This document shows positions 1 through 64,000 of a DNA stretch of 64,000 nucleotides, piece by piece. The DNA is taken from assembly GCF_007741475.1 (NCBI RefSeq), contig NZ_CP036261.1, positions 248,001 to 312,000 on the forward strand. Direction: 5' to 3'. The DNA comes from Rosistilla ulvae (GTDB taxonomy: Bacteria > Planctomycetota > Planctomycetia > Pirellulales > Pirellulaceae). Each line of letters starts with the position of its first letter. Positions within the stretch are counted from its first letter, which is position 1. The notes below the pieces were generated by a model, which was not told the DNA's origin, made no database searches, and saw only the letters and a list, made by a program, of their open reading frames with translations. Position numbers and translations under genes: made by a program.

Positions 1-954
1 CTGCAACCCGTTGGCTACCGCGAAATCGATGCAGGCCTTTCCGCCGGCGGTAGTCAACGTCACCTCGCGGATGACTTTGCCGGGGCGAATCCAGGAGGTA
101 TCTTCGATCGCACAGGGATCGTTCAAGTTCAAGCTCAAGGCGTTGTTGTTAAGCAGCTCCGCCGGCGAATCGGCGACCATCACGTAACGCCAGGGCGTCG
201 TTACGCCTCCCTTGCAAACAACTTCGCTGGCCAGTTGAGCCTGCAACGCGTTGTCGACACCTTCGACAGGTTCCAACCGCATACGAGCGTAATCGACAAG
301 CCGCGCTTCGCCGACGGCGAGGTACATATCTTTGCGAGCCGACAGAACCAACGGGCGTTCGCAATCCTTCTTCACTTCTTGCAACTTCGTCTGTTCGTAG
401 ACGCCTTGTGCCGAATAGACGGGCCAACATTTGTGATTTCCAGTAAACCGGAACTCGGTCTGCTCCCGCTGGATCACAAAGTCTTTTAAGGCATCCTGGT
501 CGGGAATATGGTAGGCGAAGGCGACTCCTGCGTTGTAGGCGCGGACACGCAGCGTCATCCGCCGCGGCGGTTGTTGCGAATCGATAAGATCGATCTCGGC
601 GTGGCGGTAGTTGTCGCGAATCGAACTCCGCTCGCCATAGACGGGACTCCACGTCGAATCGTGCGAACTGGTTCGCACCGCTTGAACCTGAAACCCATCC
701 GACAGCGACGGGGCGGCTCGCAGCGCCAACCCTAAACGCGACGGCTCGATCACCTGTTCGCCCGATGCGAGTACGGAATAGCGAAGGGTGCCGTCGGAAC
801 AATCCAACCGTAGCGACAATCGATCGTCGGGCGAAGCGACAGCGACCGACTGAGGCTGCGGATCAGCCGCCGCCAGATTCACGTGAACCCCAAGTCCTAC
901 CAAGCTGAAGAGAAGCGTCCGAAGCAAACCAACACGAAGCATTCGAGAAACCAT
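1..954 (-). CDS. GH97-family glycoside hydrolase (alpha-glucosidase/galactosidase type), N-terminal part
   Basis: This is the first 318 codons of a gene that runs off the left edge, so the stop and catalytic C-terminus are missing. The reading frame was translated by hand from the ATG at 954. The N-terminus is hydrophobic (MLRVGLLRTLLFSLVGL) and ends near an AAA signal-peptidase-like site, which suggests export. The body fits the N-terminal beta-sandwich of GH97 (SusB-like) enzymes. The last visible residues, roughly 290-318, read WIRPGKVIREVTLTT followed by GGKACIDFA, which I recognise as the family hallmark leading into the catalytic barrel. Family members hydrolyse alpha-glucosides or alpha-galactosides by an inverting or retaining mechanism. 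Which one applies cannot be decided, because the catalytic residues lie outside the window. An in-frame ATG at 942 is an alternative start. Confidence 0.85.
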   Translation of the reverse strand, partial: MVSRMLRVGLLRTLLFSLVGLGVHVNLAAADPQPQSVAVASPDDRLSLRLDCSDGTLRYSVLASGEQVIEPSRLGLALRAAPSLSDGFQVQAVRTSSHDSTWSPVYGERSSIRDNYRHAEIDLIDSQQPPRRMTLRVRAYNAGVAFAYHIPDQDALKDFVIQREQTEFRFTGNHKCWPVYSAQGVYEQTKLQEVKKDCERPLVLSARKDMYLAVGEARLVDYARMRLEPVEGVDNALQAQLASEVVCKGGVTTPWRYVMVADSPAELLNNNALSLNLNDPCAIEDTSWIRPGKVIREVTLTTAGGKACIDFAVANGLQ

Positions 955-1055
955 ATTGAGTGTGAGCAGAAAACAAAAACGCCTTTCATTGATTGGGACG
1001 AAAGACGTCAATCAGAACATTCACAATGCGTTTGCGAATGCGTATGTAAAAGCAG

Positions 1056-1535
1056 CTACTCCGTCAACTGGAACGCCTCGAGCTGGTTCTCACCATCTGT
1101 AGAAACGGTGATCTCCAGTCCCGACTTTTCAAAATCGGAAAACTGTTTAGGAACGAAGTTCTTCTCCGTCACACTTCCTGGTTCGCCGACTTCTGCAACG
1201 ATGTTCCCAGCCTTATCCACCATCGCAATCTTCTTGATGGCAACGCGATGCGTCCCTTCGGTCAGGCCATCGCCGGGATCAAACGTTTGCACCTCGAAAC
1301 GTCCTTGGTCATCGGTCACCGCCGAACCCGGTTTTCCCTCGGGAGCTATGGGTTGGAAGAGCACAGTAGCTTGCGGGAGCGGTTCGCCATCCAGAAGAAC
1401 CTGTCCCGAAACGGGATATACCGGCGGGCGATCCCGCGTCCAGCGGTCGCTTTTACGACCACCGCACCCAACAAAAAGAACAAGCGGTGCGGCGCAGAGC
1501 AGAAACCCAAGGGGGCGAAGAGAGAAAAGCATCAT
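1056..1535 (-). CDS. small lipoprotein with carboxypeptidase-regulatory-like fold
   Basis: About 159 residues. The N-terminus is a signal peptide ending in a lipobox-like LFVGC, so the mature protein is probably a lipid-anchored envelope protein. The remainder reads as one beta-sandwich domain: VSGQVLLDGEPLPQATVLF, then a TDDQGRFEV turn and a GTHRVAI strand. This is the pattern of transthyretin-like/carboxypeptidase regulatory domains common in planctomycete lipoproteins. The start was placed at the ATG at 1535 because the longer reading begins with GTG at 1550 and lacks a ribosome-binding site. The ATG at 1532 is equally possible. It lies 47 bases after the DUF1559 gene on the same strand and is probably co-transcribed with it. 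This pairing is frequent in planctomycetes. Its substrate or partner is unknown. Confidence 0.8.
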   Translation of the reverse strand: MMLFSLRPLGFLLCAAPLVLFVGCGGRKSDRWTRDRPPVYPVSGQVLLDGEPLPQATVLFQPIAPEGKPGSAVTDDQGRFEVQTFDPGDGLTEGTHRVAIKKIAMVDKAGNIVAEVGEPGSVTEKNFVPKQFSDFEKSGLEITVSTDGENQLEAFQLTE

Positions 1536-1582
1536 CAAAAGCACTTTCACAACAGGCTGGATTAAACGTGATAAAGGCGAAT

Positions 1583-2632
1583 CTACAATTTATTGACTTC
1601 ACCACCATCGCGCGAGCCCAACGCACCCCAAACGCCATAAGGACTGGTGCCCGATGTGACCGCGGGGAGAGAGAGGTTTCCCGAATCGATGGTTTCGGTG
1701 ATGAAACGAACGGCCCCATCGGCCAGCACAACCTGGACACCACCTGGATGACGACTGGAAGAGGTGTAGATTCCGCCACCAGCTTGCGAGCTGCAGGTGG
1801 CTTGGTTCGGAGGCAAGATCGTCGTGACCGCACAATAACCTGGACGCCCGTCCTGCCAGCGTTGCCCATGGCAGCGGAATTGCGCGATCACCGAACCCGA
1901 GGTGTATTGACCGTTGACCAAATAGCCGCGACAGGCCAAAGGATCATTGGTCGAATTCGCCACGGCGCGACCCAGCCGCGAACTTTCGGGCGAGATCAAG
2001 ACTTCGGACATCGCAATCGTATTGCTTAGACCATCGGTGATCGCACTGAAGTTCAGGTACAGCAGATAGCCAAAGAGCCCGCGAATGCCCTGGTCGGGAC
2101 GGCTGGCATCGACCGAAATCGCATAGTTGTCTCCCATATTCAAGCCGTAGTTGAGTGGCGAATACATAGCGTTTCGATCGGGCCCCGTCGACGAAAACAA
2201 TCCATCCGATGGACAGACAAACGTGTCAATCTGGCCGACATAGCCCGAGTTGGCGTTGTTGTGCCAGGCGTGGTACCCACCCGAGACGATCTGGTCATAT
2301 CGCGGCTGCTGCTCCATAAACGGCAGCAGACCGACAAAAGCGCTCCAACGCGGCACTCCGGTCGCACTTCCACCGGTCCAGTTTGGACCTCCCTGCCGCG
2401 CTGGCATCGCGAGATAGGTGTCGTGATAGTTGTGAAGCGAGATCCCAAGCTGCTTCAAGTTATTGGAGCAACTCATCCGCCGAGCCGCTTCACGAGCCGC
2501 TTGGACCGCCGGCAACAACAGACCGACGAGGATGCCGATGATCGCAATCACAACCAGTAGCTCCACTAATGTAAAGCCACGACGAGAGCGCCCCTTCGTG
2601 GACGAAAAATCCGATTCGAGTTTTTGAACCAT
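1583..2632 (-). CDS. DUF1559 domain protein with type IV prepilin-like N-terminus
   Basis: 349 residues. After a short basic leader comes RRGFTLVELLVVIAIIGIL, a textbook prepilin cleavage and methylation site (G before F, E at +5) with a hydrophobic helix. It is followed by the planctomycete hallmark LLPAVQAAREAARRMSC and NNLKQLG. The C-terminus has the DUF1559 'H-x9-DG' signature: HPGGVQVVLADGAVRFI. The protein is probably a pseudopilin-like surface protein whose assembly role is not established. The ATG at 2632 was chosen over an upstream reading (to 2758) because AAAGG sits about 8 bases before it and the prepilin leader then has the usual length. Planctomycetes carry many paralogues of this family. 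A role in a specific appendage cannot be read from the sequence. Confidence 0.92.
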   Translation of the reverse strand: MVQKLESDFSSTKGRSRRGFTLVELLVVIAIIGILVGLLLPAVQAAREAARRMSCSNNLKQLGISLHNYHDTYLAMPARQGGPNWTGGSATGVPRWSAFVGLLPFMEQQPRYDQIVSGGYHAWHNNANSGYVGQIDTFVCPSDGLFSSTGPDRNAMYSPLNYGLNMGDNYAISVDASRPDQGIRGLFGYLLYLNFSAITDGLSNTIAMSEVLISPESSRLGRAVANSTNDPLACRGYLVNGQYTSGSVIAQFRCHGQRWQDGRPGYCAVTTILPPNQATCSSQAGGGIYTSSSRHPGGVQVVLADGAVRFITETIDSGNLSLPAVTSGTSPYGVWGALGSRDGGEVNKL

Positions 2633-3407
2633 ATTACAACCTTTAATCACAAAATAGGAAAATATAGACTCGCACAGATCGCAGAGACCTTCCCCACGGA
2701 TCGCAACAGGGCAATCAAGCGCCAGCAAGCCGCCCAGCCCCGGAAGAGCTTTGATCAAAAGAAAATGGAACTCAGCACAAAGCCAACAGGCAGGCGAGGG
2801 GGAAAGAAAAATAAGAACACCGCAACATGAGTCGCCCGCAACCCCAAACGATCGGCTTCGATTGTACCTTTAACGAAAACAGAGTCAATTTCCACGAGTG
2901 CAACTTAATACAAACAATCCATCCGAACGGGAGCCTTTCCTACGGAAGCCCCCTCCTTCATTCGGCGCAACAAAAACCCACCTCCGGGTGGACACTCCTG
3001 CGAACGCACCGACACAAACCGCAGCCTGGAAACCAGACAACCTCTGTTAACGGGAGATGGGAGCCAGAGCGGACTGGGCGGAGATTGTGGGGCGCATGTG
3101 ATCATCCCGAAGGGATCCAAGACAGTAGCGGGAGGTTGTCGCGCAGCGGCGCACCTACCGGATCGCCGAGGGCCGACATGTTCGATGTTCCCGGAGGAAT
3201 CACAGAGCAGATCGAGATGCGTCCGGTGGTATTCGGTGCGCTCAAACCCTCGGCAACCTTTTGCGATCCCTGCGGGAACGTTGGACGCAACGCGACCGCT
3301 GTTTCGGCGGACGCATTCTCGATCGGGGCCGCATCTTCCGTTAAACTTGATCTCGCGTTTTTGCGTCTCGACTAACTCACCTCACGCCCCCCTTCAGGAT
3401 CTCTCTC
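2633..3407. other. 775-base intergenic region between divergent genes
   Basis: This stretch separates the leftward DUF1559/lipoprotein pair from the rightward dienelactone hydrolase, so it should hold both promoters. The open frames inside it have no hydrophobic leader, recognisable motif or ribosome-binding site. A purine-rich run lies at about 2795-2820. I see no RNA gene and no convincing promoter boxes. Confidence 0.5.
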
Positions 3408-4196
3408 ATGCGATACGTGTTTGTCGTTCTGTTTGCCTCCCTGGTCAGCTTGCACACGGCGACTGCCGAAGTCCAAACCAAGACTGTCCAGTACACCGAT
3501 GGCGATGTCACGCTGGAAGGATTTGTCGCTTGGGATCCGGAGCAGACTCAGGCGGATGCTCCCGGCGTGTTGGTCGTGCATCAGTGGATGGGACTGACCG
3601 ATTACGAAAAGGGACGCTGCAAACAATTGGCCGAACTGGGCTACGTCGCGTTCGCCGCGGATATCTACGGCAAGGGGATTCGTCCCGCCAACCGCCAGGA
3701 CGCCGCAAAGCAAGCGGGCGTCTACAAAAATGACCGCGAACTGTATCGCCGCCGCTTGAACCTAGGGCTGGACCAGCTGCTGAAAATCGAGAACGTCTCG
3801 GCCGACAAAGTCGCCGCGATCGGGTACTGCTTCGGCGGCACCGGCGCGTTGGAACTGGCTCGCAGCGGCGCAAAGATCGGTGGCGTCGTCAGCTTCCACG
3901 GCGGCTTGGATTCCCCGACGCCAGCGGACGGGAAAAACATCGAAGCCAAATTGCTGATCTGCCACGGAGCGGACGATCCGTTTGTTCCGGCTGACGATAT
4001 CGAAGCCTTCAAAGCCGAATTAAACGCCGCCGACGTCGATTGGCAGATGGTTTATTACTCCGGTGCCGTCCATTCGTTCACGCAGCCGATGGCGGGCAAC
4101 GACAATTCGGCCGGTGCGGCTTACAATCCGCGCGCCGACAAACGATCATGGAATGCAATGCGAGTCTTCTTCACGGAACTATTCGCCGGCAAATAG
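3408..4196 (+). CDS. secreted dienelactone hydrolase family protein
   Basis: 262 residues with an N-terminal signal peptide (about residues 1-20, ending TATA-E). The rest is a single alpha/beta-hydrolase of the dienelactone hydrolase family. The catalytic triad is visible: nucleophile Cys141 in GYCFGG, Asp190 in GADDPFVP and His222 in GAVHSFT. HQWMGLTDYEKGR near residue 58 matches the family's oxyanion region. Classical members open the lactone ring of dienelactone in chloroaromatic degradation. The secreted planctomycete versions have unknown substrates, so only the hydrolase chemistry is claimed. It is followed 46 bases later by the ceramidase-like gene on the same strand, and the two may share a transcript. 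Confidence 0.9.
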   Translation: MRYVFVVLFASLVSLHTATAEVQTKTVQYTDGDVTLEGFVAWDPEQTQADAPGVLVVHQWMGLTDYEKGRCKQLAELGYVAFAADIYGKGIRPANRQDAAKQAGVYKNDRELYRRRLNLGLDQLLKIENVSADKVAAIGYCFGGTGALELARSGAKIGGVVSFHGGLDSPTPADGKNIEAKLLICHGADDPFVPADDIEAFKAELNAADVDWQMVYYSGAVHSFTQPMAGNDNSAGAAYNPRADKRSWNAMRVFFTELFAGK

Positions 4197-4242
4197 AAGC
4201 TATCGTTCTTCCCACCTGAGTCCCCGCACGAGATCCCACCCA

Positions 4243-5697
4243 ATGCCTCTGCCTACCAAGTTGCTCCGCGTTGCAGCGTTCCTGTTTCTTGTCACCACAA
4301 CCTGCGCCGCGGACGATCTGCGGGTGGGAGTGGCCGATGTCGATATCACGCCTTTGGAGTCGTATCCGATGGCGGGATATTTCCACGAGCGGTTGTCGAC
4401 TGGCCAGCGGGATCCGCTGCGTGCCAAGGCGATCGTGATGCGTGACGGCGAGACAGCCTGTGCGGTTGCGTTCTGCGACATGCTCGGTGTCTCGCGCGAC
4501 CTGTACGAAGAGGTCCGCGATCAAGCGGCCAAAGCGACGGGGATCGAGCCCGGTCGAATCGTCGTTTCGGCGACACATGCGCACACAGCGCCGGACTACT
4601 TCGCCGAACTGTATCGGGTTCAACAGCAACCCGATTCCGAAGCTTCGAAAAAGAGTTATGCGAAATACTTAAGCAACCAGATCGTCGCGGCGATCGTGCA
4701 AGCCAACGCTGCGGCAGTGCCGGCCAGCATCTCCTCAGGCCAAACCAATCAAGAGACCCCGGTCTCGTTCAATCGTCGGTTTGTGATGCGCGACGGCAGC
4801 GTTGCAACATGGCAAAACCATCGCAATCCGAAAGTCGTCCGCGCCGCGGGCCCGATCGATCCCGAGATCGGATTGCTGATGTTTCGCTCGGCAGCCGACG
4901 ATCAACCGCTGGGCGTCATGAGCAACTTTGCGTTGCACCTGGATACTGTCGGCGGAACTCAGTGGAGTGCCGATTTCCCGTTTTACATTGAACAAGCGCT
5001 CCGCAAGCATTTGGGCCCGCAAACCATCTCGCTGTTTGGTGCGGGAACCTGTGGCGACATCAATCACTCCAACCCGAACCAAAAGGAACGGAACAAGTGC
5101 GATATGATCGGCGGCTCGCTGGCGACAACGATCGTCGACGCGTTGCCAACGCTTACTAAAATCGAATCGCCGCGTCTGCAAGTCTCGCACGCCGTGGTCC
5201 AGTTGCCGTTGCAAGAGGTTTCGCCACTGGAAATCGAACGAGCCCAGCAATTGATCCCCGCAGCCGAAGCGGGTGAAAAGATCGCGATGATGGATCGGGT
5301 CGCGGCCTACAGAGCGTTGCATTTGTATCAACTGCGGCACGGGGACCCCGTTCCCGATATCACGCCTCGCCGCCAGGTGCACAGCCTGCGTGGCGTCGGG
5401 GCGTCGCTGCCGGTCGATGTGACCACGATCGCGTTGGGTGATCAAGCGGCGATCGTCTTCCTGCCCGGTGAGGTCTTCGTCGACATCGGTCTGGCGATCA
5501 AACGCGGATCTCCCTATCCAACGACATTGGTCGTCGAACTGGCCAACAGTAACGAGACGATGTACATCCCCACTCGCGGCGCTTTCGCGGGGGGCGGATA
5601 TGAAGTCATCAACTCTGCGGTCGCACCTGGCAGCGGAGAGATGTTGATCGAATCGGCGTTGACACAGTTGCGAGAATTGGCGACGCCAGGCCAATAG
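4243..5697 (+). CDS. neutral/alkaline ceramidase-like secreted protein
   Basis: 484 residues with a signal peptide (about 1-22, ending TCAAD). The fold is that of the N-terminal domain of neutral/alkaline non-lysosomal ceramidases: VADVDITPLE near the start, SATHAHTAP at about residues 109-117 (metal-binding histidines in the family), NFALHLDTVGG and GTCGDINH. The true enzymes cleave ceramide to sphingosine and fatty acid with a zinc ion. This protein lacks the extra C-terminal domain of the roughly 650-residue ceramidases, so substrate assignment is open. The ATG at 4243 was chosen because the longer frame reaches back into the preceding gene. A second copy of the family lies at 49876-51279. 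Confidence 0.85.
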   Translation: MPLPTKLLRVAAFLFLVTTTCAADDLRVGVADVDITPLESYPMAGYFHERLSTGQRDPLRAKAIVMRDGETACAVAFCDMLGVSRDLYEEVRDQAAKATGIEPGRIVVSATHAHTAPDYFAELYRVQQQPDSEASKKSYAKYLSNQIVAAIVQANAAAVPASISSGQTNQETPVSFNRRFVMRDGSVATWQNHRNPKVVRAAGPIDPEIGLLMFRSAADDQPLGVMSNFALHLDTVGGTQWSADFPFYIEQALRKHLGPQTISLFGAGTCGDINHSNPNQKERNKCDMIGGSLATTIVDALPTLTKIESPRLQVSHAVVQLPLQEVSPLEIERAQQLIPAAEAGEKIAMMDRVAAYRALHLYQLRHGDPVPDITPRRQVHSLRGVGASLPVDVTTIALGDQAAIVFLPGEVFVDIGLAIKRGSPYPTTLVVELANSNETMYIPTRGAFAGGGYEVINSAVAPGSGEMLIESALTQLRELATPGQ

Positions 5698-5785
5698 CGA
5701 CCCCTTGCCGCGACACGGCTATAATTTGCGTGATCGTCCGCCGGACGATCACGCTCTCCCCCAACAACACCCAAGAGTAATTCCC

Positions 5786-6742
5786 ATGCTGCGTACCCTT
5801 TTACTGCTGTTACTGGCGCTGGTCCCGCTGTCCGCCGGAGCTGCTGAAAAGCTGAAAGCGTTGATCGTCGATGGTCAAAACAACCACGGAGACTGGCCCA
5901 AGACAACGGTCATGATGAAGCGGTATCTCGAAGAGACCGGGCGGTTCACCGTCGACGTGCGACGCACCCAATACACCTGGAACGGCGGAAAGCTGCTGGA
6001 CGAATATCCGCTGAACGACGGACGCAAATACCAAAGCCTCAGCAAGCCGAAGTCCGACCCCGACTTCAAGCCAACCTTTTCCGATTACGACGTCGTGATC
6101 AACAACTTCGGTCACAGCGCAGCGGCTTGGCCCAAGGAGACGCAGACGGCATTGGACAAGTTTGTCCATTCTGGCGGCGGGTTGGTCGTGGTGCATGCGG
6201 CGGACAACGCGTTCTCCGAATGGCCACAGTACAACCAGATGATTGGCCTGGGTGGCTGGGGCGGCCGCAATGAGAAATCGGGGCCTTACGTGTTCATCGA
6301 CGCCGAAGGCAAGACGGTTCGCGATACGTCGCCAGGGCGCGGCGGAGCTCACGGACCGCAGCACGAGTACCAGATCGTCGTCCGCAATCCCGACCATCCG
6401 ATCACCCGCGGTTTGCCCCGTTCGTGGATGCACACCAAAGATGAACTGTATCAACAACTGCGGGGTCCAGCCGACAAGATGACGATCCTGGCAACCGCCT
6501 TTGCCGCCGAAAATTTCAAAGGGACCGGACGCCACGAACCGATCATGATGACGATCGATTACGGCAAGGGACGCGTCTACCACACGCCGATGGGACACGC
6601 CGATTATTCGATGGAATGCGTCGGGTTCATCACGACACTGATCCGCGGAACCGAATGGGCTGCGACGGGGGACGTCACGCTGACCGAAGTTCCCAAGGAC
6701 TTCCCGACCTTCGAAACGGCGAGCAAGCGGTCGTTCGAATGA
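5786..6742 (+). CDS. ThuA-like domain secreted protein
   Basis: 318 residues with a signal peptide (about 1-20, ending SAGAAE). The mature part is a ThuA-like, glutamine-amidotransferase-like fold: KALIVDGQNNHGDW, YDVVINNFGHSA, GGGLVVVHAADNAF, YGKGRVYHTPMGHADYS. ThuA is associated with trehalose utilisation in rhizobia. In planctomycetes the family is widespread, often tied to sugar oxidoreductases, and no reaction is established. The ATG at 5786 follows an AAGAG box and gives a full signal peptide. The stop overlaps the rsmE start in an ATGA, which implies translational coupling of an exported protein with an rRNA methyltransferase. Confidence 0.88.
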   Translation: MLRTLLLLLLALVPLSAGAAEKLKALIVDGQNNHGDWPKTTVMMKRYLEETGRFTVDVRRTQYTWNGGKLLDEYPLNDGRKYQSLSKPKSDPDFKPTFSDYDVVINNFGHSAAAWPKETQTALDKFVHSGGGLVVVHAADNAFSEWPQYNQMIGLGGWGGRNEKSGPYVFIDAEGKTVRDTSPGRGGAHGPQHEYQIVVRNPDHPITRGLPRSWMHTKDELYQQLRGPADKMTILATAFAAENFKGTGRHEPIMMTIDYGKGRVYHTPMGHADYSMECVGFITTLIRGTEWAATGDVTLTEVPKDFPTFETASKRSFE

Positions 6743-7461
6743 GTCAACGGTATTTAGTTCCCGATCTGATCGGCCACTCAAGCGTCGCCCTGACCGACGA
6801 TGAAGCGCATCATGCCGCCGGCGTGATGCGAGTCAAACCGGGGGCGACGCTGACCTTGTTCGACGGTCAAAACAACGAAGCTCTCGCGACCGTCGAATCG
6901 GTTTCTCGCAAGCGAGTGGAATGCCGGATCAATCAGATCGGCGAGGTCGATCGCGAATCGCCGCGGATGCTGTTGATCGCTGTGGCGCTCCCCAAAGGGG
7001 ATCGCGCTCGCAGCGTGATCGAAAAAACTGTCGAACTGGGAGCTCACGGCTTCGTGCCGATCGTCTGCCGCCGTTCGGTCGCCAAGCCCAGCGATGGCCA
7101 ACGGAAGCGGCTTGAGCGGTACGTGATCGACGCCAGCAAACAGTGCGGGCGGAATCGTTTGATGCAGATCGCCCCGGCAATCGCATGGCCCGAGTTTGTC
7201 ACTTCCGAAGCAAGCGCGCTGTTCGACGGCTCCACGATCGATCCGCCGGCCGATGTGCAGCGGATCGTGGCCGACCCGACAGGCGTTTCAGCCGACCCGA
7301 GCGGCCAGCACCCCGTGATGTTTGCAGTCGGTCCCGAAGGGGGCTTCGATCCCGAAGAGATTCGGTCGGCGCTCGATGCCGGATGGTCGACGATTTCGCT
7401 GGGGCCGCGGATTTTACGAGTCGAAACGGCGGTCGGCGCGCTGTTGTCGATCGCTCAGTGA
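6739..7461 (+). CDS. rsmE: 16S rRNA m3U1498 methyltransferase RsmE
   Basis: 240 residues, the normal RsmE length. An N-terminal PUA-like RNA-binding part (about 1-75; HHAAGVMRVKPG, then a beta barrel) is followed by a SPOUT methyltransferase domain. The trefoil-knot motifs are clear: KGDRARSVIEKTVELGAHGF, FAVGPEGGFDPEEI and SLGPRILRVETAVGAL. The enzyme methylates N3 of U1498 in the 30S subunit using S-adenosylmethionine. The start ATG overlaps the previous stop (ATGA). Its last 7 bases overlap the end of the convergent TolC-family gene, so there is no room for an intergenic terminator. Confidence 0.95.
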   Translation: MSQRYLVPDLIGHSSVALTDDEAHHAAGVMRVKPGATLTLFDGQNNEALATVESVSRKRVECRINQIGEVDRESPRMLLIAVALPKGDRARSVIEKTVELGAHGFVPIVCRRSVAKPSDGQRKRLERYVIDASKQCGRNRLMQIAPAIAWPEFVTSEASALFDGSTIDPPADVQRIVADPTGVSADPSGQHPVMFAVGPEGGFDPEEIRSALDAGWSTISLGPRILRVETAVGALLSIAQ

Positions 7462-10061
7462 ACCAACTGCGGCTGGGCAAACGAAGCGACATTGGGCGGC
7501 CCGATCAACGATTGCCGCAGCGTACCTGTCGCGCGGCCGAGATCGATCTGGGCGACGCCATAATTAATTTGTGATTGCAGCAGCGAATTCTCCGACGCCT
7601 GCAGACGGTCCTGAGCGCGGAGGATGTTGTCCAGATAGAGATCGGTAAAGCTGGTCCCGTCGGCGAGATAACGCATCCGAGCGTTGACGTAGTTGAGATC
7701 TTCGTGAGCCGAGACGAGAGCGCGTCCTTTGAGGTCGAGATCGGTGGCAGCTTGGGCTGTCGCCAGCCAGCGATCGCGAACTTCCAAAGCGATATCGGCC
7801 GCCACGCCCTGCAGATCGGCTTCGAAGCGTTTTAGATTGGCGACCGTTTGACGTTGCCGAGCGTTTGCGGCGCGGTTGTAAACGGGGACCTCAAACGTCA
7901 GCCCGCCGCTGATCCCTGGATTGGAATCGACGAACTGATCGCGGAACGCGTCGCCGAAGTTCTTGTCACCGCGGAGCGATGCCGAATAGGTCGACAACAC
8001 GAGGTTCAGAACCGGCAGCAACTCGTTGTCGGCGACGTTGTTTTCGATCGCCGCGGATTGAATCTGCTTCAACGCTCGCCGCACCTCGGGGCGATAGGCC
8101 AACCCGACTTCGACATCTTGCTGCACGTCGCTGGCTACACCCGTTTCGGGCGGCAGCGTCGTGGTGACGAATTCAAAGCCTTGCTGTTGAGCGTAGTTGG
8201 AACCAAAGATCTCGCGGAGCAAAGCTTCCTGAGCCCGCACCACATCGTATTCAGCCGACACCGTCGCCGCATAGCGAGACGCCACTGCGCTGCGGATGCG
8301 GTTCATGTTGTCCTTGCCGGCATCGATCTGCTGACGCTTCTCGACGATCTTCAACAGTTTGTCGGCGCGGTGCCACGATGCTCGGGTTTGGACGAACCGG
8401 CCGCGGACGCCAACCAGATTCCAGTACGCCACGGCGACCACTTGCAACTGCTGCTCGATTCCGGCCTGCAGATCTTCGACGGAAACTTGATGGGCGAACT
8501 TGGACAGTTCGACCGGACTGGTATTCACTTGGTAACCAGCACCGCGCAACAACGGTTGTGTGTAATCGATCGACAAGCGTTGGTTGGCTTGATCCGGCGG
8601 GGTGAAAAAGCTGGAGTTCGAATCGCGGAAACCTGTCCGATGTGCGATTTCGAGATCCCCGCCAAGTCGATTTCGCTGACGGCCGCCGAAGCGGGTGCCG
8701 TAATCGTTGACTTCCAAACGGCTGGCGGCACCAGCCAACGCGTCCCCCACGGGGTCGTCATCGTGAGCCCAGATCGATTCGACAAACACCGTCCAGTCGA
8801 ATCCGGCGTCCAGTCGAGCGACCTCGTAACCACGGCTGTCGACCTCCGCGGTCAACGACAACAGCTCGGGTGAAAACCGCAGCGCCGCTCGGTACGCATC
8901 TTCCAGCGTCATCGCTTGAGATCGATCGAACCGCAACAAAGGTTTGCGAACTTCATCATCCCACCACTTGCCATCGCGTTGCAGCGACGACTGGGGATCG
9001 ACGCGATCGACAACGACGCTGGCTCCCTCCGGTTGTGGTGTCGCGGTGCGAGGCGGGGCGATCGCTTCGATCGGAGCGGTCGGCTGCGGGTCCGCGGCAG
9101 GCGTCTCGGTGATACTCTCCAAAAGCGCTTCAAACTGGGGCAGCGGCTGAGACGGAGTTGCTGCGGGGCGGGGCAGGTCTTCGGCCAGCGCTTCGGTCCG
9201 GGGCGGATCGATCGTCTCGCGTCGCATTGGCGGTACATCGGGGATCGCGATCCCGGTGATCTCGCTGTCGAGCCGCGGATCGGCCCGAGGGGGCAGCGGC
9301 GAGACCTGCAACGGTTCGTGAGGCTGGTTGTCCAGATCGGGCAGCCGAAACGCATCGTATAGACTTGGCCCCGATCCCTGCGATTCACCGATGATGTGCG
9401 GCAGACGCTGGGGCTTCTGAACCTTCGGCAGCCGCTGGGTGTGGATGATGCTTGGCACCTCGTCGACATCGTTAGACGAGGTCGCTGGCGAATCGGGCAG
9501 CGGTTTCTGCGAAGCGTCGGCGTTTTCCGCTGGCTGCAGCTGGATCGCCGGCATTTCGATAAGCGGCGGTGGTTCCAGCGGATCGATTGCGGGCGCTTCA
9601 TCGGCCGATGGTTGTTCGTTTTCAACAGGCTGCGACGGAGCCACTTCCTGCGGCTGCGATGTATTGTCTTGCATCAGCACCGAATCGGGCAACCGGTCAC
9701 TGGGCGAAGGCGTTTGGTCCTCAGGAGGCGTTGGCCCGTTGAGAGCGATCGATAGACGCACAGCTGCCGGAGCGATGGTGGCAGACGGCTTGGGCGCCAC
9801 CGGTTCGCAGACCCGTTGAACCGTTTTAGGAAAGGGCCTGCCAAGCGCTGTTGCCGCGAGCCGCGGCGGCGCGGGGGCGGGACGTCCCAGAGCGGCTCGT
9901 GCCGCGGCAGGCCCGTTGACTGGGGCGGCACGATTCCAAAGCTGCATGCTCTGGTCCGAACCGATCACCGGAGCCAACGGTTTGGCTGGATCGCCAGCCG
10001 CTGCAAAACCTAGCGGCAGAGCGATCGAGAACGTCGCGATGATCTTATGAATAACCTGCAT
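7455..10061 (-). CDS. TolC-family outer-membrane protein with long Pro-rich N-terminal extension
   Basis: 868 residues. A signal peptide (MQVIHKIIATFSIALPLGFAAAG) is followed by about 320 residues rich in Pro, Ala, Glu and Gln with no recognisable fold. The TolC/OEP domain then spans about residues 365-850: MTLEDAYRAALRFSPELLSL, later QRLSIDYTQPLLRGAGY, helical barrel repeats, and GLAYRPEVRRALKQI. TolC trimers form the outer-membrane exit duct of efflux pumps or type I secretion. No inner-membrane pump or adaptor is adjacent. The extension is longer than in typical TolC proteins (about 450-500 residues) and could span or bind the periplasmic matrix. The ATG at 10061 was chosen because it begins the signal peptide. 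Confidence 0.88.
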   Translation of the reverse strand: MQVIHKIIATFSIALPLGFAAAGDPAKPLAPVIGSDQSMQLWNRAAPVNGPAAARAALGRPAPAPPRLAATALGRPFPKTVQRVCEPVAPKPSATIAPAAVRLSIALNGPTPPEDQTPSPSDRLPDSVLMQDNTSQPQEVAPSQPVENEQPSADEAPAIDPLEPPPLIEMPAIQLQPAENADASQKPLPDSPATSSNDVDEVPSIIHTQRLPKVQKPQRLPHIIGESQGSGPSLYDAFRLPDLDNQPHEPLQVSPLPPRADPRLDSEITGIAIPDVPPMRRETIDPPRTEALAEDLPRPAATPSQPLPQFEALLESITETPAADPQPTAPIEAIAPPRTATPQPEGASVVVDRVDPQSSLQRDGKWWDDEVRKPLLRFDRSQAMTLEDAYRAALRFSPELLSLTAEVDSRGYEVARLDAGFDWTVFVESIWAHDDDPVGDALAGAASRLEVNDYGTRFGGRQRNRLGGDLEIAHRTGFRDSNSSFFTPPDQANQRLSIDYTQPLLRGAGYQVNTSPVELSKFAHQVSVEDLQAGIEQQLQVVAVAYWNLVGVRGRFVQTRASWHRADKLLKIVEKRQQIDAGKDNMNRIRSAVASRYAATVSAEYDVVRAQEALLREIFGSNYAQQQGFEFVTTTLPPETGVASDVQQDVEVGLAYRPEVRRALKQIQSAAIENNVADNELLPVLNLVLSTYSASLRGDKNFGDAFRDQFVDSNPGISGGLTFEVPVYNRAANARQRQTVANLKRFEADLQGVAADIALEVRDRWLATAQAATDLDLKGRALVSAHEDLNYVNARMRYLADGTSFTDLYLDNILRAQDRLQASENSLLQSQINYGVAQIDLGRATGTLRQSLIGPPNVASFAQPQLVH

Positions 10062-10220
10062 CGATAACCTGGCAGAATAGACCCAGCGGAACTTGGTGTC
10101 CGACAATCGTGTCCATTCTGTTATCGATTACCACGCGAACCGATTGCATCAATTCTACCGGGCTGATCGAAGTGCTTGCCCGGGAACTGAGGCGTGTCCG
10201 GATTGCGGCAAGTTTACCGG

Positions 10221-12608
10221 TTATCGCACCAAGCCATTGTCGCGCGATGCCGATTGAGGAACCGACTCGGATCCGGTTGCCGCCTTCAGCGCTGCTTTGA
10301 CCTGGCTGTCGGTCAAGATGTCGGGGAGCACGATCGGATTCTTGGGATCGCCAGCGGGGTAGATTGCCAGCAATGGAATCGAAGCGCTTTTCAATTCGCT
10401 GAGCTTCGATTTGATCTCGTCGCTCGGTTGGCTCCAGTCGGCTTTCATCGGGACGACGTTGTGCTGTTGAAGCGCTTCGGCCATCGATTCGGTATTCAGC
10501 ACGCTGTTAAAATTGTAGATGCAGGTCGGGCACCAATTGGCCGTGAAGTCGACCATCACGGTTTTGCCCTGCTTTTGCAATGCTATCAACTTCGCTTCGC
10601 TGTACGATTCCCACTTCATGATCTCCGCCGCGGGAACCAACAAGTGGAACATCAACAGGGTTAGCGCGATCGCCGCACTCGCACCGGTGCACCAAGCGGT
10701 AAACCGCTTCTGCATCGATTCCCAGTTCGGTACGCGGCCGATGATCCAGCAACCGAACCAGACGGCGATCAGCATGCCAAACACGGCGGCGCGATATTCA
10801 TCCGGAACGCCCGCGAACAGATAAACAACCGTTCCCAGCAGGAAGAAGGAGAGCCCTTGTTTCAGGGTCTCCATCCATTCGCCTGGCTTGGGCAGCCAAG
10901 CGATCGTGCTGGGGAACAGTCCGATCAACAGATAGGGCAACGCCATTCCCAGTCCGATCGCCGTGAAGACGGCAACGACGACGAAGTTCGATTGCGTCAG
11001 CATGAACCCAAAGACGGGGCCCAGGAACGGTCCACTGCAGGGCGTGGCCAGGACCGTCGAAAAGACGCCCTTGGAAAACGCACCGGCGGGGCCCTCTTTC
11101 CGCTGCAGCGCGCCGGCGGAGCTGTTGGTCGCAAAGCCGGGCAACGGGATCTCCCAGGTGCCCAGGAAGCTGAGTGCCATCGCAAAGACGAAGACCATCA
11201 ACCCCAGTCGAAACTGGATGTAAGTGTATTGTTCACCCCACGAAAACGATTCGCCGTAAAAGGTGCGAAACCCGATTGCGACGGCTGCCAAGCACCAAAA
11301 GACCGACAGCAACCCAAGGGTATACCAAAGGTTCAGCGAGAGGATTTTACCGCGATCCTGGCCGGCTTGTTCGACAAACGACATCACCTTCAAACCGATC
11401 ACCGGCAGGACGCAGGGCATCAGATTCAAAATCACGCCGCCCAACAAGCCAAAGGCGAGGGCCAGTGGGATACTGAATCCGCTGCCGCTGCCCGGATTGA
11501 CACTGGCCGACAGATCGTCGACCCAGTCGCCCCCAGCGGCCGCTTCAGCGATCTGGTTGTATTCGATCGACGTGATAGCGACCGGCGTTGCGGCGTCCGA
11601 AGTTTCTTTGCCCAAGGCGATCGTGGCGGTTAAGCGAATTCCGCGACGCTCCAAACAGCTGGTGTCGGTGCAGGCTTGATAGCCGATCATCGCTTCCAGC
11701 GGATATTCGCCCGCTTCGGCAGTCTTGTCGACTTGAATCGGTAATGTCCAGGTCACATCCCCTTCGTGATACGCGATCTCGGCGAGGCCGGGGATTTGTT
11801 GATCGCTGAGCACCGGTTCGGTCGAAGCGGTCGGCGGGCCAACGCGCAACGCAGTCTTCTTGGTCACGATCATAACGGTCGAGAAATTGGCGTCGACGGT
11901 CGAGGACTTATACAGATGGTAGCCGTCATCGACGGTCGCGCGGACGATCAATTGAGCATCGTCGCCGGGGCGCACCTTGCCCGGTAGCAGCTCGGCACTC
12001 CAAGAGACGACCGATTTTTCATCGCGGAATTCGCCGCCGGCCATCGGCGGGGCGTAGCTGCCGGTGAACTTTGCCGTCAGCGTCTCTTCGACTGGCAGGC
12101 AGGTGGCGTCTTTGCAAGCTTGGGCGTCGACGATGATTTCGAATTCGGTCGACGATAAGTTCGCTGGATCGGCGAATTGGATCGGCGCCGTCCAGATCAC
12201 TTCGTCCACATGGTCTTCCACCGTCACGCCTTGGAAGATCTCGGGATTCGATTTCTGCGGAGCGGTGTTGGGCGTGAACGGACCGAGCAGCTTGACCGGG
12301 CTGCCTTCGCTCAGTTCTAATCGCGTTCGCTTGGGACCGCCGGCGGGCTGAGTAACCGAATAGAGATGCCAGTCCTTGGCAACAACCGCTTTGACATGAA
12401 CGCGACCGCGGTCGGTGCCGTCGGCTTGTTCGAAGGTCGCTGTCAGTTGCACCTCTTTTTCGACAGCCCCCAACTTCAAGCCCGATGGCAATTGAGGCGC
12501 GAGGTTAAATCGTCGATCGGTTTGAGCCAGAGCAGGGACAGCGAGTGCGAGCAAGCAGATCAGCGTTGCCAATCGAGATCCGTGGTTTACCATAATTTGA
12601 CACTTCAT
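10221..12608 (-). CDS. DsbD/ScsB-like thiol:disulfide interchange protein
   Basis: 795 residues. After a signal peptide come two DsbD-alpha-like domains (about 40-185 and 195-330), each with a Cys pair (CKDATC at 165-170, CTDTSC at 313-318). The membrane part (about 375-660) has the paired transport cysteines, Cys399 in NLMPCVLPVIG and Cys524 in ATPCSGPFLGP. The C-terminal thioredoxin domain has NWCPTC (Cys693/696). The protein should carry electrons from cytosolic thioredoxin across the inner membrane to periplasmic acceptors. The TPCSGPF motif points to the ScsB/DsbD branch rather than a minimal CcdA. It lies 159 bases before the TolC-family gene on the same strand. An alternative start is the ATG at 12593. 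Confidence 0.9.
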   Translation of the reverse strand: MKCQIMVNHGSRLATLICLLALAVPALAQTDRRFNLAPQLPSGLKLGAVEKEVQLTATFEQADGTDRGRVHVKAVVAKDWHLYSVTQPAGGPKRTRLELSEGSPVKLLGPFTPNTAPQKSNPEIFQGVTVEDHVDEVIWTAPIQFADPANLSSTEFEIIVDAQACKDATCLPVEETLTAKFTGSYAPPMAGGEFRDEKSVVSWSAELLPGKVRPGDDAQLIVRATVDDGYHLYKSSTVDANFSTVMIVTKKTALRVGPPTASTEPVLSDQQIPGLAEIAYHEGDVTWTLPIQVDKTAEAGEYPLEAMIGYQACTDTSCLERRGIRLTATIALGKETSDAATPVAITSIEYNQIAEAAAGGDWVDDLSASVNPGSGSGFSIPLALAFGLLGGVILNLMPCVLPVIGLKVMSFVEQAGQDRGKILSLNLWYTLGLLSVFWCLAAVAIGFRTFYGESFSWGEQYTYIQFRLGLMVFVFAMALSFLGTWEIPLPGFATNSSAGALQRKEGPAGAFSKGVFSTVLATPCSGPFLGPVFGFMLTQSNFVVVAVFTAIGLGMALPYLLIGLFPSTIAWLPKPGEWMETLKQGLSFFLLGTVVYLFAGVPDEYRAAVFGMLIAVWFGCWIIGRVPNWESMQKRFTAWCTGASAAIALTLLMFHLLVPAAEIMKWESYSEAKLIALQKQGKTVMVDFTANWCPTCIYNFNSVLNTESMAEALQQHNVVPMKADWSQPSDEIKSKLSELKSASIPLLAIYPAGDPKNPIVLPDILTDSQVKAALKAATGSESVPQSASRDNGLVR

Positions 12609-12733
12609 ATTGTGTATTCCCCGAGACGACTGGATAGCCTGGGTGTTCGACTCTGCCCCTACAGAGACAGAAAATTTTACGGTGCCGACAAAAACAGGGT
12701 CAACAGCTTAGTCGGCGCGATCGAACGTTTTTA

Positions 12734-12749
12734 GTGTGCGTTAGCACAC
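12734..12749. repeat. small palindrome upstream of the DsbD-like gene
   Basis: GTGTGC and GCACAC flank a 4-base centre (GTTA). It sits between the end of the APH-fold gene and the start of the DsbD-like gene. No T-run follows on either strand, so it looks more like a protein-binding site or RNA stem than a terminator. Confidence 0.3.
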
Positions 12750-12819
12750 ATTACGTTTCACTCGCGGCCCGAAAATCCAACCAACCTGCAGCAACTGACA
12801 TATATCTGCGCTGCGGGGG

Positions 12820-13812
12820 CTACGGGAACAGCATTTCCGCACGATCGATCGTTTCTCGGAACCGATCGACTGCTTTTTCTGCTCCCGCATCAAACCTGCG
12901 GTTCTCTACGCACAGCCATTGGGTCCAATTTGCCGACGCTATCAAACTCGTGGCGGCGTCCAACAAGGGGATCAGACGCTCCGAATCGTCAGCCAGTGGG
13001 CAGATCCGACGGTACGCAGCGATAGCTGCATTATACCACTGGGGAGGTATTTCCCCACAGCTTCCTAGAAATCTGGCCAGGTCGGTCGCCGGCGTGTCGA
13101 TGCGGACGGCGTCGTAATCGACGATCGCTGAAACCGATTCCGTTGCGCTGCCAAGGTTGTCGAACAACAGATGTTCTAGGTGGACATCGCGCAGTACCCA
13201 TTGGGTTTTCACCCGGACCGCCGCCGCTTCGTTCAAGCGATAGCGGATCGCAGCGTGGTTCGCATTCCAGAGTGCCATCGCGCGGTGGGCCAGCGATTGC
13301 AGCGGCGGTGGCGAGGCGAGCACGCGATCAAACGGATTGTTATGAGTCAGTTGGTCGATCCGCGCGATCCGAGCCAAGACCGCCGGAGCGACCTGGTCTT
13401 GGCAATCGACAGCGGCAAGGGATCGATGGATCGAGGCGATCGCTGCGGCCGCCTGTTCGATCCGCGGAAGGGACAGTTCGTCGCGCGAAAGGCATCGGCC
13501 GGGCATCCAACGCGTCAGATCCCAGACACCGTTGTCGCTAGCGATCCGCGCGGTGGTTCCTGGGCGACAACCGACCTCGGGGACCAGCATGCATCCGCCG
13601 GTTCGCGCGGCGGACATAAAGCGATGCACCTGATCGACCCGCGCGATCTCGGTTCCCAGCGGCCACCGACGCAGACAATAGCTCGTCCCATCGGCCTCGA
13701 CGCGATAGACTCTCGCGCCGCTGAGTCCCCAGCCGCTGGCAGCCGGTTCGATCTGTGTGGCTCCCCGCGGCGCGAGCAACTGGTGGAGAATCGATTCGGG
13801 GATTTCGTTCAT
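12820..13812 (-). CDS. aminoglycoside phosphotransferase (APH)-fold kinase-like protein
   Basis: 330 residues with an APH/choline-kinase fold. The N-lobe has GWGLSGARVYRVEADG and SYCLRRWP, the likely ATP-binding Lys region with Arg. The catalytic loop reads WVLRDVHLEHLLFDN, and the metal-binding motif is IVDYDAVRIDTPATDLARF. Relative to the usual HGDxHxxN loop the catalytic Asp is kept, but the conserved Asn is His (LEH). The substrate is unknown and need not be an antibiotic. The frame opens with TTG at 13842, and the ATG at 13812 is preferred. It lies 63 bases downstream of the DUF1501 gene and is probably in the same operon. Confidence 0.75.
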   Translation of the reverse strand: MNEIPESILHQLLAPRGATQIEPAASGWGLSGARVYRVEADGTSYCLRRWPLGTEIARVDQVHRFMSAARTGGCMLVPEVGCRPGTTARIASDNGVWDLTRWMPGRCLSRDELSLPRIEQAAAAIASIHRSLAAVDCQDQVAPAVLARIARIDQLTHNNPFDRVLASPPPLQSLAHRAMALWNANHAAIRYRLNEAAAVRVKTQWVLRDVHLEHLLFDNLGSATESVSAIVDYDAVRIDTPATDLARFLGSCGEIPPQWYNAAIAAYRRICPLADDSERLIPLLDAATSLIASANWTQWLCVENRRFDAGAEKAVDRFRETIDRAEMLFP

Positions 13813-13875
13813 GCGGGCAAGTTGGTTGCGGAGCCAGGGCAAAGCCTTGATTCTACCGATCGCAACCGCCGACGC

Positions 13876-15243
13876 TTAGACCAGTTCGCGGATCGGTTCG
13901 ATTCCCTGAGCGACAGGATACTGAGGTCGCCCGCGGAGATCGAACTCGCGAACCGTGTTCAGATCGATGCCGAGGTTGTGATACAGCGTCGCCAACACCT
14001 CTTGGAACTGAATCGGTCGGTCGACAGCATGTTCGCCCAAACGGTTGGTCGAACCGATCACTTGGCCGGTACGCATTCCACCGCAGGCCAACAACGCTGT
14101 CGAAACGCGAGGCCAGTGGTCGCGTCCCGCGTTGGCGTTGATCTTGGGCGTGCGACCGAATTCACCCCAGCAGACGACCGAGACATCTTTATCGAGATTG
14201 CGTTCGACGAGATCCTGGATCAGTGCGGCCAGAGCTTGATCCAGCATCGGCATGTCTTGGCGGGCGCGTTTGAAGTTCTGACCGTGCCAATCCCAACGGC
14301 TGAAGTTCAGCGACACGACGCGGGCCCCCGCTTCGACCAACCGCCGTGCGATCAACAGATTCTCGACCATCTTCGGCGCCCCGTCGGCGCGGAACTGTGG
14401 ATCCCCGGTGCCATATCGCTCGACGATCGCGGGATCCTCTTTCGACAGATCCATCGCGTCGGCCAATTTGCTGCTGGTCAGGATCCCCAACGCTTGGTTG
14501 GTGAAGGCATCCATTCCGTCCATCGCGCCAGTGCTGTCGAGTTCGCGCTGCAGCGAGTCGATCGATTTCAACAGACCGGCTCGATCCTGCAGTCGTTCGA
14601 GCGTGATGTCTTTTAGAACCATGTTGTCGATCTTGGAGGTTTCGCCTTTGCCACCCATCAATCGGAAGGGTGCATGAGCCAAGCCCAGGAAGCCGCCAGC
14701 GCCAGGTTCTCCCCATGGCGCATGACGCGTCTTGTACATCAGGCTCACGTGCGGCGGCATCGCGTTGCCCGCAGGGCCTTGCAGCTTGCTGACCCATGCG
14801 CCCATCGACGGCCAGCCGCCGGCCGGTTCATTGTTCCGAGCGTCCCAACCGGTGACGCATTGGTCGCTGTAGTGCGGCCCTTTAGCGCCAACGACCGAAC
14901 GGATGATCGCACAATGCTCCATCTGCTTGGCCAGCTTGGGAAACAACTCGCAGATTTCGATCCCCGGCACGCTGGTCCCGATCGGCCGGAACTCGCCGCG
15001 GATTTCGCTGGGGGCATCCTGCTTGAGATCCCACATGTCTTGATGGGGCGGGCCGCCGGGCAGGAAGACGTTGATCACCGCTTTGTGCGGACGATGCCCC
15101 TCGCCTTTGGCCGCTTCGGCCTGCAACAACTGGGGCAACGAAAGCGTCCCGAGCGTCATCCCGCCGACTTTGATGAAGTTACGACGCGAGACACCATCAC
15201 AATACTGACCAGCACCGCCAGATCGGCCGAGAATCGTTAACAT
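13876..15243 (-). CDS. DUF1501 (sulfatase-like) Tat-exported protein
   Basis: 455 residues. The N-terminus has a twin-arginine motif (SRRNFIKVGGMTLGTLSLP), so Tat export is likely. The body is a DUF1501 alkaline-phosphatase-superfamily domain: NVFLPGGPPHQDMWDLK, HCAIIRSVVG, SDQCVTGWD, SLNFSRWDWHGQNF and VVCWGEFGRTPKIN. These are conserved landmarks of the large planctomycete family usually found beside DUF1549/DUF1553 cytochrome-like proteins. No such partner is in the window. The function is undetermined. The start at 15243 has GGAG about 9 bases upstream. The in-frame GTG at 15258 was rejected. Confidence 0.9.
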   Translation of the reverse strand: MLTILGRSGGAGQYCDGVSRRNFIKVGGMTLGTLSLPQLLQAEAAKGEGHRPHKAVINVFLPGGPPHQDMWDLKQDAPSEIRGEFRPIGTSVPGIEICELFPKLAKQMEHCAIIRSVVGAKGPHYSDQCVTGWDARNNEPAGGWPSMGAWVSKLQGPAGNAMPPHVSLMYKTRHAPWGEPGAGGFLGLAHAPFRLMGGKGETSKIDNMVLKDITLERLQDRAGLLKSIDSLQRELDSTGAMDGMDAFTNQALGILTSSKLADAMDLSKEDPAIVERYGTGDPQFRADGAPKMVENLLIARRLVEAGARVVSLNFSRWDWHGQNFKRARQDMPMLDQALAALIQDLVERNLDKDVSVVCWGEFGRTPKINANAGRDHWPRVSTALLACGGMRTGQVIGSTNRLGEHAVDRPIQFQEVLATLYHNLGIDLNTVREFDLRGRPQYPVAQGIEPIRELV

Positions 15244-15862
15244 CGCAGAAGGCTCCACAGGTAGGAACGAACAACATCGATGTCGTTCGCGCGTGGTTGA
15301 GGGTCGTTTGCGTTGACCGCACGTTGGGGGGCGGACAACCTAACGCATATCGTAACGGTCGCTTGCCCGCCGTACAACAAATGAAACTTGCAGATTCACA
15401 CTGTATTTTGCGAGTGCTAGCATCGATAGCACGGTTGGGAGCGACGAAACGGGGCATCCATCGGTATCCACTCGCCGCCCCCCATGAATCGCCACGTAGA
15501 CGCTAGTTCAGGTGCCTGTGGACCACTAGCCAGGCTTGATAGTTGACGTGGTGTCACGTCCCTGCACAACTTACGCATGCGCCCACATGGCGATCGTGCT
15601 CGCATGGATTAGGGCGCCCAGCGGACCGATTCCTGCTCGTCCTGCAGCGACGTGTGGCCAACTTCGGTCAATCGCTTCGGTTGCGATTGCAGATCCGCGC
15701 CCCTTGCTGCCGAAATTCATAGCAGGTCAGTAGGTGGGCAATGTGGATGTCGCAAGACGTCGGATAGGGGGTGGCAGGTTTTCCAATTTGAGAGTTTTTC
15801 ATGTCGACAACTTTCCCAGATCGAGTTCGGATCTGACTTCATCTGAAAAAGGCTCTCTAGAA
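15244..15862. other. 619-base intergenic region between divergent genes
   Basis: This lies between the leftward DUF1501 gene and the rightward hybrid kinase. No open frame has a plausible start and motif, and no RNA gene was recognised. It should hold the two divergent promoters. Confidence 0.45.
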
Positions 15863-18541
15863 ATGCCACACGATCCCCCTCGCAACCGCCGCTTCGCAGC
15901 CGCCGTCCCTTGCGTATTGCTCGGCGGGATCGTTGTATTGTGCTGTGGCGGATTCTATCTTCGCGAAGCGGGGCATCTAAAGAAGGCTTTGCTGGCGAAC
16001 GAGCGGACAGGAATCGATGCTTGGGCGCAGCATGTTCAATCGAATCTTCGCCCGGTCGCCGACGACCTGCGCCAACTGGGAAACGACGCCAGCCTGATCG
16101 ACTACGCGACCGCTGGCGACTCCGAATCGCTTCATCGAGCGACGCAGCAGGCGGTTGTGTTCAGCCGATTGAAACCCGAATACGATCAGATCCGCTATCT
16201 GAATCAACAGGGTCATGAAGTGCTGCGGGTCAATCAACACGGGCGGGTCGTGCCCGAGGAGGAACTGCAAGACAAATCGGCCCGCGATTACTTTCAGAAG
16301 GCGTCCAGGTTGGAACCGGGGCAGATCTATTTGTCCGCCATCGATCTGAATGTCGAACACGGCCAGATCGAGCAGCCGTTTCGTCCGATGCTGCGATTTG
16401 CGATGCCGATCTTCGATGAATCGGGAATGCGGCGGGGTGTCTGTGTGATCAACTACTTTGCTGGTGGCATGTTGCACTGCATCGAAGAGGTGCGTCCCGA
16501 CGTCGCTCATCGGTTGCGTCTGCTGAATCAGCGCGGCTATTGGCTGAAAGCCTCCGGTCCGGAGCGGGAGTGGGGATTTATGTTCCCCGATCGCAAGATC
16601 CTACCGCTTTCAAAAACGGACTCAGCGCTTTGGAAGCGGGTGGAATCGGAGCTTCGTGGTCAGGTCCAATTTTCATCGGGGACGTTGACGTGGCAAAAGG
16701 TTGACCTGCGAAAGAGCATCGCCACGGATGCCGATTCGGTGGTCGCCGAAGAACAGTACTTGATCTTCGCATCGGAGATCAGCGACGAGGAATATGCCGA
16801 TCTGTTGTCTCACTTGAAGACGTTAGCTGGGTTGTTGACGCTTGTTCTTTTGGGGCTGACGATGGTCGCCTACCGCATGTACCGGTCGAAACAGCAGGCG
16901 ACCGATGCGATGCGCAGCAGCCAGGAAGATCTGGAACAAACGCTCGATTCGATGGACGATGCGTTTCAGGCCCGCGAGGCGGCGGAGTCGGCCAACCAGG
17001 CGAAAAGCGAATTTCTGGCATCGATGAGCCATGAACTGCGCACGCCGCTCAACGGCATCTTGGGGATGAACGAGTTGTTGTTGAACACGTCGCTGACCGA
17101 TCGCCAACGGCAATTTGTTCAAGCGGGCGATACGTGTGGCAAGGCGTTGATGCAACAAATTAACGATATCCTCGACCTCTCGAAGATCGAAGCGGGCAAG
17201 CTGGAGTTGGATATCCGTTGGTGCGATTTGGAAACGTTGGTCTATTCCGTGGCTGAGGTCTTTTCGTATTCGACACAAAAGAAAGGTTACCCGTTGGATT
17301 GCCAGATCGATTCGCAGGCGTGTGCGAACGTGCGATGCGACGAGAATCGTCTGCGGCAGATTTTGGTGAACCTGGTCAGCAACGCCGTCAAGTTCACCAA
17401 GTCGGGAAGCGTGACGCTGCGGACTCAGTGCGTCGACCAGCAAGCCAACCAGATGCGGTTGCGATTTTCGGTGATCGATACGGGGATCGGAATCCCCAGC
17501 GACCGCCTGGATCGACTCTTCAAACCGTTTTCGCAGGTCGACCGTTCCGATTCACGCGAGTTCGGCGGAACGGGGTTAGGGTTATCGATATGTAAACAGT
17601 TGGTGGAGTTCATCGGAGGATCGATCGGGGTGGAAAGTCAGCCTGGGGTCGGTTCGACGTTTTGGTTTGAGGCGACCGTTGAGACCGAACCCCAGAACGG
17701 CTTGGTCGCGGATCGCCGCCACGCGTTGGCGGGTATTTGTGTTGTGTCGGTCAACAAAACGATCGATGCGCGGCAACAAATTTTCGATAGCCTGCAAGCG
17801 TGGGAGTGTCCTTTTGAACGCTTCCAATCGTTAGCCGAAGCTCGCGAAGCCATTGAAGTCGCCGAGCGTCAGGGCAAGCCGTTCTCTCGCGTTCTGGTCG
17901 ATTGTCAATCGGTCGCTGCGGATGGTGGTGGCGAATTGCAACGTTTTACACAAGCCTGCCGGTTGCCGATCATCGGCTTGGCCGCCGATTTGGACGACGC
18001 GTTGCAGAAGCGTTTGGCGGAAATGGGGGTGGGAGATGTCCTCTTGGATCCGGTCCGACCAAGCGCGCTGTTCGATGCGCTCGCCACGGCGATCGCGGTT
18101 CCCGAGGACTCCATGTCCGCGGCGGCAACGATCTCAACGGCCACAGAGGCGTCAAGGAAAACGTTGTCGGCCCACATTCTGGTGGCGGAGGATAACGATA
18201 TCAACCAGATGTACATTCACGAGTTGCTGACTCGGATGGGCTGCACCTGCGATATCGTCTTCAACGGCGACGAAGCACTGACGGCGCTCGAATCCAACCG
18301 CTACGACTTGGTGCTGATGGATTGTCAGATGCCCGGGATGGATGGCTTTTCCGCGGCGAGCGAAATTCGCCGGCTGGAGAGGACAGGTGAACGTTCTGGT
18401 CACATGCCGATCGTTGCCTTAACCGCCAACGCGATGAAAGGGGATCGTGATCGATGTATGGAGGCTGGGATGGATGAATATCTCAGCAAGCCGATCAAGT
18501 TGGAAAGGTTGCGCGAGATGCTGAGCCGTTTTCTCGATTAG
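15863..18541 (+). CDS. hybrid sensor histidine kinase, periplasmic Cache-like sensor
   Basis: 892 residues. TM1 is at about 12-32, followed by an extracytoplasmic Cache-like domain (about 42-300; [40 protein letters not shown]). TM2 is at about 322-340. The HisKA phosphoacceptor is His390 in SMSHELRTP, and the HATPase has N, G1 (DTGIGIP) and G2 (GTGLGLS) boxes. A degenerate receiver (about 622-747) lacks the usual Lys (LLDPVRP). A canonical C-terminal receiver has Asp820 in [10 protein letters not shown] and LSKP. It likely autophosphorylates on a periplasmic ligand signal and passes phosphate to its own or another receiver. The ATG at 15863 was chosen because it directly precedes the first membrane helix. 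The HD-GYP regulator follows 190 bases later. Confidence 0.93.
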
Positions 18542-18731
18542 CCGTCGCCCCAGATGCGAACGTGTCTATAGGTGGCAGTGGTTGTCTAGGCGAGCACGTT
18601 TGATCACGTTGCTTGTCGGGATATCTGGTAAACGTGATACAACGTTGGAAACCGCGCTGCGGAATCGTGTCATGAAATGATGCTACGTGGGGAATGTGAC
18701 CTAGTCTTCGGAAGACGAAAGGGGCAGAGCC

Positions 18732-19862
18732 ATGAACGTATTGGTTGTTGACGACGATTACATCTCGCGAACCGCAATCGCTCGGACGCTGGAAAAAGGG
18801 GGCTATCAAGTCACCACAGCAAACGACGGGCAGATGGCGCTTGAATTATTTCACCAACATAATTTCCAGGTGGTCGTGACCGACTGGGAGATGCCGCGCA
18901 TCAGCGGCATCGAATTGTGCAAGGCGATTCGTAGGCTGAGTCCACGTCGGTACATCTATTGCATCATCGTCACCGCTCGCGACCAAGCGGCCGATACCGC
19001 GATGGGATTTGCTGGTGGAGCGGATGATTATGTCACCAAGCCTTTCAATCCACATGAACTGTTGATGCGGGTTGGTGTGGGCCGCCGGATCGTTCAATTG
19101 GAATCGGCCAACATGACGATCTTCGCCTTGGCCAAACTGGCTGAGTCGCGAGATCCCGAAACCGGTGCCCATCTCGAGCGCGTGCAGCGGTACTGTCGGA
19201 TCCTGGCCGAACACCTGCAGAAATGCCCGCGGTTCGCCGACCAGATCGACGATGAATACGTCGATCTGATCTGCCGCACCAGTCCCTTGCACGATATCGG
19301 CAAGGTTTCGATCCCCGATAACGTTCTGTTGAAGCCGGGGCGATTGACCAAAGAAGAGTTTGAGGTGATGAAGTCGCACACCACGCGTGGTGCCGACACG
19401 ATCGAATCGTTGCTGCACGAATTCCCCAACACCTGTTTCTTGGACATGGCGTTGAACATCATCATTTCACACCATGAGAAATGGGACGGCAGCGGTTATC
19501 CGCATGGACTGTCGGGGTCGGAGATCCCGTTGTGTGGACGGATCATGGCGATTGCCGATGTCTACGACGCGTTGACATCGAAACGTGTGTACAAGGATGC
19601 GTTCAGTCATGAACGGGCCAAGTCGATCATTGTTGGCGATTCGGGAACCCACTTTGATCCCGACATGGTCGACGCGTTTGTTGCGTTAGAAGATGACTTT
19701 GTGAAGATCGCCGCACAGTTTGCAGAAGCGTCTCCGTCGGACCCTTCACCCGATCCGACCAGCCGCTCAGAAAGTGACCCGAGTGTTCCGGTGGTCGGTT
19801 CGATTGCCAGTGACAACGCTGCCGAGACCAGCGAAATCAGGCCAAGTCTGGAACATGTCTAA
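18732..19862 (+). CDS. response regulator with HD-GYP phosphodiesterase output
   Basis: 376 residues. The receiver spans 1-120 (LVVDDDY, phosphoacceptor Asp51 in VVTDWEMP, TKPFNP with the conserved Lys). The HD-GYP domain spans about 130-335: His187-Asp188 in SPLHDIGK, HHEKWDGSGYP at about 247-257 and IADVYDALTSKRVYK. HD-GYP domains hydrolyse cyclic-di-GMP to pGpG or GMP, so phosphorylation probably changes the c-di-GMP level. A Ser/Pro/Asp-rich tail of about 40 residues follows. The gene lies directly after the Cache-sensor hybrid kinase, its most likely upstream partner. The final codons overlap a tiny receiver-like open frame starting at 19855. Confidence 0.93.
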   Translation: MNVLVVDDDYISRTAIARTLEKGGYQVTTANDGQMALELFHQHNFQVVVTDWEMPRISGIELCKAIRRLSPRRYIYCIIVTARDQAADTAMGFAGGADDYVTKPFNPHELLMRVGVGRRIVQLESANMTIFALAKLAESRDPETGAHLERVQRYCRILAEHLQKCPRFADQIDDEYVDLICRTSPLHDIGKVSIPDNVLLKPGRLTKEEFEVMKSHTTRGADTIESLLHEFPNTCFLDMALNIIISHHEKWDGSGYPHGLSGSEIPLCGRIMAIADVYDALTSKRVYKDAFSHERAKSIIVGDSGTHFDPDMVDAFVALEDDFVKIAAQFAEASPSDPSPDPTSRSESDPSVPVVGSIASDNAAETSEIRPSLEHV

Positions 19863-20023
19863 GAGACAGCACGTCTTGGTGGTCGACGGTCTCGGTAGGT
19901 CTAACGTCCGATGAATCGGTGTTGCAGAGCACGTTGTGGGAAGACGCGCCAGGTCCGGTCATCGTTGCTCATTCGTTTGGCAACGATCTGTCCGAAGTCG
20001 TCGTATCAAGAATCAACCGATAG
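19855..20023 (+). pseudogene. possible decayed receiver-domain start
   Basis: An ATG overlapping the end of the HD-GYP gene (ATGTCTAA arrangement) opens a 19-codon frame reading MSKRQHVLVVDGLGRSNVR. This resembles the beta-1 strand and acidic pocket of a receiver domain, then stops. A shift to the next frame extends an open stretch to a TAG at 20021-20023 (PVIVAHSFGNDLSEVVV), but no receiver motif continues. It may be a frameshifted remnant of a regulator, or chance. Confidence 0.2.
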
Positions 20024-20060
20024 ATGCTGCCGCGACCGTGCCCCGTGGATCGGCAAAGAT

Positions 20061-20083
20061 GTTGGTTGTCGATGACAACCAAC
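20061..20083 (-). terminator. hairpin after the leftward CHASE kinase
   Basis: A perfect 10-bp inverted repeat (GTTGGTTGTC / GACAACCAAC) with a 3-base loop lies 8 bases past the leftward kinase's stop. The T-run after it is weak (ATCTTTGCC), so it may be a modest terminator or an mRNA 3'-end stabiliser. It also separates the convergent transcription units. Confidence 0.5.
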
Positions 20084-20090
20084 CGACCTA

Positions 20091-23000
20091 TCAGCGGGGC
20101 GCTTCGATTTTTTCGACGCGGCAGAATTGTTCGACCAATGCGTCGTGCAGCTGCGTTTGCCCAACCGGTTTTGGCAGGTGGCAGATCTCTGTGGTTTCTT
20201 GGATCAACGTTGGGCTGACCGCCGACACCACCAATAAGATTGCGGCGTCTCGCGCGGCGGGATGCTGCCCGATGGCGGAGTCCCGTGGCGGGTCGGACGG
20301 TTCGGCGAGGGTTTCGTCGGTGATCACGAGATCGTACGCCCAACCCGCCGCTGTTGCCTGCCCCAGTTGCTCGAGCCCGGCGTCAAAATCGCTAACCGCA
20401 TCGACCTGAATGTCCCAGGCGGTCATCGAATCGACGATCATTTTTCGAACCGCTGGATGCGGCTGAAGCACCAACACACGGCGAGACTTCAAGCTTTGGA
20501 CAACGCGTTGGGGCGGGCAATCGGTTGCCACATCGGTTCGGCGAAAGCTGGTCGAGAACCAGAACTGCGAACCGATTCCGACATTGCTGTGCACGCCGAT
20601 CTGGCCCCCCATCGCTTCGACGATCGCCTTGCTGATCGACAGGCCCAGCCCCGATCCGCCGTACTTGCGGCTGATCGAACCATCGACTTGCGAAAACGTC
20701 TGAAACACGCGGTCCAGGCGGTCTTCCGGAATTCCAATCCCCGTGTCCTGGATCGAGAACAAAATCGTCGCTTCTTCGTCGCTTAGATGTTGCAGTTCGG
20801 CGCGCAGAGTGATCTCGCCGCGCTCGGTGAACTTGATCGCGTTGGCCATCAGGTTGACCAGCACCTGTCGCAACCGATGACTGTCACCGATCAGATGCAA
20901 CGTGTTGGGGTGGTCCAGGTAATACAGCAGTTCGAGATCTTTCTTTCCCACTCGGGCCGGCATCGATTCCATCAGATCGTCGAACAATTGCAGCAGATCG
21001 AACGGATGGTCGTCCAGTTCCAGTCCTCCTGCTTCGACGCGGGAGAGATCCAAGATGTCGCTGATCAAAGTCAACAACGCATTGCCACTGCTCTGACACG
21101 CGCTGACAAACCGTCGCTGGCGTGCATCCAACGGCGAATCGGCTAACAACTCCGTCATCCCGATCACTCCGTTGAGCGGCGTTCGCAACTCATGGCTCAT
21201 CGTCGCCAGAAATTCGCTCTTCGCACCGCTGGCCCGTTCCGCCTCCTCTTTGGCGGCTAGCAGCGACCGTTCGCTCTCCTTGCGTTGGGTGACATCGACT
21301 TGGGTGACGATGAAATTGCAGACCTCGCCCTCGCCGTCAAAAACCGGATCGATTTTTAGATCGGTCCAATAGCCTTTACCGAACTTGTTGTAGTTGTACA
21401 TTTCCGCTGCCACGCTCTTCCGCTGTCCCAGCGTGTGGATGATCTCGGCGACCGTTTCAGGATCGGTTTCTGCCCCGTGCAGAATCGTTTCCGGTCGCCG
21501 ACCGACAACATCCTGCAGCGTGTAACCGGTCAGCAGCGTAAACGCTTGGTTCACCCATTCGATTCGCCGCAACGCATCGGTGATGAAGACCGAGTGTTGG
21601 GTCTTGCTGGCGACCAGCGAAAGTTTGGAGATCTCGCGGTGGGAATCGCGAAGCTTGTCTTCGGCTCGTTTGCGTTCGACAAACAGAGCGATCGTATCGG
21701 CGATCGCCGCCAGCCCCTCGAGGGTCTTCGCTTCCAGGCGCTGGTTGGCGAAGAGGGCCAAGACACCGGCAACCCGGTCGCCAACAATCAACGGATAGCC
21801 CGCAAACGCAACCATCCCTTCGCGCTTTGCCCATTGCGGATGGCCGATCTCACCATCGTTGGGCACATCGTTGGTCAAATGCGGCTGTCGCGAAGCGGCG
21901 ATCCGTCCGATTTTGAAGCTGCCGACAGGAACGCGCGCATGGCCACCATCGATGTGGGTATACATCCCGGCACTGGCCTGCAGGTCGAGTATCTTTTCGG
22001 AGGAATCGATCGTCCAGATCCGGGCGAAACTGGCGCCAAGGCGGTTGACGACCGCTTGGCAGCATTGCTGCAAACCGGGGCGCAGGTGTTCGGCACGCGA
22101 TAGGGCGATCCCCACGTCGGCCATCAAGTTGGCGACTTGGGTCCGTTCGGCAAGTCGCGCTTCGACCTGCCTCCGCTCCGAAATGTCGCGCACAATCGCA
22201 ACAAAACGGGGTGGTTCATCGACCGGTGCCACGTATTGGATCAAGACGTCGACGGGGACCTCCTGGCCATCCTTGCGGCAGTGATGTGTTTCGAAGCGTC
22301 GCGAGGATTGCGAATCGGCCATCAATTCGTCGAACAACGCCCTCAGTTGATCTCGGGACATCGTCGAATCGATGTCGAAGATCGACATCTGCTCCAGTTC
22401 CTCGACGGTATAGCCGAGGTGTTCGATTGCGCCGCGATTTAAATAATAGAACCGGAAATTGTCGGGGCGGAACATGAAGACGCAATCATAGGTTTGGTCG
22501 AGCGTCGTCTTGAATTCATTCAGTTTCAGTTCATGCTGCTTCCACTTGGTCAGATCGACCTGCGTGCCGACCATTCGATAGGGACGCGCTTCGGCGGCGC
22601 GGCGGACGGCGACGGCGCGCGACAGGACATGCAGATAGTGTCCTTCCTTGTGGCGGACCCGGCACTCCAGTTCAAACGTATCGGCCAGACCGTTTTGGCA
22701 CCGCTGGATCGCCTCTCGGACGCGAGGTTGATCATCGGGATGGATCAGCGAATAAGAGTCCGCCGGATCGGTTCCCAGTTCGTCTCGCGTGTAGCCCATC
22801 ATCTCCAGATAGCGCGTCGAATAATAGATCTCGCGCGTTTCGGTGTTGCAGTCCCAGATCCCGTCGTTGCTGCCTCGGACCGCCAGGTTCAATTGCTCGC
22901 GACTGAGCTGCAGTTCGTCTTCCAGGGCCAGTTGCCGCTCGATCTGTTCGTCGGAGGCAAGTTTGGCCGCCTGCAATTCCTGTGTTCGCGTCTTGACCAG

Positions 23001-24092
23001 CCGCTGAACGTGTTCGGTTCGACGGGATTGCACACCGATAAAACCACTGACAAGCAGCGAGGCCAAGATGCCTGCTGCCAAGGCCATCGTCGGCGTGTTG
23101 TTGCGACGTTTGGCGACATAGTCGTTGTTTGCTGTGAAGTGCATGGTCCAGTGGCGACCGGCCAGTTGGATGTTGCCTTCGTAGACCAGCATCGATGCTG
23201 CGGTGGGACCAGTAGACGTTTTGTTGAGGTGGTCGGAAGCATCGACCAGGCGGGGCTGTCTCGCATAGGCAATCGGCCCGGTTTGTGGCGTGCCTCGTTC
23301 GTGCAGCAGAATATGGATTCCGACGGGGACCAGCGAATCGATCGCCGATTCGAGCACTTCGTCGATCCGCAGTCCACCGACGACAACCCCTCGCAGTACG
23401 GGCGGTTTCCCCGCAATGGCGTTTGTCGCCGATTCGCGTTCAAAGATCGGGCGGAGCAATCGGACTCGCAGTCCTGGGCTGGTGTGGGAGATTTGCCGGG
23501 CCGGTGCCGCTGATAGGCCAGGAGTCGTGATCGCGTTGTTGAGCGATTGTTGGAGCGCGGAATTGACGCCAAAGTCTTCCCCCAATGCGACCATCGGATC
23601 GCCCTGGGGATAGACAAACGTGACCGGCAGATAGCGATCGCGCTCCTCGGCCGGCCGAAGTTTCCCATCGGATTGGCGTTGGACGATCCCGTTGGGCGGA
23701 GCGAATTCGCCGTTTTCGTAGGCCTCGCGATCCTCTCCCGATACATTTGCTAGCCAGGCAATGCTGTCGATGCCAACGGCTGCTGGTTTGACCGTGGTGA
23801 CGAAGCTGTCGAATTCGGATTGGTCGACCTTGGTGGAGCTGTTGTAGATCGCTTCGACCGACCGAATCAGATCGACTGGCCTGGCCAAGCCGGCGCGAAA
23901 CACTTCGGCACGCTCGATCGACGAGGCGTGGAACTCCTTGCGTATCGCTCGGAGTTCGAGCGAACGCATGACGTTCCACAAGGCAAAGCTAGCAATCACA
24001 CCGGAGACGAGGACCAGCAGCGGAAGGATCCATTGCTGTCGCTGTGCATCGCGAAGCACGCTGCCAGTTGCTGGGCGTGATTGAAAATTCAT
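20091..24092 (-). CDS. large sensor histidine kinase: CHASE, PAS, PAS, GAF, PAS, HisKA, HATPase, pseudo-receiver
   Basis: 1333 residues. TM1 is at about 22-42. A CHASE-like extracytoplasmic domain follows (about 52-330; VRLLRPIFERES, RGVVVGGLRIDEVL), then TM2 at about 334-353. PAS domains lie at about 397-517, 522-642 and 817-942, with a GAF domain at 657-807. His967 is in TMSHELRTP, and a complete HATPase follows (DTGIGIP, GSGLGLS). The C-terminal about 120 residues align with the degenerate first receiver of the kinase at 28474-31890 (VLVLQPHPAVRKM versus [20 protein letters not shown] versus LAKPVGQ). The protein then ends, without the canonical second receiver. The ATG at 24092 is preferred over the TTG at 24176. 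Confidence 0.92.
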   Translation of the reverse strand: MNFQSRPATGSVLRDAQRQQWILPLLVLVSGVIASFALWNVMRSLELRAIRKEFHASSIERAEVFRAGLARPVDLIRSVEAIYNSSTKVDQSEFDSFVTTVKPAAVGIDSIAWLANVSGEDREAYENGEFAPPNGIVQRQSDGKLRPAEERDRYLPVTFVYPQGDPMVALGEDFGVNSALQQSLNNAITTPGLSAAPARQISHTSPGLRVRLLRPIFERESATNAIAGKPPVLRGVVVGGLRIDEVLESAIDSLVPVGIHILLHERGTPQTGPIAYARQPRLVDASDHLNKTSTGPTAASMLVYEGNIQLAGRHWTMHFTANNDYVAKRRNNTPTMALAAGILASLLVSGFIGVQSRRTEHVQRLVKTRTQELQAAKLASDEQIERQLALEDELQLSREQLNLAVRGSNDGIWDCNTETREIYYSTRYLEMMGYTRDELGTDPADSYSLIHPDDQPRVREAIQRCQNGLADTFELECRVRHKEGHYLHVLSRAVAVRRAAEARPYRMVGTQVDLTKWKQHELKLNEFKTTLDQTYDCVFMFRPDNFRFYYLNRGAIEHLGYTVEELEQMSIFDIDSTMSRDQLRALFDELMADSQSSRRFETHHCRKDGQEVPVDVLIQYVAPVDEPPRFVAIVRDISERRQVEARLAERTQVANLMADVGIALSRAEHLRPGLQQCCQAVVNRLGASFARIWTIDSSEKILDLQASAGMYTHIDGGHARVPVGSFKIGRIAASRQPHLTNDVPNDGEIGHPQWAKREGMVAFAGYPLIVGDRVAGVLALFANQRLEAKTLEGLAAIADTIALFVERKRAEDKLRDSHREISKLSLVASKTQHSVFITDALRRIEWVNQAFTLLTGYTLQDVVGRRPETILHGAETDPETVAEIIHTLGQRKSVAAEMYNYNKFGKGYWTDLKIDPVFDGEGEVCNFIVTQVDVTQRKESERSLLAAKEEAERASGAKSEFLATMSHELRTPLNGVIGMTELLADSPLDARQRRFVSACQSSGNALLTLISDILDLSRVEAGGLELDDHPFDLLQLFDDLMESMPARVGKKDLELLYYLDHPNTLHLIGDSHRLRQVLVNLMANAIKFTERGEITLRAELQHLSDEEATILFSIQDTGIGIPEDRLDRVFQTFSQVDGSISRKYGGSGLGLSISKAIVEAMGGQIGVHSNVGIGSQFWFSTSFRRTDVATDCPPQRVVQSLKSRRVLVLQPHPAVRKMIVDSMTAWDIQVDAVSDFDAGLEQLGQATAAGWAYDLVITDETLAEPSDPPRDSAIGQHPAARDAAILLVVSAVSPTLIQETTEICHLPKPVGQTQLHDALVEQFCRVEKIEAPR

Positions 24093-24296
24093 TGCTTCAG
24101 TGCGAATCGAGAGGCGATGTTCGGCCCAATCCATTGGGTGGCGATCGCATCGCGGATTGCAATCGTGTTTATTCAATCAGATCGGTGGCAGCCGGTCGCG
24201 ACTTGAGGTAAACAACCAGCGGGGGGCTGCCATAGACGCCTTGCCCCCCTCTGGAGAGGCTTTGCTGCTGCGTCGTGTGGTGGGGGGAGGGTTAGG

Positions 24297-24644
24297 TCAG
24301 TTGAACGGCTTGAACCAAACGGGATTGGGGCGATTGTCTGGCTTCCGCAATGTTGCCGCTCGCTCGGGCCTGCACAGATACCATTGGCCCTCCTTCGAAT
24401 CGAACAATTCGACCGTTCCAACGATGGCGCCTCGCGGAAGGTCATCGCAAGTCACATCGCGGATACCGTATTCCGCCATCCAATCGGATTCTTCGGCGGC
24501 ATCGTACCGCCCCAGTCCTGCGTAGATAAATATGCGGCCGCGGATCTTGGTGGTCGAGGAACGATATTCGACCTTCTTGATGCCCCGCATGATCGCTTCG
24601 GCATGCGGTTGCCTCACGCTCAGGGCACGTGTTGGTTCGGGCAT
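24297..24644 (-). CDS. ASCH-domain small protein
   Basis: 115 residues. The pattern ALSVRQPHAEAIM, GIKKVEYRS, RGRIFIYAG and GAIVGTVELFDS is that of ASCH domains, a PUA-like beta-barrel fold thought to bind RNA or modified nucleotides. It is cytoplasmic, with no signal or membrane segment. The ATG at 24644 begins the domain directly. The longer frame to 24731 adds residues without similarity. It sits between two signalling genes on the same strand without evident functional link. Confidence 0.8.
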   Translation of the reverse strand: MPEPTRALSVRQPHAEAIMRGIKKVEYRSSTTKIRGRIFIYAGLGRYDAAEESDWMAEYGIRDVTCDDLPRGAIVGTVELFDSKEGQWYLCRPERAATLRKPDNRPNPVWFKPFN

Positions 24645-24752
24645 GTCTTGTCTTTCGTATGAACCCGTCCATGTTGTCAGGCGTTGTCTGAGCACCTCAG
24701 CGTCGTGCCGGTCCCGCGGCAATTTTAACATCGTGGCGGTCGGCGGGGGCGA

Positions 24753-26009
24753 TCAGGCGCGTTCCAGTTCGCGTTGGGTCAGCGAAGGGATAAAAGCGAG
24801 GCAGCGGGAGACTTCGCTTTGGAGATCGTCGATCAAGTCGACGATGTCTTCGAGGTCATCTTGCCGTCCGGCGCGTTCGATCTCCGCCGCGATCGATTGC
24901 AACGGATGGGCGGCGAGGATTCCCGCCATTCCCTTGAGTGTGTGCGCGGCGTTTCCGGCGGCGGTTGCATCGCGTTGGTTGGCGTACATAACGATCTCGT
25001 CGACGCGGGCGCGGCTGTCCGATTCAAACGATTCCAACAACGATTCCGCGAATCCAAGGTCTCCCATGCACCGTTCCATGAACTCTTGACGGGCAAATGG
25101 CAACTGAGTCTCGGGCTGTGGAGTATCCACGGTGGGTGTTGTCCGATTATGCAGCGTTTGCGGAAGCCATTGTTGGACGATTTCGGTCAGCTGTTTCGGA
25201 TTAAATGGTTTGGCCAAATAGTCGTCCATGCCGGCATCGATGCACTTCTGCCGATCCTCTTTCAAGGCATTTGCGGTGACAGCGATAATCGGGCATGGTG
25301 AGCGGACGCGGCCATCCAGTTGGCGGTTGCGAATTTCTTGAGTCAATGAAAACCCGTCCATGATCGGCATTTGGCAATCCATCAAAATCAGATCGTACGC
25401 TTGGGATTCGATCGCCTGCAGCGCCTCGCTGCCATTTGCAGCAATTTGGCATTGCCAGCCATTGCCGATCAATACCTCGTGGGCCAGCATTTGATTGATC
25501 TCGTTGTCTTCGACCAGCAGGATTTGGGGTGTTCCCGGGATTGCAAGGGTTTGCAACCCATCGGCTTCAGGGACGCTGATGGCGGCGGAGTTCGAATCGG
25601 TCGCTGCATCGGGGTGTGAAGTGTCTGTGGCGGTTGTTTCTCGTGTTGTGTGGCGGGTCGGTTCGTTTGCGTCGCGGTACACAGCGAACACCTCTTGTGT
25701 GGTTTGGGGTGGATTGGGGGCGGGTGGGTTGGAGAGTTCTTGGGCGGTGGACAACATTTTTTGTAGGCCGTGAATCTGTGATTGAACGCCACGGACGGCC
25801 GGTTCAAATACAAACACGACTTCGATGAAAATCGCCAGCATCGTCAATACAAAGATCGTTCGTTCAGGGGCTGCCGGCATTTGCAAAGCCCATGGGATCA
25901 CAAACTGCGCGGTGATCGATAGGCCGAGGATCACACACAATGACCGGAGGTAGGCGCGACGCAGATCCCTGCTGGGATCGTGCTGCGGTGGAGATGGCGT
26001 CTTGTTCAT
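24753..26009 (-). CDS. membrane-anchored REC-Hpt phosphorelay protein
   Basis: 418 residues. Two hydrophobic helices (about 20-40 and 51-69) anchor the protein. A Pro/Thr-rich linker leads to a canonical receiver (about 160-285; LLVEDNEINQM, Asp211 in [17 protein letters not shown]). A C-terminal Hpt domain follows, with His356 in AAHTLKGMAG. It has both intermediate modules of a multistep phosphorelay (Asp then His) but no kinase. It lies 98 bases downstream of the receiver-less kinase, its obvious donor. The final Asp acceptor could be the HD-GYP regulator or an unlinked protein. Translation probably starts at the ATG at 26009. Confidence 0.9.
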   Translation of the reverse strand: MNKTPSPPQHDPSRDLRRAYLRSLCVILGLSITAQFVIPWALQMPAAPERTIFVLTMLAIFIEVVFVFEPAVRGVQSQIHGLQKMLSTAQELSNPPAPNPPQTTQEVFAVYRDANEPTRHTTRETTATDTSHPDAATDSNSAAISVPEADGLQTLAIPGTPQILLVEDNEINQMLAHEVLIGNGWQCQIAANGSEALQAIESQAYDLILMDCQMPIMDGFSLTQEIRNRQLDGRVRSPCPIIAVTANALKEDRQKCIDAGMDDYLAKPFNPKQLTEIVQQWLPQTLHNRTTPTVDTPQPETQLPFARQEFMERCMGDLGFAESLLESFESDSRARVDEIVMYANQRDATAAGNAAHTLKGMAGILAAHPLQSIAAEIERAGRQDDLEDIVDLIDDLQSEVSRCLAFIPSLTQRELERA

Positions 26010-26107
26010 GATGGCAGGTTTTGAGCTGTCGATATTCTGTATTCGTTTGCTTCGCATCCAATGAAGTTTGCGGCGACCTGGTGCCCGTTGGGGTTTGTGA
26101 ATCGCTA

Positions 26108-27619
26108 CTAATAAGTCGAACTAGAGTGCCCGCACTGGAGGGTGTCGGGAACGTCTGCATCCAACGGGCAGTCCGCGAATTGCAATTCGGTGCGATCCGG
26201 CAGGGCGTGCTGATTGGTCGGTTGAGTTGCCGATGCCCCGATGTCGGTTTCTCGAGCAGCAAGTTCGCGGCGAAAGACCGCCGTAAACCAAAACCTCGAT
26301 CCAACGCCCGGTTCGCTCTCCACGCCGATCTGTCCCCCCAACGCATCGACGATCGATTTGCTGATCGACAATCCAAGTCCTGACCCGCCGTATTTGCGGC
26401 GAATCGATCCATCGACCTGAGAGAACGATTGAAACAACCGATCCAATCGGTTGCGGGGGATTCCGATCCCGGTGTCCTGGATCGAAAATAGTAGCGCGAC
26501 CCGATCGGCCGACGCTTCTTGAACTTCCACCCGCAACGCGACCTCACCACACTCGGTGAACTTGAGCGCGTTGCCCATTAGATTGACAAGCACCTGCTGA
26601 AGGCGGTCGCTGTCACCCTCGAGATGTCGCGGCGCCGAACTGTCCAAGTGGCATCGTAGCTGGACGTCTTTCTCCTGCAGTCGCAGCGGCATGCCAGCCA
26701 TCACATCGTCCAGCAATTGTCGTAGATCGAAAGGCTGTTCGTCTAACTCCATCCGACCCGATTCAAGTTTGGAAAAGTCGAGGATGTCGTTGATCAATCG
26801 CAATAAAAGAGTTCCACTGCTTCGGCACGCGTTGACAAACCGACGTTGTCGATCGCTCAACTGCGAATCGGCCAACAACTCTGTCATTCCGATCACGCCA
26901 TTAAGGGGCGTGCGCAGTTCATGGCTCATGCTGGCCAAAAACTCTCCTTTGACACAATTCGCCTCTTCGGCCGCCCGTCGGGCTTCGTCCAACTGTACGG
27001 TGTGGAATGCCAACGCATGCATTTCGCGAACGCTTTGTCGAATCGTGATCAGCAAAACGAGGTCTTCGAACAACACCCATGCGGCGTGTTCCGTCCATCG
27101 CCACGGCGACGTGTTGGCGACTCCGAAGACCGATTCAGGCCACCAGATGCCGCGAATGGCATGATCGGCGATCATTACCAACGTCGCCAGCACGAGCACT
27201 TTCCAGTCGCGGTAGGCGGCCAGGAATGCAAGCGAAACAAAGATATGGAAGTGTGTCTCGATCCGGCCTCCGGTGACATGAATTAACAGGCACGAGAACA
27301 ACAACTGGCTAGCGGCGACGACAAACCGGGTGCTCAATCGTCCGGGCTTCAACAGCGCCATCGCGATGGGAAGGCTGGCCAGCAGTCCTCCGCCGAAGAT
27401 CGCCATCAATACATGCGGATGCGGCGCACTTTGCATCCCATCCCAGGTGCGCGGCGAAAACCAGCAGGCCGCGATGATTATTGCAGCCCACTGCAGAACC
27501 ATCAGGCCGGCGAACATGCGGTCGGTGCGTCGATAGATCGCCAACGCGTGCCGCTGGAAATGGACGTGTTGGGAGCGTCGGAACCTTTGCTCGCGAATCG
27601 ATTGCGTCGGGTGGATCAT
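26108..27619 (-). CDS. sensor histidine kinase with six-helix membrane sensor, no receiver
   Basis: 503 residues. About six membrane helices span residues 35-195 and include GGRIETHFHIF (117-127), AYRDWKV and DHAIRGIWWPESVFG. I recognise this as a membrane sensor module shared with some chemoreceptors and cyclases, with no known ligand. The kinase core follows: His233 in SMSHELRTP, then DTGIGIP and GSGLGLS. The core is a close paralogue of the cores at 20091-24092 and 28474-31890 ([12 protein letters not shown]). Unlike those it ends shortly after the HATPase, with no receiver. Its ATG overlaps the stop of the thioredoxin-like gene (ATGA), so the two are translationally coupled. Confidence 0.92.
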   Translation of the reverse strand: MIHPTQSIREQRFRRSQHVHFQRHALAIYRRTDRMFAGLMVLQWAAIIIAACWFSPRTWDGMQSAPHPHVLMAIFGGGLLASLPIAMALLKPGRLSTRFVVAASQLLFSCLLIHVTGGRIETHFHIFVSLAFLAAYRDWKVLVLATLVMIADHAIRGIWWPESVFGVANTSPWRWTEHAAWVLFEDLVLLITIRQSVREMHALAFHTVQLDEARRAAEEANCVKGEFLASMSHELRTPLNGVIGMTELLADSQLSDRQRRFVNACRSSGTLLLRLINDILDFSKLESGRMELDEQPFDLRQLLDDVMAGMPLRLQEKDVQLRCHLDSSAPRHLEGDSDRLQQVLVNLMGNALKFTECGEVALRVEVQEASADRVALLFSIQDTGIGIPRNRLDRLFQSFSQVDGSIRRKYGGSGLGLSISKSIVDALGGQIGVESEPGVGSRFWFTAVFRRELAARETDIGASATQPTNQHALPDRTELQFADCPLDADVPDTLQCGHSSSTY

Positions 27620-28359
27620 CGGTTAGACTCCCTCGTCGGCAATGTCGAACTTGTCAACCGCAGCGATGCGGGCGGGGATAACAACTTGCATCCGAAAGCC
27701 GGTTGGACCACGCACATGTCGCGATCGGGGTGGGGGTGGTGTGTGGCATCGTGTTGGGTCAGTAGAGTCCGCAACCAACCTCCAGCCCGGCTTTCTCCAG
27801 CCTGGCCGCGCGCGGTCGTTACGCCGCCCGAAAAAAGTTGTTTGCCGGCGGGATCGAACAGCATCACCGTTCCGCTGGTGTTGACGCCAAACCGTGCGCA
27901 CTCGATACCTTGATGGTCGGGTACCAGTGTCGAATTAGGCAGGGTTTGTGCCCGTTGATTCAGCCGGCTGTCGCGCCAGTCAGACGGTTCGTTGGTCGGC
28001 ATGCTGGCGACGATCAAAGTGTTCGGCAGCGGGCTGGATTGGGTTGCCACCGCAGACAAGATTTTCTGTAATTCGCCGACCGTGGCCTCGCTGCATGAAC
28101 ATTTCGGATGCAGAAACAGCACAAGCGTTGGCGACTGATCCGCCAGCGGAAGCGATGACTGCGAAGGCCAATTGGCGACATCTTGGCTGAGATTGCTAGG
28201 GTTGGTTCGCAGGCCATAGTCGGTTATCCAAGCGAAACATCCGGCAACCGCGACCAACCAGCCAATCGTTACCAAGAACCAGGTCCGACGCGTTTGGGGC
28301 GACAAACATAGAACCGATCGATCTGCGGCCAGTGGGCCGTCGACTGTGGTTTTGAGCAT
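27616..28359 (-). CDS. membrane-anchored thioredoxin-like (redoxin) protein
   Basis: 247 residues. One membrane helix lies at about 27-46, followed by a predicted extracytoplasmic domain: PTLVLFLHPKCSCSEATVGEL with Cys87 and Cys89 in a C-x-C arrangement at the start of the first helix, as in redoxin folds. A variable middle, GVNTSGTVMLFDPAGKQLF (the cis-Pro strand region), and a Cys/His-containing tail complete it. It is not a classical CxxC thioredoxin. A role in sensing or transmitting periplasmic redox state is inferred from position only: the stop overlaps the start of a membrane sensor kinase (ATGA). It is preceded 114 bases upstream by the ethylene-receptor-like hybrid kinase on the same strand. 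Confidence 0.8.
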   Translation of the reverse strand: MLKTTVDGPLAADRSVLCLSPQTRRTWFLVTIGWLVAVAGCFAWITDYGLRTNPSNLSQDVANWPSQSSLPLADQSPTLVLFLHPKCSCSEATVGELQKILSAVATQSSPLPNTLIVASMPTNEPSDWRDSRLNQRAQTLPNSTLVPDHQGIECARFGVNTSGTVMLFDPAGKQLFSGGVTTARGQAGESRAGGWLRTLLTQHDATHHPHPDRDMCVVQPAFGCKLLSPPASLRLTSSTLPTRESNR

Positions 28360-28473
28360 TGTTCGTCTCGAATGTTTTGAAAGGGAAGCGTGCCGTTTCT
28401 ATGAAAAACGATCGTACGTCGGGGCGAGAACGCTTGGCATTGGCAAGCGTCGCAGGTTCTCTGCCGCTATGGG

Positions 28474-31400
28474 TTATGCCAGTTCGCTGGGACTCTCGCC
28501 GCAAACGGTTGCTGCGGGCAAGGTGGGCTGGGGGATCGGCGGCGCCAGCGGCCAGTTGGTAAGTGCCGCCGGTTGGCTGTCGCATTGAGGGGCGTCGCAG
28601 TTTCCCAACGCAGCGCGTTGTGAGCGCTTATCTGCCAGTTCCAACATGCTTTGCGTGACCGCGTTCAGATGCGCCGGATTGAAAGGTTTGGAGACATAAT
28701 CATCCATCCCTGCGTGCAGGCACCGTTCGCGATCGCCTTGAACCGCATTGGCGGTCAACGCGACGATCGCCGGCGAATATCCGATCCGTCCGTCGGCTTC
28801 GCGTTTGCGGATTTCATGTGTCGCGGTAAACCCGTCCATGATTGGCATTTGGCAATCCATCAGGATCACGCTGTAACGCTTCGATTCGACTGCTTGCAAT
28901 GCTTCAACGCCGTTTTCGACGATGTCACATGTAAAGCCGCCTCGCGAAAGGATCTCCCGTGCGAACAACTGGTTGGTCGCATTGTCTTCGGCCAGCAGGA
29001 TTCGCGTCGCGGTTTTGGCCTCGTCTCGCTGTTGTTCCTGCTGCACAATATTGTTCGCGACGGCAACCTCGCGTTTGTTGGGGCCGCGGCAGAATTGGTC
29101 GACCAACGCATCGAGCAGGTGGGATTGGCCAACGGGTTTCGCTAGGCAGCGTTCGTATTGATCGGCATCGATCCTCGCGTCGCGATCGGGCGATCCGTTC
29201 ACGAACAGTGGAACCGGGGCGTTGTTCTGTCGGCGATGTTCCTGGAGGTGTTCGATCAACCGGCCATCGCAATCGCTGAAGATCGCATCGTCGGCGAGGA
29301 CCAGGTCGTAGGGTTGGCCGGTTCCGGAGCCGCGTTCCAGGCGTCGTTTTGCGAGTTCAGTTGTCGCCACAGGGTCGACGTGGATCTCCCAGTTACGGAA
29401 AAACTGGGCCAGCATTTTCCGTGCTGCCGGTTGGGGTTCGATCAGTAGGACGCGGAGATTCGACAGTCGTCCGAGCGACCAATCTTGCGTCGAATCGGGA
29501 GCTTCTTCGCTGTGTCGAAACGTGACGGTGAACCAAAACTTCGATCCAACCCCCTCGGTGCTCTCGACGCCGATCTGGCCGCCCAATGCGTCGACGATCG
29601 CTTTGCTGATCGAAAGCCCCAGTCCCGATCCACCGTATTTGCGACTGATCGAACTGTCGACCTGGGAAAACGATTTGAACAACCTGTCCAATCGGTCTTG
29701 CGGGATGCCGATTCCAGTGTCTTCGATGGAGAACCGGATCGTGGCTCGATCGTCGGTCAGTTTTTGCGGTTCAGCTCGCAGCGTGATCTGTCCCTCGTCG
29801 GTGAACTTCATCGCGTTGCCCAACAGATTGATCAACACTTGCCGCAGCCGATGGCTATCGCCGATCAGGTTCAGCGTGGTCGGGCTGTCGAGCATGTACA
29901 GCAACTCGACATTCTTGTCTTCCGATCGCAATGGGGTGCAGGCCATCACATCGTCGAGCAATTGCAAGAGGTCGAACGGATGTTCATCCAGTTCCAACCG
30001 GCCCGCTTCGACTTTGGTCAGGTCCAGAATGTCGCTGATCAGTGTCAGCAACGCGTTGCCGCTGCTTTGACATGCGGTCACGAAACGTCGTTGCCGGTCG
30101 TCCAGCGAGGAATCGGCCAACAATTCGGTCATTCCGATCACGCCGTTGAGCGGAGTCCGCAGTTCGTGGCTCATGCTGGCCAGGAATTCGCTCTTGGCAA
30201 CGCTTGCATCTTCGGCGGCTTTCTTGGCGGTCTGCAGTGCTTCTTCGGCCTGCTTTCGCTCGGTGATATCGCGGACCGAGACGGTCAGCAGATGCGACCC
30301 GCTCAGCCCCACCTCGGTCGTATTAAACTCCAGCGGGAACGTGCTGCCGTCGCGACGCGTGCCGACGATCTCGCGCGTCTTGTTGTGTTCAGGAGGCAAC
30401 GGCCAGGTCATCAGCTTGCTCACGTTGGTGCCGATCAATTCCTTGTCGGTGAACCCGAAGATCCGTTCGACAGCCGAATTCACCATCCCGATCGTGCCGC
30501 ATCGGTCGATCGTCAAGATCCCGTCGAAAGCGGAATTTAAGATCGCGCGGGTCCTTTCGGATGATTCGCACAACGCTTTTTCAGCGTCCTTGCGGCGTTG
30601 GATATCCTCCACCACGCCGATCAAGTGCGACGGAGCGCCGCTGCTGTCGCGGACCAGCGATACCGTTGCGTTTACCCAGACCGGTGAGCCGTCTTTGCGG
30701 ATGTAGCGTTTTTCGGTCGAAAACGAATCACGCTGCCCCGCGATCGCTTGCTCCACTAAGTTCAAGCATTTGCCGAGGTCGTCGGGATGAGTCGCGTCTT
30801 GGAAGTAGCTGGCCAGCAGTTCTTGGCTGCTGTAGCCGAGGATTTTGCATATCCCTTCGTTGACGCGAATCCACCGCCCGTCGAGTGCTACGTGGGCGAT
30901 CCCCAAGGCGATCTTTTCGAACGTCATTCGGAAGTTGCTTTCGCTCGCCTGAAGCGTGTCGCGCTGGCGTTGAGCTTCGGTGCAATCGATGCAGACACCG
31001 ATGAACTTTTCTGGCTCTCCCTTGTCAGCGATATGTTTCCCTAAAACATGCACATAGTGGATCGAACCGTCGCGATGCACGACGCAGTGCGTGGTGTCGT
31101 AGTGAGTTCCCGATGCGATGCATTTGGCAACCTGAACGCCCACTTGTTCGTGTTCACTGGGGTGCAAGCAATCGAGGAAGGTTTGGTATTTGAAGGTGGT
31201 TGCTTCGGGATCGGTGTCGAAAAATTGACGCGTCTTGGCGTCCCAGTCCAGTTGGTCTTCGGTGATGTTCCATTCCCAGACTCCCAAGTTGCCCGCTTCG
31301 ATGGCGAAGTCCAGCTTCGTCATCCGACGCTGCAGCTGCCGGACCTGTTCGGCTTGGGACAATAGAGGACGCAGTTTCGGCATCAGGCAAGCCAAGGCGA

Positions 31401-31890
31401 TCAGCGTGCAGCAGGAGGCCAGTGTGGTCAGCGTCTCCAATGGTTGGGAGAGTCGATCGGCGGGCCACCATCCACGGCCGGTCTGCGCCAGGTGGCTGAG
31501 ACCACTCACCAGCATGAAGCCGGCAAAGATCCACAGCGCGCTGGAGACCGGACAGTCTTTGCGGCACAGCAGGTAGAAACCGAGGGTGGCTGGAATCGCG
31601 AGATAGGCTAAGAAAACCGAGAAGTCGGAAACTCGAGAGCGTCCGACAATGTTTGACGAACCGATGTTGGCAGTCGAATGGGCGACGAAATGGCATCCGC
31701 TCAAGCCGATCAAAGAATCGGGAAACAGCCCGGCGGCGCGCAATTCTCCCGCCATCGGCATCGCTGCCGTGGGGAGATCGAGATGCGATCGGTTGTGTTT
31801 TGCAGCAGCCCCGTCCGACGCAACTACGGCTGCTGCGTTCGCTAGGAACGCGGCAGCTAGGCACATGATGCCTGTGGTTTGTCTATTCAT
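28474..31890 (-). CDS. hybrid histidine kinase with ethylene-receptor-like membrane domain, three PAS, two receivers
   Basis: 1138 residues. A signal-like helix (1-25) is followed by a membrane domain (about 85-172) with [28 protein letters not shown] and [10 protein letters not shown]. It aligns with the three-helix ethylene-binding domain of plant ETR1: Asp89, Tyr96, Pro100, His133 and Cys160 match Asp25, Tyr32, Pro36, His69 and Cys99. Ser129 replaces the copper ligand Cys65. PAS domains lie at about 192-305, 312-435 and 440-545. His575 is in SMSHELRTP, and the HATPase has DTGIGIP and GSGLGLS. A degenerate receiver spans about 812-935. The canonical receiver (about 962-1085) has Asp1012 and Lys1068. 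It is first in a likely operon with the thioredoxin-like gene, a second kinase and the REC-Hpt protein. Confidence 0.92.
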
Positions 31891-32352
31891 TACGTCATTT
31901 ATTGTCTTAACGGCGAAAAATTATGGTCGACTCTGGGTCCAGCTTGCGCCATTGCAACCGACGCACAACAGACTGCCTGACGGCGGTTTGCAAATGCGGT
32001 TCGGAAAGCAGTGAATCAGTGCTTCGCTCAAAGCGGCCTATTTACTCTACGGTTACGACGAAGGGGGGGCGGGCCTGCGATCGACGGCAGCAGCCAGGGC
32101 AGGTGCCAACCGACAATCATCACAATCGAACGAACCGGTCCGTCGGAGCGTCGCAGTGTGAATCAAGGTCCTGGCAAAGATAGGACACGTTTAGTTGCGC
32201 CGTCGTAAACGGGCGCGTCAAAAAAGAAGGTCTGCGCCTAATACGCTCCCGATGACGGGCTTTGCTGTCCGCTGGAGGGGGCGGCGGGAAGCCATGTGTA
32301 TTGGAGAACAGCCGGTTGCCGCAGCGAGAAGAGTTTGCCGCAGCGAGAGTTT
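31891..32352. other. intergenic region upstream of the kinase operon
   Basis: This region lies between two leftward genes, so it should contain the promoter of the kinase operon. A 14-base direct repeat (TTGCCGCAGCGAGA) occurs at 32316-32329 and 32335-32348. No gene was seen. Confidence 0.45.
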
Positions 32353-32375
32353 GGAAAAGCGGCCGCCTTGGCGGC
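32353..32375 (-). terminator. likely trpE terminator
   Basis: On the minus strand GCCGCC and GGCGGC flank AA, followed by CGCTTTTCC, beginning 8 bases after the trpE stop codon. The stem is short but GC-rich, and the T-run is only four bases. Confidence 0.5.
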
Positions 32376-32383
32376 GCGGTCGA

Positions 32384-33889
32384 CTAAGAGTTCCGCTTGT
32401 TTGCGTTCAATCGAGAAAGAGTCAGGCTGATCGCGCGGACCATGCCTTTGGCTTTGTTAACCGTTTCTTCGTATTCCGCATCGGGATTGCTGTCGGCGAC
32501 GACGCCGCAGCCGGCTTGGACGTAGACCTTGTCGTTTTGCACGACCATCGTTCGCAGTGCGATGCAGGTATCCATGTTGCCGCGATAATCGATATAACCG
32601 ACGGCGCCGCCGTAGGGGCCGCGGCGATGCGGTTCCAGTTCGTCGATCACCTCCATCGCGCGAACCTTCGGGGCGCCCGAAACGGTTCCGGCGGGCAAGC
32701 AGGCTTTCAACGCATCAAACGCGTCCAGCCCGTCTCGCAATTCGCCGCGGACCTCGCTGCTGATGTGCATCACGTGGCTATACCGTTCGACTACCATCAC
32801 CTCCGTCAATTCGACGGTTCCGAATTTTGCAATCCGGCCGATGTCGTTGCGCCCCAGGTCGACAAGCATCACGTGTTCGGCGCGCTCCTTCGGATCCGAC
32901 AGCAGCTCTTCTTCTAGCGCCAGGTCCTCTTGTTCGGTGGCGCCGCGGCGGCGGGTGCCGGCCAATGGGCGGACCGTCACGACGCCGTCGACGACGCGCG
33001 TCATGATCTCGGGAGAGCAACCGATCAGGGTGCATTCGGGAGTCCGCATGTAGAACATGAACGGGCTTGGATTGACGACTCGCAGCGAGCGGTAGATCTC
33101 AAACGGATCGACCGACGTGTCGACAGCAAACCGCTGGCTGGGGACGACTTGAAAGATATCGCCGGCGCGGATGTATTCGCGGCACTTCTCGACCGCGTCG
33201 GCAAAACCTTCGCGAGTGAAGTTCGATGAGATATCGAGCTGCTCGTCGTGACTCTGTTCGACGTCGGCGGTTTCCAGGTGCGGCACCGGCCGCGACAGTT
33301 GGGCGACGGTTTCATCGATCCGTTGCTTGGCGTCGCGATAGGCTTCCGCGGGGGAATCAAAATCGGCGGGACGGGCGACGGCGACGATCGTCATCGTCTT
33401 GGTGACGTTGTCGAAAACGACCAAGGTGTGGTAGAAACCGAAATCGAGGTCGGGCAGCTGGCGATCGTCTTCGGGAGCGTTGGGAAGGTTTTCGACGTAA
33501 CGGACGACATCGTAGCCGGCGTATCCGATCGCTCCGCCGACAAAGGGAGGCAGATCGCCGGTGTCGGCAAAGGTCACGCCAGCCAAGTGTCCGCGGAATT
33601 CATCCAGCGGATCGTCGCAGGTTTTTGTTTCGCAAGCGTCGCCTCGCGTGATCGAGACCGATTGGCCGTGGGCGCAGAACCGCATGATCGGATCGACGGC
33701 GAGGAAACTGAAGCGGCCGACTTTCTCGCCGCCAATCACGCTTTCGAACAGACACGCACTGCGGCCGTTGTCCAACAGCCGAAAGGCGCTCACCGGCGTT
33801 AAGCTGTCGCTGAGCAGACGGCGGGAGACCGGGACCAGATCGTGGGTGCTGGCCAGATGGGTGAATTGATCTTCGTTGGGCGTATGCAT
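32384..33889 (-). CDS. trpE: anthranilate synthase component I (TrpE)
   Basis: 501 residues, the normal length. The chorismate-binding domain is complete: GDIFQVVPSQRF, NPSPFMFYMRT, GCSPEIMTR, RPLAGTRRRG, DLGRNDIGR, FDALKACLPAGTVSGAPK, GPYGGAVGY and QAGCGVVADS. The enzyme makes anthranilate from chorismate and ammonia or glutamine, the first step of tryptophan synthesis. An N-terminal LLxxGRSACLFES-like segment fits the tryptophan feedback site. The glutaminase partner (TrpG/PabA) is not in the window. PabB is the main alternative, but the overall pattern and length favour TrpE. The ATG at 33889 removes a non-conserved extension. Confidence 0.9.
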   Translation of the reverse strand: MHTPNEDQFTHLASTHDLVPVSRRLLSDSLTPVSAFRLLDNGRSACLFESVIGGEKVGRFSFLAVDPIMRFCAHGQSVSITRGDACETKTCDDPLDEFRGHLAGVTFADTGDLPPFVGGAIGYAGYDVVRYVENLPNAPEDDRQLPDLDFGFYHTLVVFDNVTKTMTIVAVARPADFDSPAEAYRDAKQRIDETVAQLSRPVPHLETADVEQSHDEQLDISSNFTREGFADAVEKCREYIRAGDIFQVVPSQRFAVDTSVDPFEIYRSLRVVNPSPFMFYMRTPECTLIGCSPEIMTRVVDGVVTVRPLAGTRRRGATEQEDLALEEELLSDPKERAEHVMLVDLGRNDIGRIAKFGTVELTEVMVVERYSHVMHISSEVRGELRDGLDAFDALKACLPAGTVSGAPKVRAMEVIDELEPHRRGPYGGAVGYIDYRGNMDTCIALRTMVVQNDKVYVQAGCGVVADSNPDAEYEETVNKAKGMVRAISLTLSRLNANKRNS

Positions 33890-34146
33890 TGCGTTTACCG
33901 AGGATTGGCGGAATTTGCTGTCATAGAGCGTCAGACCGCCTGGCGGGTTCGAGAGATTCGATTGAAGACTGATCGTGTAATTCGTCCCGGCCCCGTACAA
34001 TAGACAACGGCGAGGGCGAAATGCCGCCGGTCGCTACCAGCCGGTTGCGTTGGTTGACGGTTCAAGGGGGACAGTTAGAATCGGCAAGCCTGTTATTGCA
34101 GGTGATATCTTAATAAGGATGGTGTTTTGAGAAAGGCGTGTGAACA

Positions 34147-34668
34147 ATGAAGTGTCAACACTGCGAAAAGCCAGCGACCTTTCACATTACCGAATTGACC
34201 GAGCCAGGTGGGCCCCAGGTGATGCATCTTTGCGAAGAACACGCGCGGCATTATCTGTCTAAGGAGCAGTCGACTCCTACCAGCCTGGTTGCCGATCATC
34301 TGGAAAAGCAGCTGAAACTGGGGCAGACCGCTGAGGAGTTGGCGGAATTGGACCAACAGGAATGCCCGGTCTGTGGGATCACGTTCTATGAATTCCGCAA
34401 CGCCGGACGGCTGGGGTGTCCGTATGACTACACGGTCTTCCAGAAGGATCTCGAACCGCTGTTGATCAACATCCATGCGTCGCGCGAACATAAGGGGAAA
34501 CGCCCCACCCGCTTGGCTCCATCGGCCGATCGGCAAGCCGAATTGATTCAGCTGCGCCGCGAGATGGAGGAAGCGATCGAGAAGGAAAACTACGAGCGAG
34601 CCTCGGAGATTCGCGATCGCATTCGCACTTTGGAATCGGGTCAATCGGATACATCGAGCGATCTCTAA
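34147..34668 (+). CDS. mcsA: McsA-like UVR-motif zinc protein
   Basis: 173 residues. Two metal-binding clusters are visible: CQHCEK with HLCEEHA (residues 3-33), and CPVCG followed by GRLGCPYDY (about 73-99). The C-terminal UVR motif (about 138-170; LRREMEEAIEKENYERASEIRDRI, a UvrB/UvrC-type helical pair, shown as consensus features only) is typical of McsA. McsA activates the arginine kinase McsB in Firmicutes, where the pair controls CtsR and marks proteins for ClpCP. The gene is 21 bases upstream of mcsB, which supports the call. A GAGAAAGG box precedes the ATG. Confidence 0.9.
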   Translation: MKCQHCEKPATFHITELTEPGGPQVMHLCEEHARHYLSKEQSTPTSLVADHLEKQLKLGQTAEELAELDQQECPVCGITFYEFRNAGRLGCPYDYTVFQKDLEPLLINIHASREHKGKRPTRLAPSADRQAELIQLRREMEEAIEKENYERASEIRDRIRTLESGQSDTSSDL

Positions 34669-34689
34669 TCAATCACTGAAGGTACGCAC

Positions 34690-35781
34690 GTGGACATGGA
34701 TCCGAAGTTGGATGAATTGGCGGGACAATGCGGCGAATGGCTGCGCGGTACCGGGCCGGAATCGGATATTGTGATCAGCAGCCGGATTCGGCTGGCTCGC
34801 AATCTGGCCGGTTTTCCGTTCATCAAAAAATGTAGCCCCGAAGACCGCCAAGCGATCGAACGGACCGTGCGGGGCAAGATGGAAAAATTGGCCCAGTGGA
34901 AAGATGTCCGCTATCTGATGGTCGACGATCTTTCGGAGGTCGACCGCCAATTCCTCGTCGAACGCCAATTGATCAGCCGCGAGCTGGCCGATTCCGAAGG
35001 GGCGCGAGCCGTTGCGATCGATCCCGGAGAACAGTTCAGCGTGATGATCAACGAAGAGGATCATCTGCGGATGCAGGTCATGCACAGCGGCCTCAGTTTG
35101 CAAGAGGCGTGGCAGACGGTCAACGCCTTGGACGATCTGATCGAAGGCGAGATCACGTATGCGTTTCACTCCAAGTTTGGCTATCTGACAGCCTGTCCGA
35201 CCAACGCTGGGACCGGCCTGCGGGTGAGCGTGATGCTGCATCTGCCAGCGCTTGTGATCACCCGTCAGATCGACAAGGTTTTCCGCAGCCTGCAAAAGAT
35301 CAGCGTGACGGTTCGCGGTCTGTACGGCGAGGGATCGCAATATATGGGCGATTTCTACCAGGTCAGCAATCAAATCACGTTGGGGCGCAGCGAAGAAGAA
35401 TTGGTCCAACAGGTGAGCGAAGTGATCCCGGTGTTGATCGATTACGAACGACGGGCGCGGCGATTTTTGGTCGAAGAGAGCGAGCAGGATCTGCACGACG
35501 ATGTCAGTCGGGCCCGCGGGATTTTGACCACGGCCAAGAAGATCAGCAGTGAAGAGACGATGCACTATCTGTCGAAGGTCCGGATGGGGATCAATCTGGG
35601 GCTGATCGACGACCTGCCGATCACGACGATTAATAAGTTGTTTATCCACACCCAGCCGGCGCACCTGCAGAAACTCCGCGGCCGCACGCTTGGTTCGGCC
35701 GACCGGAACGTCGAACGGGCCTCTTATCTGCAGCGTCATTTAAGCGATAGTGGTTCCAACGGCGCGGCGGAACTAAACTAA
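34690..35781 (+). CDS. mcsB: protein arginine kinase McsB
   Basis: 363 residues, the usual McsB length. Phosphagen-kinase-fold motifs are present: VISSRIRLARNLAGFPF near residue 28, the conserved EDHLRMQ loop at about 118, FGYLTACPTNAGTGLRVSV and VRGLYGEGS. McsB phosphorylates arginine side chains using ATP, tagging proteins for Clp degradation. It uses a GTG start at 34690 with AAGG seven bases upstream. An in-frame ATG at 34696 is the alternative. It follows mcsA directly. Neither ctsR nor clpC, the usual Firmicute companions, is next to it. clpX occurs 26 kb away. Confidence 0.93.
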   Translation: MDMDPKLDELAGQCGEWLRGTGPESDIVISSRIRLARNLAGFPFIKKCSPEDRQAIERTVRGKMEKLAQWKDVRYLMVDDLSEVDRQFLVERQLISRELADSEGARAVAIDPGEQFSVMINEEDHLRMQVMHSGLSLQEAWQTVNALDDLIEGEITYAFHSKFGYLTACPTNAGTGLRVSVMLHLPALVITRQIDKVFRSLQKISVTVRGLYGEGSQYMGDFYQVSNQITLGRSEEELVQQVSEVIPVLIDYERRARRFLVEESEQDLHDDVSRARGILTTAKKISSEETMHYLSKVRMGINLGLIDDLPITTINKLFIHTQPAHLQKLRGRTLGSADRNVERASYLQRHLSDSGSNGAAELN

Positions 35782-35832
35782 AGCAGGTAACGTCCGCTCC
35801 CCCCTTCCGTACCGGCCACCTCTCCTCTGCGC

Positions 35833-36423
35833 GTGAACGACGATTCAAAACTCATCGACCAGGCGCTCGCGGGTGATCGAGCGGCTTTTGGGCAATTGGT
35901 ACGCCGCTACCAGGATCGCTTGTTCGCGTCGATGCTGCAGGTGACCGGGTCGTCCGACGACGCGGAGGATGTCGTCCAAGACGCCTTTGTGCGGGCGTTT
36001 GTCAAACTGCACACGTTCCAACGGCAGAGCCAGTTCTTTACCTGGCTGTACCGGATCGCGTTCAACAGCGCTTTGAGCCACCGGCGTCGCAAGCGGAGCA
36101 CGGTTTCGTTGGAACACGCTCGCGAATCGGGCGGGATCGAACCGGTCGATAAGGTCGACGCGCCGGACGCCGCGATGATCCGCGACGACCGCGTGCAGAC
36201 GGTTCGCACGGCGTTGGATCAGTTGACCGAAGACCATCGCGTGATCTTGGTATTGCGTGAAATGCAGGACTGTGCGTACGAAGATATCGCTCAGATTCTG
36301 GAGATCTCGATCGGCACGGTCCGCAGTCGGTTGAGTCGCGCTCGGGCTGCCTTGAAGCTGGTTCTCGAAGAGATCGAAACCAAGCAAGAGTCGCAGGGCG
36401 GGGCGACCGGCGAGCTGCGGTAG
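35833..36423 (+). CDS. ECF-type RNA polymerase sigma factor
   Basis: 196 residues. The sigma-2 region (about 8-80) has [29 protein letters not shown] and [20 protein letters not shown] linker leads to sigma-4 (about 125-180; [36 protein letters not shown]). It has no N-terminal or C-terminal extra domain and no anti-sigma gene beside it. It starts with GTG at 35833. It lies 51 bases after mcsB on the same strand, so co-expression with the arginine-kinase pair is possible. Its regulon is unknown. Confidence 0.92.
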
Positions 36424-36511
36424 TCCCCTTCGGAACGCCTGCCCCAGTCGTCATAATCTACCGATCTGTACTGATTTTACGTCTGCTCGACCCCGCCTGG
36501 AGTGTCCCCTC

Positions 36512-38197
36512 GTGAACGATTCGGCTAACGAACCTGAAGCCCGTCCGCTGAACTTCGTCGAAACCGCGATCCAAGAAGATCTTGCCGCCGGTCGCTTCAC
36601 GACTGTGCAGACTCGGTTTCCCCCCGAACCGAACGGCTATCTGCACATCGGCCACGCCAAGGCGATCTGTCTGAACTTCGGTTTGGCCCAGCGAATGAAC
36701 GGCAAGTGCAACCTCCGTTTCGACGATACCAATCCGTCGAAAGAGGAGACCGAATACGTCGACGCTATCATGGACGACGTCCGTTGGCTGGGGTTCCAGT
36801 GGGATTCGCTGCACTACGCCAGCGATTACTTCGAACAACTGTACGATTGGGCGGAGAAGTTGATCGCCGATTCGAAGGCTTATGTCTGCGATCTGACTCC
36901 CGAGCAGACGCGCGAATACCGCGGCACGATCACCGAAGCGGGAAAACCGAGCCCGGGCCGCGACCGCACGCCCGAGGAGAACCTCGAATTGTTCCGCGGC
37001 ATGCGAGCCGGAAAGTTCCCCGACGGCAGCAAGACGCTGCGGGCGAAGATCGACATGGCATCGCCGAACTTGAATCTTCGCGATCCGGTCATGTACCGCA
37101 TCTCGCGGGCTCACCATCATCGCACCGGCGACACGTGGTGCATCTATCCGATGTACGACTGGGCTCACGGACAGAGCGATTCGATCGAGGGGATCTCGTT
37201 TTCGATCTGCACCTTGGAATTCGAAAACCATCGCCCACTGTACGATTGGTTCTGCAAGTCGCTGGAGATTCATCATCCGCGGCAGATCGAATTCGCCCGG
37301 CTGAACATGACCTACACGGTGATGAGCAAGCGAAAGCTGTTGCAGTTGGTCAACGAGGGGCATGTCAGCGGATGGGATGATCCGCGGATGCCAACGATCT
37401 GTGGCCTCCGCCGCCGCGGCTTCACCCCCGAATCGATTCGCGATTTCTGTGATGACATCGGCGTCGCCAAGTTCATCTCGATGATCGACACCGGGCGACT
37501 GGAAAATGCGCTCCGCAAGCACTTGAACAAAGTTGCTCCGCGCCGCAACGCAGTCCTCGATCCGTTGAAGCTGACGATCACTAACTGGCCCGAGGGGAAG
37601 GTCGAGATGGTCGACGCGATCAACAATCCCGAAGACGCCACCGCCGGCACGCGGCAGTTGCCGTTCAGCGGTTCGCTTTACATCGAACAGGACGATTTCC
37701 AAGAGGAGGCGCCGAAGAAGTTCTTCCGTTTGAAGAAGGGTGGCGCCGTGCGACTGCGCTACGGCTATATCCTCGATTGTCACGATGTCGTCAAAGATGA
37801 CGCCGGCAACGTGATCGAAGTCCTCTGCACGTACGATCCCGAAACAAAAAGTGGTGCCGACACGTCGGGCCGGAAGGTCAAGGGAACGATCCATTGGGTC
37901 AGTGCTCCGCACGCCAAAGAGATCGAAGTGCGTCAGTACGACCGCTTGTTTAAAGTCGAGAACCCCGAGAAGAACGATGCTGGCGGATCGTTCTTGGATC
38001 ACCTAAACGAAGACTCGTTGAAGACGATCACCGCGGTTGTTGAACCGAGCCTGGTCGAGCTGAAGCCGGAGGATCGCGTGCAATTCGAACGCAAGGGTTA
38101 CTTCTGCGTCGACAAGGATTCGACAGCTGAAAAGCCAGTCTTCAATCAGATCGTAGGCCTCCGCGACAGCTGGGCCAAGGCAAAAGCTAAGGGCTAA
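36512..38197 (+). CDS. glnS: glutaminyl-tRNA synthetase
   Basis: 561 residues, matching GlnRS (about 550). This is a class I catalytic core with the HIGH motif at 45-48 ([19 protein letters not shown]), FDDTNPSKE and the KMSKS equivalent VMSKRK near residue 270. [18 protein letters not shown] distinguishes GlnRS from GluRS. The C-terminal anticodon-binding beta-barrels follow. It charges tRNA-Gln directly with glutamine, so this organism need not rely on the GatCAB route for this tRNA. It uses a GTG start with GGAG ten bases upstream. It converges on proS. Confidence 0.96.
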
Positions 38198-38284
38198 GCC
38201 GCCCCGTCTCGCGACGCACGTGGTTCCTCGTATCGGCGGGTGACATCAGCCGCCACGCGCTAGCAGATCGCATTGTGTTTTTTC

Positions 38285-38351
38285 GTTTAACCGCGAGCCC
38301 ATCGGGCCGCGTGGTCCTGAAAAGCGCGGGGCGATGCCCTCGCGGTTAAAC
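38285..38351. repeat. 13-bp perfect inverted repeat between convergent glnS and proS
   Basis: GTTTAACCGCGAG at 38285-38297 is exactly complementary to CTCGCGGTTAAAC at 38339-38351, with a 41-base GC-rich loop. It lies in the 176-base gap where glnS and proS transcription meet. The long loop is unusual for a simple terminator. A bidirectional terminator or repeat element is possible. Confidence 0.6.
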
Positions 38352-38373
38352 TCGATAGCTCTTCTCTTGCTGC

Positions 38374-39888
38374 TTAATAGGCCTTGGCGAAGATCGCTTT
38401 CTTTTCGGCTGGCTTACCGGTCAGGAAGCAGGTGCCGGGCGTGTCGTTGTCCTTCAGCGGAACGCAGCGGATCGTCACCTTCAGTTCTTTCAGCAGTGGT
38501 TCCAGGTCGTCTTCATTGCTGAAGTAGCAGCTGGCAAAGCCGCCGTGGATCTCCGGGCGGTCGGGGTTCTTGGCGGTGAAGTAGGCCCGGAAATCGTCGA
38601 CGTTGTCGATATCGCGGGTGTTCTCTTCTCGCATTTTGAGCGCCCGGTCGAACAGGTTCGTCTGGATCGAATCGAGCATCCCGACGACATCGGCGACCAA
38701 TTGGTCGCGGTCCATCGACTTGGTTTCGCCGGTGTCGCGGCGGCCGACAAAGACAGCGTTTTTGTCGATGTCTTTGGGGCCGACCTCCAATCGCAACGGC
38801 ACGCCACGCTTGACGTGATGCCACTTCTTTTCACCGCCGCGGATTTCGCGGTCGTCGACTTCGATGCTGATCCGTCGGCCGCTGTAGTATTGCGCCGACA
38901 GTTCTTCACGCAGCTTGCCGACGTATTCCAGCACGGCAGCACGCTGTTCGTCGTCACGATAGATCGGCAGGATCACGATGTGCGATGGGGCCAGCTTCGG
39001 CGGCAGGATCAAGCCGTCGTCGTCGCTGTGGGTCATGATCAACGCACCGACAAGTCGCGTCGAAACGCCCCAGCTGGTCGTCCAGGCGAACTGCATGTTG
39101 CCGTCTTGGTCTTGGAACTGGATCTCTTGAGCCTTCGAGAAATTCTGTCCCAGGAAGTGGCTGGTTCCGGCCTGCAACGCTTTGCGATCTTGCATCATCG
39201 ATTCGATCGAAAGCGTCGAAACCGCGCCGGGGAAGCGTTCGGCGGGGGTCTTTTCGCCTTGAATCACCGGCATCGCCATCCAGTTCTCCGCGAAGTCGGC
39301 GTAGACGTCGATCATCTTCCGCGTCTCTTCCAACGCTTCTTCGGAGGTCGCGTGAACGGTGTGCCCTTCCTGCCACAGGAATTCGGCCGTGCGCAGGAAC
39401 AGCCGCGTCCGCAGTTCCCAGCGAACGACGTTTGCCCATTGGTTGATCAAGATCGGCAGATCGCGATAGCTCTGCACCCACTTCGCATACATCGACCCGA
39501 TGATCGTTTCGCTGGTTGGGCGAACGATCAGCGGCTCTTCCAATGGGCCGGCTGGCTGTAGGCCGCCCTTGCCGTCGGGTTCCAAGCGGTGGTGCGTAAC
39601 GACAGCGCACTCCTTGGCGAAACCTTCGACATGCTCCGCTTCTTTCTCCAGAAAGCTCATCGGAATGAACAGCGGGAAATAGGCGTTTTGGTGACCTGTC
39701 GCTTTAAACATGTCATCCAAAACACGCTGCATGTTTTCCCACAGCGCGTATCCCCACGGCTTGATCACCATGCATCCACGAACCGGCGACACCTCTGCCA
39801 AATCCGCGGCTTTGATGACTTGTTGAAACCATTCGGGATAATCGTCGACGCGGGTGGGCGTGATCGCGGTTTTCGGTGCTTTATTCAC
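38374..39888 (-). CDS. proS: prolyl-tRNA synthetase, archaeal/eukaryote-like type (ProS3)
   Basis: 504 residues. This is a class II aaRS core: VRGCMVIKPWGYALWENMQ (motif 1 region), RPTSETIIGSMYAKW and LPILINQWANVVRWE (motif 2), and a proline-site GTSHFLGQNF. The anticodon-binding domain follows, plus a C-terminal zinc-type tail ending AIFAKAY. The tyrosine end and lack of an INS editing domain identify the type 3 (archaeal/eukaryote-like) ProRS, which occurs in a minority of bacteria. It has a GTG start at 39888. It charges tRNA-Pro. Confidence 0.95.
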   Translation of the reverse strand: MNKAPKTAITPTRVDDYPEWFQQVIKAADLAEVSPVRGCMVIKPWGYALWENMQRVLDDMFKATGHQNAYFPLFIPMSFLEKEAEHVEGFAKECAVVTHHRLEPDGKGGLQPAGPLEEPLIVRPTSETIIGSMYAKWVQSYRDLPILINQWANVVRWELRTRLFLRTAEFLWQEGHTVHATSEEALEETRKMIDVYADFAENWMAMPVIQGEKTPAERFPGAVSTLSIESMMQDRKALQAGTSHFLGQNFSKAQEIQFQDQDGNMQFAWTTSWGVSTRLVGALIMTHSDDDGLILPPKLAPSHIVILPIYRDDEQRAAVLEYVGKLREELSAQYYSGRRISIEVDDREIRGGEKKWHHVKRGVPLRLEVGPKDIDKNAVFVGRRDTGETKSMDRDQLVADVVGMLDSIQTNLFDRALKMREENTRDIDNVDDFRAYFTAKNPDRPEIHGGFASCYFSNEDDLEPLLKELKVTIRCVPLKDNDTPGTCFLTGKPAEKKAIFAKAY

Positions 39889-40246
39889 GGCAGGTTCGGC
39901 TTCGGATAAAGAGGGTATTGGTCAAAGCGAACATTGTAGGAACATTCTGAGGGTTGGGGGACTAGGCCCCGGCCTAATCGGCGTTTCAATTTGAGGTATC
40001 CGCCGGCTGGTGCTGGCGTCCGGTTTGTCCGAGGGAACGGCGAGCGATCGCGTGGCGGCTGATTTGCCCAAACACAAGCGCAGAATTGGGCAAAGGCTAG
40101 GCTTGGGAGAGGCCGATTCCGGCCCCTTCTGTCCCCGAAATCAGCGGTCTGCGGCTGATTCTGATCGGGCCAGCACTTGGCAGCGGCGGTGGGGCGTTCT
40201 ACGTTGGGCGGCGGGAAACGTTACAAGAATATCCAAGGAGCGATCG
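39889..40246. other. 358-base region between divergent proS and the YhaM-like gene
   Basis: Two small perfect inverted repeats are visible: TAGGCC/GGCCTA at 39963-39976 and AATCAGC/GCTGATT at 40139-40160. An open frame continues upstream of the YhaM-like start, but it lacks similarity and a ribosome site. Promoters for both genes should be here. No gene was seen. Confidence 0.45.
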
Positions 40247-41218
40247 GTGTCTGAGCGGCTTTTTATCAACCAGCTTTCGGAACAAACCCAAGTCGACGAC
40301 GTTTATCGCGCTGCGGACAAGCAGTTGCGAGCCAATCGGCAGGGGAACAAGTACATTTTGCTGAAGCTGGCCGATCGGACGGGGACTCTGACCGGGATGT
40401 TCTGGAACGCGGAGGATCGCGATTTCGAGCGCTGCCAAGACAGCGAATATCTGCATGTCAAAGGCCGCACGCAGATCTATAACGGCAACATGCAGATGAT
40501 CGTGACCGGGATCAGTCCCGTCGATCCGTCGCAGGTCGATCCGGCCGACTTCGATATGTTCGATGCCTCGGCCAGCGAGCAGGCTTTCGCACGGCTGAAG
40601 GAACTGTTGGGTAGTGTCCGCAACATTCACCTGCGTCAGTTGTTGGATGCTTGTTTAGCCGACGAAGAGTTTATGACGCGGTTCAAGCAGTCCCCGGCGG
40701 CGGTCACCAATCACCACGCCTTCCCCGGCGGCTTGCTGCGGCACACCGTCGACCTGATCGAATTAGCTCAGTTGATCGGGCCGCGTTATCCGCAATTGGA
40801 TATCGATCTGCTGACCACCGGTGCCTTTCTGCACGACATCGGCAAGACCGAAGAGCTTTCCTCCGGCGGCGAACTCACTTACACCGACCGCGGCCAATTA
40901 GTCGGCCACATCGTGATCGGCGTCCAGTACCTGGCCGATCGGATCGCGGTGGTCGAAGCCGAAACGAAGTCGCCGTTCCCGGTGCAGCTGAAGTGGCATC
41001 TGGAGCATCTGATCCTCAGCCACCACGGCTTGCTGGAATATGGCAGCCCGAAGGTGCCGCTGACCCGCGAAGCGATCGCGCTACATCACTTGGACAACCT
41101 GGACGCCAAGCTAGCTGCCGCGACCAGCATCATCGACAGCGACATCAGCGGCGATAAGAACTGGACGAACTACAACCCCAGCATGGGCAAGAAGCTCTGG
41201 AAGTCGCCGATCGAATAG
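40247..41218 (+). CDS. YhaM-like 3'-5' exoribonuclease (OB fold plus HD domain)
   Basis: 323 residues, close to YhaM (about 314). The N-terminal OB fold (about 1-100; YILLKLADRTGTLTGMFWN, YLHVKGRTQIYNG) binds nucleic acid. The HD domain (about 150-300) has HHAFPGGLLRHTVD, TGAFLHDIGKTEE, LILSHHG and HHLDNLDAK as metal-binding histidines and aspartates. YhaM degrades RNA and single-stranded DNA from the 3' end in Gram-positives. It starts with GTG at 40247, preceded by a perfect AAGGAG six bases upstream. The reading extended to 40010 is not supported. Confidence 0.85.
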   Translation: MSERLFINQLSEQTQVDDVYRAADKQLRANRQGNKYILLKLADRTGTLTGMFWNAEDRDFERCQDSEYLHVKGRTQIYNGNMQMIVTGISPVDPSQVDPADFDMFDASASEQAFARLKELLGSVRNIHLRQLLDACLADEEFMTRFKQSPAAVTNHHAFPGGLLRHTVDLIELAQLIGPRYPQLDIDLLTTGAFLHDIGKTEELSSGGELTYTDRGQLVGHIVIGVQYLADRIAVVEAETKSPFPVQLKWHLEHLILSHHGLLEYGSPKVPLTREAIALHHLDNLDAKLAAATSIIDSDISGDKNWTNYNPSMGKKLWKSPIE

Positions 41219-41326
41219 CGGGCTTCGGGTGAACGAAGCTCGCTGGGCTTTCTGGAAGAGTTCGTTTGGTTGCGGTCGCGTCGGGGCGATGTCTTGTTGT
41301 TGGCCAGGCAGACGCGGCCGACGCCG

Positions 41327-42334
41327 CTACTGCGACTGGCTGCGCGAGCCCGATGGGCTGCCGGCGATCGGATGGCCGTGGGGCAGGGGGCGACCGGCGG
41401 TGGCGAAACCCATTCGGTAGAGATACTCTTTGACCTGCCGGAATTGGGCAAAGCTCTCCGGATAAACCCAGACCGTGACGGTCGTGCTGGCGGGATCGCG
41501 GCCAGCCAGTTCATAGGCCAATTGCGATTGTGGCTGCAGCGCTTGAGCGATCGGTTCACCGATCGGTTCGCGCAGCGGTTCGATGATCAGTTCCGCCACC
41601 TGGACGCGAGATGCCATTCCGATCTGGCCACCGCGAGTGACCGATTCTCGCGACATTTGCATGCTGTAATGCGCGACGAAATCGCGGATCGGACCGACCG
41701 ACGACTCCTTGTCACCGCTTCGCGCACTGCTGGCCAGTCGCTGGAAGTCCTCTTTGATCTCGTCTAACAATGCGTCGACCGGGACCATCGCCAGCAAACC
41801 GTCCTTCAAGCGGAAGTGAACCTCGTCGCCGAAGACGGTCTTTGCCATCGGCGTCGGTAAATGTTCGACGGCGACGATCGATTCGGGAACCTCTTCCAGC
41901 GCAGACGCTTGGGCGCTGAGTTCAGCCAGTTCGTTTTCGGCGATCTCGCGATCGCGTTGCAGCGCCGCCGTCTTTTGCTTTTGCTCGTCCATCTCCGCCA
42001 GCGATTCTTCCCATTGCTGCTGAGCCACGTCCAGCAATTGCATCAGGGCTTCGCGTTCTTGGCGGCGATGTTCCAGTTCGCCGTCGTAGGCGCTGATCGA
42101 TTTCTCCAACCGCTCGACATCGCGGCTGACCGACAACGCGGTGCGGTGCTCGCGATCGATCAATGCCAGTTCCGCTTCGGTGGGCGGTTCGACCAGGATC
42201 TCTTGCGCCAACTGATGCGACTTCGCCCCCAAGATCACTACCAGGATGATCAGGATGCCAACCAGGTTGGCGACGATGTCCAAAAAGGAATCGTTGCCAC
42301 CGGAGAGTTGATCGGAACGCTTACGTCGACTCAT
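41327..42334 (-). CDS. single-pass ExbD/TolR-like coiled-coil membrane protein
   Basis: 335 residues. The short basic N-terminus (MSRRKRSDQL) and helix FLDIVANLVGILIILVVIL (about 17-35, Asp19 at its mouth) recall ExbD/TolR or MotB stators, where a membrane Asp carries protons. A long charged coiled coil (about 60-145) follows, then a globular domain (about 150-300) without recognisable motif; there is no OmpA-type peptidoglycan-binding signature that I can see. It is the last of three genes. Its ATG overlaps the previous stop (ATGA). Confidence 0.7.
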   Translation of the reverse strand: MSRRKRSDQLSGGNDSFLDIVANLVGILIILVVILGAKSHQLAQEILVEPPTEAELALIDREHRTALSVSRDVERLEKSISAYDGELEHRRQEREALMQLLDVAQQQWEESLAEMDEQKQKTAALQRDREIAENELAELSAQASALEEVPESIVAVEHLPTPMAKTVFGDEVHFRLKDGLLAMVPVDALLDEIKEDFQRLASSARSGDKESSVGPIRDFVAHYSMQMSRESVTRGGQIGMASRVQVAELIIEPLREPIGEPIAQALQPQSQLAYELAGRDPASTTVTVWVYPESFAQFRQVKEYLYRMGFATAGRPLPHGHPIAGSPSGSRSQSQ

Positions 42335-44247
42335 CGAACGCTCCTTCCATCGACGCCGATCCCGCTGCCATGAAGCAAGGTATTCAGCTGGTTGAAATTG
42401 GCTTCACCCCCAGGAGCGATCGCCACTTGCAAAACCGGTTGCCAACGACCGCCGGCGAGCGCGAGGCCCCAGTTGTCGACGCGTTGGCGAACGAGTCCGG
42501 CCAACCGCACGACCGCGGCCGATGGATCGGCAGGATCGACAAGGATCACGTCGGTGTCGTTGGACGAATCGCCGATCATCACCAATCGATTGCCATAACA
42601 TTGAACCTTGACGTTGCGGACGACCGCCGGTCCGTCGGAAGCTCCTTTGCTGCCACGCATCGCCCATCCGCTGCCACGCTGCTGCGACAGCGGAGCGCTC
42701 GCCGAGACGCTTGCCGAAACACTGGCGTTCTGCGCGGCATCGGCATCGGTGCTGGCGTCGGTCCCCGATCCCATCTGCTGTGCCGACGTTTGCCCCGCGG
42801 CGGCACTGCCATCGGCAGCGATTCCACCCGCGGCGGCGGAGGACTGTCCCGACGCGTCTGCTTCGGTCCCTTCGCCTGCATCGGCTGAACCGTAATCGCT
42901 GCCAGTCGCGTTGGAACCTGCGGTCCCTTGCGTCTCGCCAGGGCTGCCAAAGTTGCTCCCTGCGCCTCCCGGAGGAGACAGCGATAGGGAATTGCTGTCG
43001 GCAGGCGAACCTCCCGGCGGCTGACCTGTCGATTGCGACGCGCCGGTTTGCCCTGACATCGAACCGGGCGTGGACTGTTGGGGCGAACCGGGTTGGCCCG
43101 CGATCGACCCCGGCGAATATTGGCCGGTCGAACCGTCGGAGCTGTTGGCGACCGACGACCCGAAATTCTGGTTCCAACGCTGCATCGGTTCTTGCATTCC
43201 CGGGCCGTTACCGCCGGAGTAGCCCGATCCCGTGGGGGATTGGCCGGGATGATTTCCGCTGCGACGGCTGGCAAATCCCGTCGATTGACGCTGTGTGGCA
43301 TCGTCGATCGCTTCGCCAATCGGATCGGATCCCGAGAGCCCCTGGCGATACCGACTCGGCACGGCGCTGATCATTGTCGCGCGGCGGCGGACCGATTCGG
43401 CGACCACTTTTTCAGTTCGTTCGGCCAACACGTTATCCGGTTTGGGAAACGCCAACTCGACATCGGCGGGGACCAATTCGTAACCAAACTGATCGTCCCA
43501 GGCGGTCATCGAAACGCGAGCTGCGGTGTAGGCCATGATCCCATCGGGACGGACGATCAGCAGCGGATACGGAGGTTCGCTACCACTGGTCCCTTGCGAT
43601 TCCCAGTAGTTGCGGATCGTGCGGAGCGCAGCGTCCAACGGATTGCCCGGACCCGTCGGGCCACGCAATTCATCGATCGTGATCCGAACCCCTTCGGGCT
43701 GCAGGACGATTTGATTCGCCGAACACTCCAGATAGATTGGCCGCCGCTGGGTTCCGTTGGGACCGCGGTGAGGCATGATCGCGACGCGAGGCCGCCGCCC
43801 GGCGTTGCGTTCCTTCAGGTCTTCCAACGATTCCTTCTTGTCTTCGATCTCGGCCGTCAGCTCTTCGATCTTCGACTTCAGTTCCGCTTCATCGGTATCT
43901 TCGATCAAAGCGCTGCGAATCTCCGACTGCAACGCTTCCAACTGACGCTTGACACGGCGCAGGTGATCCTCGACGTGCGCCAACTCCGACCGCCGCTCTT
44001 CGAGCACCTGGGTCTGTTGGTCGCGCACGTTCTGCAGCTCGTCGGCTCGCCAACGTTCTTGTTGCGCCACCTCGGTGACCTCTTGCAGCATCTCTTGACG
44101 CTGCTGTTGAGCCACTTGTTCGGCGCTATCCTTGGCATCTTTGGCGACCAAAGCGAGCAACAATATGAGTGTGCCTAGCGTACAGACGAGCACCGCAAGG
44201 AACGGAAACAGCGACGGCGCTAGACCAGGGCGTCTGCGCCTGCTCAT
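42331..44247 (-). CDS. single-pass coiled-coil protein with long Ser/Gly/Gln-rich linker
   Basis: 638 residues. A basic N-terminus (MSRRRRPG) is followed by a membrane helix at about 14-34 (PFLAVLVCTLGTLILLLAL), with no Asp in the helix itself. A coiled coil spans about 38-145. A domain at about 150-280 has PIYLECSANQIVLQPEG. A low-complexity Ser/Gly/Gln/Ala region spans about 310-540, and a small C-terminal domain (VQCYGNRLVMIGDSS) completes it. It overlaps both neighbours by ATGA junctions, so equimolar translation with the channel protein is likely. It has no known function. I infer it is a second stator-like partner of the MotA/TolQ-type protein. Confidence 0.7.
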   Translation of the reverse strand: MSRRRRPGLAPSLFPFLAVLVCTLGTLILLLALVAKDAKDSAEQVAQQQRQEMLQEVTEVAQQERWRADELQNVRDQQTQVLEERRSELAHVEDHLRRVKRQLEALQSEIRSALIEDTDEAELKSKIEELTAEIEDKKESLEDLKERNAGRRPRVAIMPHRGPNGTQRRPIYLECSANQIVLQPEGVRITIDELRGPTGPGNPLDAALRTIRNYWESQGTSGSEPPYPLLIVRPDGIMAYTAARVSMTAWDDQFGYELVPADVELAFPKPDNVLAERTEKVVAESVRRRATMISAVPSRYRQGLSGSDPIGEAIDDATQRQSTGFASRRSGNHPGQSPTGSGYSGGNGPGMQEPMQRWNQNFGSSVANSSDGSTGQYSPGSIAGQPGSPQQSTPGSMSGQTGASQSTGQPPGGSPADSNSLSLSPPGGAGSNFGSPGETQGTAGSNATGSDYGSADAGEGTEADASGQSSAAAGGIAADGSAAAGQTSAQQMGSGTDASTDADAAQNASVSASVSASAPLSQQRGSGWAMRGSKGASDGPAVVRNVKVQCYGNRLVMIGDSSNDTDVILVDPADPSAAVVRLAGLVRQRVDNWGLALAGGRWQPVLQVAIAPGGEANFNQLNTLLHGSGIGVDGRSVR

Positions 44248-45527
44248 GCCGCTTTACTCCGATTGGATTGCGATGGAACGCGATCGACGATCAAATCGAT
44301 CGCGCGGGCCAGCGAACGCATCGCGTCGCTCATCTCCGGCATCGCGGAGAGTCCCGCGGTGTTGGTCTGCAGCAGTTCGCGAACCTCTGCCAATTCCTTG
44401 GCGCGGTCGGCCGTACCGATCAGCAGTTCGTTCTGTTGGGCGAGTGTCTGTTGTTGCACCATCAGAACCCGCGCGTTGTCGCTGAGCGCGGTCTGCCATT
44501 GCTTCCAACGTTGTTCGATTTGCTGCGAAGCGTTTTGGTGAGTCTTGTCGACGTGTTCGGCGTGGCTTTGCAGCGTCAGTTCGATCGCTTCGGTGAGCGC
44601 CGATTGCACTTGGTCCCCCGCGTTGCCGACGACGCTGGTCCAGTGGTCGTGAGCTGAATCGACGGTCTTCTTCCACAGTTCGGCTTGCGTTTCGACCAAT
44701 TGGTTGACCGACGCTAAGACGGCCCGATTCATTTCGGCGATCGCTTGCAACGGTTGGTCCGCAGTCGATTCTTCGGGGAAACCGCCCGAGAGGATTTCGA
44801 TCGACCGTTGATCCAGAGTCGCCATCAATTGGTTCATCTTCTTCTCGACAGGGAACTGCAAGAAGATCGCGATCACCGAAAGGACCAGCCCCAACGCCGT
44901 CGTATCAAAGGCGACGTACAAGCCGGCTTTCAAGTTGTCGACGGCGTTCTGCCCGTCGCTGAAATCGAGGCCACCAAGCGTCTGGGTGATGCCGACCACG
45001 GTTCCTAGAAAGCCCAACATCGGGATCGCCCAGACGATGATCCGCACCAATTGCAAGCTATCGTGCGATTGATCTGCTTCGCGATCCGAGACGTCTCGAA
45101 GATCGTCGTTTAAGAAACGCGTCGTTTTGCGGCGTTGCTGGCGCCCCAGCAGATCCTCCAGGCGATGGACCAACTGGCAACCGCGTTCGCTGCGCGGCAG
45201 CTGTGCCAAATGGTCGAGCCAATGGGTGACATGCTCTCCCAGGTCCGACGACGTCTGCTCCGCTGGCTTCAATTCACTGTCGGCCAGGCCGGCAACGATT
45301 CCCAACTGGCGACGCGTATCCAGATGCCGCACGACCAATCCGACCAGGGCGACAAAAAACAGGATCGTGGCCGCGTAAGCGACCGGGTGTCCCATGAAGT
45401 AGCGGTGCAGGAAAGGGACCGGGGAAACGTACAGCACGCTATAGAAGATCGCCGCGACCAGGGGGCCGAGGGCGACGCTAGCGAGACCACTCCAACTATT
45501 CGAAGACAAATTGTTTCGACCTGCCAT
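44244..45527 (-). CDS. MotA/TolQ/ExbB-type proton channel protein with long C-terminal tail
   Basis: 427 residues. Four hydrophobic helices lie at about 15-35, 50-66, 162-185 and 203-225. The last two carry the family signature: PMLGFLGTVVGITQTLGGL and AFDTTALGLVLSVIAIF. The tail of about 200 residues is mostly helical (TQAELWKKTVDSAHDHW). ExbB/TolQ/MotA proteins form a pentamer around a dimer of single-pass partners and convert proton flow into mechanical work. Two candidate partners follow by ATGA overlaps. GAAGG lies eight bases before the ATG. The long tail exceeds that of TolQ or ExbB. Confidence 0.85.
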   Translation of the reverse strand: MAGRNNLSSNSWSGLASVALGPLVAAIFYSVLYVSPVPFLHRYFMGHPVAYAATILFFVALVGLVVRHLDTRRQLGIVAGLADSELKPAEQTSSDLGEHVTHWLDHLAQLPRSERGCQLVHRLEDLLGRQQRRKTTRFLNDDLRDVSDREADQSHDSLQLVRIIVWAIPMLGFLGTVVGITQTLGGLDFSDGQNAVDNLKAGLYVAFDTTALGLVLSVIAIFLQFPVEKKMNQLMATLDQRSIEILSGGFPEESTADQPLQAIAEMNRAVLASVNQLVETQAELWKKTVDSAHDHWTSVVGNAGDQVQSALTEAIELTLQSHAEHVDKTHQNASQQIEQRWKQWQTALSDNARVLMVQQQTLAQQNELLIGTADRAKELAEVRELLQTNTAGLSAMPEMSDAMRSLARAIDLIVDRVPSQSNRSKAA

Positions 45528-45926
45528 CGTTTACCTTCGTTCGCACGCGAGATTCCGAACCGTGCGCCTGAGAGACTCGGCACACCTATCACTTCAAACC
45601 GTCATCGTCCGTTGCAAACGTGCAACTTGATCGGATCGTTAAAGTTTGCGCAACTGGACCCGCCAGGGGGGCGAATTCGTAAGCTATGGTTTGTTGCAGC
45701 GGTGAATGGGGAAAAGCTAGCAAGCGTAGATCGATCTTGATGTCGACAGCCCGGCCGGCCTACAAGCGGCGGTCTGAACGATTGATTCGATTGTGCGGCA
45801 AGTATCCTTCGCAGCGGCACAGCACGGCAGGTCGATCCCGAAAACGCTTGAAGCGTTTCGGCGATGATTCATAATGCCGTGAGGGATGCTTTTCCGCAGC
45901 TGGCACACGATATGGAGATGGGTGCG
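45528..45926. other. 399-base divergent intergenic region
   Basis: This lies between the leftward channel operon and a rightward small secreted protein. No frame with a ribosome site or motif was seen, and no RNA gene was recognised. Confidence 0.4.
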
Positions 45927-46274
45927 ATGCGGTTATGGCTGGGACTTGTGATTGCTGTCTTTACCCTTGTTTTGGCGACCGTTTCGTCCGGTTCGGGAGC
46001 GGGGGAGACGCAGGCGAAACCCGAAGCATCGCGGCCAGCCCTGGTGGCTGGAGCTGGAGAATTGCTGGGATTCGTGAATCCTCAAGCAGATAACGGCCAG
46101 CAGATTACAATCGTAAATGCTACTCGCGGCACGATGCTGGTGTATCATATAGACGGACCCACAGGTCAGATTACGCTGAAAAGCAGTCGTCGGCTGACCT
46201 GGGATTTTTCCTTAGACGAATACAACGCCACTGCGCCGCTGCCGACCGAAATCCGGCAGATGGTTGAGCGTTAG
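45927..46274 (+). CDS. small secreted protein of unknown function
   Basis: 115 residues. A strong signal peptide or anchor helix (MRLWLGLVIAVFTLVLATV) is followed by a short beta-rich domain (QQITIVNATRGTMLVYHID, QITLKSSRRLTWDF). No family was recognised. The ATG at 45927 is preferred because GGAG lies nine bases before it. In-frame ATGs at 45918 and 45912 are alternatives. It precedes the HTH-acidic protein by 94 bases on the same strand and may share its transcript. Confidence 0.65.
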   Translation: MRLWLGLVIAVFTLVLATVSSGSGAGETQAKPEASRPALVAGAGELLGFVNPQADNGQQITIVNATRGTMLVYHIDGPTGQITLKSSRRLTWDFSLDEYNATAPLPTEIRQMVER

Positions 46275-46368
46275 GCCGGTCGGTCTGACGCTTGCCAAAG
46301 GGCCGCCAGTGGAACGTGAATCGACATCGCGCTTCTCTCTTCCTTTTCAGACACTGGTTCGGTAGGTC

Positions 46369-48189
46369 ATGGCAAACAAATTCATCCCCCTCGAAGAAGC
46401 CGCACAGCTGTTGGGCGTTCCAACCGAAAAGCTGGTTGAAATGCGTTCAAGTGGAGATGTCCGTGCCTTTAAGGATGGAGCCAGTTGGAAGTTCCCCAAG
46501 GATGAGATCGACCGCCTGTTGGCCGATGGGATCGAAGGCGATTCGGGGATCTACACCGGCTTTGGTATCAGCGACGACGAAGGCTCGGCGATCTTGGTTG
46601 ACGAGCAAGGAGCCGGATCGGGCAGTCGAATCATCGGCGGAAACAGCTCGCCAGCAGACGACGGCGACCTCGAAATCGGCGGTGAACCCGAAGGGCAGGG
46701 GAGCGACGTTGCCCTAGTTGCTCGATCCAACGACGATGCCGGCAGCGACAGCGATGTGCAAATCATCGCCAACGAGCTGAAGATCGACAGCGACGACCTG
46801 GTTACCGACAGCGGAGCGGGGGGCGACGTCCTCGATTCCTTCGAAGAGAGCGCTGCCGAAAAAATAAGCTTGAGCCTAGCCGACGATTCGATGGGCGATC
46901 TGGAATTGGCTACCTCGGGGCATTCTCCCGTCGAGGACGACGAAGTTGATCTGAGTATCGACCTGAGTCTCGCGGGTGACAGTCCTTCCGATGGAGGGGA
47001 CATCGATCTCAGTCTTGCCGACGACGCTGCTAGCGATGGTGGTGATATCGATCTTTCGCTATCGGAACCTGCGACGGGTGAAAGCGATCTAGACCTCACG
47101 TTTGAACAGGACTACGACGACGTGGCCGGATCGGGACAGGGGGACAGCGCCATCCATCCACCCAAGATCTCGCTTGGAGCGGACAGCGATGTCGACGACC
47201 CGTTGGGCGATCTGGGCTTGATGGAAGATAGCGATGACGAAATCGATCTCTCCGATTCACCAGCAATAAAAACTCCCCAACGCAAATCTGGCAACGACGT
47301 CCTCTCCGAACTCGACCTCTTGGGCGTCGACCAAGGCGGCTCGGGCAGCCTGATCAGCGGCGACAGCGAACCTTCGCTGCTGGGCGATCTGGACATGGAA
47401 TCGGCTCTTTCGGATATCTCCGATATCGATGACGCCCTAAACGACGACGATGATCTGGTCATCTCCGGCGACGACGACGACCTGGTTCTCGGCGGTGCGG
47501 GTAGCGACATTTCGGTCGTCGGCGACAGCGGCATCAATTTGATGAGCCCTTCGGACAGCGGCCTGTCGCTGGAAAGCGAACCGTTGGATCTGGCCGGATC
47601 GAGCATTTCGGCGTTGGATCTCGGCGGCGACGGCAGCGGCGTGACTCCCGGTTCGGGACCTGGCAGCAGCGGTCGATCGGCCGGCGGCAGCGGATCGCTT
47701 GTCGATTTTAAAGCGGACGAAGAGTTTCAGCTTTCGCCGTCGGGTATCGGCCTGGAAGCCGACGACGACAGCGCTTCGCAAGTGATCGAAGTCGAAGAAT
47801 CGGACGCCTTTGGTGCCGCGATGGATCTCGGCGATGCGGGCTTTGTCGACCCTAGCACCGGCGATGGCCGCGGTTGGGCCGACCGGAATGAATTGCTAGC
47901 GGACGACGCCGAAGGGATCGACGAAGCCGGTCTCGTGGCCGATGGCGTGGAAGAGGATCTGATCGTCGCCAACGCTCCGGTGCCTCAAGCCGCCGCAGTG
48001 GCTCCTGGATACGAAGTCCCCTTCTCGATCTGGAATGTTTCCGCCTTGGCTGGCATCCTGGTGATGATGAGCGTCGGCGGGATGATGACGACCGATCTGG
48101 TCCGCAATCTCTGGACCTACAGCGAAACGACGAGCCCGATCAGTTCGTTGACCGAAACGATCTTGAGCGCATTGGGCATGAACGGCTAA
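46369..48189 (+). CDS. HTH (excisionase-type) protein with long acidic Ser/Asp/Gly region and C-terminal membrane helix
   Basis: 606 residues. Residues 1-50 (FIPLEEAAQLLGVPTEKLVEM, then DGASWKFPKDEIDRLL) form a MerR/excisionase-type winged helix-turn-helix. About 500 residues follow, dominated by Asp, Ser, Gly, Glu and Leu, with recurring units such as GDIDLSLADDA and DLDLTF. A hydrophobic helix lies near 557-582 (VSALAGILVMMSVGGMM). A DNA-binding head tied to the membrane through a very acidic linker is unusual, although I believe planctomycetes have several such genes. The function is unknown. The head may act as a fold for protein contact rather than DNA. No partner is evident. Confidence 0.8.
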   Translation: MANKFIPLEEAAQLLGVPTEKLVEMRSSGDVRAFKDGASWKFPKDEIDRLLADGIEGDSGIYTGFGISDDEGSAILVDEQGAGSGSRIIGGNSSPADDGDLEIGGEPEGQGSDVALVARSNDDAGSDSDVQIIANELKIDSDDLVTDSGAGGDVLDSFEESAAEKISLSLADDSMGDLELATSGHSPVEDDEVDLSIDLSLAGDSPSDGGDIDLSLADDAASDGGDIDLSLSEPATGESDLDLTFEQDYDDVAGSGQGDSAIHPPKISLGADSDVDDPLGDLGLMEDSDDEIDLSDSPAIKTPQRKSGNDVLSELDLLGVDQGGSGSLISGDSEPSLLGDLDMESALSDISDIDDALNDDDDLVISGDDDDLVLGGAGSDISVVGDSGINLMSPSDSGLSLESEPLDLAGSSISALDLGGDGSGVTPGSGPGSSGRSAGGSGSLVDFKADEEFQLSPSGIGLEADDDSASQVIEVEESDAFGAAMDLGDAGFVDPSTGDGRGWADRNELLADDAEGIDEAGLVADGVEEDLIVANAPVPQAAAVAPGYEVPFSIWNVSALAGILVMMSVGGMMTTDLVRNLWTYSETTSPISSLTETILSALGMNG

Positions 48190-48254
48190 AAGGGGAGTAA
48201 AATCCGCGCGGCTCGCTGCGGATCCCCCCCTGCATTTCCGTTCAGGCTTCTTCG

Positions 48255-48581
48255 ATGAACCCCCAAGCCGCTTTTTTATTGTGCGTCGCGATGCTGTTAC
48301 CGGCATCGACAGGCTGCAGCCTGTTTGGACGCGACAAGGCGGCTCATCTGGAATCGGAATCCGAACGGCTGCTAGCGGATTACCGCTACGAACGCGAGCG
48401 GGCCAATCGCTTGGAACTGCTCAATAACGTCTTGTCGCAGCGCGTCGAGAGCCTTGAGAAACGCTTGGCGATCCACGTCGATGGGGCCGAACCGACACCG
48501 GTCGCCGACCGTCGGCAACCGGTCGACTTTCCCAGCACCGCTCCCGCTGTCGATCCTTGGAAACCGACCCTCCGTCGCTAA
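48255..48581 (+). CDS. small coiled-coil lipoprotein
   Basis: 108 residues. The signal peptide ends in a lipobox-like ASTGC (Cys21). A coiled coil follows at about 32-75 (ESERLLADYRYERERANRL, VLSQRVESLEKRL) and a Pro-rich tail. It is probably a lipid-anchored periplasmic protein. Its last 4 bases overlap the end of the convergent nucleotidyltransferase-HD gene. No function was recognised. Confidence 0.75.
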   Translation: MNPQAAFLLCVAMLLPASTGCSLFGRDKAAHLESESERLLADYRYERERANRLELLNNVLSQRVESLEKRLAIHVDGAEPTPVADRRQPVDFPSTAPAVDPWKPTLRR

Positions 48582-49690
48582 CCAAACATCGTTTCCAGGC
48601 TGCGGATATAGTCGAGCGCATCGCCGACATCATCCACCTGCACTCCCTGCTGGCGTCCCAGCCGATCGGCATCCGAGAGCGTCACTAAGTCATCGTGCCA
48701 AGGATGTTCCACCAACCGGCGACGCGCCCGGGCGCCGAGTGTTCGATCGCGCAACTGGTGAGCCAACATGTGGTGCTCGATCAACCAAGCGGTTCGCGGT
48801 TGGATAAATCCGTCGAGCGCTTCGAGCCCCGCGGCGACATGGTCCTGGGGATCGATCGCCTTGCCAACGTCGTGCAGCAGCGCCGCCAACAGAAAGTCCT
48901 CGTCGTAAGGCATCTCGTCGCGAGCGTGTTCGAAGACTTGCAAGCTGTGATAAAGAGCATCTCCCTCGGGATGATACTTCAGGTTCTGCTTGACGTTCTC
49001 CAGCGGCCACAATAACGACTCGTATAGCTGGAACCGATCGACTTGGCATTCGGCTTCCTCCAACGCATGATCCTGCTGATCGATCCCCTGGCCGTGCTCC
49101 AGTTCGATCAACCGCTGCAACTGCGGCAGGCTGGCCCGCTCGATCGCCTTCCCCGTGATCGAACTCCTGAATCGATGGCCGATCAGGGAGGGATGGTAGA
49201 CCGTCAGTTCGACGGGAAATTCGTCGCGGAGATGGATGTGCGTGAAGACCCGTTCCTCGCCATCCTTGCGAACTCGCTTGCGCTCCATCTGGCAACCGCT
49301 ACCCGTCTCTTCGACGTGCATCAAGATCGACTGCGGATTGCTGGCGAAGACATGGATGTCGATGTCCGATCCATCGCGGACGTGCCCGGTCAGAACGCTG
49401 CCGATCAGATAGGGATGGAACGCCTGCAACTGACGCATCCACCACAGCGCTCGCAGCCGCATCTTGTGCAGCCGTTGGGAATGCCCAACGTCCCCTTCAT
49501 GCAACCGCGCCATCATCTGAACTTGGTCCCGGATCTCCGCATTGCTAGGGAGATCGGCCGGTTTGACCCAAGATTTTTGAACCCGCCGCGCCGCCTTCAG
49601 CTTGGCTCGGTAGTATTCGGATTCTTCGTGATCGTACAGCAGCCGAGCTGCTTCCCAGGCGATTGCATAACGCAATTTGGGTGATGCCAT
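48578..49690 (-). CDS. nucleotidyltransferase-HD domain protein
   Basis: 370 residues. A polymerase-beta-like nucleotidyltransferase motif (GSVLTGHVRDGSDIDIHVF, about 97-115) with the expected Asp pair is followed about 130 residues later by an HD domain: YHSLQVFEHARDE, LLAALLHDVGKAID and EHHML. Bacterial tRNA nucleotidyltransferases and poly(A) polymerases combine related folds. The order and spacing here differ, and the RNA-binding arm of CCA-adding enzymes was not recognised. An HD phosphohydrolase acting on a nucleotide is an alternative. The start ATG at 49690 is well isolated from neighbours. Confidence 0.75.
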   Translation of the reverse strand: MASPKLRYAIAWEAARLLYDHEESEYYRAKLKAARRVQKSWVKPADLPSNAEIRDQVQMMARLHEGDVGHSQRLHKMRLRALWWMRQLQAFHPYLIGSVLTGHVRDGSDIDIHVFASNPQSILMHVEETGSGCQMERKRVRKDGEERVFTHIHLRDEFPVELTVYHPSLIGHRFRSSITGKAIERASLPQLQRLIELEHGQGIDQQDHALEEAECQVDRFQLYESLLWPLENVKQNLKYHPEGDALYHSLQVFEHARDEMPYDEDFLLAALLHDVGKAIDPQDHVAAGLEALDGFIQPRTAWLIEHHMLAHQLRDRTLGARARRRLVEHPWHDDLVTLSDADRLGRQQGVQVDDVGDALDYIRSLETMFG

Positions 49691-49875
49691 TTCGCGAGGC
49701 TCGAACGATGCGAGCCGGAAAGATCGAGTAACGAAAGGTCGTTGATGAAATTTACGCTATAGGATCGCTAACAAAATTGCAAGTCATTGGACAATGGCCA
49801 CTTTCGCCCAATCACCACACGGCAGTGATTGGGCTTTGGATCGCTGTCGCACCATCATGGCTTGACCAACGGCGT

Positions 49876-51279
49876 CTACTTCAGATCCTGCATCAATTCT
49901 AACAGAGTCTCGGTGATGCGGTCCGAGGCGTCCAGTTGAACGCGGTTGGTTCCCATCCAGGTTTCGTAGCCGCCCAGTTTGTGTTGAGCCGGTGTGGGGA
50001 GGTAGCCGTAGCCGCCGTTGGCCAGTTCGATCGTAAAGGCGTCGTCAAAAGGAGCTTTCTGTTTGACGTCCAACCCGATCTGCGTGAAGACTTCAAACGG
50101 GATCGCGGCGATCGTCAGGTCGCCGATTCGCACCGCTTGCAACAGCACATCCCATTGGTCGGGACCTTCCAGCAGTCGCTGGGCGCGGCCGGCGTAGGTT
50201 TTCTGGTGTCGGTGGTACTCTTTGGTTCCCTCGGGCAACGCTTTGATCGATGCAAAATACTCCTGCATCTCGGCGTCTGGTTTGCGGACCTTCAGTGGCA
50301 GGTCGCGGTGAGCAAAGCTCAGTGGCACCCATTCCTGGAATTCGATCTTGGCGTGCGCGTCGATCACCTTGTCGGCCACTTTGTGTGCGACCTCGGTCAT
50401 CTTTTCGTAAGGCTTGTAGGGGCGGCCGCGGTCGCGAAAGTTGATGTTGTTGACATCGCCGCTGGTTCCGTTGGTCAGGATGCCAACAAAAGGTTTGTCG
50501 CTGTCGGAAGCCTTCAGTAGCTCGCCGATCCGCTCCGAGAAGACGCCAAAGTAGTCAGCCGAGACCTCTCCTTTGCCCACGCCGCCGACGTAGTGCAACG
50601 AATAATTGGCCAACAGCGAAATCGGGCGGCCATCGATCGATTGAACGCTGATGAACGAGATCTCCGGATCGACGGGGCCCGCCGGCTTGATCAGGGTCGG
50701 GTGGCCGCTGGGTGGATTCATGCGAACTGTATCGACGCCGCCAAACGGATTGCGACGCTGCTTTTCATCGCCGATGTGCCAGCGGCGGTTGAAGACTTCC
50801 GATGGCTCTTCCCCCGAACCCCAGCCGATCTTGGCGGGTTCGAGATTCTCGATCGCTTCGGCGACTGCTTTGACGACTCCGGCAACCAGAATCGGGCGGT
50901 ACTTTTCCGAAGTCGCTCGCGTTGCGCTGTGCGTGTGTGTTGCGGACATCAGCAGATTTTCACCGGCGATCGCGCCGGCTTGATCGATCTGCTCGCGCGC
51001 TTCGTCCCAGATCTCGCGCGAGATCCCAACGTTGTCGCAGACGACAAAACCGATCCGGTTCTTGCCGTCGTCCAGGATCAAACACTTCGCGTGCAATGGG
51101 TCGTGGATATGTTGAGCGGGGATCGGAGCCCAGCCGCCGACGACCAGTTCGCCAAGCGGAGGCGTGATATCGACCATCGCGGCACCCGCCTGAAACGTCG
51201 GCTTTTCCGCGGCGGTGGCATCGAGGGGAGCGATCGCGGCGGCGATCAACAACAGACAGAACGGGGCACAGCGCAGCAT
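49876..51279 (-). CDS. neutral/alkaline ceramidase-like secreted protein (second copy)
   Basis: 467 residues with a signal peptide (MLRCAPFCLLLIAAAIA to DATA-AEK). The same family landmarks as the gene at 4243-5697 are present: AAMVDITPPLGELVVGGW, LLMSATHTHSAT, NYSLHYVGGVGKG, TNGTSGDVNNINFRDRG and a C-terminal ELANGGYGYLPT. Hydrolase chemistry with a metal is likely, but the natural substrate is unknown. The ATG at 51279 has AAGG about eight bases upstream. The frame extended to 51360 is unsupported. It is a divergent paralogue rather than a recent duplication. Confidence 0.85.
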   Translation of the reverse strand: MLRCAPFCLLLIAAAIAPLDATAAEKPTFQAGAAMVDITPPLGELVVGGWAPIPAQHIHDPLHAKCLILDDGKNRIGFVVCDNVGISREIWDEAREQIDQAGAIAGENLLMSATHTHSATRATSEKYRPILVAGVVKAVAEAIENLEPAKIGWGSGEEPSEVFNRRWHIGDEKQRRNPFGGVDTVRMNPPSGHPTLIKPAGPVDPEISFISVQSIDGRPISLLANYSLHYVGGVGKGEVSADYFGVFSERIGELLKASDSDKPFVGILTNGTSGDVNNINFRDRGRPYKPYEKMTEVAHKVADKVIDAHAKIEFQEWVPLSFAHRDLPLKVRKPDAEMQEYFASIKALPEGTKEYHRHQKTYAGRAQRLLEGPDQWDVLLQAVRIGDLTIAAIPFEVFTQIGLDVKQKAPFDDAFTIELANGGYGYLPTPAQHKLGGYETWMGTNRVQLDASDRITETLLELMQDLK

Positions 51280-51512
51280 GACGGGGACCTTTTCCTTCTT
51301 GAGTGAATTCGTAGGCAGGGACGACAGATCCAACGCGATCACGGTGGGAAGCGGTCCCAAGAAGCGGGAACGCTTGATCGAGGAGGACCCCCGAAAGTAT
51401 AGCAGTCAGCGAGGGGGGATGTCCTCAAGTTGTAAGACAACGCTGGCATGGCAGGCTGGGGCTGCAACCCTACACCCGCCCGAGCGAATCAGGGGAGGGG
51501 CGTAGAACCACC

Positions 51513-51566
51513 AGGAAAGCTGCTCTGTCCCCGGAACACAGGAAAGCTGCTCTGTCCCCGGAACAC
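51513..51566. repeat. 27-bp perfect tandem direct repeat (two copies)
   Basis: The unit AGGAAAGCTGCTCTGTCCCC followed by GGAACAC occurs at 51513-51539 and again at 51540-51566 without change. The string CTGTCCCCGGAAC resembles interspersed repeats I associate with REP-type elements in GC-rich bacteria, but no partner transposase is in the window. Confidence 0.85.
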
Positions 51567-51576
51567 TTCCCAATCC

Positions 51577-51613
51577 AAAAAAGCACTTACTTCTCGCAAA
51601 CCGGTGCTTTTTT
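51577..51613. terminator. A/T-flanked hairpin, possible bidirectional terminator
   Basis: AAAAAAGCAC at 51577-51586 pairs perfectly with GTGCTTTTTT at 51604-51613 (17-base loop). The T-rich and A-rich arms make it terminator-like on both strands, so it could end transcripts from the leftward DUF3800 operon or from rightward read-through. Confidence 0.5.
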
Positions 51614-51877
51614 CGTTTCAGCACACGCGGCAGATTGGGATCGGCGCGTTTCGAGACGTAAAGAATCGTTGCCTGCAGGAGACTTTGCTTGCGTCGCGCT
51701 CAGGCTGTCCCGCAACTCGCGCCGCTCGGCGGGGTGGAAGTACCGCACTATTCGATTTTCTGGTTGATGTTTTCTCTGCAGCGGGCGATAATTCTGTTGG
51801 AATTGACCCGTATGCCGAACAGTCACCCAGTGTGTGCGTTTCCGCAAGGAATAGGCGACGGGTTTTTTTGTGCGCAC

Positions 51878-52516
51878 TCAGGTAGCGTCCGTTGCTGTCG
51901 GCCAAATCCGCACCTCCAATTCGTTGTGCTCGATCAAGCGACGAAACTGCCGTCGGTTCCCGGCGCTGCTGCTGTAGCATCTCGCAACGGCACCGCAAAC
52001 CATGTCGGCCAGTTGGACGAGATTGTTTTTGTGCGAATCATCCGTCTTCACTTTCTTGACCGCATGCCGCTCTCCCGCATTGGCGTGAGTCTTTAAGTAC
52101 TTCTTCAGTTGATTGACGAAGTCGCGATTGCCGCATCGATCCAGCACCACGATCGCGTCGCGTAGATGGGGAGCCATGTTCTCGAACAGCAGCCGAGTCG
52201 AATATTTGTAGCACGATCGACTATCGTGAAACCCTGGCCCCGAAATCAGCGACTTGTCGAGCACAAAGGTCGAGTACAGAAATTCAAACGACTGCACCGC
52301 CTGGAAGAATTGCAACCGGAACGCATCGGGCATTTTGGCAAACTTGAATTCGCGACCAGACGCGCCTGACTTTTGTCGGAATCGGTCAATTGCCTGATCG
52401 CACCGCAGGGCTTCATCCCGGTCGAGAAACAGCACGCCGGTCACAACAAAATATCGCGACGACCCCGCACCGAGCTTCATTCCGGTGTCGCCGGATTCAT
52501 CAAAGAATACAAGCAT
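51878..52516 (-). CDS. DUF3800 domain protein
   Basis: 212 residues. The N-terminus MLVFFDESGDTG is the DUF3800 signature, acidic residues at the end of the first strand. DAIVVLDRCGNRDF and the C-terminal HKNNLVQLADMVCGAVAR are the other landmarks. The family has an RNase-H-like fold and is common in mobile and defence regions, without a proven activity. It begins at the ATG at 52516, with AGGAAGG upstream. The preceding small gene overlaps it by 17 bases, so the set looks like one operon. Confidence 0.85.
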   Translation of the reverse strand: MLVFFDESGDTGMKLGAGSSRYFVVTGVLFLDRDEALRCDQAIDRFRQKSGASGREFKFAKMPDAFRLQFFQAVQSFEFLYSTFVLDKSLISGPGFHDSRSCYKYSTRLLFENMAPHLRDAIVVLDRCGNRDFVNQLKKYLKTHANAGERHAVKKVKTDDSHKNNLVQLADMVCGAVARCYSSSAGNRRQFRRLIEHNELEVRIWPTATDAT

Positions 52517-52742
52517 CCCCCACCCTTCCTGAAAGATGCCAAGCGAACATCCATCCCGCACGCGACTCCGCCCACAACAAACTATTTCCGATACACGATG
52601 CCGAGTCCAGCTTTGGCGAACTCGGATTGGCGATCGGGGCCAGTTTTTGGCGAGCCAGCGAACGACGTTGATTTGACAACCAGGCCGTCACACGCCGGGC
52701 AACAACATCGGCGAGCGTTTCGAGTTCCAATGGAGACAACAT
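52500..52742 (-). CDS. small unknown protein in accessory operon
   Basis: 80 residues. LSPLELETLADVVARRV near the N-terminus is an amphipathic helix, followed by a basic stretch (NQRRSLARQK). No family was recognised. It shares the base of its start with the stop of the upstream gene (TAATG) and overlaps the DUF3800 start by 17 bases. This supports it as a real, translationally coupled gene despite its size. Codon use is unremarkable. Confidence 0.55.
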   Translation of the reverse strand: MLSPLELETLADVVARRVTAWLSNQRRSLARQKLAPIANPSSPKLDSASCIGNSLLWAESRAGWMFAWHLSGRVGDACIL

Positions 52743-53110
52743 TACGCCAGCCTCCAAAGTTGTTTGATGGCAGCGTGATGTTTTGCTGATTCGCTGGTCC
52801 TGTATCCAGCCTTGACGATTTCGCCGTCTCGATGCATCCGGGCAGGGCCCCCCCCCAGCGCCCGCCGATCAAATCCCTCGGGTGTTCGAATTAGCTTAGC
52901 CGCGTCTTCAAATGCAAAGGGGTGTCCGCTGCGAAGCAGACGCAGAAACTCTGATTCGGCTTCTAGGTGAGAATTAGCCACGGGAAGAGTCCTCCCGCGA
53001 TTGGTTCTGCTGGACGCTCGTTTGTTCCAACCAATCCAAGAGCCAGCAGCCAATGCGATCGCTGCTTGCCTGTCGTACATGACAGCCGCTTCGATAGTGA
53101 GTGCGTGCAT
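52742..53110 (-). CDS. unknown protein, possible winged-helix
   Basis: 122 residues. It is preceded by a strong GGAGG five bases before the ATG. The second half (PFAFEDAAKLI, then GGGPARMHRDGEIVKAGYRTS) has the helix-strand-strand feel of a winged-helix DNA-binding domain, but I cannot assign a family. It is the first gene of the set leading to DUF3800. The composition is more mixed than in the flanking housekeeping genes. Confidence 0.6.
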   Translation of the reverse strand: MHALTIEAAVMYDRQAAIALAAGSWIGWNKRASSRTNRGRTLPVANSHLEAESEFLRLLRSGHPFAFEDAAKLIRTPEGFDRRALGGGPARMHRDGEIVKAGYRTSESAKHHAAIKQLWRLA

Positions 53111-53224
53111 GGTTTCCTCCGCATCGCGTAAAGATGCCGGTAATATGTCATGCGTCCGCCGATTTTATTCAGCTAGTGCGAGGTTTAGGGCGGTTTAGGG
53201 TGGGCTGATTAAGGCGGCGCAGCC

Positions 53225-54418
53225 TTAGAAACCGACACCCTGGGTGGCTGGATGCACCTCAGGTAACTCCCGCTTGGTTCTGGTTTGCAGATAGGGCCGC
53301 AAGTTCGACCATCGCCACTCGTTCGCCCGCCCATCGCCTCCGATAACATCGGGCGGTGGAAACTCAGGGTCATCCCGTTTCCAGTTTTCAAGTGTCCCCT
53401 TGCTTCGGCCAACCAACGGGGCCGCCTGCTTCAGGGTGACGTAATCAGGCACACTTTCCTGCGGTCGGGAGTCCAGCTCGTTATGTCCCGAAACGGGCGC
53501 GTCAAATTGCAATTCATCGCACGCCACCGCAGACCAATAAAACGGGCGAGAAATCATTCCCGTTTCGGTTCCGTTCGTTGAATCGAACGTGCTGCCTCGA
53601 CCTCCGACGGAATAGACTTCATGTCGGGTTGTCCACCCAGATTCAGCCCTGCAAACAACGTAGTCGAACCAGACACCAGCCCATTCGTCGGGAGTGTCTT
53701 CGATTACGGTCCGCCCCATCAACTTGGCTGCGGCCCGAGACAGTCCGATAAGCTTCACCCTTGTTTCGTTGTCTTCGTTGTCGTGCGGGTAAGTCACCAG
53801 CCAACCGTTGCTTGTAACTTTTCGATCTATACGATCACCCTCAGAAAATCGGATTGCGATAAATGAGTCGTCATCTCTACGGGCTTGATCCCGAAATGCT
53901 TTCGCCAGTTTGGCCCATGGACCAAGGGCGTCCGGTGGCGTCGGCCAAATGCGACATGCGTGTTCGTACTCAAACGCTAACAGCCCCTCCATATCTAGTA
54001 AATCGCGTTGGGACAGCGAACCAGAAATCGCGGAGTCCAGCTCGACGCCGTCCCCGAATTCGGCAATGCGGGACAGGTACTCCCCGGCCTCGCGGGAGGA
54101 CAGAATGAAGAAATCACCACCAACCAGACCGCAGCAACGTTGCAACAAGCGGCCCGCAGCAGCGACCAACCACCGGTGTAAACTGGATTCAGTTCGTCCG
54201 TCGATGCAAACGGGTGAACCTGTGGCGAAATAATCGCGATTCGTTTCCCGCAGCTTTAAACCGACGTAATAGCCGTGAAGCTCTTGCAAAGCTTCGGCCG
54301 TCGCTTTGGGCTCACGAGTCCAATTGCCGTTAAAGGAGAGAAGATTAAACAAACAACGATGGAGCTCCATTGTCTCGATTTCGATTTCACTGATTCCGTT
54401 GGCATCCAATGGAGACAT
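53225..54418 (-). CDS. unknown protein with C-terminal excisionase-type HTH
   Basis: 397 residues. Most of the protein matches nothing that I recognise. The C-terminal about 65 residues (YVTLKQAAPLVGRSKGTLENW, then EWRWSNLRPYL) form an excisionase/MerR-type helix-turn-helix, which usually binds DNA beside an integrase or plasmid gene. No integrase is nearby. It is separated from the downstream small genes by 114 bases and probably belongs to the same mobile patch. The ATG at 54418 was selected because no longer frame exists. Confidence 0.7.
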   Translation of the reverse strand: MSPLDANGISEIEIETMELHRCLFNLLSFNGNWTREPKATAEALQELHGYYVGLKLRETNRDYFATGSPVCIDGRTESSLHRWLVAAAGRLLQRCCGLVGGDFFILSSREAGEYLSRIAEFGDGVELDSAISGSLSQRDLLDMEGLLAFEYEHACRIWPTPPDALGPWAKLAKAFRDQARRDDDSFIAIRFSEGDRIDRKVTSNGWLVTYPHDNEDNETRVKLIGLSRAAAKLMGRTVIEDTPDEWAGVWFDYVVCRAESGWTTRHEVYSVGGRGSTFDSTNGTETGMISRPFYWSAVACDELQFDAPVSGHNELDSRPQESVPDYVTLKQAAPLVGRSKGTLENWKRDDPEFPPPDVIGGDGRANEWRWSNLRPYLQTRTKRELPEVHPATQGVGF

Positions 54419-55184
54419 TCCTTACTAACTAGGCCGATCGATCGCAAAGCGGGAGCTAACCGCAAACCCAGCCGGTGATTGTTAGGCGGAACGATCGAGG
54501 GTAACAGTCCTCACTCTCGGCCAATCCTGCCGACCCTCCCATCTGGCGTCAATACCCCCACCACTTTGCACGCAAAACAAATGTATGCCGCAGCCCGACT
54601 GCTCTCTTTGGAGGTCTTGCTGCAATGTCCAGAGTAGGCCTCACCGAATCAGCGAAAACCGATAAACAGCTTTGCGAATTCTGCGGCGATTCGCGTGAAC
54701 CAGGGAAAGGGTCGTAGCTGCCATCTTCGCATTTTCTCGCTCCCTCACCCCAGGACCGATGCCCAGCCTCCACCTATCGCATCGCCGTGAAAACTCAGAA
54801 CACATCACTATCTACGCGTAGGGGGCTGGCCACCCGCAAGCCCACGGGTGACGCCCCACAGATCGGAGCGGGCGGTATCATCGAGCGATTCCGAGGCGAG
54901 CAAGAAGGCCCGCAAGTTTCCCGAGACTCGACGCAAAGACACCGGCGAACCAGCGCCGGTCGGTTTAATCCTGCAACTCGCAGCGTTTGCCGGCAAGCGA
55001 ATCTCGATCAAGCGGGAGATCCTGGTTGCGGTTCGGCACCCCGAGCGCTGAATGGAAAACCGGTCGGTGGCCGCTTCGCCTTTCGGGGGCGGCTTTTGTC
55101 GGCTTGGGGCTCAAGTGGGGCAGCGATGAAATCATCTCTGCCCCGATTGGCCAAGCAACTTGTCGACTCGAAGAGCCGACGCGA
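54419..55184. other. 766-base region without supported genes
   Basis: It lies between the accessory patch and the envelope operon. A short hairpin CACCCG/CGGGTG sits at 54831-54850. Several short open frames exist on both strands, but none has a ribosome site plus a recognisable motif. It may be the right-hand boundary of the accessory patch. No direct repeat matching an attachment site was found by eye. Confidence 0.45.
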
Positions 55185-56612
55185 TTAGCGGACCTTACAC
55201 TTGAAGCGGATCACGCAGCCTTCGCCAACGCCGAGGGTTTCGGTCAGCTCCCATCGCAGTCGCAGCGATTGCCCCTCGTTGTCTTGAGCACTGAAGTTCG
55301 CTCCCTTGGTGCAGGTCTGACTTCCTTCGACGTATTCCAGTCGGGTCGTCAGGTTGTCGAGGATCGCGACGTTGCTGACCGGTTGGTCGCCAACGTTGTC
55401 GAATCGCAAGACGAAGTGAACAAACTCGCCCGGCAATGCGTTCTGCTTGTCGGCCAGTTTGATCAGACGAACGCGGCCCTTGCCGACTTCGAAGATCTTC
55501 AGCTCTTCAGGCTTCTGGTCGTTGGTTGCGATCCCAACAACTTCTTCGTCGATCACGACTTGAGCTCCCTCTTCGCTGCTCCACGCGATCGCAGCCTGCC
55601 CGGCTTTTGCAAGCCAAGGTTTGTCGGCATCGCGAAGCACGCCCTGTTCGATGATCGAGAGTCCCGCCAGGACGGCGATCACATCTTCGGCTAGCAACGG
55701 TTGCACGACGTTTTCTGCTGGCACACCACGGTTGCGATCACGCAACGCATCGGGGCCCATCGTGCGGACGTTGCGTTCGGGTCCCAACGGCTGCATGACA
55801 GCGCTGCTCGGTTGACGCAGATCGATCCCGATCGGGCCGCGAGGCAGATCGACACGCTGCGTCGCCAAAACGTTTTCGCCGGTCACGGCGGAGGTGACTT
55901 TGCGAACGGCGGCAAATCGCGGTGCGTAAACGCAGACGCGGTTGCTAGGTTCGACGTACGTCAGCCCGTCTTGAGTTTCATAATGAACGATCGTGTCTTC
56001 CAGCCCCAAGCCGCCGACGTCGTTGTTCAACAACACGCGAGCGCTCGGCATCCGGTCGCCACCATCGCACAAGTATTCGTTTGGATCGCCGGGGAATTGG
56101 CAGACCATCGGCGTTGGGCATTGAGCCGTCCCACAGCAGGCGCATCCTGTGTTGTCGGGCATGCAGGTCGCACAGCCGCCGTTGCAAGCGGTGCAGGCGC
56201 CGCCGGCCAAGCCGCTGGAGAGGCGATTCCGGAATCCGGCAGTCTCATAGACACCGGGGTAGTTGTCGGGCGTATAGGTCGGCGCGGTGACTTCGGTCTG
56301 TCCGCCGGGCGTCGCGACCAATTGCTGGTGCGTGACCAACGCGACTCCCGCAGCGGCATTGCCGTTCGGTGCCGCAGCCGGTTGCCCGGCAGCGGTCGCT
56401 TGTGGTGCGGGTGGCATCGCGGGGGCAGCGGTTGGCGCCGACGCAAATTGCTGTGCCGGATGCGGTTGCGCCGGTTGGCTCGCTCGCTGCGCCATCGGTT
56501 GCGATGGAGCAGGGGCCAGCGACTGGCAACCGCTTGTTGCGATCGACAATCCGAGTAGGCCGAGAGCGTAGAGCGACGACGCTTGGATGCGGAGGAAGGC
56601 AAGCGATGGCAT
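55185..56612 (-). CDS. Cys-rich lipoprotein with C-terminal DUF11-like repeat domain
   Basis: 475 residues. The signal peptide has lipobox SIATSGC. A Pro/Ala/Gln-rich stretch is followed by a Cys cluster (about 135-175; GGACTACNGGCATC and CACCGTAQC) that could form disulfides or bind metal. The C-terminus (about 370-475) has VHFVLRFDNVGDQPVSNVAI and LTTRLEYVEGSQTC, the pattern of DUF11/conserved-repeat surface domains. It is probably a cell-envelope structural protein. Its ATG overlaps the upstream stop (TAATG), making it the last of three envelope genes. Confidence 0.8.
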   Translation of the reverse strand: MPSLAFLRIQASSLYALGLLGLSIATSGCQSLAPAPSQPMAQRASQPAQPHPAQQFASAPTAAPAMPPAPQATAAGQPAAAPNGNAAAGVALVTHQQLVATPGGQTEVTAPTYTPDNYPGVYETAGFRNRLSSGLAGGACTACNGGCATCMPDNTGCACCGTAQCPTPMVCQFPGDPNEYLCDGGDRMPSARVLLNNDVGGLGLEDTIVHYETQDGLTYVEPSNRVCVYAPRFAAVRKVTSAVTGENVLATQRVDLPRGPIGIDLRQPSSAVMQPLGPERNVRTMGPDALRDRNRGVPAENVVQPLLAEDVIAVLAGLSIIEQGVLRDADKPWLAKAGQAAIAWSSEEGAQVVIDEEVVGIATNDQKPEELKIFEVGKGRVRLIKLADKQNALPGEFVHFVLRFDNVGDQPVSNVAILDNLTTRLEYVEGSQTCTKGANFSAQDNEGQSLRLRWELTETLGVGEGCVIRFKCKVR

Positions 56613-57460
56613 TATCGAACAACTCCAGAATCGATCGGCAAGGCATACGGTCGAGCAATTCTCGTCTGCTCGGTCGATGGGATCACTTGCGTGGGAACGT
56701 CGTCTCGCGGAATGTGAGGTGTGCGAATCGCAGCGGTCTGTCCCTCGGGCGTCAACGCCTCGGTTCGCGGCGATTGCAGCGGCAGCCAATACGGGCAGCC
56801 CATCAGGAAGGCGTTCATGTAAGTCGGATCCGACGGTGGCGTCCGCGAACCATATCGAATGATCGCCACGGGGCGGCCCAGGGTGTCGGCGACATCCAGG
56901 GCGTCTTGATGCGGTTGGATGTCGAAGTCGCGTTGCTCGCCGGGGGTTTCGGCGATCGGCAGCGCGGTCGAAGGATCTTCCAGGTAGATCACTCGCGTGA
57001 CCAGGTTGCCACGCAGCGCGTGCAACATGTCGTCGTTGCTGATCACGATCGGAATCGCAAACCGCACCTCTTGCCCAGCGGGCGGATAGACGCGGTCGAT
57101 CAATTCGATCGTCGGATAGATCTCGTAGCCTTCGAACAGCGGGATCTCGGTGATCCGAACTCGATAGACGTTGCCGAGTTCAAAACCGGCGTAGACCGGT
57201 TCGGCGGTATCGGCTTGAAACATGTTGCCGATCGCCAGGGAGACCTTGGCGGTCCCTTCGGCGGTGATTTTCACCGGCTGGTACTGGCACTGTACCGGGC
57301 CGCGGAGATCGCGTCGGAATTGACCGATCGCGCCGGGCGGCATGTTGTCGTTGAACAGGCGATGGCGCTGCGGTTGCTGCGCTGTCGCAAGGGTTGCCAA
57401 CAGCAAGCTTGCGGCGATGAAGCTGGTTCGGATTGAAGAGTAAAAGTTTTTCACTTGCAT
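56612..57460 (-). CDS. secreted envelope protein, paralogue of the lipoprotein upstream
   Basis: 282 residues. The signal peptide (MQVKNFYSSIRTSFIAASL to TATAQ) is followed by a domain shared with the 57627-59081 product: YRVRITEIPLFEGYEIYPTI corresponds to YRLKLTNIVGREGVELYPSL, and LRGNLVTRVIYLEDP to LTGNFVTKVIYLPDP. Export is likely, with no membrane anchor beyond the leader. No biochemical role is known. The ATG at 57460 places the leader at the start. The frame extended to 57523 is unsupported. It joins the next gene by a TAATG overlap. Confidence 0.75.
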   Translation of the reverse strand: MQVKNFYSSIRTSFIAASLLLATLATAQQPQRHRLFNDNMPPGAIGQFRRDLRGPVQCQYQPVKITAEGTAKVSLAIGNMFQADTAEPVYAGFELGNVYRVRITEIPLFEGYEIYPTIELIDRVYPPAGQEVRFAIPIVISNDDMLHALRGNLVTRVIYLEDPSTALPIAETPGEQRDFDIQPHQDALDVADTLGRPVAIIRYGSRTPPSDPTYMNAFLMGCPYWLPLQSPRTEALTPEGQTAAIRTPHIPRDDVPTQVIPSTEQTRIARPYALPIDSGVVR

Positions 57461-57626
57461 CGAAACGCTTCTCACCGTTTTTGCCGTTTTGCCGTAGCCT
57501 GCGACGCTTACTTTATTGAGCAAGGCAACCGCCTGGTGATTACCGGGGCGGTTGCGTTTCCGTTTCAGCGGCCGGTGATGTTCCGGCCGCCGTCGTTTAT
57601 TCAGATCCGTGTTGGATCAACCGGTC

Positions 57627-59081
57627 TTATTCCGGTGGGCAATAAGCACCGCCACCAGGAACGGTTCCCGGAGCATTCGGGCTGGAGACCGCTTGGCTTC
57701 CCTGGGTGTAACCAGGTCGTCCGTAAGCTGTTCCAGGATGAATGTTCTGCTCCGTGATGTTGATCCGACTGACAGGATGCGGATAGCTGTAGCCAGGTTG
57801 CATCTTGACGCCGATCTTGATGTCCTTAACCGGTGCAGGCATGACGCTGTGCGTGCGGTTGGTCATCGTGTGGCTCTTCAGGCTGGCCGGTCCACCCAAT
57901 GGAATGTGAGGTGGTCCGGGCAATCCGATCGGTGTGCCGGTGATCGGCATACCGTATTGAGGCGCGGTGACGCCCGAGATCATGCCTGGCAGCCCAGGTG
58001 GCATTGGTGCCCCGCCTGGAATTCCCATCGGTCCACAGCTGCCATCGGCACAATTGCCCATCGCGTATCCACCGGCTCCCGCCATTCCCATCATGTAACC
58101 GCCCGCTCCCATTGGCATGCCCCCCAGCATGGCTCCGGTTCCCATTTGTCCTGCCATCTCGATGTCCTTGTCGCCAAGTCGCAAGATAGCCAGGATCGAA
58201 CCACGGCGGTCGGCTTCGATGATCGGATCGACACCTGGATCCAAGCGAGTGCTAACCAGCGTATCGATGCCGGCCAATGCTGGACCTTGGAAATCGGGAT
58301 CTGGAAGATAGATCACCTTGGTGACAAAGTTGCCGGTCAAGACTTGATCGAGATCTTCTTCGGTGATCTGGATTGGAATTGAATTGTGCGCCAGGTAGGC
58401 ACCGGTGCGCGGATTGCCTGGAGCGATTTCGAGACTCGGATACAGTTCGACCCCTTCGCGGCCAACGATGTTGGTCAGCTTCAAGCGGTACAAACCGCCG
58501 GCGGGGAAGTTCTGGCGAGCTGGCACAACCAGCGGTTCGCTGTCAAAGGTGCCTCCGCCCGACACATCGTATTGAACGTGCATCGAATCGGGGCGAGCGA
58601 ACGTGACTTGAACCGTCGGGTTCATTTGAAACGCCGCTTGGATGATTTCGCCGCCGCCATCGCCCATGCCGCCGCTGCAGCTGGAGCAACCGCAACCGCT
58701 CGATCCCTTGCAAACGTTGCTCATCCCGCTGCCATACATTCCATTGAATGCGGCTTGGGCGATCGGCGAAGGCATCTGTGCGGTCTGCGATCCAGGTTCG
58801 CTAGCTCCCGGTGGCATCCCGGGGGCCATTTGGCCGGGGCCCATCATCGGTCCGCCACCCATCATGGGGCCAGGTCCCATACCGGGGCCTCCCATCATCG
58901 GTCCGCCGCCACCCATCTGCATCGCAGGTGGAGCCAACACGCCGGGGCCGGGGCCGCCGACGCCAGGGCCGGGCTGCATCATGCGCTCGGCCGGTGGCAG
59001 ATTGTGGCGGACGGGTGCGCAACCGGTGACCAGCACCGTCCCCGCAATACAAAGCATTAGGTGGGTCAGTCCGATTCTCAT
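57627..59081 (-). CDS. lipoprotein with Gly/Pro/Met repeats and shared envelope domain
   Basis: 484 residues. The lipobox TVLVTGC is followed by a low-complexity region (about 35-95) of Gly-Pro-Met repeats such as GPGMGPGPMMGG, then a Cys cluster (CGCSSC). The domain shared with the downstream gene lies at about 190-310. A second Gly/Met-rich segment follows (about 315-390). It is first in a three-gene leftward operon and starts opposite the LolA-like gene 250 bases away. It likely takes part in the proteinaceous envelope. No ligand is known. Confidence 0.8.
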   Translation of the reverse strand: MRIGLTHLMLCIAGTVLVTGCAPVRHNLPPAERMMQPGPGVGGPGPGVLAPPAMQMGGGGPMMGGPGMGPGPMMGGGPMMGPGQMAPGMPPGASEPGSQTAQMPSPIAQAAFNGMYGSGMSNVCKGSSGCGCSSCSGGMGDGGGEIIQAAFQMNPTVQVTFARPDSMHVQYDVSGGGTFDSEPLVVPARQNFPAGGLYRLKLTNIVGREGVELYPSLEIAPGNPRTGAYLAHNSIPIQITEEDLDQVLTGNFVTKVIYLPDPDFQGPALAGIDTLVSTRLDPGVDPIIEADRRGSILAILRLGDKDIEMAGQMGTGAMLGGMPMGAGGYMMGMAGAGGYAMGNCADGSCGPMGIPGGAPMPPGLPGMISGVTAPQYGMPITGTPIGLPGPPHIPLGGPASLKSHTMTNRTHSVMPAPVKDIKIGVKMQPGYSYPHPVSRINITEQNIHPGTAYGRPGYTQGSQAVSSPNAPGTVPGGGAYCPPE

Positions 59082-59331
59082 GTGATTCCTCTTCGACTTG
59101 GTCTGTCCGTAGACCGAGAACTTTGGCGTCCGAAACGTTTTTCTTGCCCGACGTTGCCGTCACGCTTCGACTTCAGCCATCAGTAGCTGATTGCGTTTAG
59201 CAGCTTGATCAGCCTGGACCCCTGGAAGGGTTCGGGCCTAGAATCCGCGCGGCGACGAATTCAGCTACTGCCTTTGTGCATCGGCATGTTTCCACTTGAT
59301 TCTTTGACAAAATCCGTATAACCGGAAAATC

Positions 59332-60297
59332 ATGACCAAACCGACCCCCACGCGGATCAACTTGACGACGCCTATCGCAGTGCTAGCACTGGCTGCCGCG
59401 GCGATCTATTTCGTTCCAATCGCTCGCTCGCAAACCCCGACCGAAAACGCGGCTGCCGCGAATTCGGCTGCGGCCCCCGCCGAGCCGGTCAAATCGTCGA
59501 CGAATGCGACCAAAGCTTGGCAAACGCTTAATGGAGCGATTCGCCAATTGGTCGACACGGGGCCGGCGTTCGAGGCCAAGCTGCGGCAGGTGACGCGCGT
59601 CGATGGCCAGGAGGTGCGGGCGGTGGGACGCTACATCCAGGCCAGCGGATTGCGTGGGCTGATGCGAATGGAATTGCAAGCAGCGATCGGTAATCAGACC
59701 AGCCGCTTCGAACAAACCTGCGACGGGCGACTCACCTGGACGCGCGAGCAGGTCGGCGAAGAGGTGCGGATTCGCCGCGTCGATGTCGGCCGGCTCGACG
59801 AGATCGGTTTCACCTCGGGCGTTTCGGCCCGGTTCAAAGTGGGTGGGCTTCCCGAATTGCTCGATTCGATCGCCTGGGACTACGACCTGCATCTGGTTCG
59901 TGGAGTCCTCAAGGAAACACAAAACGTTTGGATCATTCGCGGAACGTTGAAACAGGGGCGATTGCAAGCGTTACTGGACGAAACCGAGCAACCAGCCGCC
60001 CCGCCGGAAATGCCGACCAAGGTCCGCGTGGCATTGGCCGCCGATGGTCCGTTTCGCTTGATCCCTGTGCGGATGGAGTTTTCGTCGGACCCGCCGTCGG
60101 GTGCTACCGGGCCGCCGCGGCTGATCAGCGAATTGGATATCTACGAGATCAAAGCAATCGATCCTCCCAAAGAGGAGCTGTTTCGCTACAGCACAACCGA
60201 AGACGACGCCCACTTTACCAACGAAACGCAGATCTACCTCGATCGCTTTCAGACTCGGATGGCGACCCTGCCTGGATTCTCCGGGTTGCGGCGCTAG
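59332..60297 (+). CDS. secreted protein, LolA/DUF-like beta-sheet fold
   Basis: 321 residues. The N-terminal helix and export signal (IAVLALAAAAIYFVPIARS) are followed by an Ala-rich linker. The main domain (about 60-310) reads as a curved beta-sheet: AKLRQVTRVDGQEVRAVGRY, RFEQTCDGRLTWTREQV, and a C-terminal SELDIYEIKAIDPPKEELF like the DUF/LolA-type lipoprotein carriers. A lipid-binding role is inferred from fold impression only. The ATG at 59332 directly starts the signal. UbiA follows 159 bases downstream. Confidence 0.6.
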   Translation: MTKPTPTRINLTTPIAVLALAAAAIYFVPIARSQTPTENAAAANSAAAPAEPVKSSTNATKAWQTLNGAIRQLVDTGPAFEAKLRQVTRVDGQEVRAVGRYIQASGLRGLMRMELQAAIGNQTSRFEQTCDGRLTWTREQVGEEVRIRRVDVGRLDEIGFTSGVSARFKVGGLPELLDSIAWDYDLHLVRGVLKETQNVWIIRGTLKQGRLQALLDETEQPAAPPEMPTKVRVALAADGPFRLIPVRMEFSSDPPSGATGPPRLISELDIYEIKAIDPPKEELFRYSTTEDDAHFTNETQIYLDRFQTRMATLPGFSGLRR

Positions 60298-60456
60298 TTT
60301 GGAATCGGCGAGACGAGCTTGCGAGAGCATGCCCGTCAGCGTTTCCCCTTGTTTTCTGTGGTTTGCGGCTTAAAGTGACGGCTTCCCGTTTCCAATGGTC
60401 GAACCGGCCGCGCACGTCGGATCGTCGTCCTGCCCACAGAAAACTTGGTTCGCTGT

Positions 60457-61431
60457 ATGAGTTCTCCGTCCGCCCAGCCCAGTTTGCGCGATTGGTGCCA
60501 ACTGGTTCGTCTGCCCAACGTTTTTACTGTGATCGCCGACACGACCGCAGCGTTTTTGTTGGTGGCTCATCAGCTTGCCCCGCTGCCTCGGTACGCGATC
60601 GTGTTGGCTGCGGTCGTCTGTATCTATTGGGCTGGAATGATCCTGAACGATGTCTGGGACATCGAGATCGATCGCCAAGAGCGTTCCAAGCGTCCGTTGC
60701 CAGCGGGGAAGATCTCGCTGTCGGCGGCTCGCCGCGCCGGTTGGGGACTGCTGCTCGCTGGCGTCGCCCTCTCCTTTGCGGTTGGTTTTGTGCCTCACGG
60801 CGATGCGCCGCCGAGTCTGGTGCCGGGGGGGATTGCGGTTTTATTAGCCGCCATGGTCGTGCTGTACGATGGACCGGTTAAACGCACGCCACTGGCTCCG
60901 ATGGCGATGGGACTGTGTCGCTTCTTCAGCTTCTTGTTAGGGGCAAGCGCTGCGATCACTTCGGTGTCCGATTTCCCATTTGTCCCGCAGCATGTGTTGG
61001 CGATTGCCGCGGGGTTTGGCGTATACATCGTCGGTGTCACCTGCATGGCTCGCGGCGAAGCGGTTGGCGGTAAAGAGCAGAAGCTGCCGCTGATCTTCGG
61101 CTTGGTGATCACGATCGTCGGGATGGCGATGATCGCCGGCGGGCCTCAGTTTGCCCCCGCCGATGAGATCGCAAAATTTCAAATCGAACCGCAGCGGCAA
61201 TTCTCGCTGCTGATCGGGTTGCTAGCCTTTACGATCATCCACCGGGCGTTCCGAGCGATCTTGAACCCCGAACCGTACGCGATCCAGATGAACATCAAGC
61301 ACGCGATCTTGACTATAATACCTCTTGCTGCTGCGGTCGCGCTGTTGTCCGCTGGCACCTTGCCCGGGTTGTTGGTCTTTGCCTTGGCGGTCCCCGCGAT
61401 GACGCTGGGAGCGTTTCTGCGAGTCACTTGA
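60457..61431 (+). CDS. UbiA-family prenyltransferase
   Basis: 324 residues with about nine hydrophobic helices. The first Asp-rich motif is NDVWDIEIDRQERSKRPLP (about 64-82), the polyprenyl-diphosphate/Mg binding site of the family. The second is YDGPVKRTPLAPM (about 138-150), where the usual Asp pair is reduced. Members attach prenyl groups to aromatic or sugar acceptors (quinones, heme O, archaeol-like lipids). The acceptor here cannot be decided. The ATG at 60457 (MSSPSAQ) is favoured over the GTG frame 12 bases earlier. Two short frames downstream are unrelated. Confidence 0.85.
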   Translation: MSSPSAQPSLRDWCQLVRLPNVFTVIADTTAAFLLVAHQLAPLPRYAIVLAAVVCIYWAGMILNDVWDIEIDRQERSKRPLPAGKISLSAARRAGWGLLLAGVALSFAVGFVPHGDAPPSLVPGGIAVLLAAMVVLYDGPVKRTPLAPMAMGLCRFFSFLLGASAAITSVSDFPFVPQHVLAIAAGFGVYIVGVTCMARGEAVGGKEQKLPLIFGLVITIVGMAMIAGGPQFAPADEIAKFQIEPQRQFSLLIGLLAFTIIHRAFRAILNPEPYAIQMNIKHAILTIIPLAAAVALLSAGTLPGLLVFALAVPAMTLGAFLRVT

Positions 61432-61598
61432 GTCATGGGTGTCCAGTGCGAAACGGACGCGTCTGCGTTTGCGTTATCGACATTCTTCAACGAAAATACT
61501 GGACGTTGCAGCTGGACATTGCGTATTATTCGGCGACACGCAAGCTGACGCTTCCGTGTTCGAACCCAGCTGTTCCGGTTTCAACGTAAGGTCTGATC

Positions 61599-61850
61599 AT
61601 GTCAGATTTATTCGCTACACCGACCGCGCAGACTGTGTTCAGCCTGCTGATCTTATGTGTCCTAATCGCCATTGGAATTTGGCTCGTGTCAAGATTTCGC
61701 GGTGGCGCCGATGAAGACCGGGAACCGGCTTCAGAAGTGCTATCAAACTTCGAAGAAATGCTTCGAGAGGGTGACATCAGCCCCGCGGAATTCCGAACTA
61801 TAGAGGCGGTGGTGGGCGATAAGCTCAACAGTGAAGCGAAGGATTCCTGA
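61599..61850 (+). CDS. small single-pass membrane protein
   Basis: 83 residues. One membrane helix (about 14-31; SLLILCVLIAIGIWLV) is followed by a short cytosolic or periplasmic tail (SNFEEMLREGDISPAEF) reminiscent of the SHOCT helix. No partner is known. It lies 168 bases after the prenyltransferase on the same strand. Confidence 0.6.
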   Translation: MSDLFATPTAQTVFSLLILCVLIAIGIWLVSRFRGGADEDREPASEVLSNFEEMLREGDISPAEFRTIEAVVGDKLNSEAKDS

Positions 61851-62271
61851 GTGCCAGACTTGTGCTGATTCGCGGGAATGAAACGGTGGGACCGAATGTC
61901 CTGTCGCGGTGGTGTTGCAATCGATTGATCGCAGCACGACGGACTAAACTTCGTTGGTGGTTTCTCAATTGTCAGGATGACAAACCCATCATCACCGATT
62001 GATTCGGATTTCAACTTGTTTGAACTGATTCGATCCCAATCCATTAAACAATTGAACCACAATCGGCTCGAACTTGCGGTCACGGATGTCCCGAGTCATC
62101 GATGAAGCAGTTGGTCGCGACGCTCCCTTTTTGTCGTGGCATGCTGTTGAATCAACGGCGAATCGAGCTGTGGACTACCGTCCTGAACTAACGCGATCGT
62201 TGTGTACGAGATTGAGCCTGGCTTAGGGTCGTCGCACGATTTTGCAATATAAACGCAGCAAGGAGTCGAGT
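61851..62271. other. 421-base region upstream of clpX
   Basis: No gene was seen. It should hold the clpX promoter. An AATATAAAC string about 26 bases before the ATG could be a -10 box, but no convincing -35 partner was found. AAGGAG sits eight bases before the clpX ATG. Confidence 0.4.
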
Positions 62272-63561
62272 ATGACATCAAAGGATATTACCACCGGACG
62301 CCGCAGCGGTGGCACGACGAAGAAGAATGCTTTCTGTTCGTTCTGTCGCAAGAGCTATCGGGATGTCGGCCCGTTGGTTGAAGGTCCTGGCGACGTCTAC
62401 ATTTGTTCCGAGTGTATCGAGTTGTGCCAATCGATCTTGGATCAAGAACAACGCCGTCGCGGTCCTTCGAAGAAATTGTTCGACGACATCCCGGCTCCTC
62501 GCGAATTGGTTTCTCACTTAGACCAGTACGTGATCGGCCAACAAGCTGCCAAAAAGGTGCTTTCGGTCGCGGTTCATAACCATTACAAACGCCTGACCGC
62601 AGAGTGGGAGGGGACCTCGGACGTCGAGATCGAAAAATCGAACGTCTTGATGGTCGGTCCGACCGGTTGCGGCAAGACTCTGCTGGCTCGATCGTTGGCT
62701 CGCATGTTGAACGTTCCGTTTGCGATCGGCGACGCCACGACGCTGACCGAAGCGGGCTACGTCGGCGAGGACGTCGAAAACCTGTTGCTGAAGCTATTGC
62801 ATGCGGCCGACTTCGATCTCGAATCGGCACAGCGTGGGATTTTGTACATCGATGAAGTCGACAAGATCGGCAAGACCGGCGGCAATGTCTCGATCACTCG
62901 CGATGTCTCCGGCGAAGGTGTTCAACAGTCGCTGTTGAAGATGCTCGAAGGAACTGTGGCCAACGTTCCTCCGCAGGGCGGCCGCAAGCATCCCGAGCAA
63001 CAGTACATCCAGATGGACACCAGCAACATCTTGTTCATCTGCGGTGGAACCTTTGTGGGAATCGAAGAGATCATCCGCAAACGCCAGGGACGTCGCACGT
63101 TGGGCTTCGGCAGCGACGCCGGCCACCGCGACGAATCGGATGTCGCATCGCTGTTGGCTCAGGTCACCTCTGACGACATCCTGGAATACGGCCTGATTCC
63201 GGAATTGGTCGGGCGGATGCCCGTCGTCACTCACTTGGCTCCTTTGGATGAAGAAGGCCTGCTGAACGTCTTGCGTGAACCACGCAACGCTCTCACCAAG
63301 CAGTATCAAGCCTTGTTCCAGATGGAACATTGCGAAGTGGAGTTCACCGAAGACGCGTTGCGAGTGATCGCACAACGGGCTCAAGAGAAGGGAACCGGAG
63401 CTCGCGGCCTTCGCAGCATCATCGAAGAAGTGATGCTGGACATCATGTACGAACTGCCCGACCAAGAGCGTGGCAGCGTCTACACGATCGACGAAAGCGT
63501 CGTCACCGGTCGCCGCAAGTTGTTCCAGATGCCTGAGCAACCACAGACTAAAAGCGCTTAA
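62272..63561 (+). CDS. clpX: ATP-dependent Clp protease ATP-binding subunit ClpX
   Basis: 429 residues, the usual length. The N-terminal zinc-binding domain has Cys22-x2-Cys25 and Cys45-x2-Cys48. The AAA+ module has Walker A GPTGCGKT near 129-136, Walker [14 protein letters not shown], the pore-loop neighbourhood [11 protein letters not shown], sensor and arginine-finger strings ([12 protein letters not shown]), and the C-terminal [11 protein letters not shown]. ClpX unfolds substrates and feeds them to ClpP. No clpP or trigger-factor gene is adjacent in the window. The ATG at 62272 has a perfect AAGGAG. Confidence 0.97.
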
Positions 63562-63591
63562 GAATCGAAGCCTTCATAACGCCGATTCTCG

Positions 63592-63636
63592 AAACGGCCA
63601 CGTTCCCCGGCGGGGGAAACGTGGCCGTTTTCTTTT
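63592..63636 (+). terminator. strong rho-independent terminator of clpX
   Basis: AAACGGCCACGTTCCCC pairs with GGGGAAACGTGGCCGTTT (one-base bulge) around a short GGC loop, followed by TCTTTT. It starts 31 bases after the clpX stop. The long GC-rich stem makes it the clearest terminator in the window. Confidence 0.85.
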
Positions 63637-64000
63637 GCGCTAGTGATGTCCCCCCCCCTCCCGATTGATCTTTCGTGTCGGTATTGCCCCGGCATGGTGT
63701 GCGTGAGGCGAAGACAGTGAGTCATTGTGGGCCGTCGGTGCTGGTCGCCGTTCCCAGGCGTTCAGCCCCGCAGGTCTTTTTTGCTCACATCCGATGGGGA
63801 ATCGCTCAATGATTCCAGCCGGGATTCACGCGAGTCTCTTCGCCTCATAACCGTTGCAAACTGTCGAGGTTCCGGTCCTTGTTGGGGTTGTGTTTTTGGT
63901 TTTCGAGAGTGAAAGGCGGATTCTCCCCGATGAGTTCCGGTTCCGGACGTAGGTAGTTCACGTGTCACGCTGCGACTTGATCGCGTGTGGCATGGGGCAA
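63637..64000. other. right-edge region without recognised gene
   Basis: Only short open frames, with no start signals or motifs, lie after the clpX terminator. A gene may begin beyond the edge. Confidence 0.4.

Follow-up and report, generated by a model that had tools for sequence, protein, structure and literature searches.

The hybrid histidine kinase encoded in the window (the whole stretch of 64,000 nucleotides from Rosistilla ulvae contig NZ_CP036261.1 analyzed here) is best explained, with moderate confidence, as a former ethylene receptor that has lost its copper site and whose membrane domain now serves as a membrane and dimer module of a working kinase. The domain appears to descend from the copper-dependent ethylene-binding domain, as suggested by its profile match and by the presence of Cys65 (ETR1 numbering) in the nearest relatives by kinase sequence. 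The copper ligand Cys65 itself is missing from the protein, and copper-dependent ethylene binding has probably been lost.

The same three-helix membrane domain precedes the histidine kinase in ETR1, Synechocystis SynEtr1 and Azospirillum AzoEtr1, which bind or respond to ethylene; Tyr32 is one of the binding residues of ethylene receptors. According to the passages cited, Cu(I) is held chiefly by Cys65 and His69, both of them required for function (PMC13012798; PMC6586836), and mutation of Cys65 in ETR1, or of the matching cysteine in SynEtr1, abolishes ethylene binding (PMC11819568). Asp25 is thought to position His69 and to pair with Lys91 (passages of PMC11819568, PMC6586836 and PMC13012798 taken together), Pro36 and Ile62 are described as ethylene-receptor residues (PMC6586836), and natural variants of the aspartate are already in print (PMC13012798, in part). 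Among the matches listed from the open full-text literature, with reviews of non-plant receptors outside the coverage, no paper dealt with planctomycete or natural Cys65-less ethylene receptors.

Domain organization of the kinase

The features of the locus are collected in Table 1. From the N-terminus, the kinase consists of a hydrophobic segment, ETR1_N, PAS repeats, HisKA, HATPase, a receiver-like stretch and a receiver, Response_reg having matched in two stretches of which residues 964-1077 are the better one (Pfam). The hallmarks of a hybrid histidine kinase are present, namely a HisKA domain with the phospho-acceptor histidine ([10 protein letters not shown]), HATPase_c and a receiver (PF00512, PF02518, PF00072), and further hydrophobic segments lie at residues ~90-108, 113-135 and 151-169. 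The source genome (7,475,804 bases, one contig) contains a single ETR1_N place at E 0.001 or better, so that no Cys65-bearing copy was found in it.

Table 1. Features of the kinase gene and its neighbors in the window.
Feature	Residues	Position	Strand	Basis
Protein of 434 aa with receiver and HPt; may partner the two kinases		24753..26057	-	ORF; Pfam on the G397 counterpart
Second membrane histidine kinase, 503 aa; no receiver found		26108..27619	-	Pfam HisKA, HATPase_c
Adjacent cluster gene, 247 aa, with a CxC (HPKCSC) and one hydrophobic segment; resembles thioredoxin by eye		27616..28359	-	ORF
Hybrid histidine kinase, 1138 aa, ATG start, intact ORF		28474..31890	-	ORF; Pfam
Receiver domain	964-1077	28660..29001	-	PF00072, best stretch
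HATPase_c	677-791	29518..29862	-	PF02518, E 1.3e-29
HisKA	565-630	30001..30198	-	PF00512, E 4.6e-21
PAS region	~196-560	30211..31305	-	PF08447, PF00989, PF13426, PF08448
Ethylene-receptor-like membrane domain (ETR1_N)	85-173	31372..31638	-	PF25487, E 1.1e-18; three-helix model
Glu152 codon, Lys91 position	152	31435..31437	-	Sequence; census
His133 codon, His69 position, retained	133	31492..31494	-	Sequence; census
Ser129 codon, Cu(I) ligand position Cys65	129	31504..31506	-	Sequence; census
N-terminal tail, without Cys pair and RWxCG; contains GCHFVAH	25-84	31639..31818	-	Alignment, tail count
N-terminal hydrophobic, signal-peptide-like segment	6-24	31819..31875	-	Kyte-Doolittle window 1.97

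The membrane domain and its copper ligand position

On the minus strand, positions 31381-31638 encode [16 protein letters not shown]...[13 protein letters not shown], and the numbering of D89, Y96, P100, S129, H133, E152 and C160 in the original prediction is correct. PF25487 matches with 67.7 bits against a curated cut-off of 27, at an E value that rules out a chance resemblance to the ETR1 domain. The domain is nevertheless a weak member of its family, since its 73.1 bits in the genome search are the third-lowest score among the 55 places of the phylum sample, 36 of which reach at least 120 bits. An unrelated membrane sensor family was considered and rejected, the 25 NCBIfam families shown of 163 matching only the PAS and kinase parts; the isolated membrane domain matched no NCBIfam family and gave a weak Pfam match to DUF308 (E 0.037), under the DUF308 cut-off.

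Asp89, Tyr96, Pro100 and His133 correspond to Asp25, Tyr32, Pro36 and His69 of ETR1, and the equivalents of Gly66 and Ser98 are retained as well. By contrast, the window protein differs from ETR1-type domains in having Ser129 for Cys65, Glu152 for Lys91 and Met126 for Ile62, and in missing the N-terminal cysteine motif. The first two of these exchanges had been predicted from the DNA and are confirmed in the translated sequence. Cys160 had further been assigned to the position of Cys99; its residue number is right, but it carries little weight as evidence, because this position is tryptophan in 69 of 116 planctomycete alignment rows.

The predicted fold is consistent with this assignment. An AlphaFold model of residues 57-196, built on 23 aligned rows, has helices at residues 79-109, 116-140 and 145-195 (H23-53, H60-84 and H89-139 in model numbering), with a mean pLDDT of 83.6 for the best of five models (range 74.3-83.6). 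For a Cys65-bearing control of the same family (15 rows; best pLDDT 90.7, the other four 73.0-80.7) three membrane helices are predicted at matching places and in the same order (H27-54, H61-83 and H90-120), together with three short ones; the two models come from different alignments and were compared by helix positions rather than by superposition. A PDB sequence search with the domain gave no convincing relative (two matches, E 1.4 and 1.8) and a Foldseek search nothing at E 0.001 or better (189 matches were weaker), so that no solved structure confirming the fold was found. The profile match, the position-wise correspondence and the three-helix model together support the predicted ethylene-receptor-like membrane domain. 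A kept fold is also in line with work on ETR1 in which replacement of the native membrane-domain cysteines, Cys65 included, by serine left the structure unperturbed, as the passages of PMC8982231 describe it.

Distribution of Cys65 in bacterial homologs

Of the 392 genomes in the phylum sample, 42 contain PF25487, as do 54 of 199 in the family sample and all three of the genus. In the planctomycete alignment (116 rows, with L072, L073, L077 and L078 set aside as broken, cut or false) Cys65 is found in 60 of 67 family rows and in 45 of 45 other planctomycete rows, and His69 in all rows of both sets (67/67 and 45/45). All family-sample places were taken in, two G490 pieces being joined as one, and G130:C92 of the phylum sample was left out. 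The seven exceptions at position 65 form two groups, namely the genus of the window, with serine in all three genomes (window, G397 and G459), and a second group of four members from three genera with glycine (G443, G445) or alanine (G440, G482). A profile made from these seven domains matched eight further genomes among 241 of the family; seven of the eight places were readable, all with Cys65, and L236 gave no match. Against the 392 phylum genomes, the places listed for the same profile were already known from the PF25487 search. The named relatives (80 of 226), by title from Planctomycetota, Bacteroidota, Cyanobacteria and others, carry both Cys65 and His69 without exception (80/80).

Beyond the planctomycetes, 19 places in 18 of 296 Bacteroidota genomes were all read, and one lacks Cys65. 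Cyanobacteria have PF25487 matches in at least 74 of 292 genomes; the counts cover the strongest and the weakest matches listed, not the middle scorers, so that no frequency can be derived from them. Among the strongest places (31 read) Cys65 is present in 30 of 30 once a duplicate is removed, whereas 9 of the 20 weakest places among the matches listed have serine, glycine, arginine, tryptophan or asparagine instead. Three of these nine also lack His69, and four of the other eleven low scorers lack His69 alone.

Taken together, the original prediction's proposal to survey position 65 yielded cysteine in 237 of 254 distinct bacterial cores, with serine a rare state (4/254) among the 17 exceptions. 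The cores are an uneven sample of bacterial domains in which low-scoring cyanobacterial places were included on purpose, so that the true share of Cys65-less cores is probably lower. The set was reduced from 271 rows to 264 by one filter and to 254 by the removal of 10 more duplicates, which the trees, some motif and residue readings and the family residue table predate; the large alignment omits seven of the initial 116 rows, L072 to L078, as truncated, frameshifted, cut or false, three of which (L074, L075 and L076) show Cys65. By these counts across planctomycetes, Cyanobacteria and Bacteroidota, loss of Cys65 is uncommon and has apparently occurred more than once. His69 is retained in 14 of the 17 Cys65-less cores and lost in 4 of the 237 with Cys65; the idea that His69 always outlives Cys65 was dropped, since 3 of the 17 have lost both. 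Other positions changed together with Cys65: Ile62 is retained in 222 of 237 Cys65-bearing but in 1 of 17 Cys65-less cores, and lysine or arginine stands at position 91 in 229 of 237 compared with 5 of 17.

Ancestry and divergence of the domain

Outside the genus, the extracted protein most similar in its PAS and kinase sequence is G409 (59% identity over 599 aa). G409 has Cys65 in its membrane domain and, in addition, a cysteine in an RWxCG motif ahead of helix 1 and a cysteine pair behind the signal-like segment, all three of which are missing in the genus. In an unrooted tree of 27 chosen rows built on the PAS and kinase part, the genus (100/100) groups with G409 (100/99), while the second Cys65-less group joins six Cys65-bearing proteins (100/99). 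A single origin of the Cys65-less proteins of the family was rejected, with p-AU 0.00104 for the 27-row tree in which six rows were held together. This nesting and the rarity of the Cys65-less state lead us to infer that Cys65 was lost rather than gained. The membrane-domain tree (85 columns, 134 rows) is weakly resolved, and of 10 changes on the best tree 3 are forced by supported branches.

The second group (G440, G482, G443, G445) resembles the genus in that His69 is kept and the RWxCG cysteine is missing along with Cys65, and in that its domain evolves fast in five of six pairs, but it belongs to another lineage in the PAS and kinase tree and none of its members passed the N-terminal hydrophobic-segment test. 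Cys65-bearing planctomycete hybrid kinases of the G409/G350/G238 type share the signal-like segment, the membrane domain, the PAS repeats and the histidine kinase with the window protein, and differ from it in having Cys65, RWxCG and at least two tail cysteines. Plant subfamily 2 receptors (ETR2, ERS2, EIN4) also have an extra N-terminal hydrophobic stretch before the binding domain, according to passages of PMC6682694 and PMC13012798; the likeness is one of outline and does not imply kinship.

In pairs with 60-90% downstream identity, the ratio of identity in the membrane domain to identity downstream is 0.75-1.40 (median 1.01) for 91 Cys65-bearing pairs and 0.50-0.89 for eight Cys65-less pairs, seven of which, at 0.50-0.67, fall below every Cys65-bearing pair, although pairs share rows and are not independent. 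Between the window protein and G459, the domain is 41% identical, compared with 85% for HisKA-HATPase and 77% for the linker and PAS region. Constraint on the domain remains, since dN/dS for this pair is ~0.39, though dS (1.5) is near saturation. Near-identity of the domain in the window and G397 was rejected as a sign of strong selection because dS is also near zero there (0.03); with dS at ~1.2 in the 3' part (receivers) of the same gene, this part of the gene was probably exchanged recently. We take the domain to be retained under looser constraint than in the Cys65-bearing relatives.

Looser constraint would also be expected if the membrane domain were merely decaying, without function, and the kinase were driven by its PAS domains. 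We regard this as very improbable, as the frame of the domain is open in all three genus genomes and in the four second-group members over three genera. The open frame in the genus equally fits a repurposed sensor, in which the three-helix pocket, His133 included, would accommodate some other small hydrophobic ligand or cofactor and continue to control the kinase. The best hint of such new sensing is the retained histidine and proline: the positions of Pro36 and His69 are invariant in all seven Cys65-less Pirellulaceae domains, although these are, apart from a near twin, 20-36% identical to that of the window. However, the fast divergence between the window and G459, in which the positions of Asp25 and Tyr32 are changed, and the loss of His69 in three of the nine Cys65-less cyanobacterial domains speak against it, and we consider a repurposed sensor unlikely. 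The retained equivalents of Asp25, Tyr32, Pro36, Gly66, His69 and Ser98 exceed the needs of a neutral anchor and, like the remaining constraint, count against the explanation that we favor, that of a former receptor domain kept as a membrane and dimer module.

Cysteines preceding the membrane domain

The stretch before Cys65-bearing planctomycete domains mostly reads like FDTxxFPxRWxCGxW, and many cyanobacterial ones have PHGxCxLW. The window protein is without this C-x(1,3)-W motif; its Cys66 is not part of the motif and is missing from G459. Across the 254 cores, Cys65 and the motif are both present in 226 and both missing in 16, with Cys65 alone in 11 and the motif alone in one (Fisher's test, p 2.4e-17, ancestry ignored); a sign test on independent pairs across well supported branches had three pairs only (p 1). 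L292, with PHGNSYLW together with serine at 65, is the plainest example of the pairing. The single exception with the motif is the Cys65-less L298, and L306 keeps a cysteine near that place by eye; these two, the 11 motif-less Cys65 cores and the mixing of kin in the co-loss table also count against the best explanation. In the tail, at least two cysteines and RWxCG are found in 16 of 16 proteins outside the genus (e.g. SCSGGHC, CCAGSNC), some of them near-duplicates, and in none of the three of the genus. This count covers the 19 extracted planctomycete proteins passing the hydrophobic-segment test, in which segments were sought in stop-to-stop frames with a threshold set ad hoc, so that proteins below it, e.g. 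L019, are uncounted. As the three genus members are one lineage, the loss counts as one event.

A tentative proposal, which we consider rather doubtful, is that an extracytoplasmic cysteine path hands Cu(I) to Cys65 and His69, and that lineages including this genus have shed the path together with Cys65, becoming copper-free receptors with a new input. The path would consist of the cysteine pair found in some proteins behind the signal-like segment and of the RWxCG or PHGxC cysteine before helix 1. The passages cited from PMC8982231 count the way in which copper is transferred and coordinated among the unsolved questions of ethylene receptors. If the proposal is true, the repeated co-loss would make copper delivery to the ethylene site testable by comparing natural sister proteins.

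Alternatively, copper may still be bound by His133 with other groups, and copper or even ethylene may still be sensed. The domains of the genus are indeed rich in cysteine (5, 5 and 4, compared with at most 4, median 1, in 106 others), and candidate groups are Ser129 or Cys160, Cys161 and Cys168 in helix 3 of the window protein, and cysteines at 60 and 64 in G459, the latter, one residue before position 65, being shared with cyanobacterial L293, L298 and L301. As we understand the passages of PMC8982231, spin-labeled ETR1 variants, apparently on a C4S/C6S/C65S/C99S background and carrying a new labeled cysteine, took up ~0.75-0.97 Cu(I) per monomer in vitro, so that loss of Cys65 need not mean loss of copper. 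For this reason we rate the loss of ethylene binding as more likely than a complete loss of copper binding. On the other hand, the extra cysteines stand at different places in the window and G397 than in G459, the N-terminal cysteines are lost as well, and the published Cys65 mutants bind no ethylene (PMC11819568, in part), which makes continued copper binding improbable in our view. The string GCHFVAH, suggested by the original prediction as a possible source of other metal ligands, is shared by the window and G397 but not by G459, the remaining species of the genus, which makes it a poor candidate for a replacement site. The more general expectation of possibly lost or altered ethylene or copper binding gains indirect support from the missing N-terminal cysteines, the replacement of Ile62 and Lys91 and the accelerated divergence of the domain.

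Gene neighborhood and signaling

In the window, G397 and G459, the kinase gene follows an anthranilate synthase gene (by Pfam for the window, by eye for the others), and the ETR1_N kinase is followed by the small CxC protein, which has no Pfam match, and then by the second membrane kinase (by eye in G397 and G459). The receiver-HPt gene comes next in the window and G397, whereas the available G459 locus stops short of this position. A phosphorelay by way of the products of these neighboring genes would be plausible.

For a former receptor with a lost copper site, the remaining three-helix module, predicted to run into the PAS-HisKA-HATPase-receiver chain, would act as anchor and dimer element. 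Since the kinase core is conserved, signaling most likely persists, with the PAS domains or another membrane cue as its input, and the signal would be passed to the receiver and perhaps, judging from gene order, to the neighboring receiver-HPt protein.

Implications

That N-terminal cysteines are missing along with Cys65 singles them out as residues with a possible role in copper delivery or in linking the dimer. A bacterial gene product with an ethylene-receptor domain may be taken for an ethylene sensor, but this label needs a check of Cys65, because loss of this copper ligand has apparently occurred more than once, with the fold and the kinase retained. In view of this repeated loss in bacteria, the window protein may have started out as an ethylene receptor and since acquired a different use.

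Probable sequence exchange and neighbouring kinases

Between the window and G397, one of the two other genomes of the genus, synonymous divergence in the hybrid kinase gene is about 0.03-0.08 in the 5' part and rises to about 1.2 in the 3' part, while the two copies of the upstream anthranilate synthase look near-identical by eye, so that the shared stretch is probably a recent recombination tract. Within the kinase, residues about 801-950, between the HATPase and the last receiver, form a receiver-like stretch; by eye it appears degenerate, and the window and G397 share no more than 59% identity across it. The second membrane kinase of the cluster has a kinase core closely resembling, by eye, that of the first; its N-terminal membrane part contains GGRIETHFHIF and has no Pfam match. 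Given its very similar-looking core and nearby position, the further large hybrid kinase may have arisen by local duplication.

Features in the window and in rows (single domain places) of the census alignment
Feature	Location	Strand	Observation
Probable tract region	28474-31890 and 32384-34000; L059		synonymous divergence and by-eye likeness
Second kinase	26108-27619	(-)	
Further hybrid kinase, 1361 aa	20091-24176	(-)	kinase core very similar by eye
Tail Cys pairs	L011, L012, L014, L052, L080, L106 and others		before membrane domain
Residue replacing His69	L295, L297, L305, L308		Pro, Pro, Tyr, Gln, respectively

Ligand positions and N-terminal tails

The four cyanobacterial domains that have lost His69 (ETR1 numbering) still carry Cys65. 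In three other, related cyanobacterial domains (L293, L298, L301) the cysteine stands at position 64 instead of 65, as it does in G459 (L060), from the window's genus. Planctomycete Cys65-bearing receptors with a signal-like segment have Cys pairs (e.g. SCSGGHC or CC) between this segment and the membrane domain, a possible metal-binding tail.
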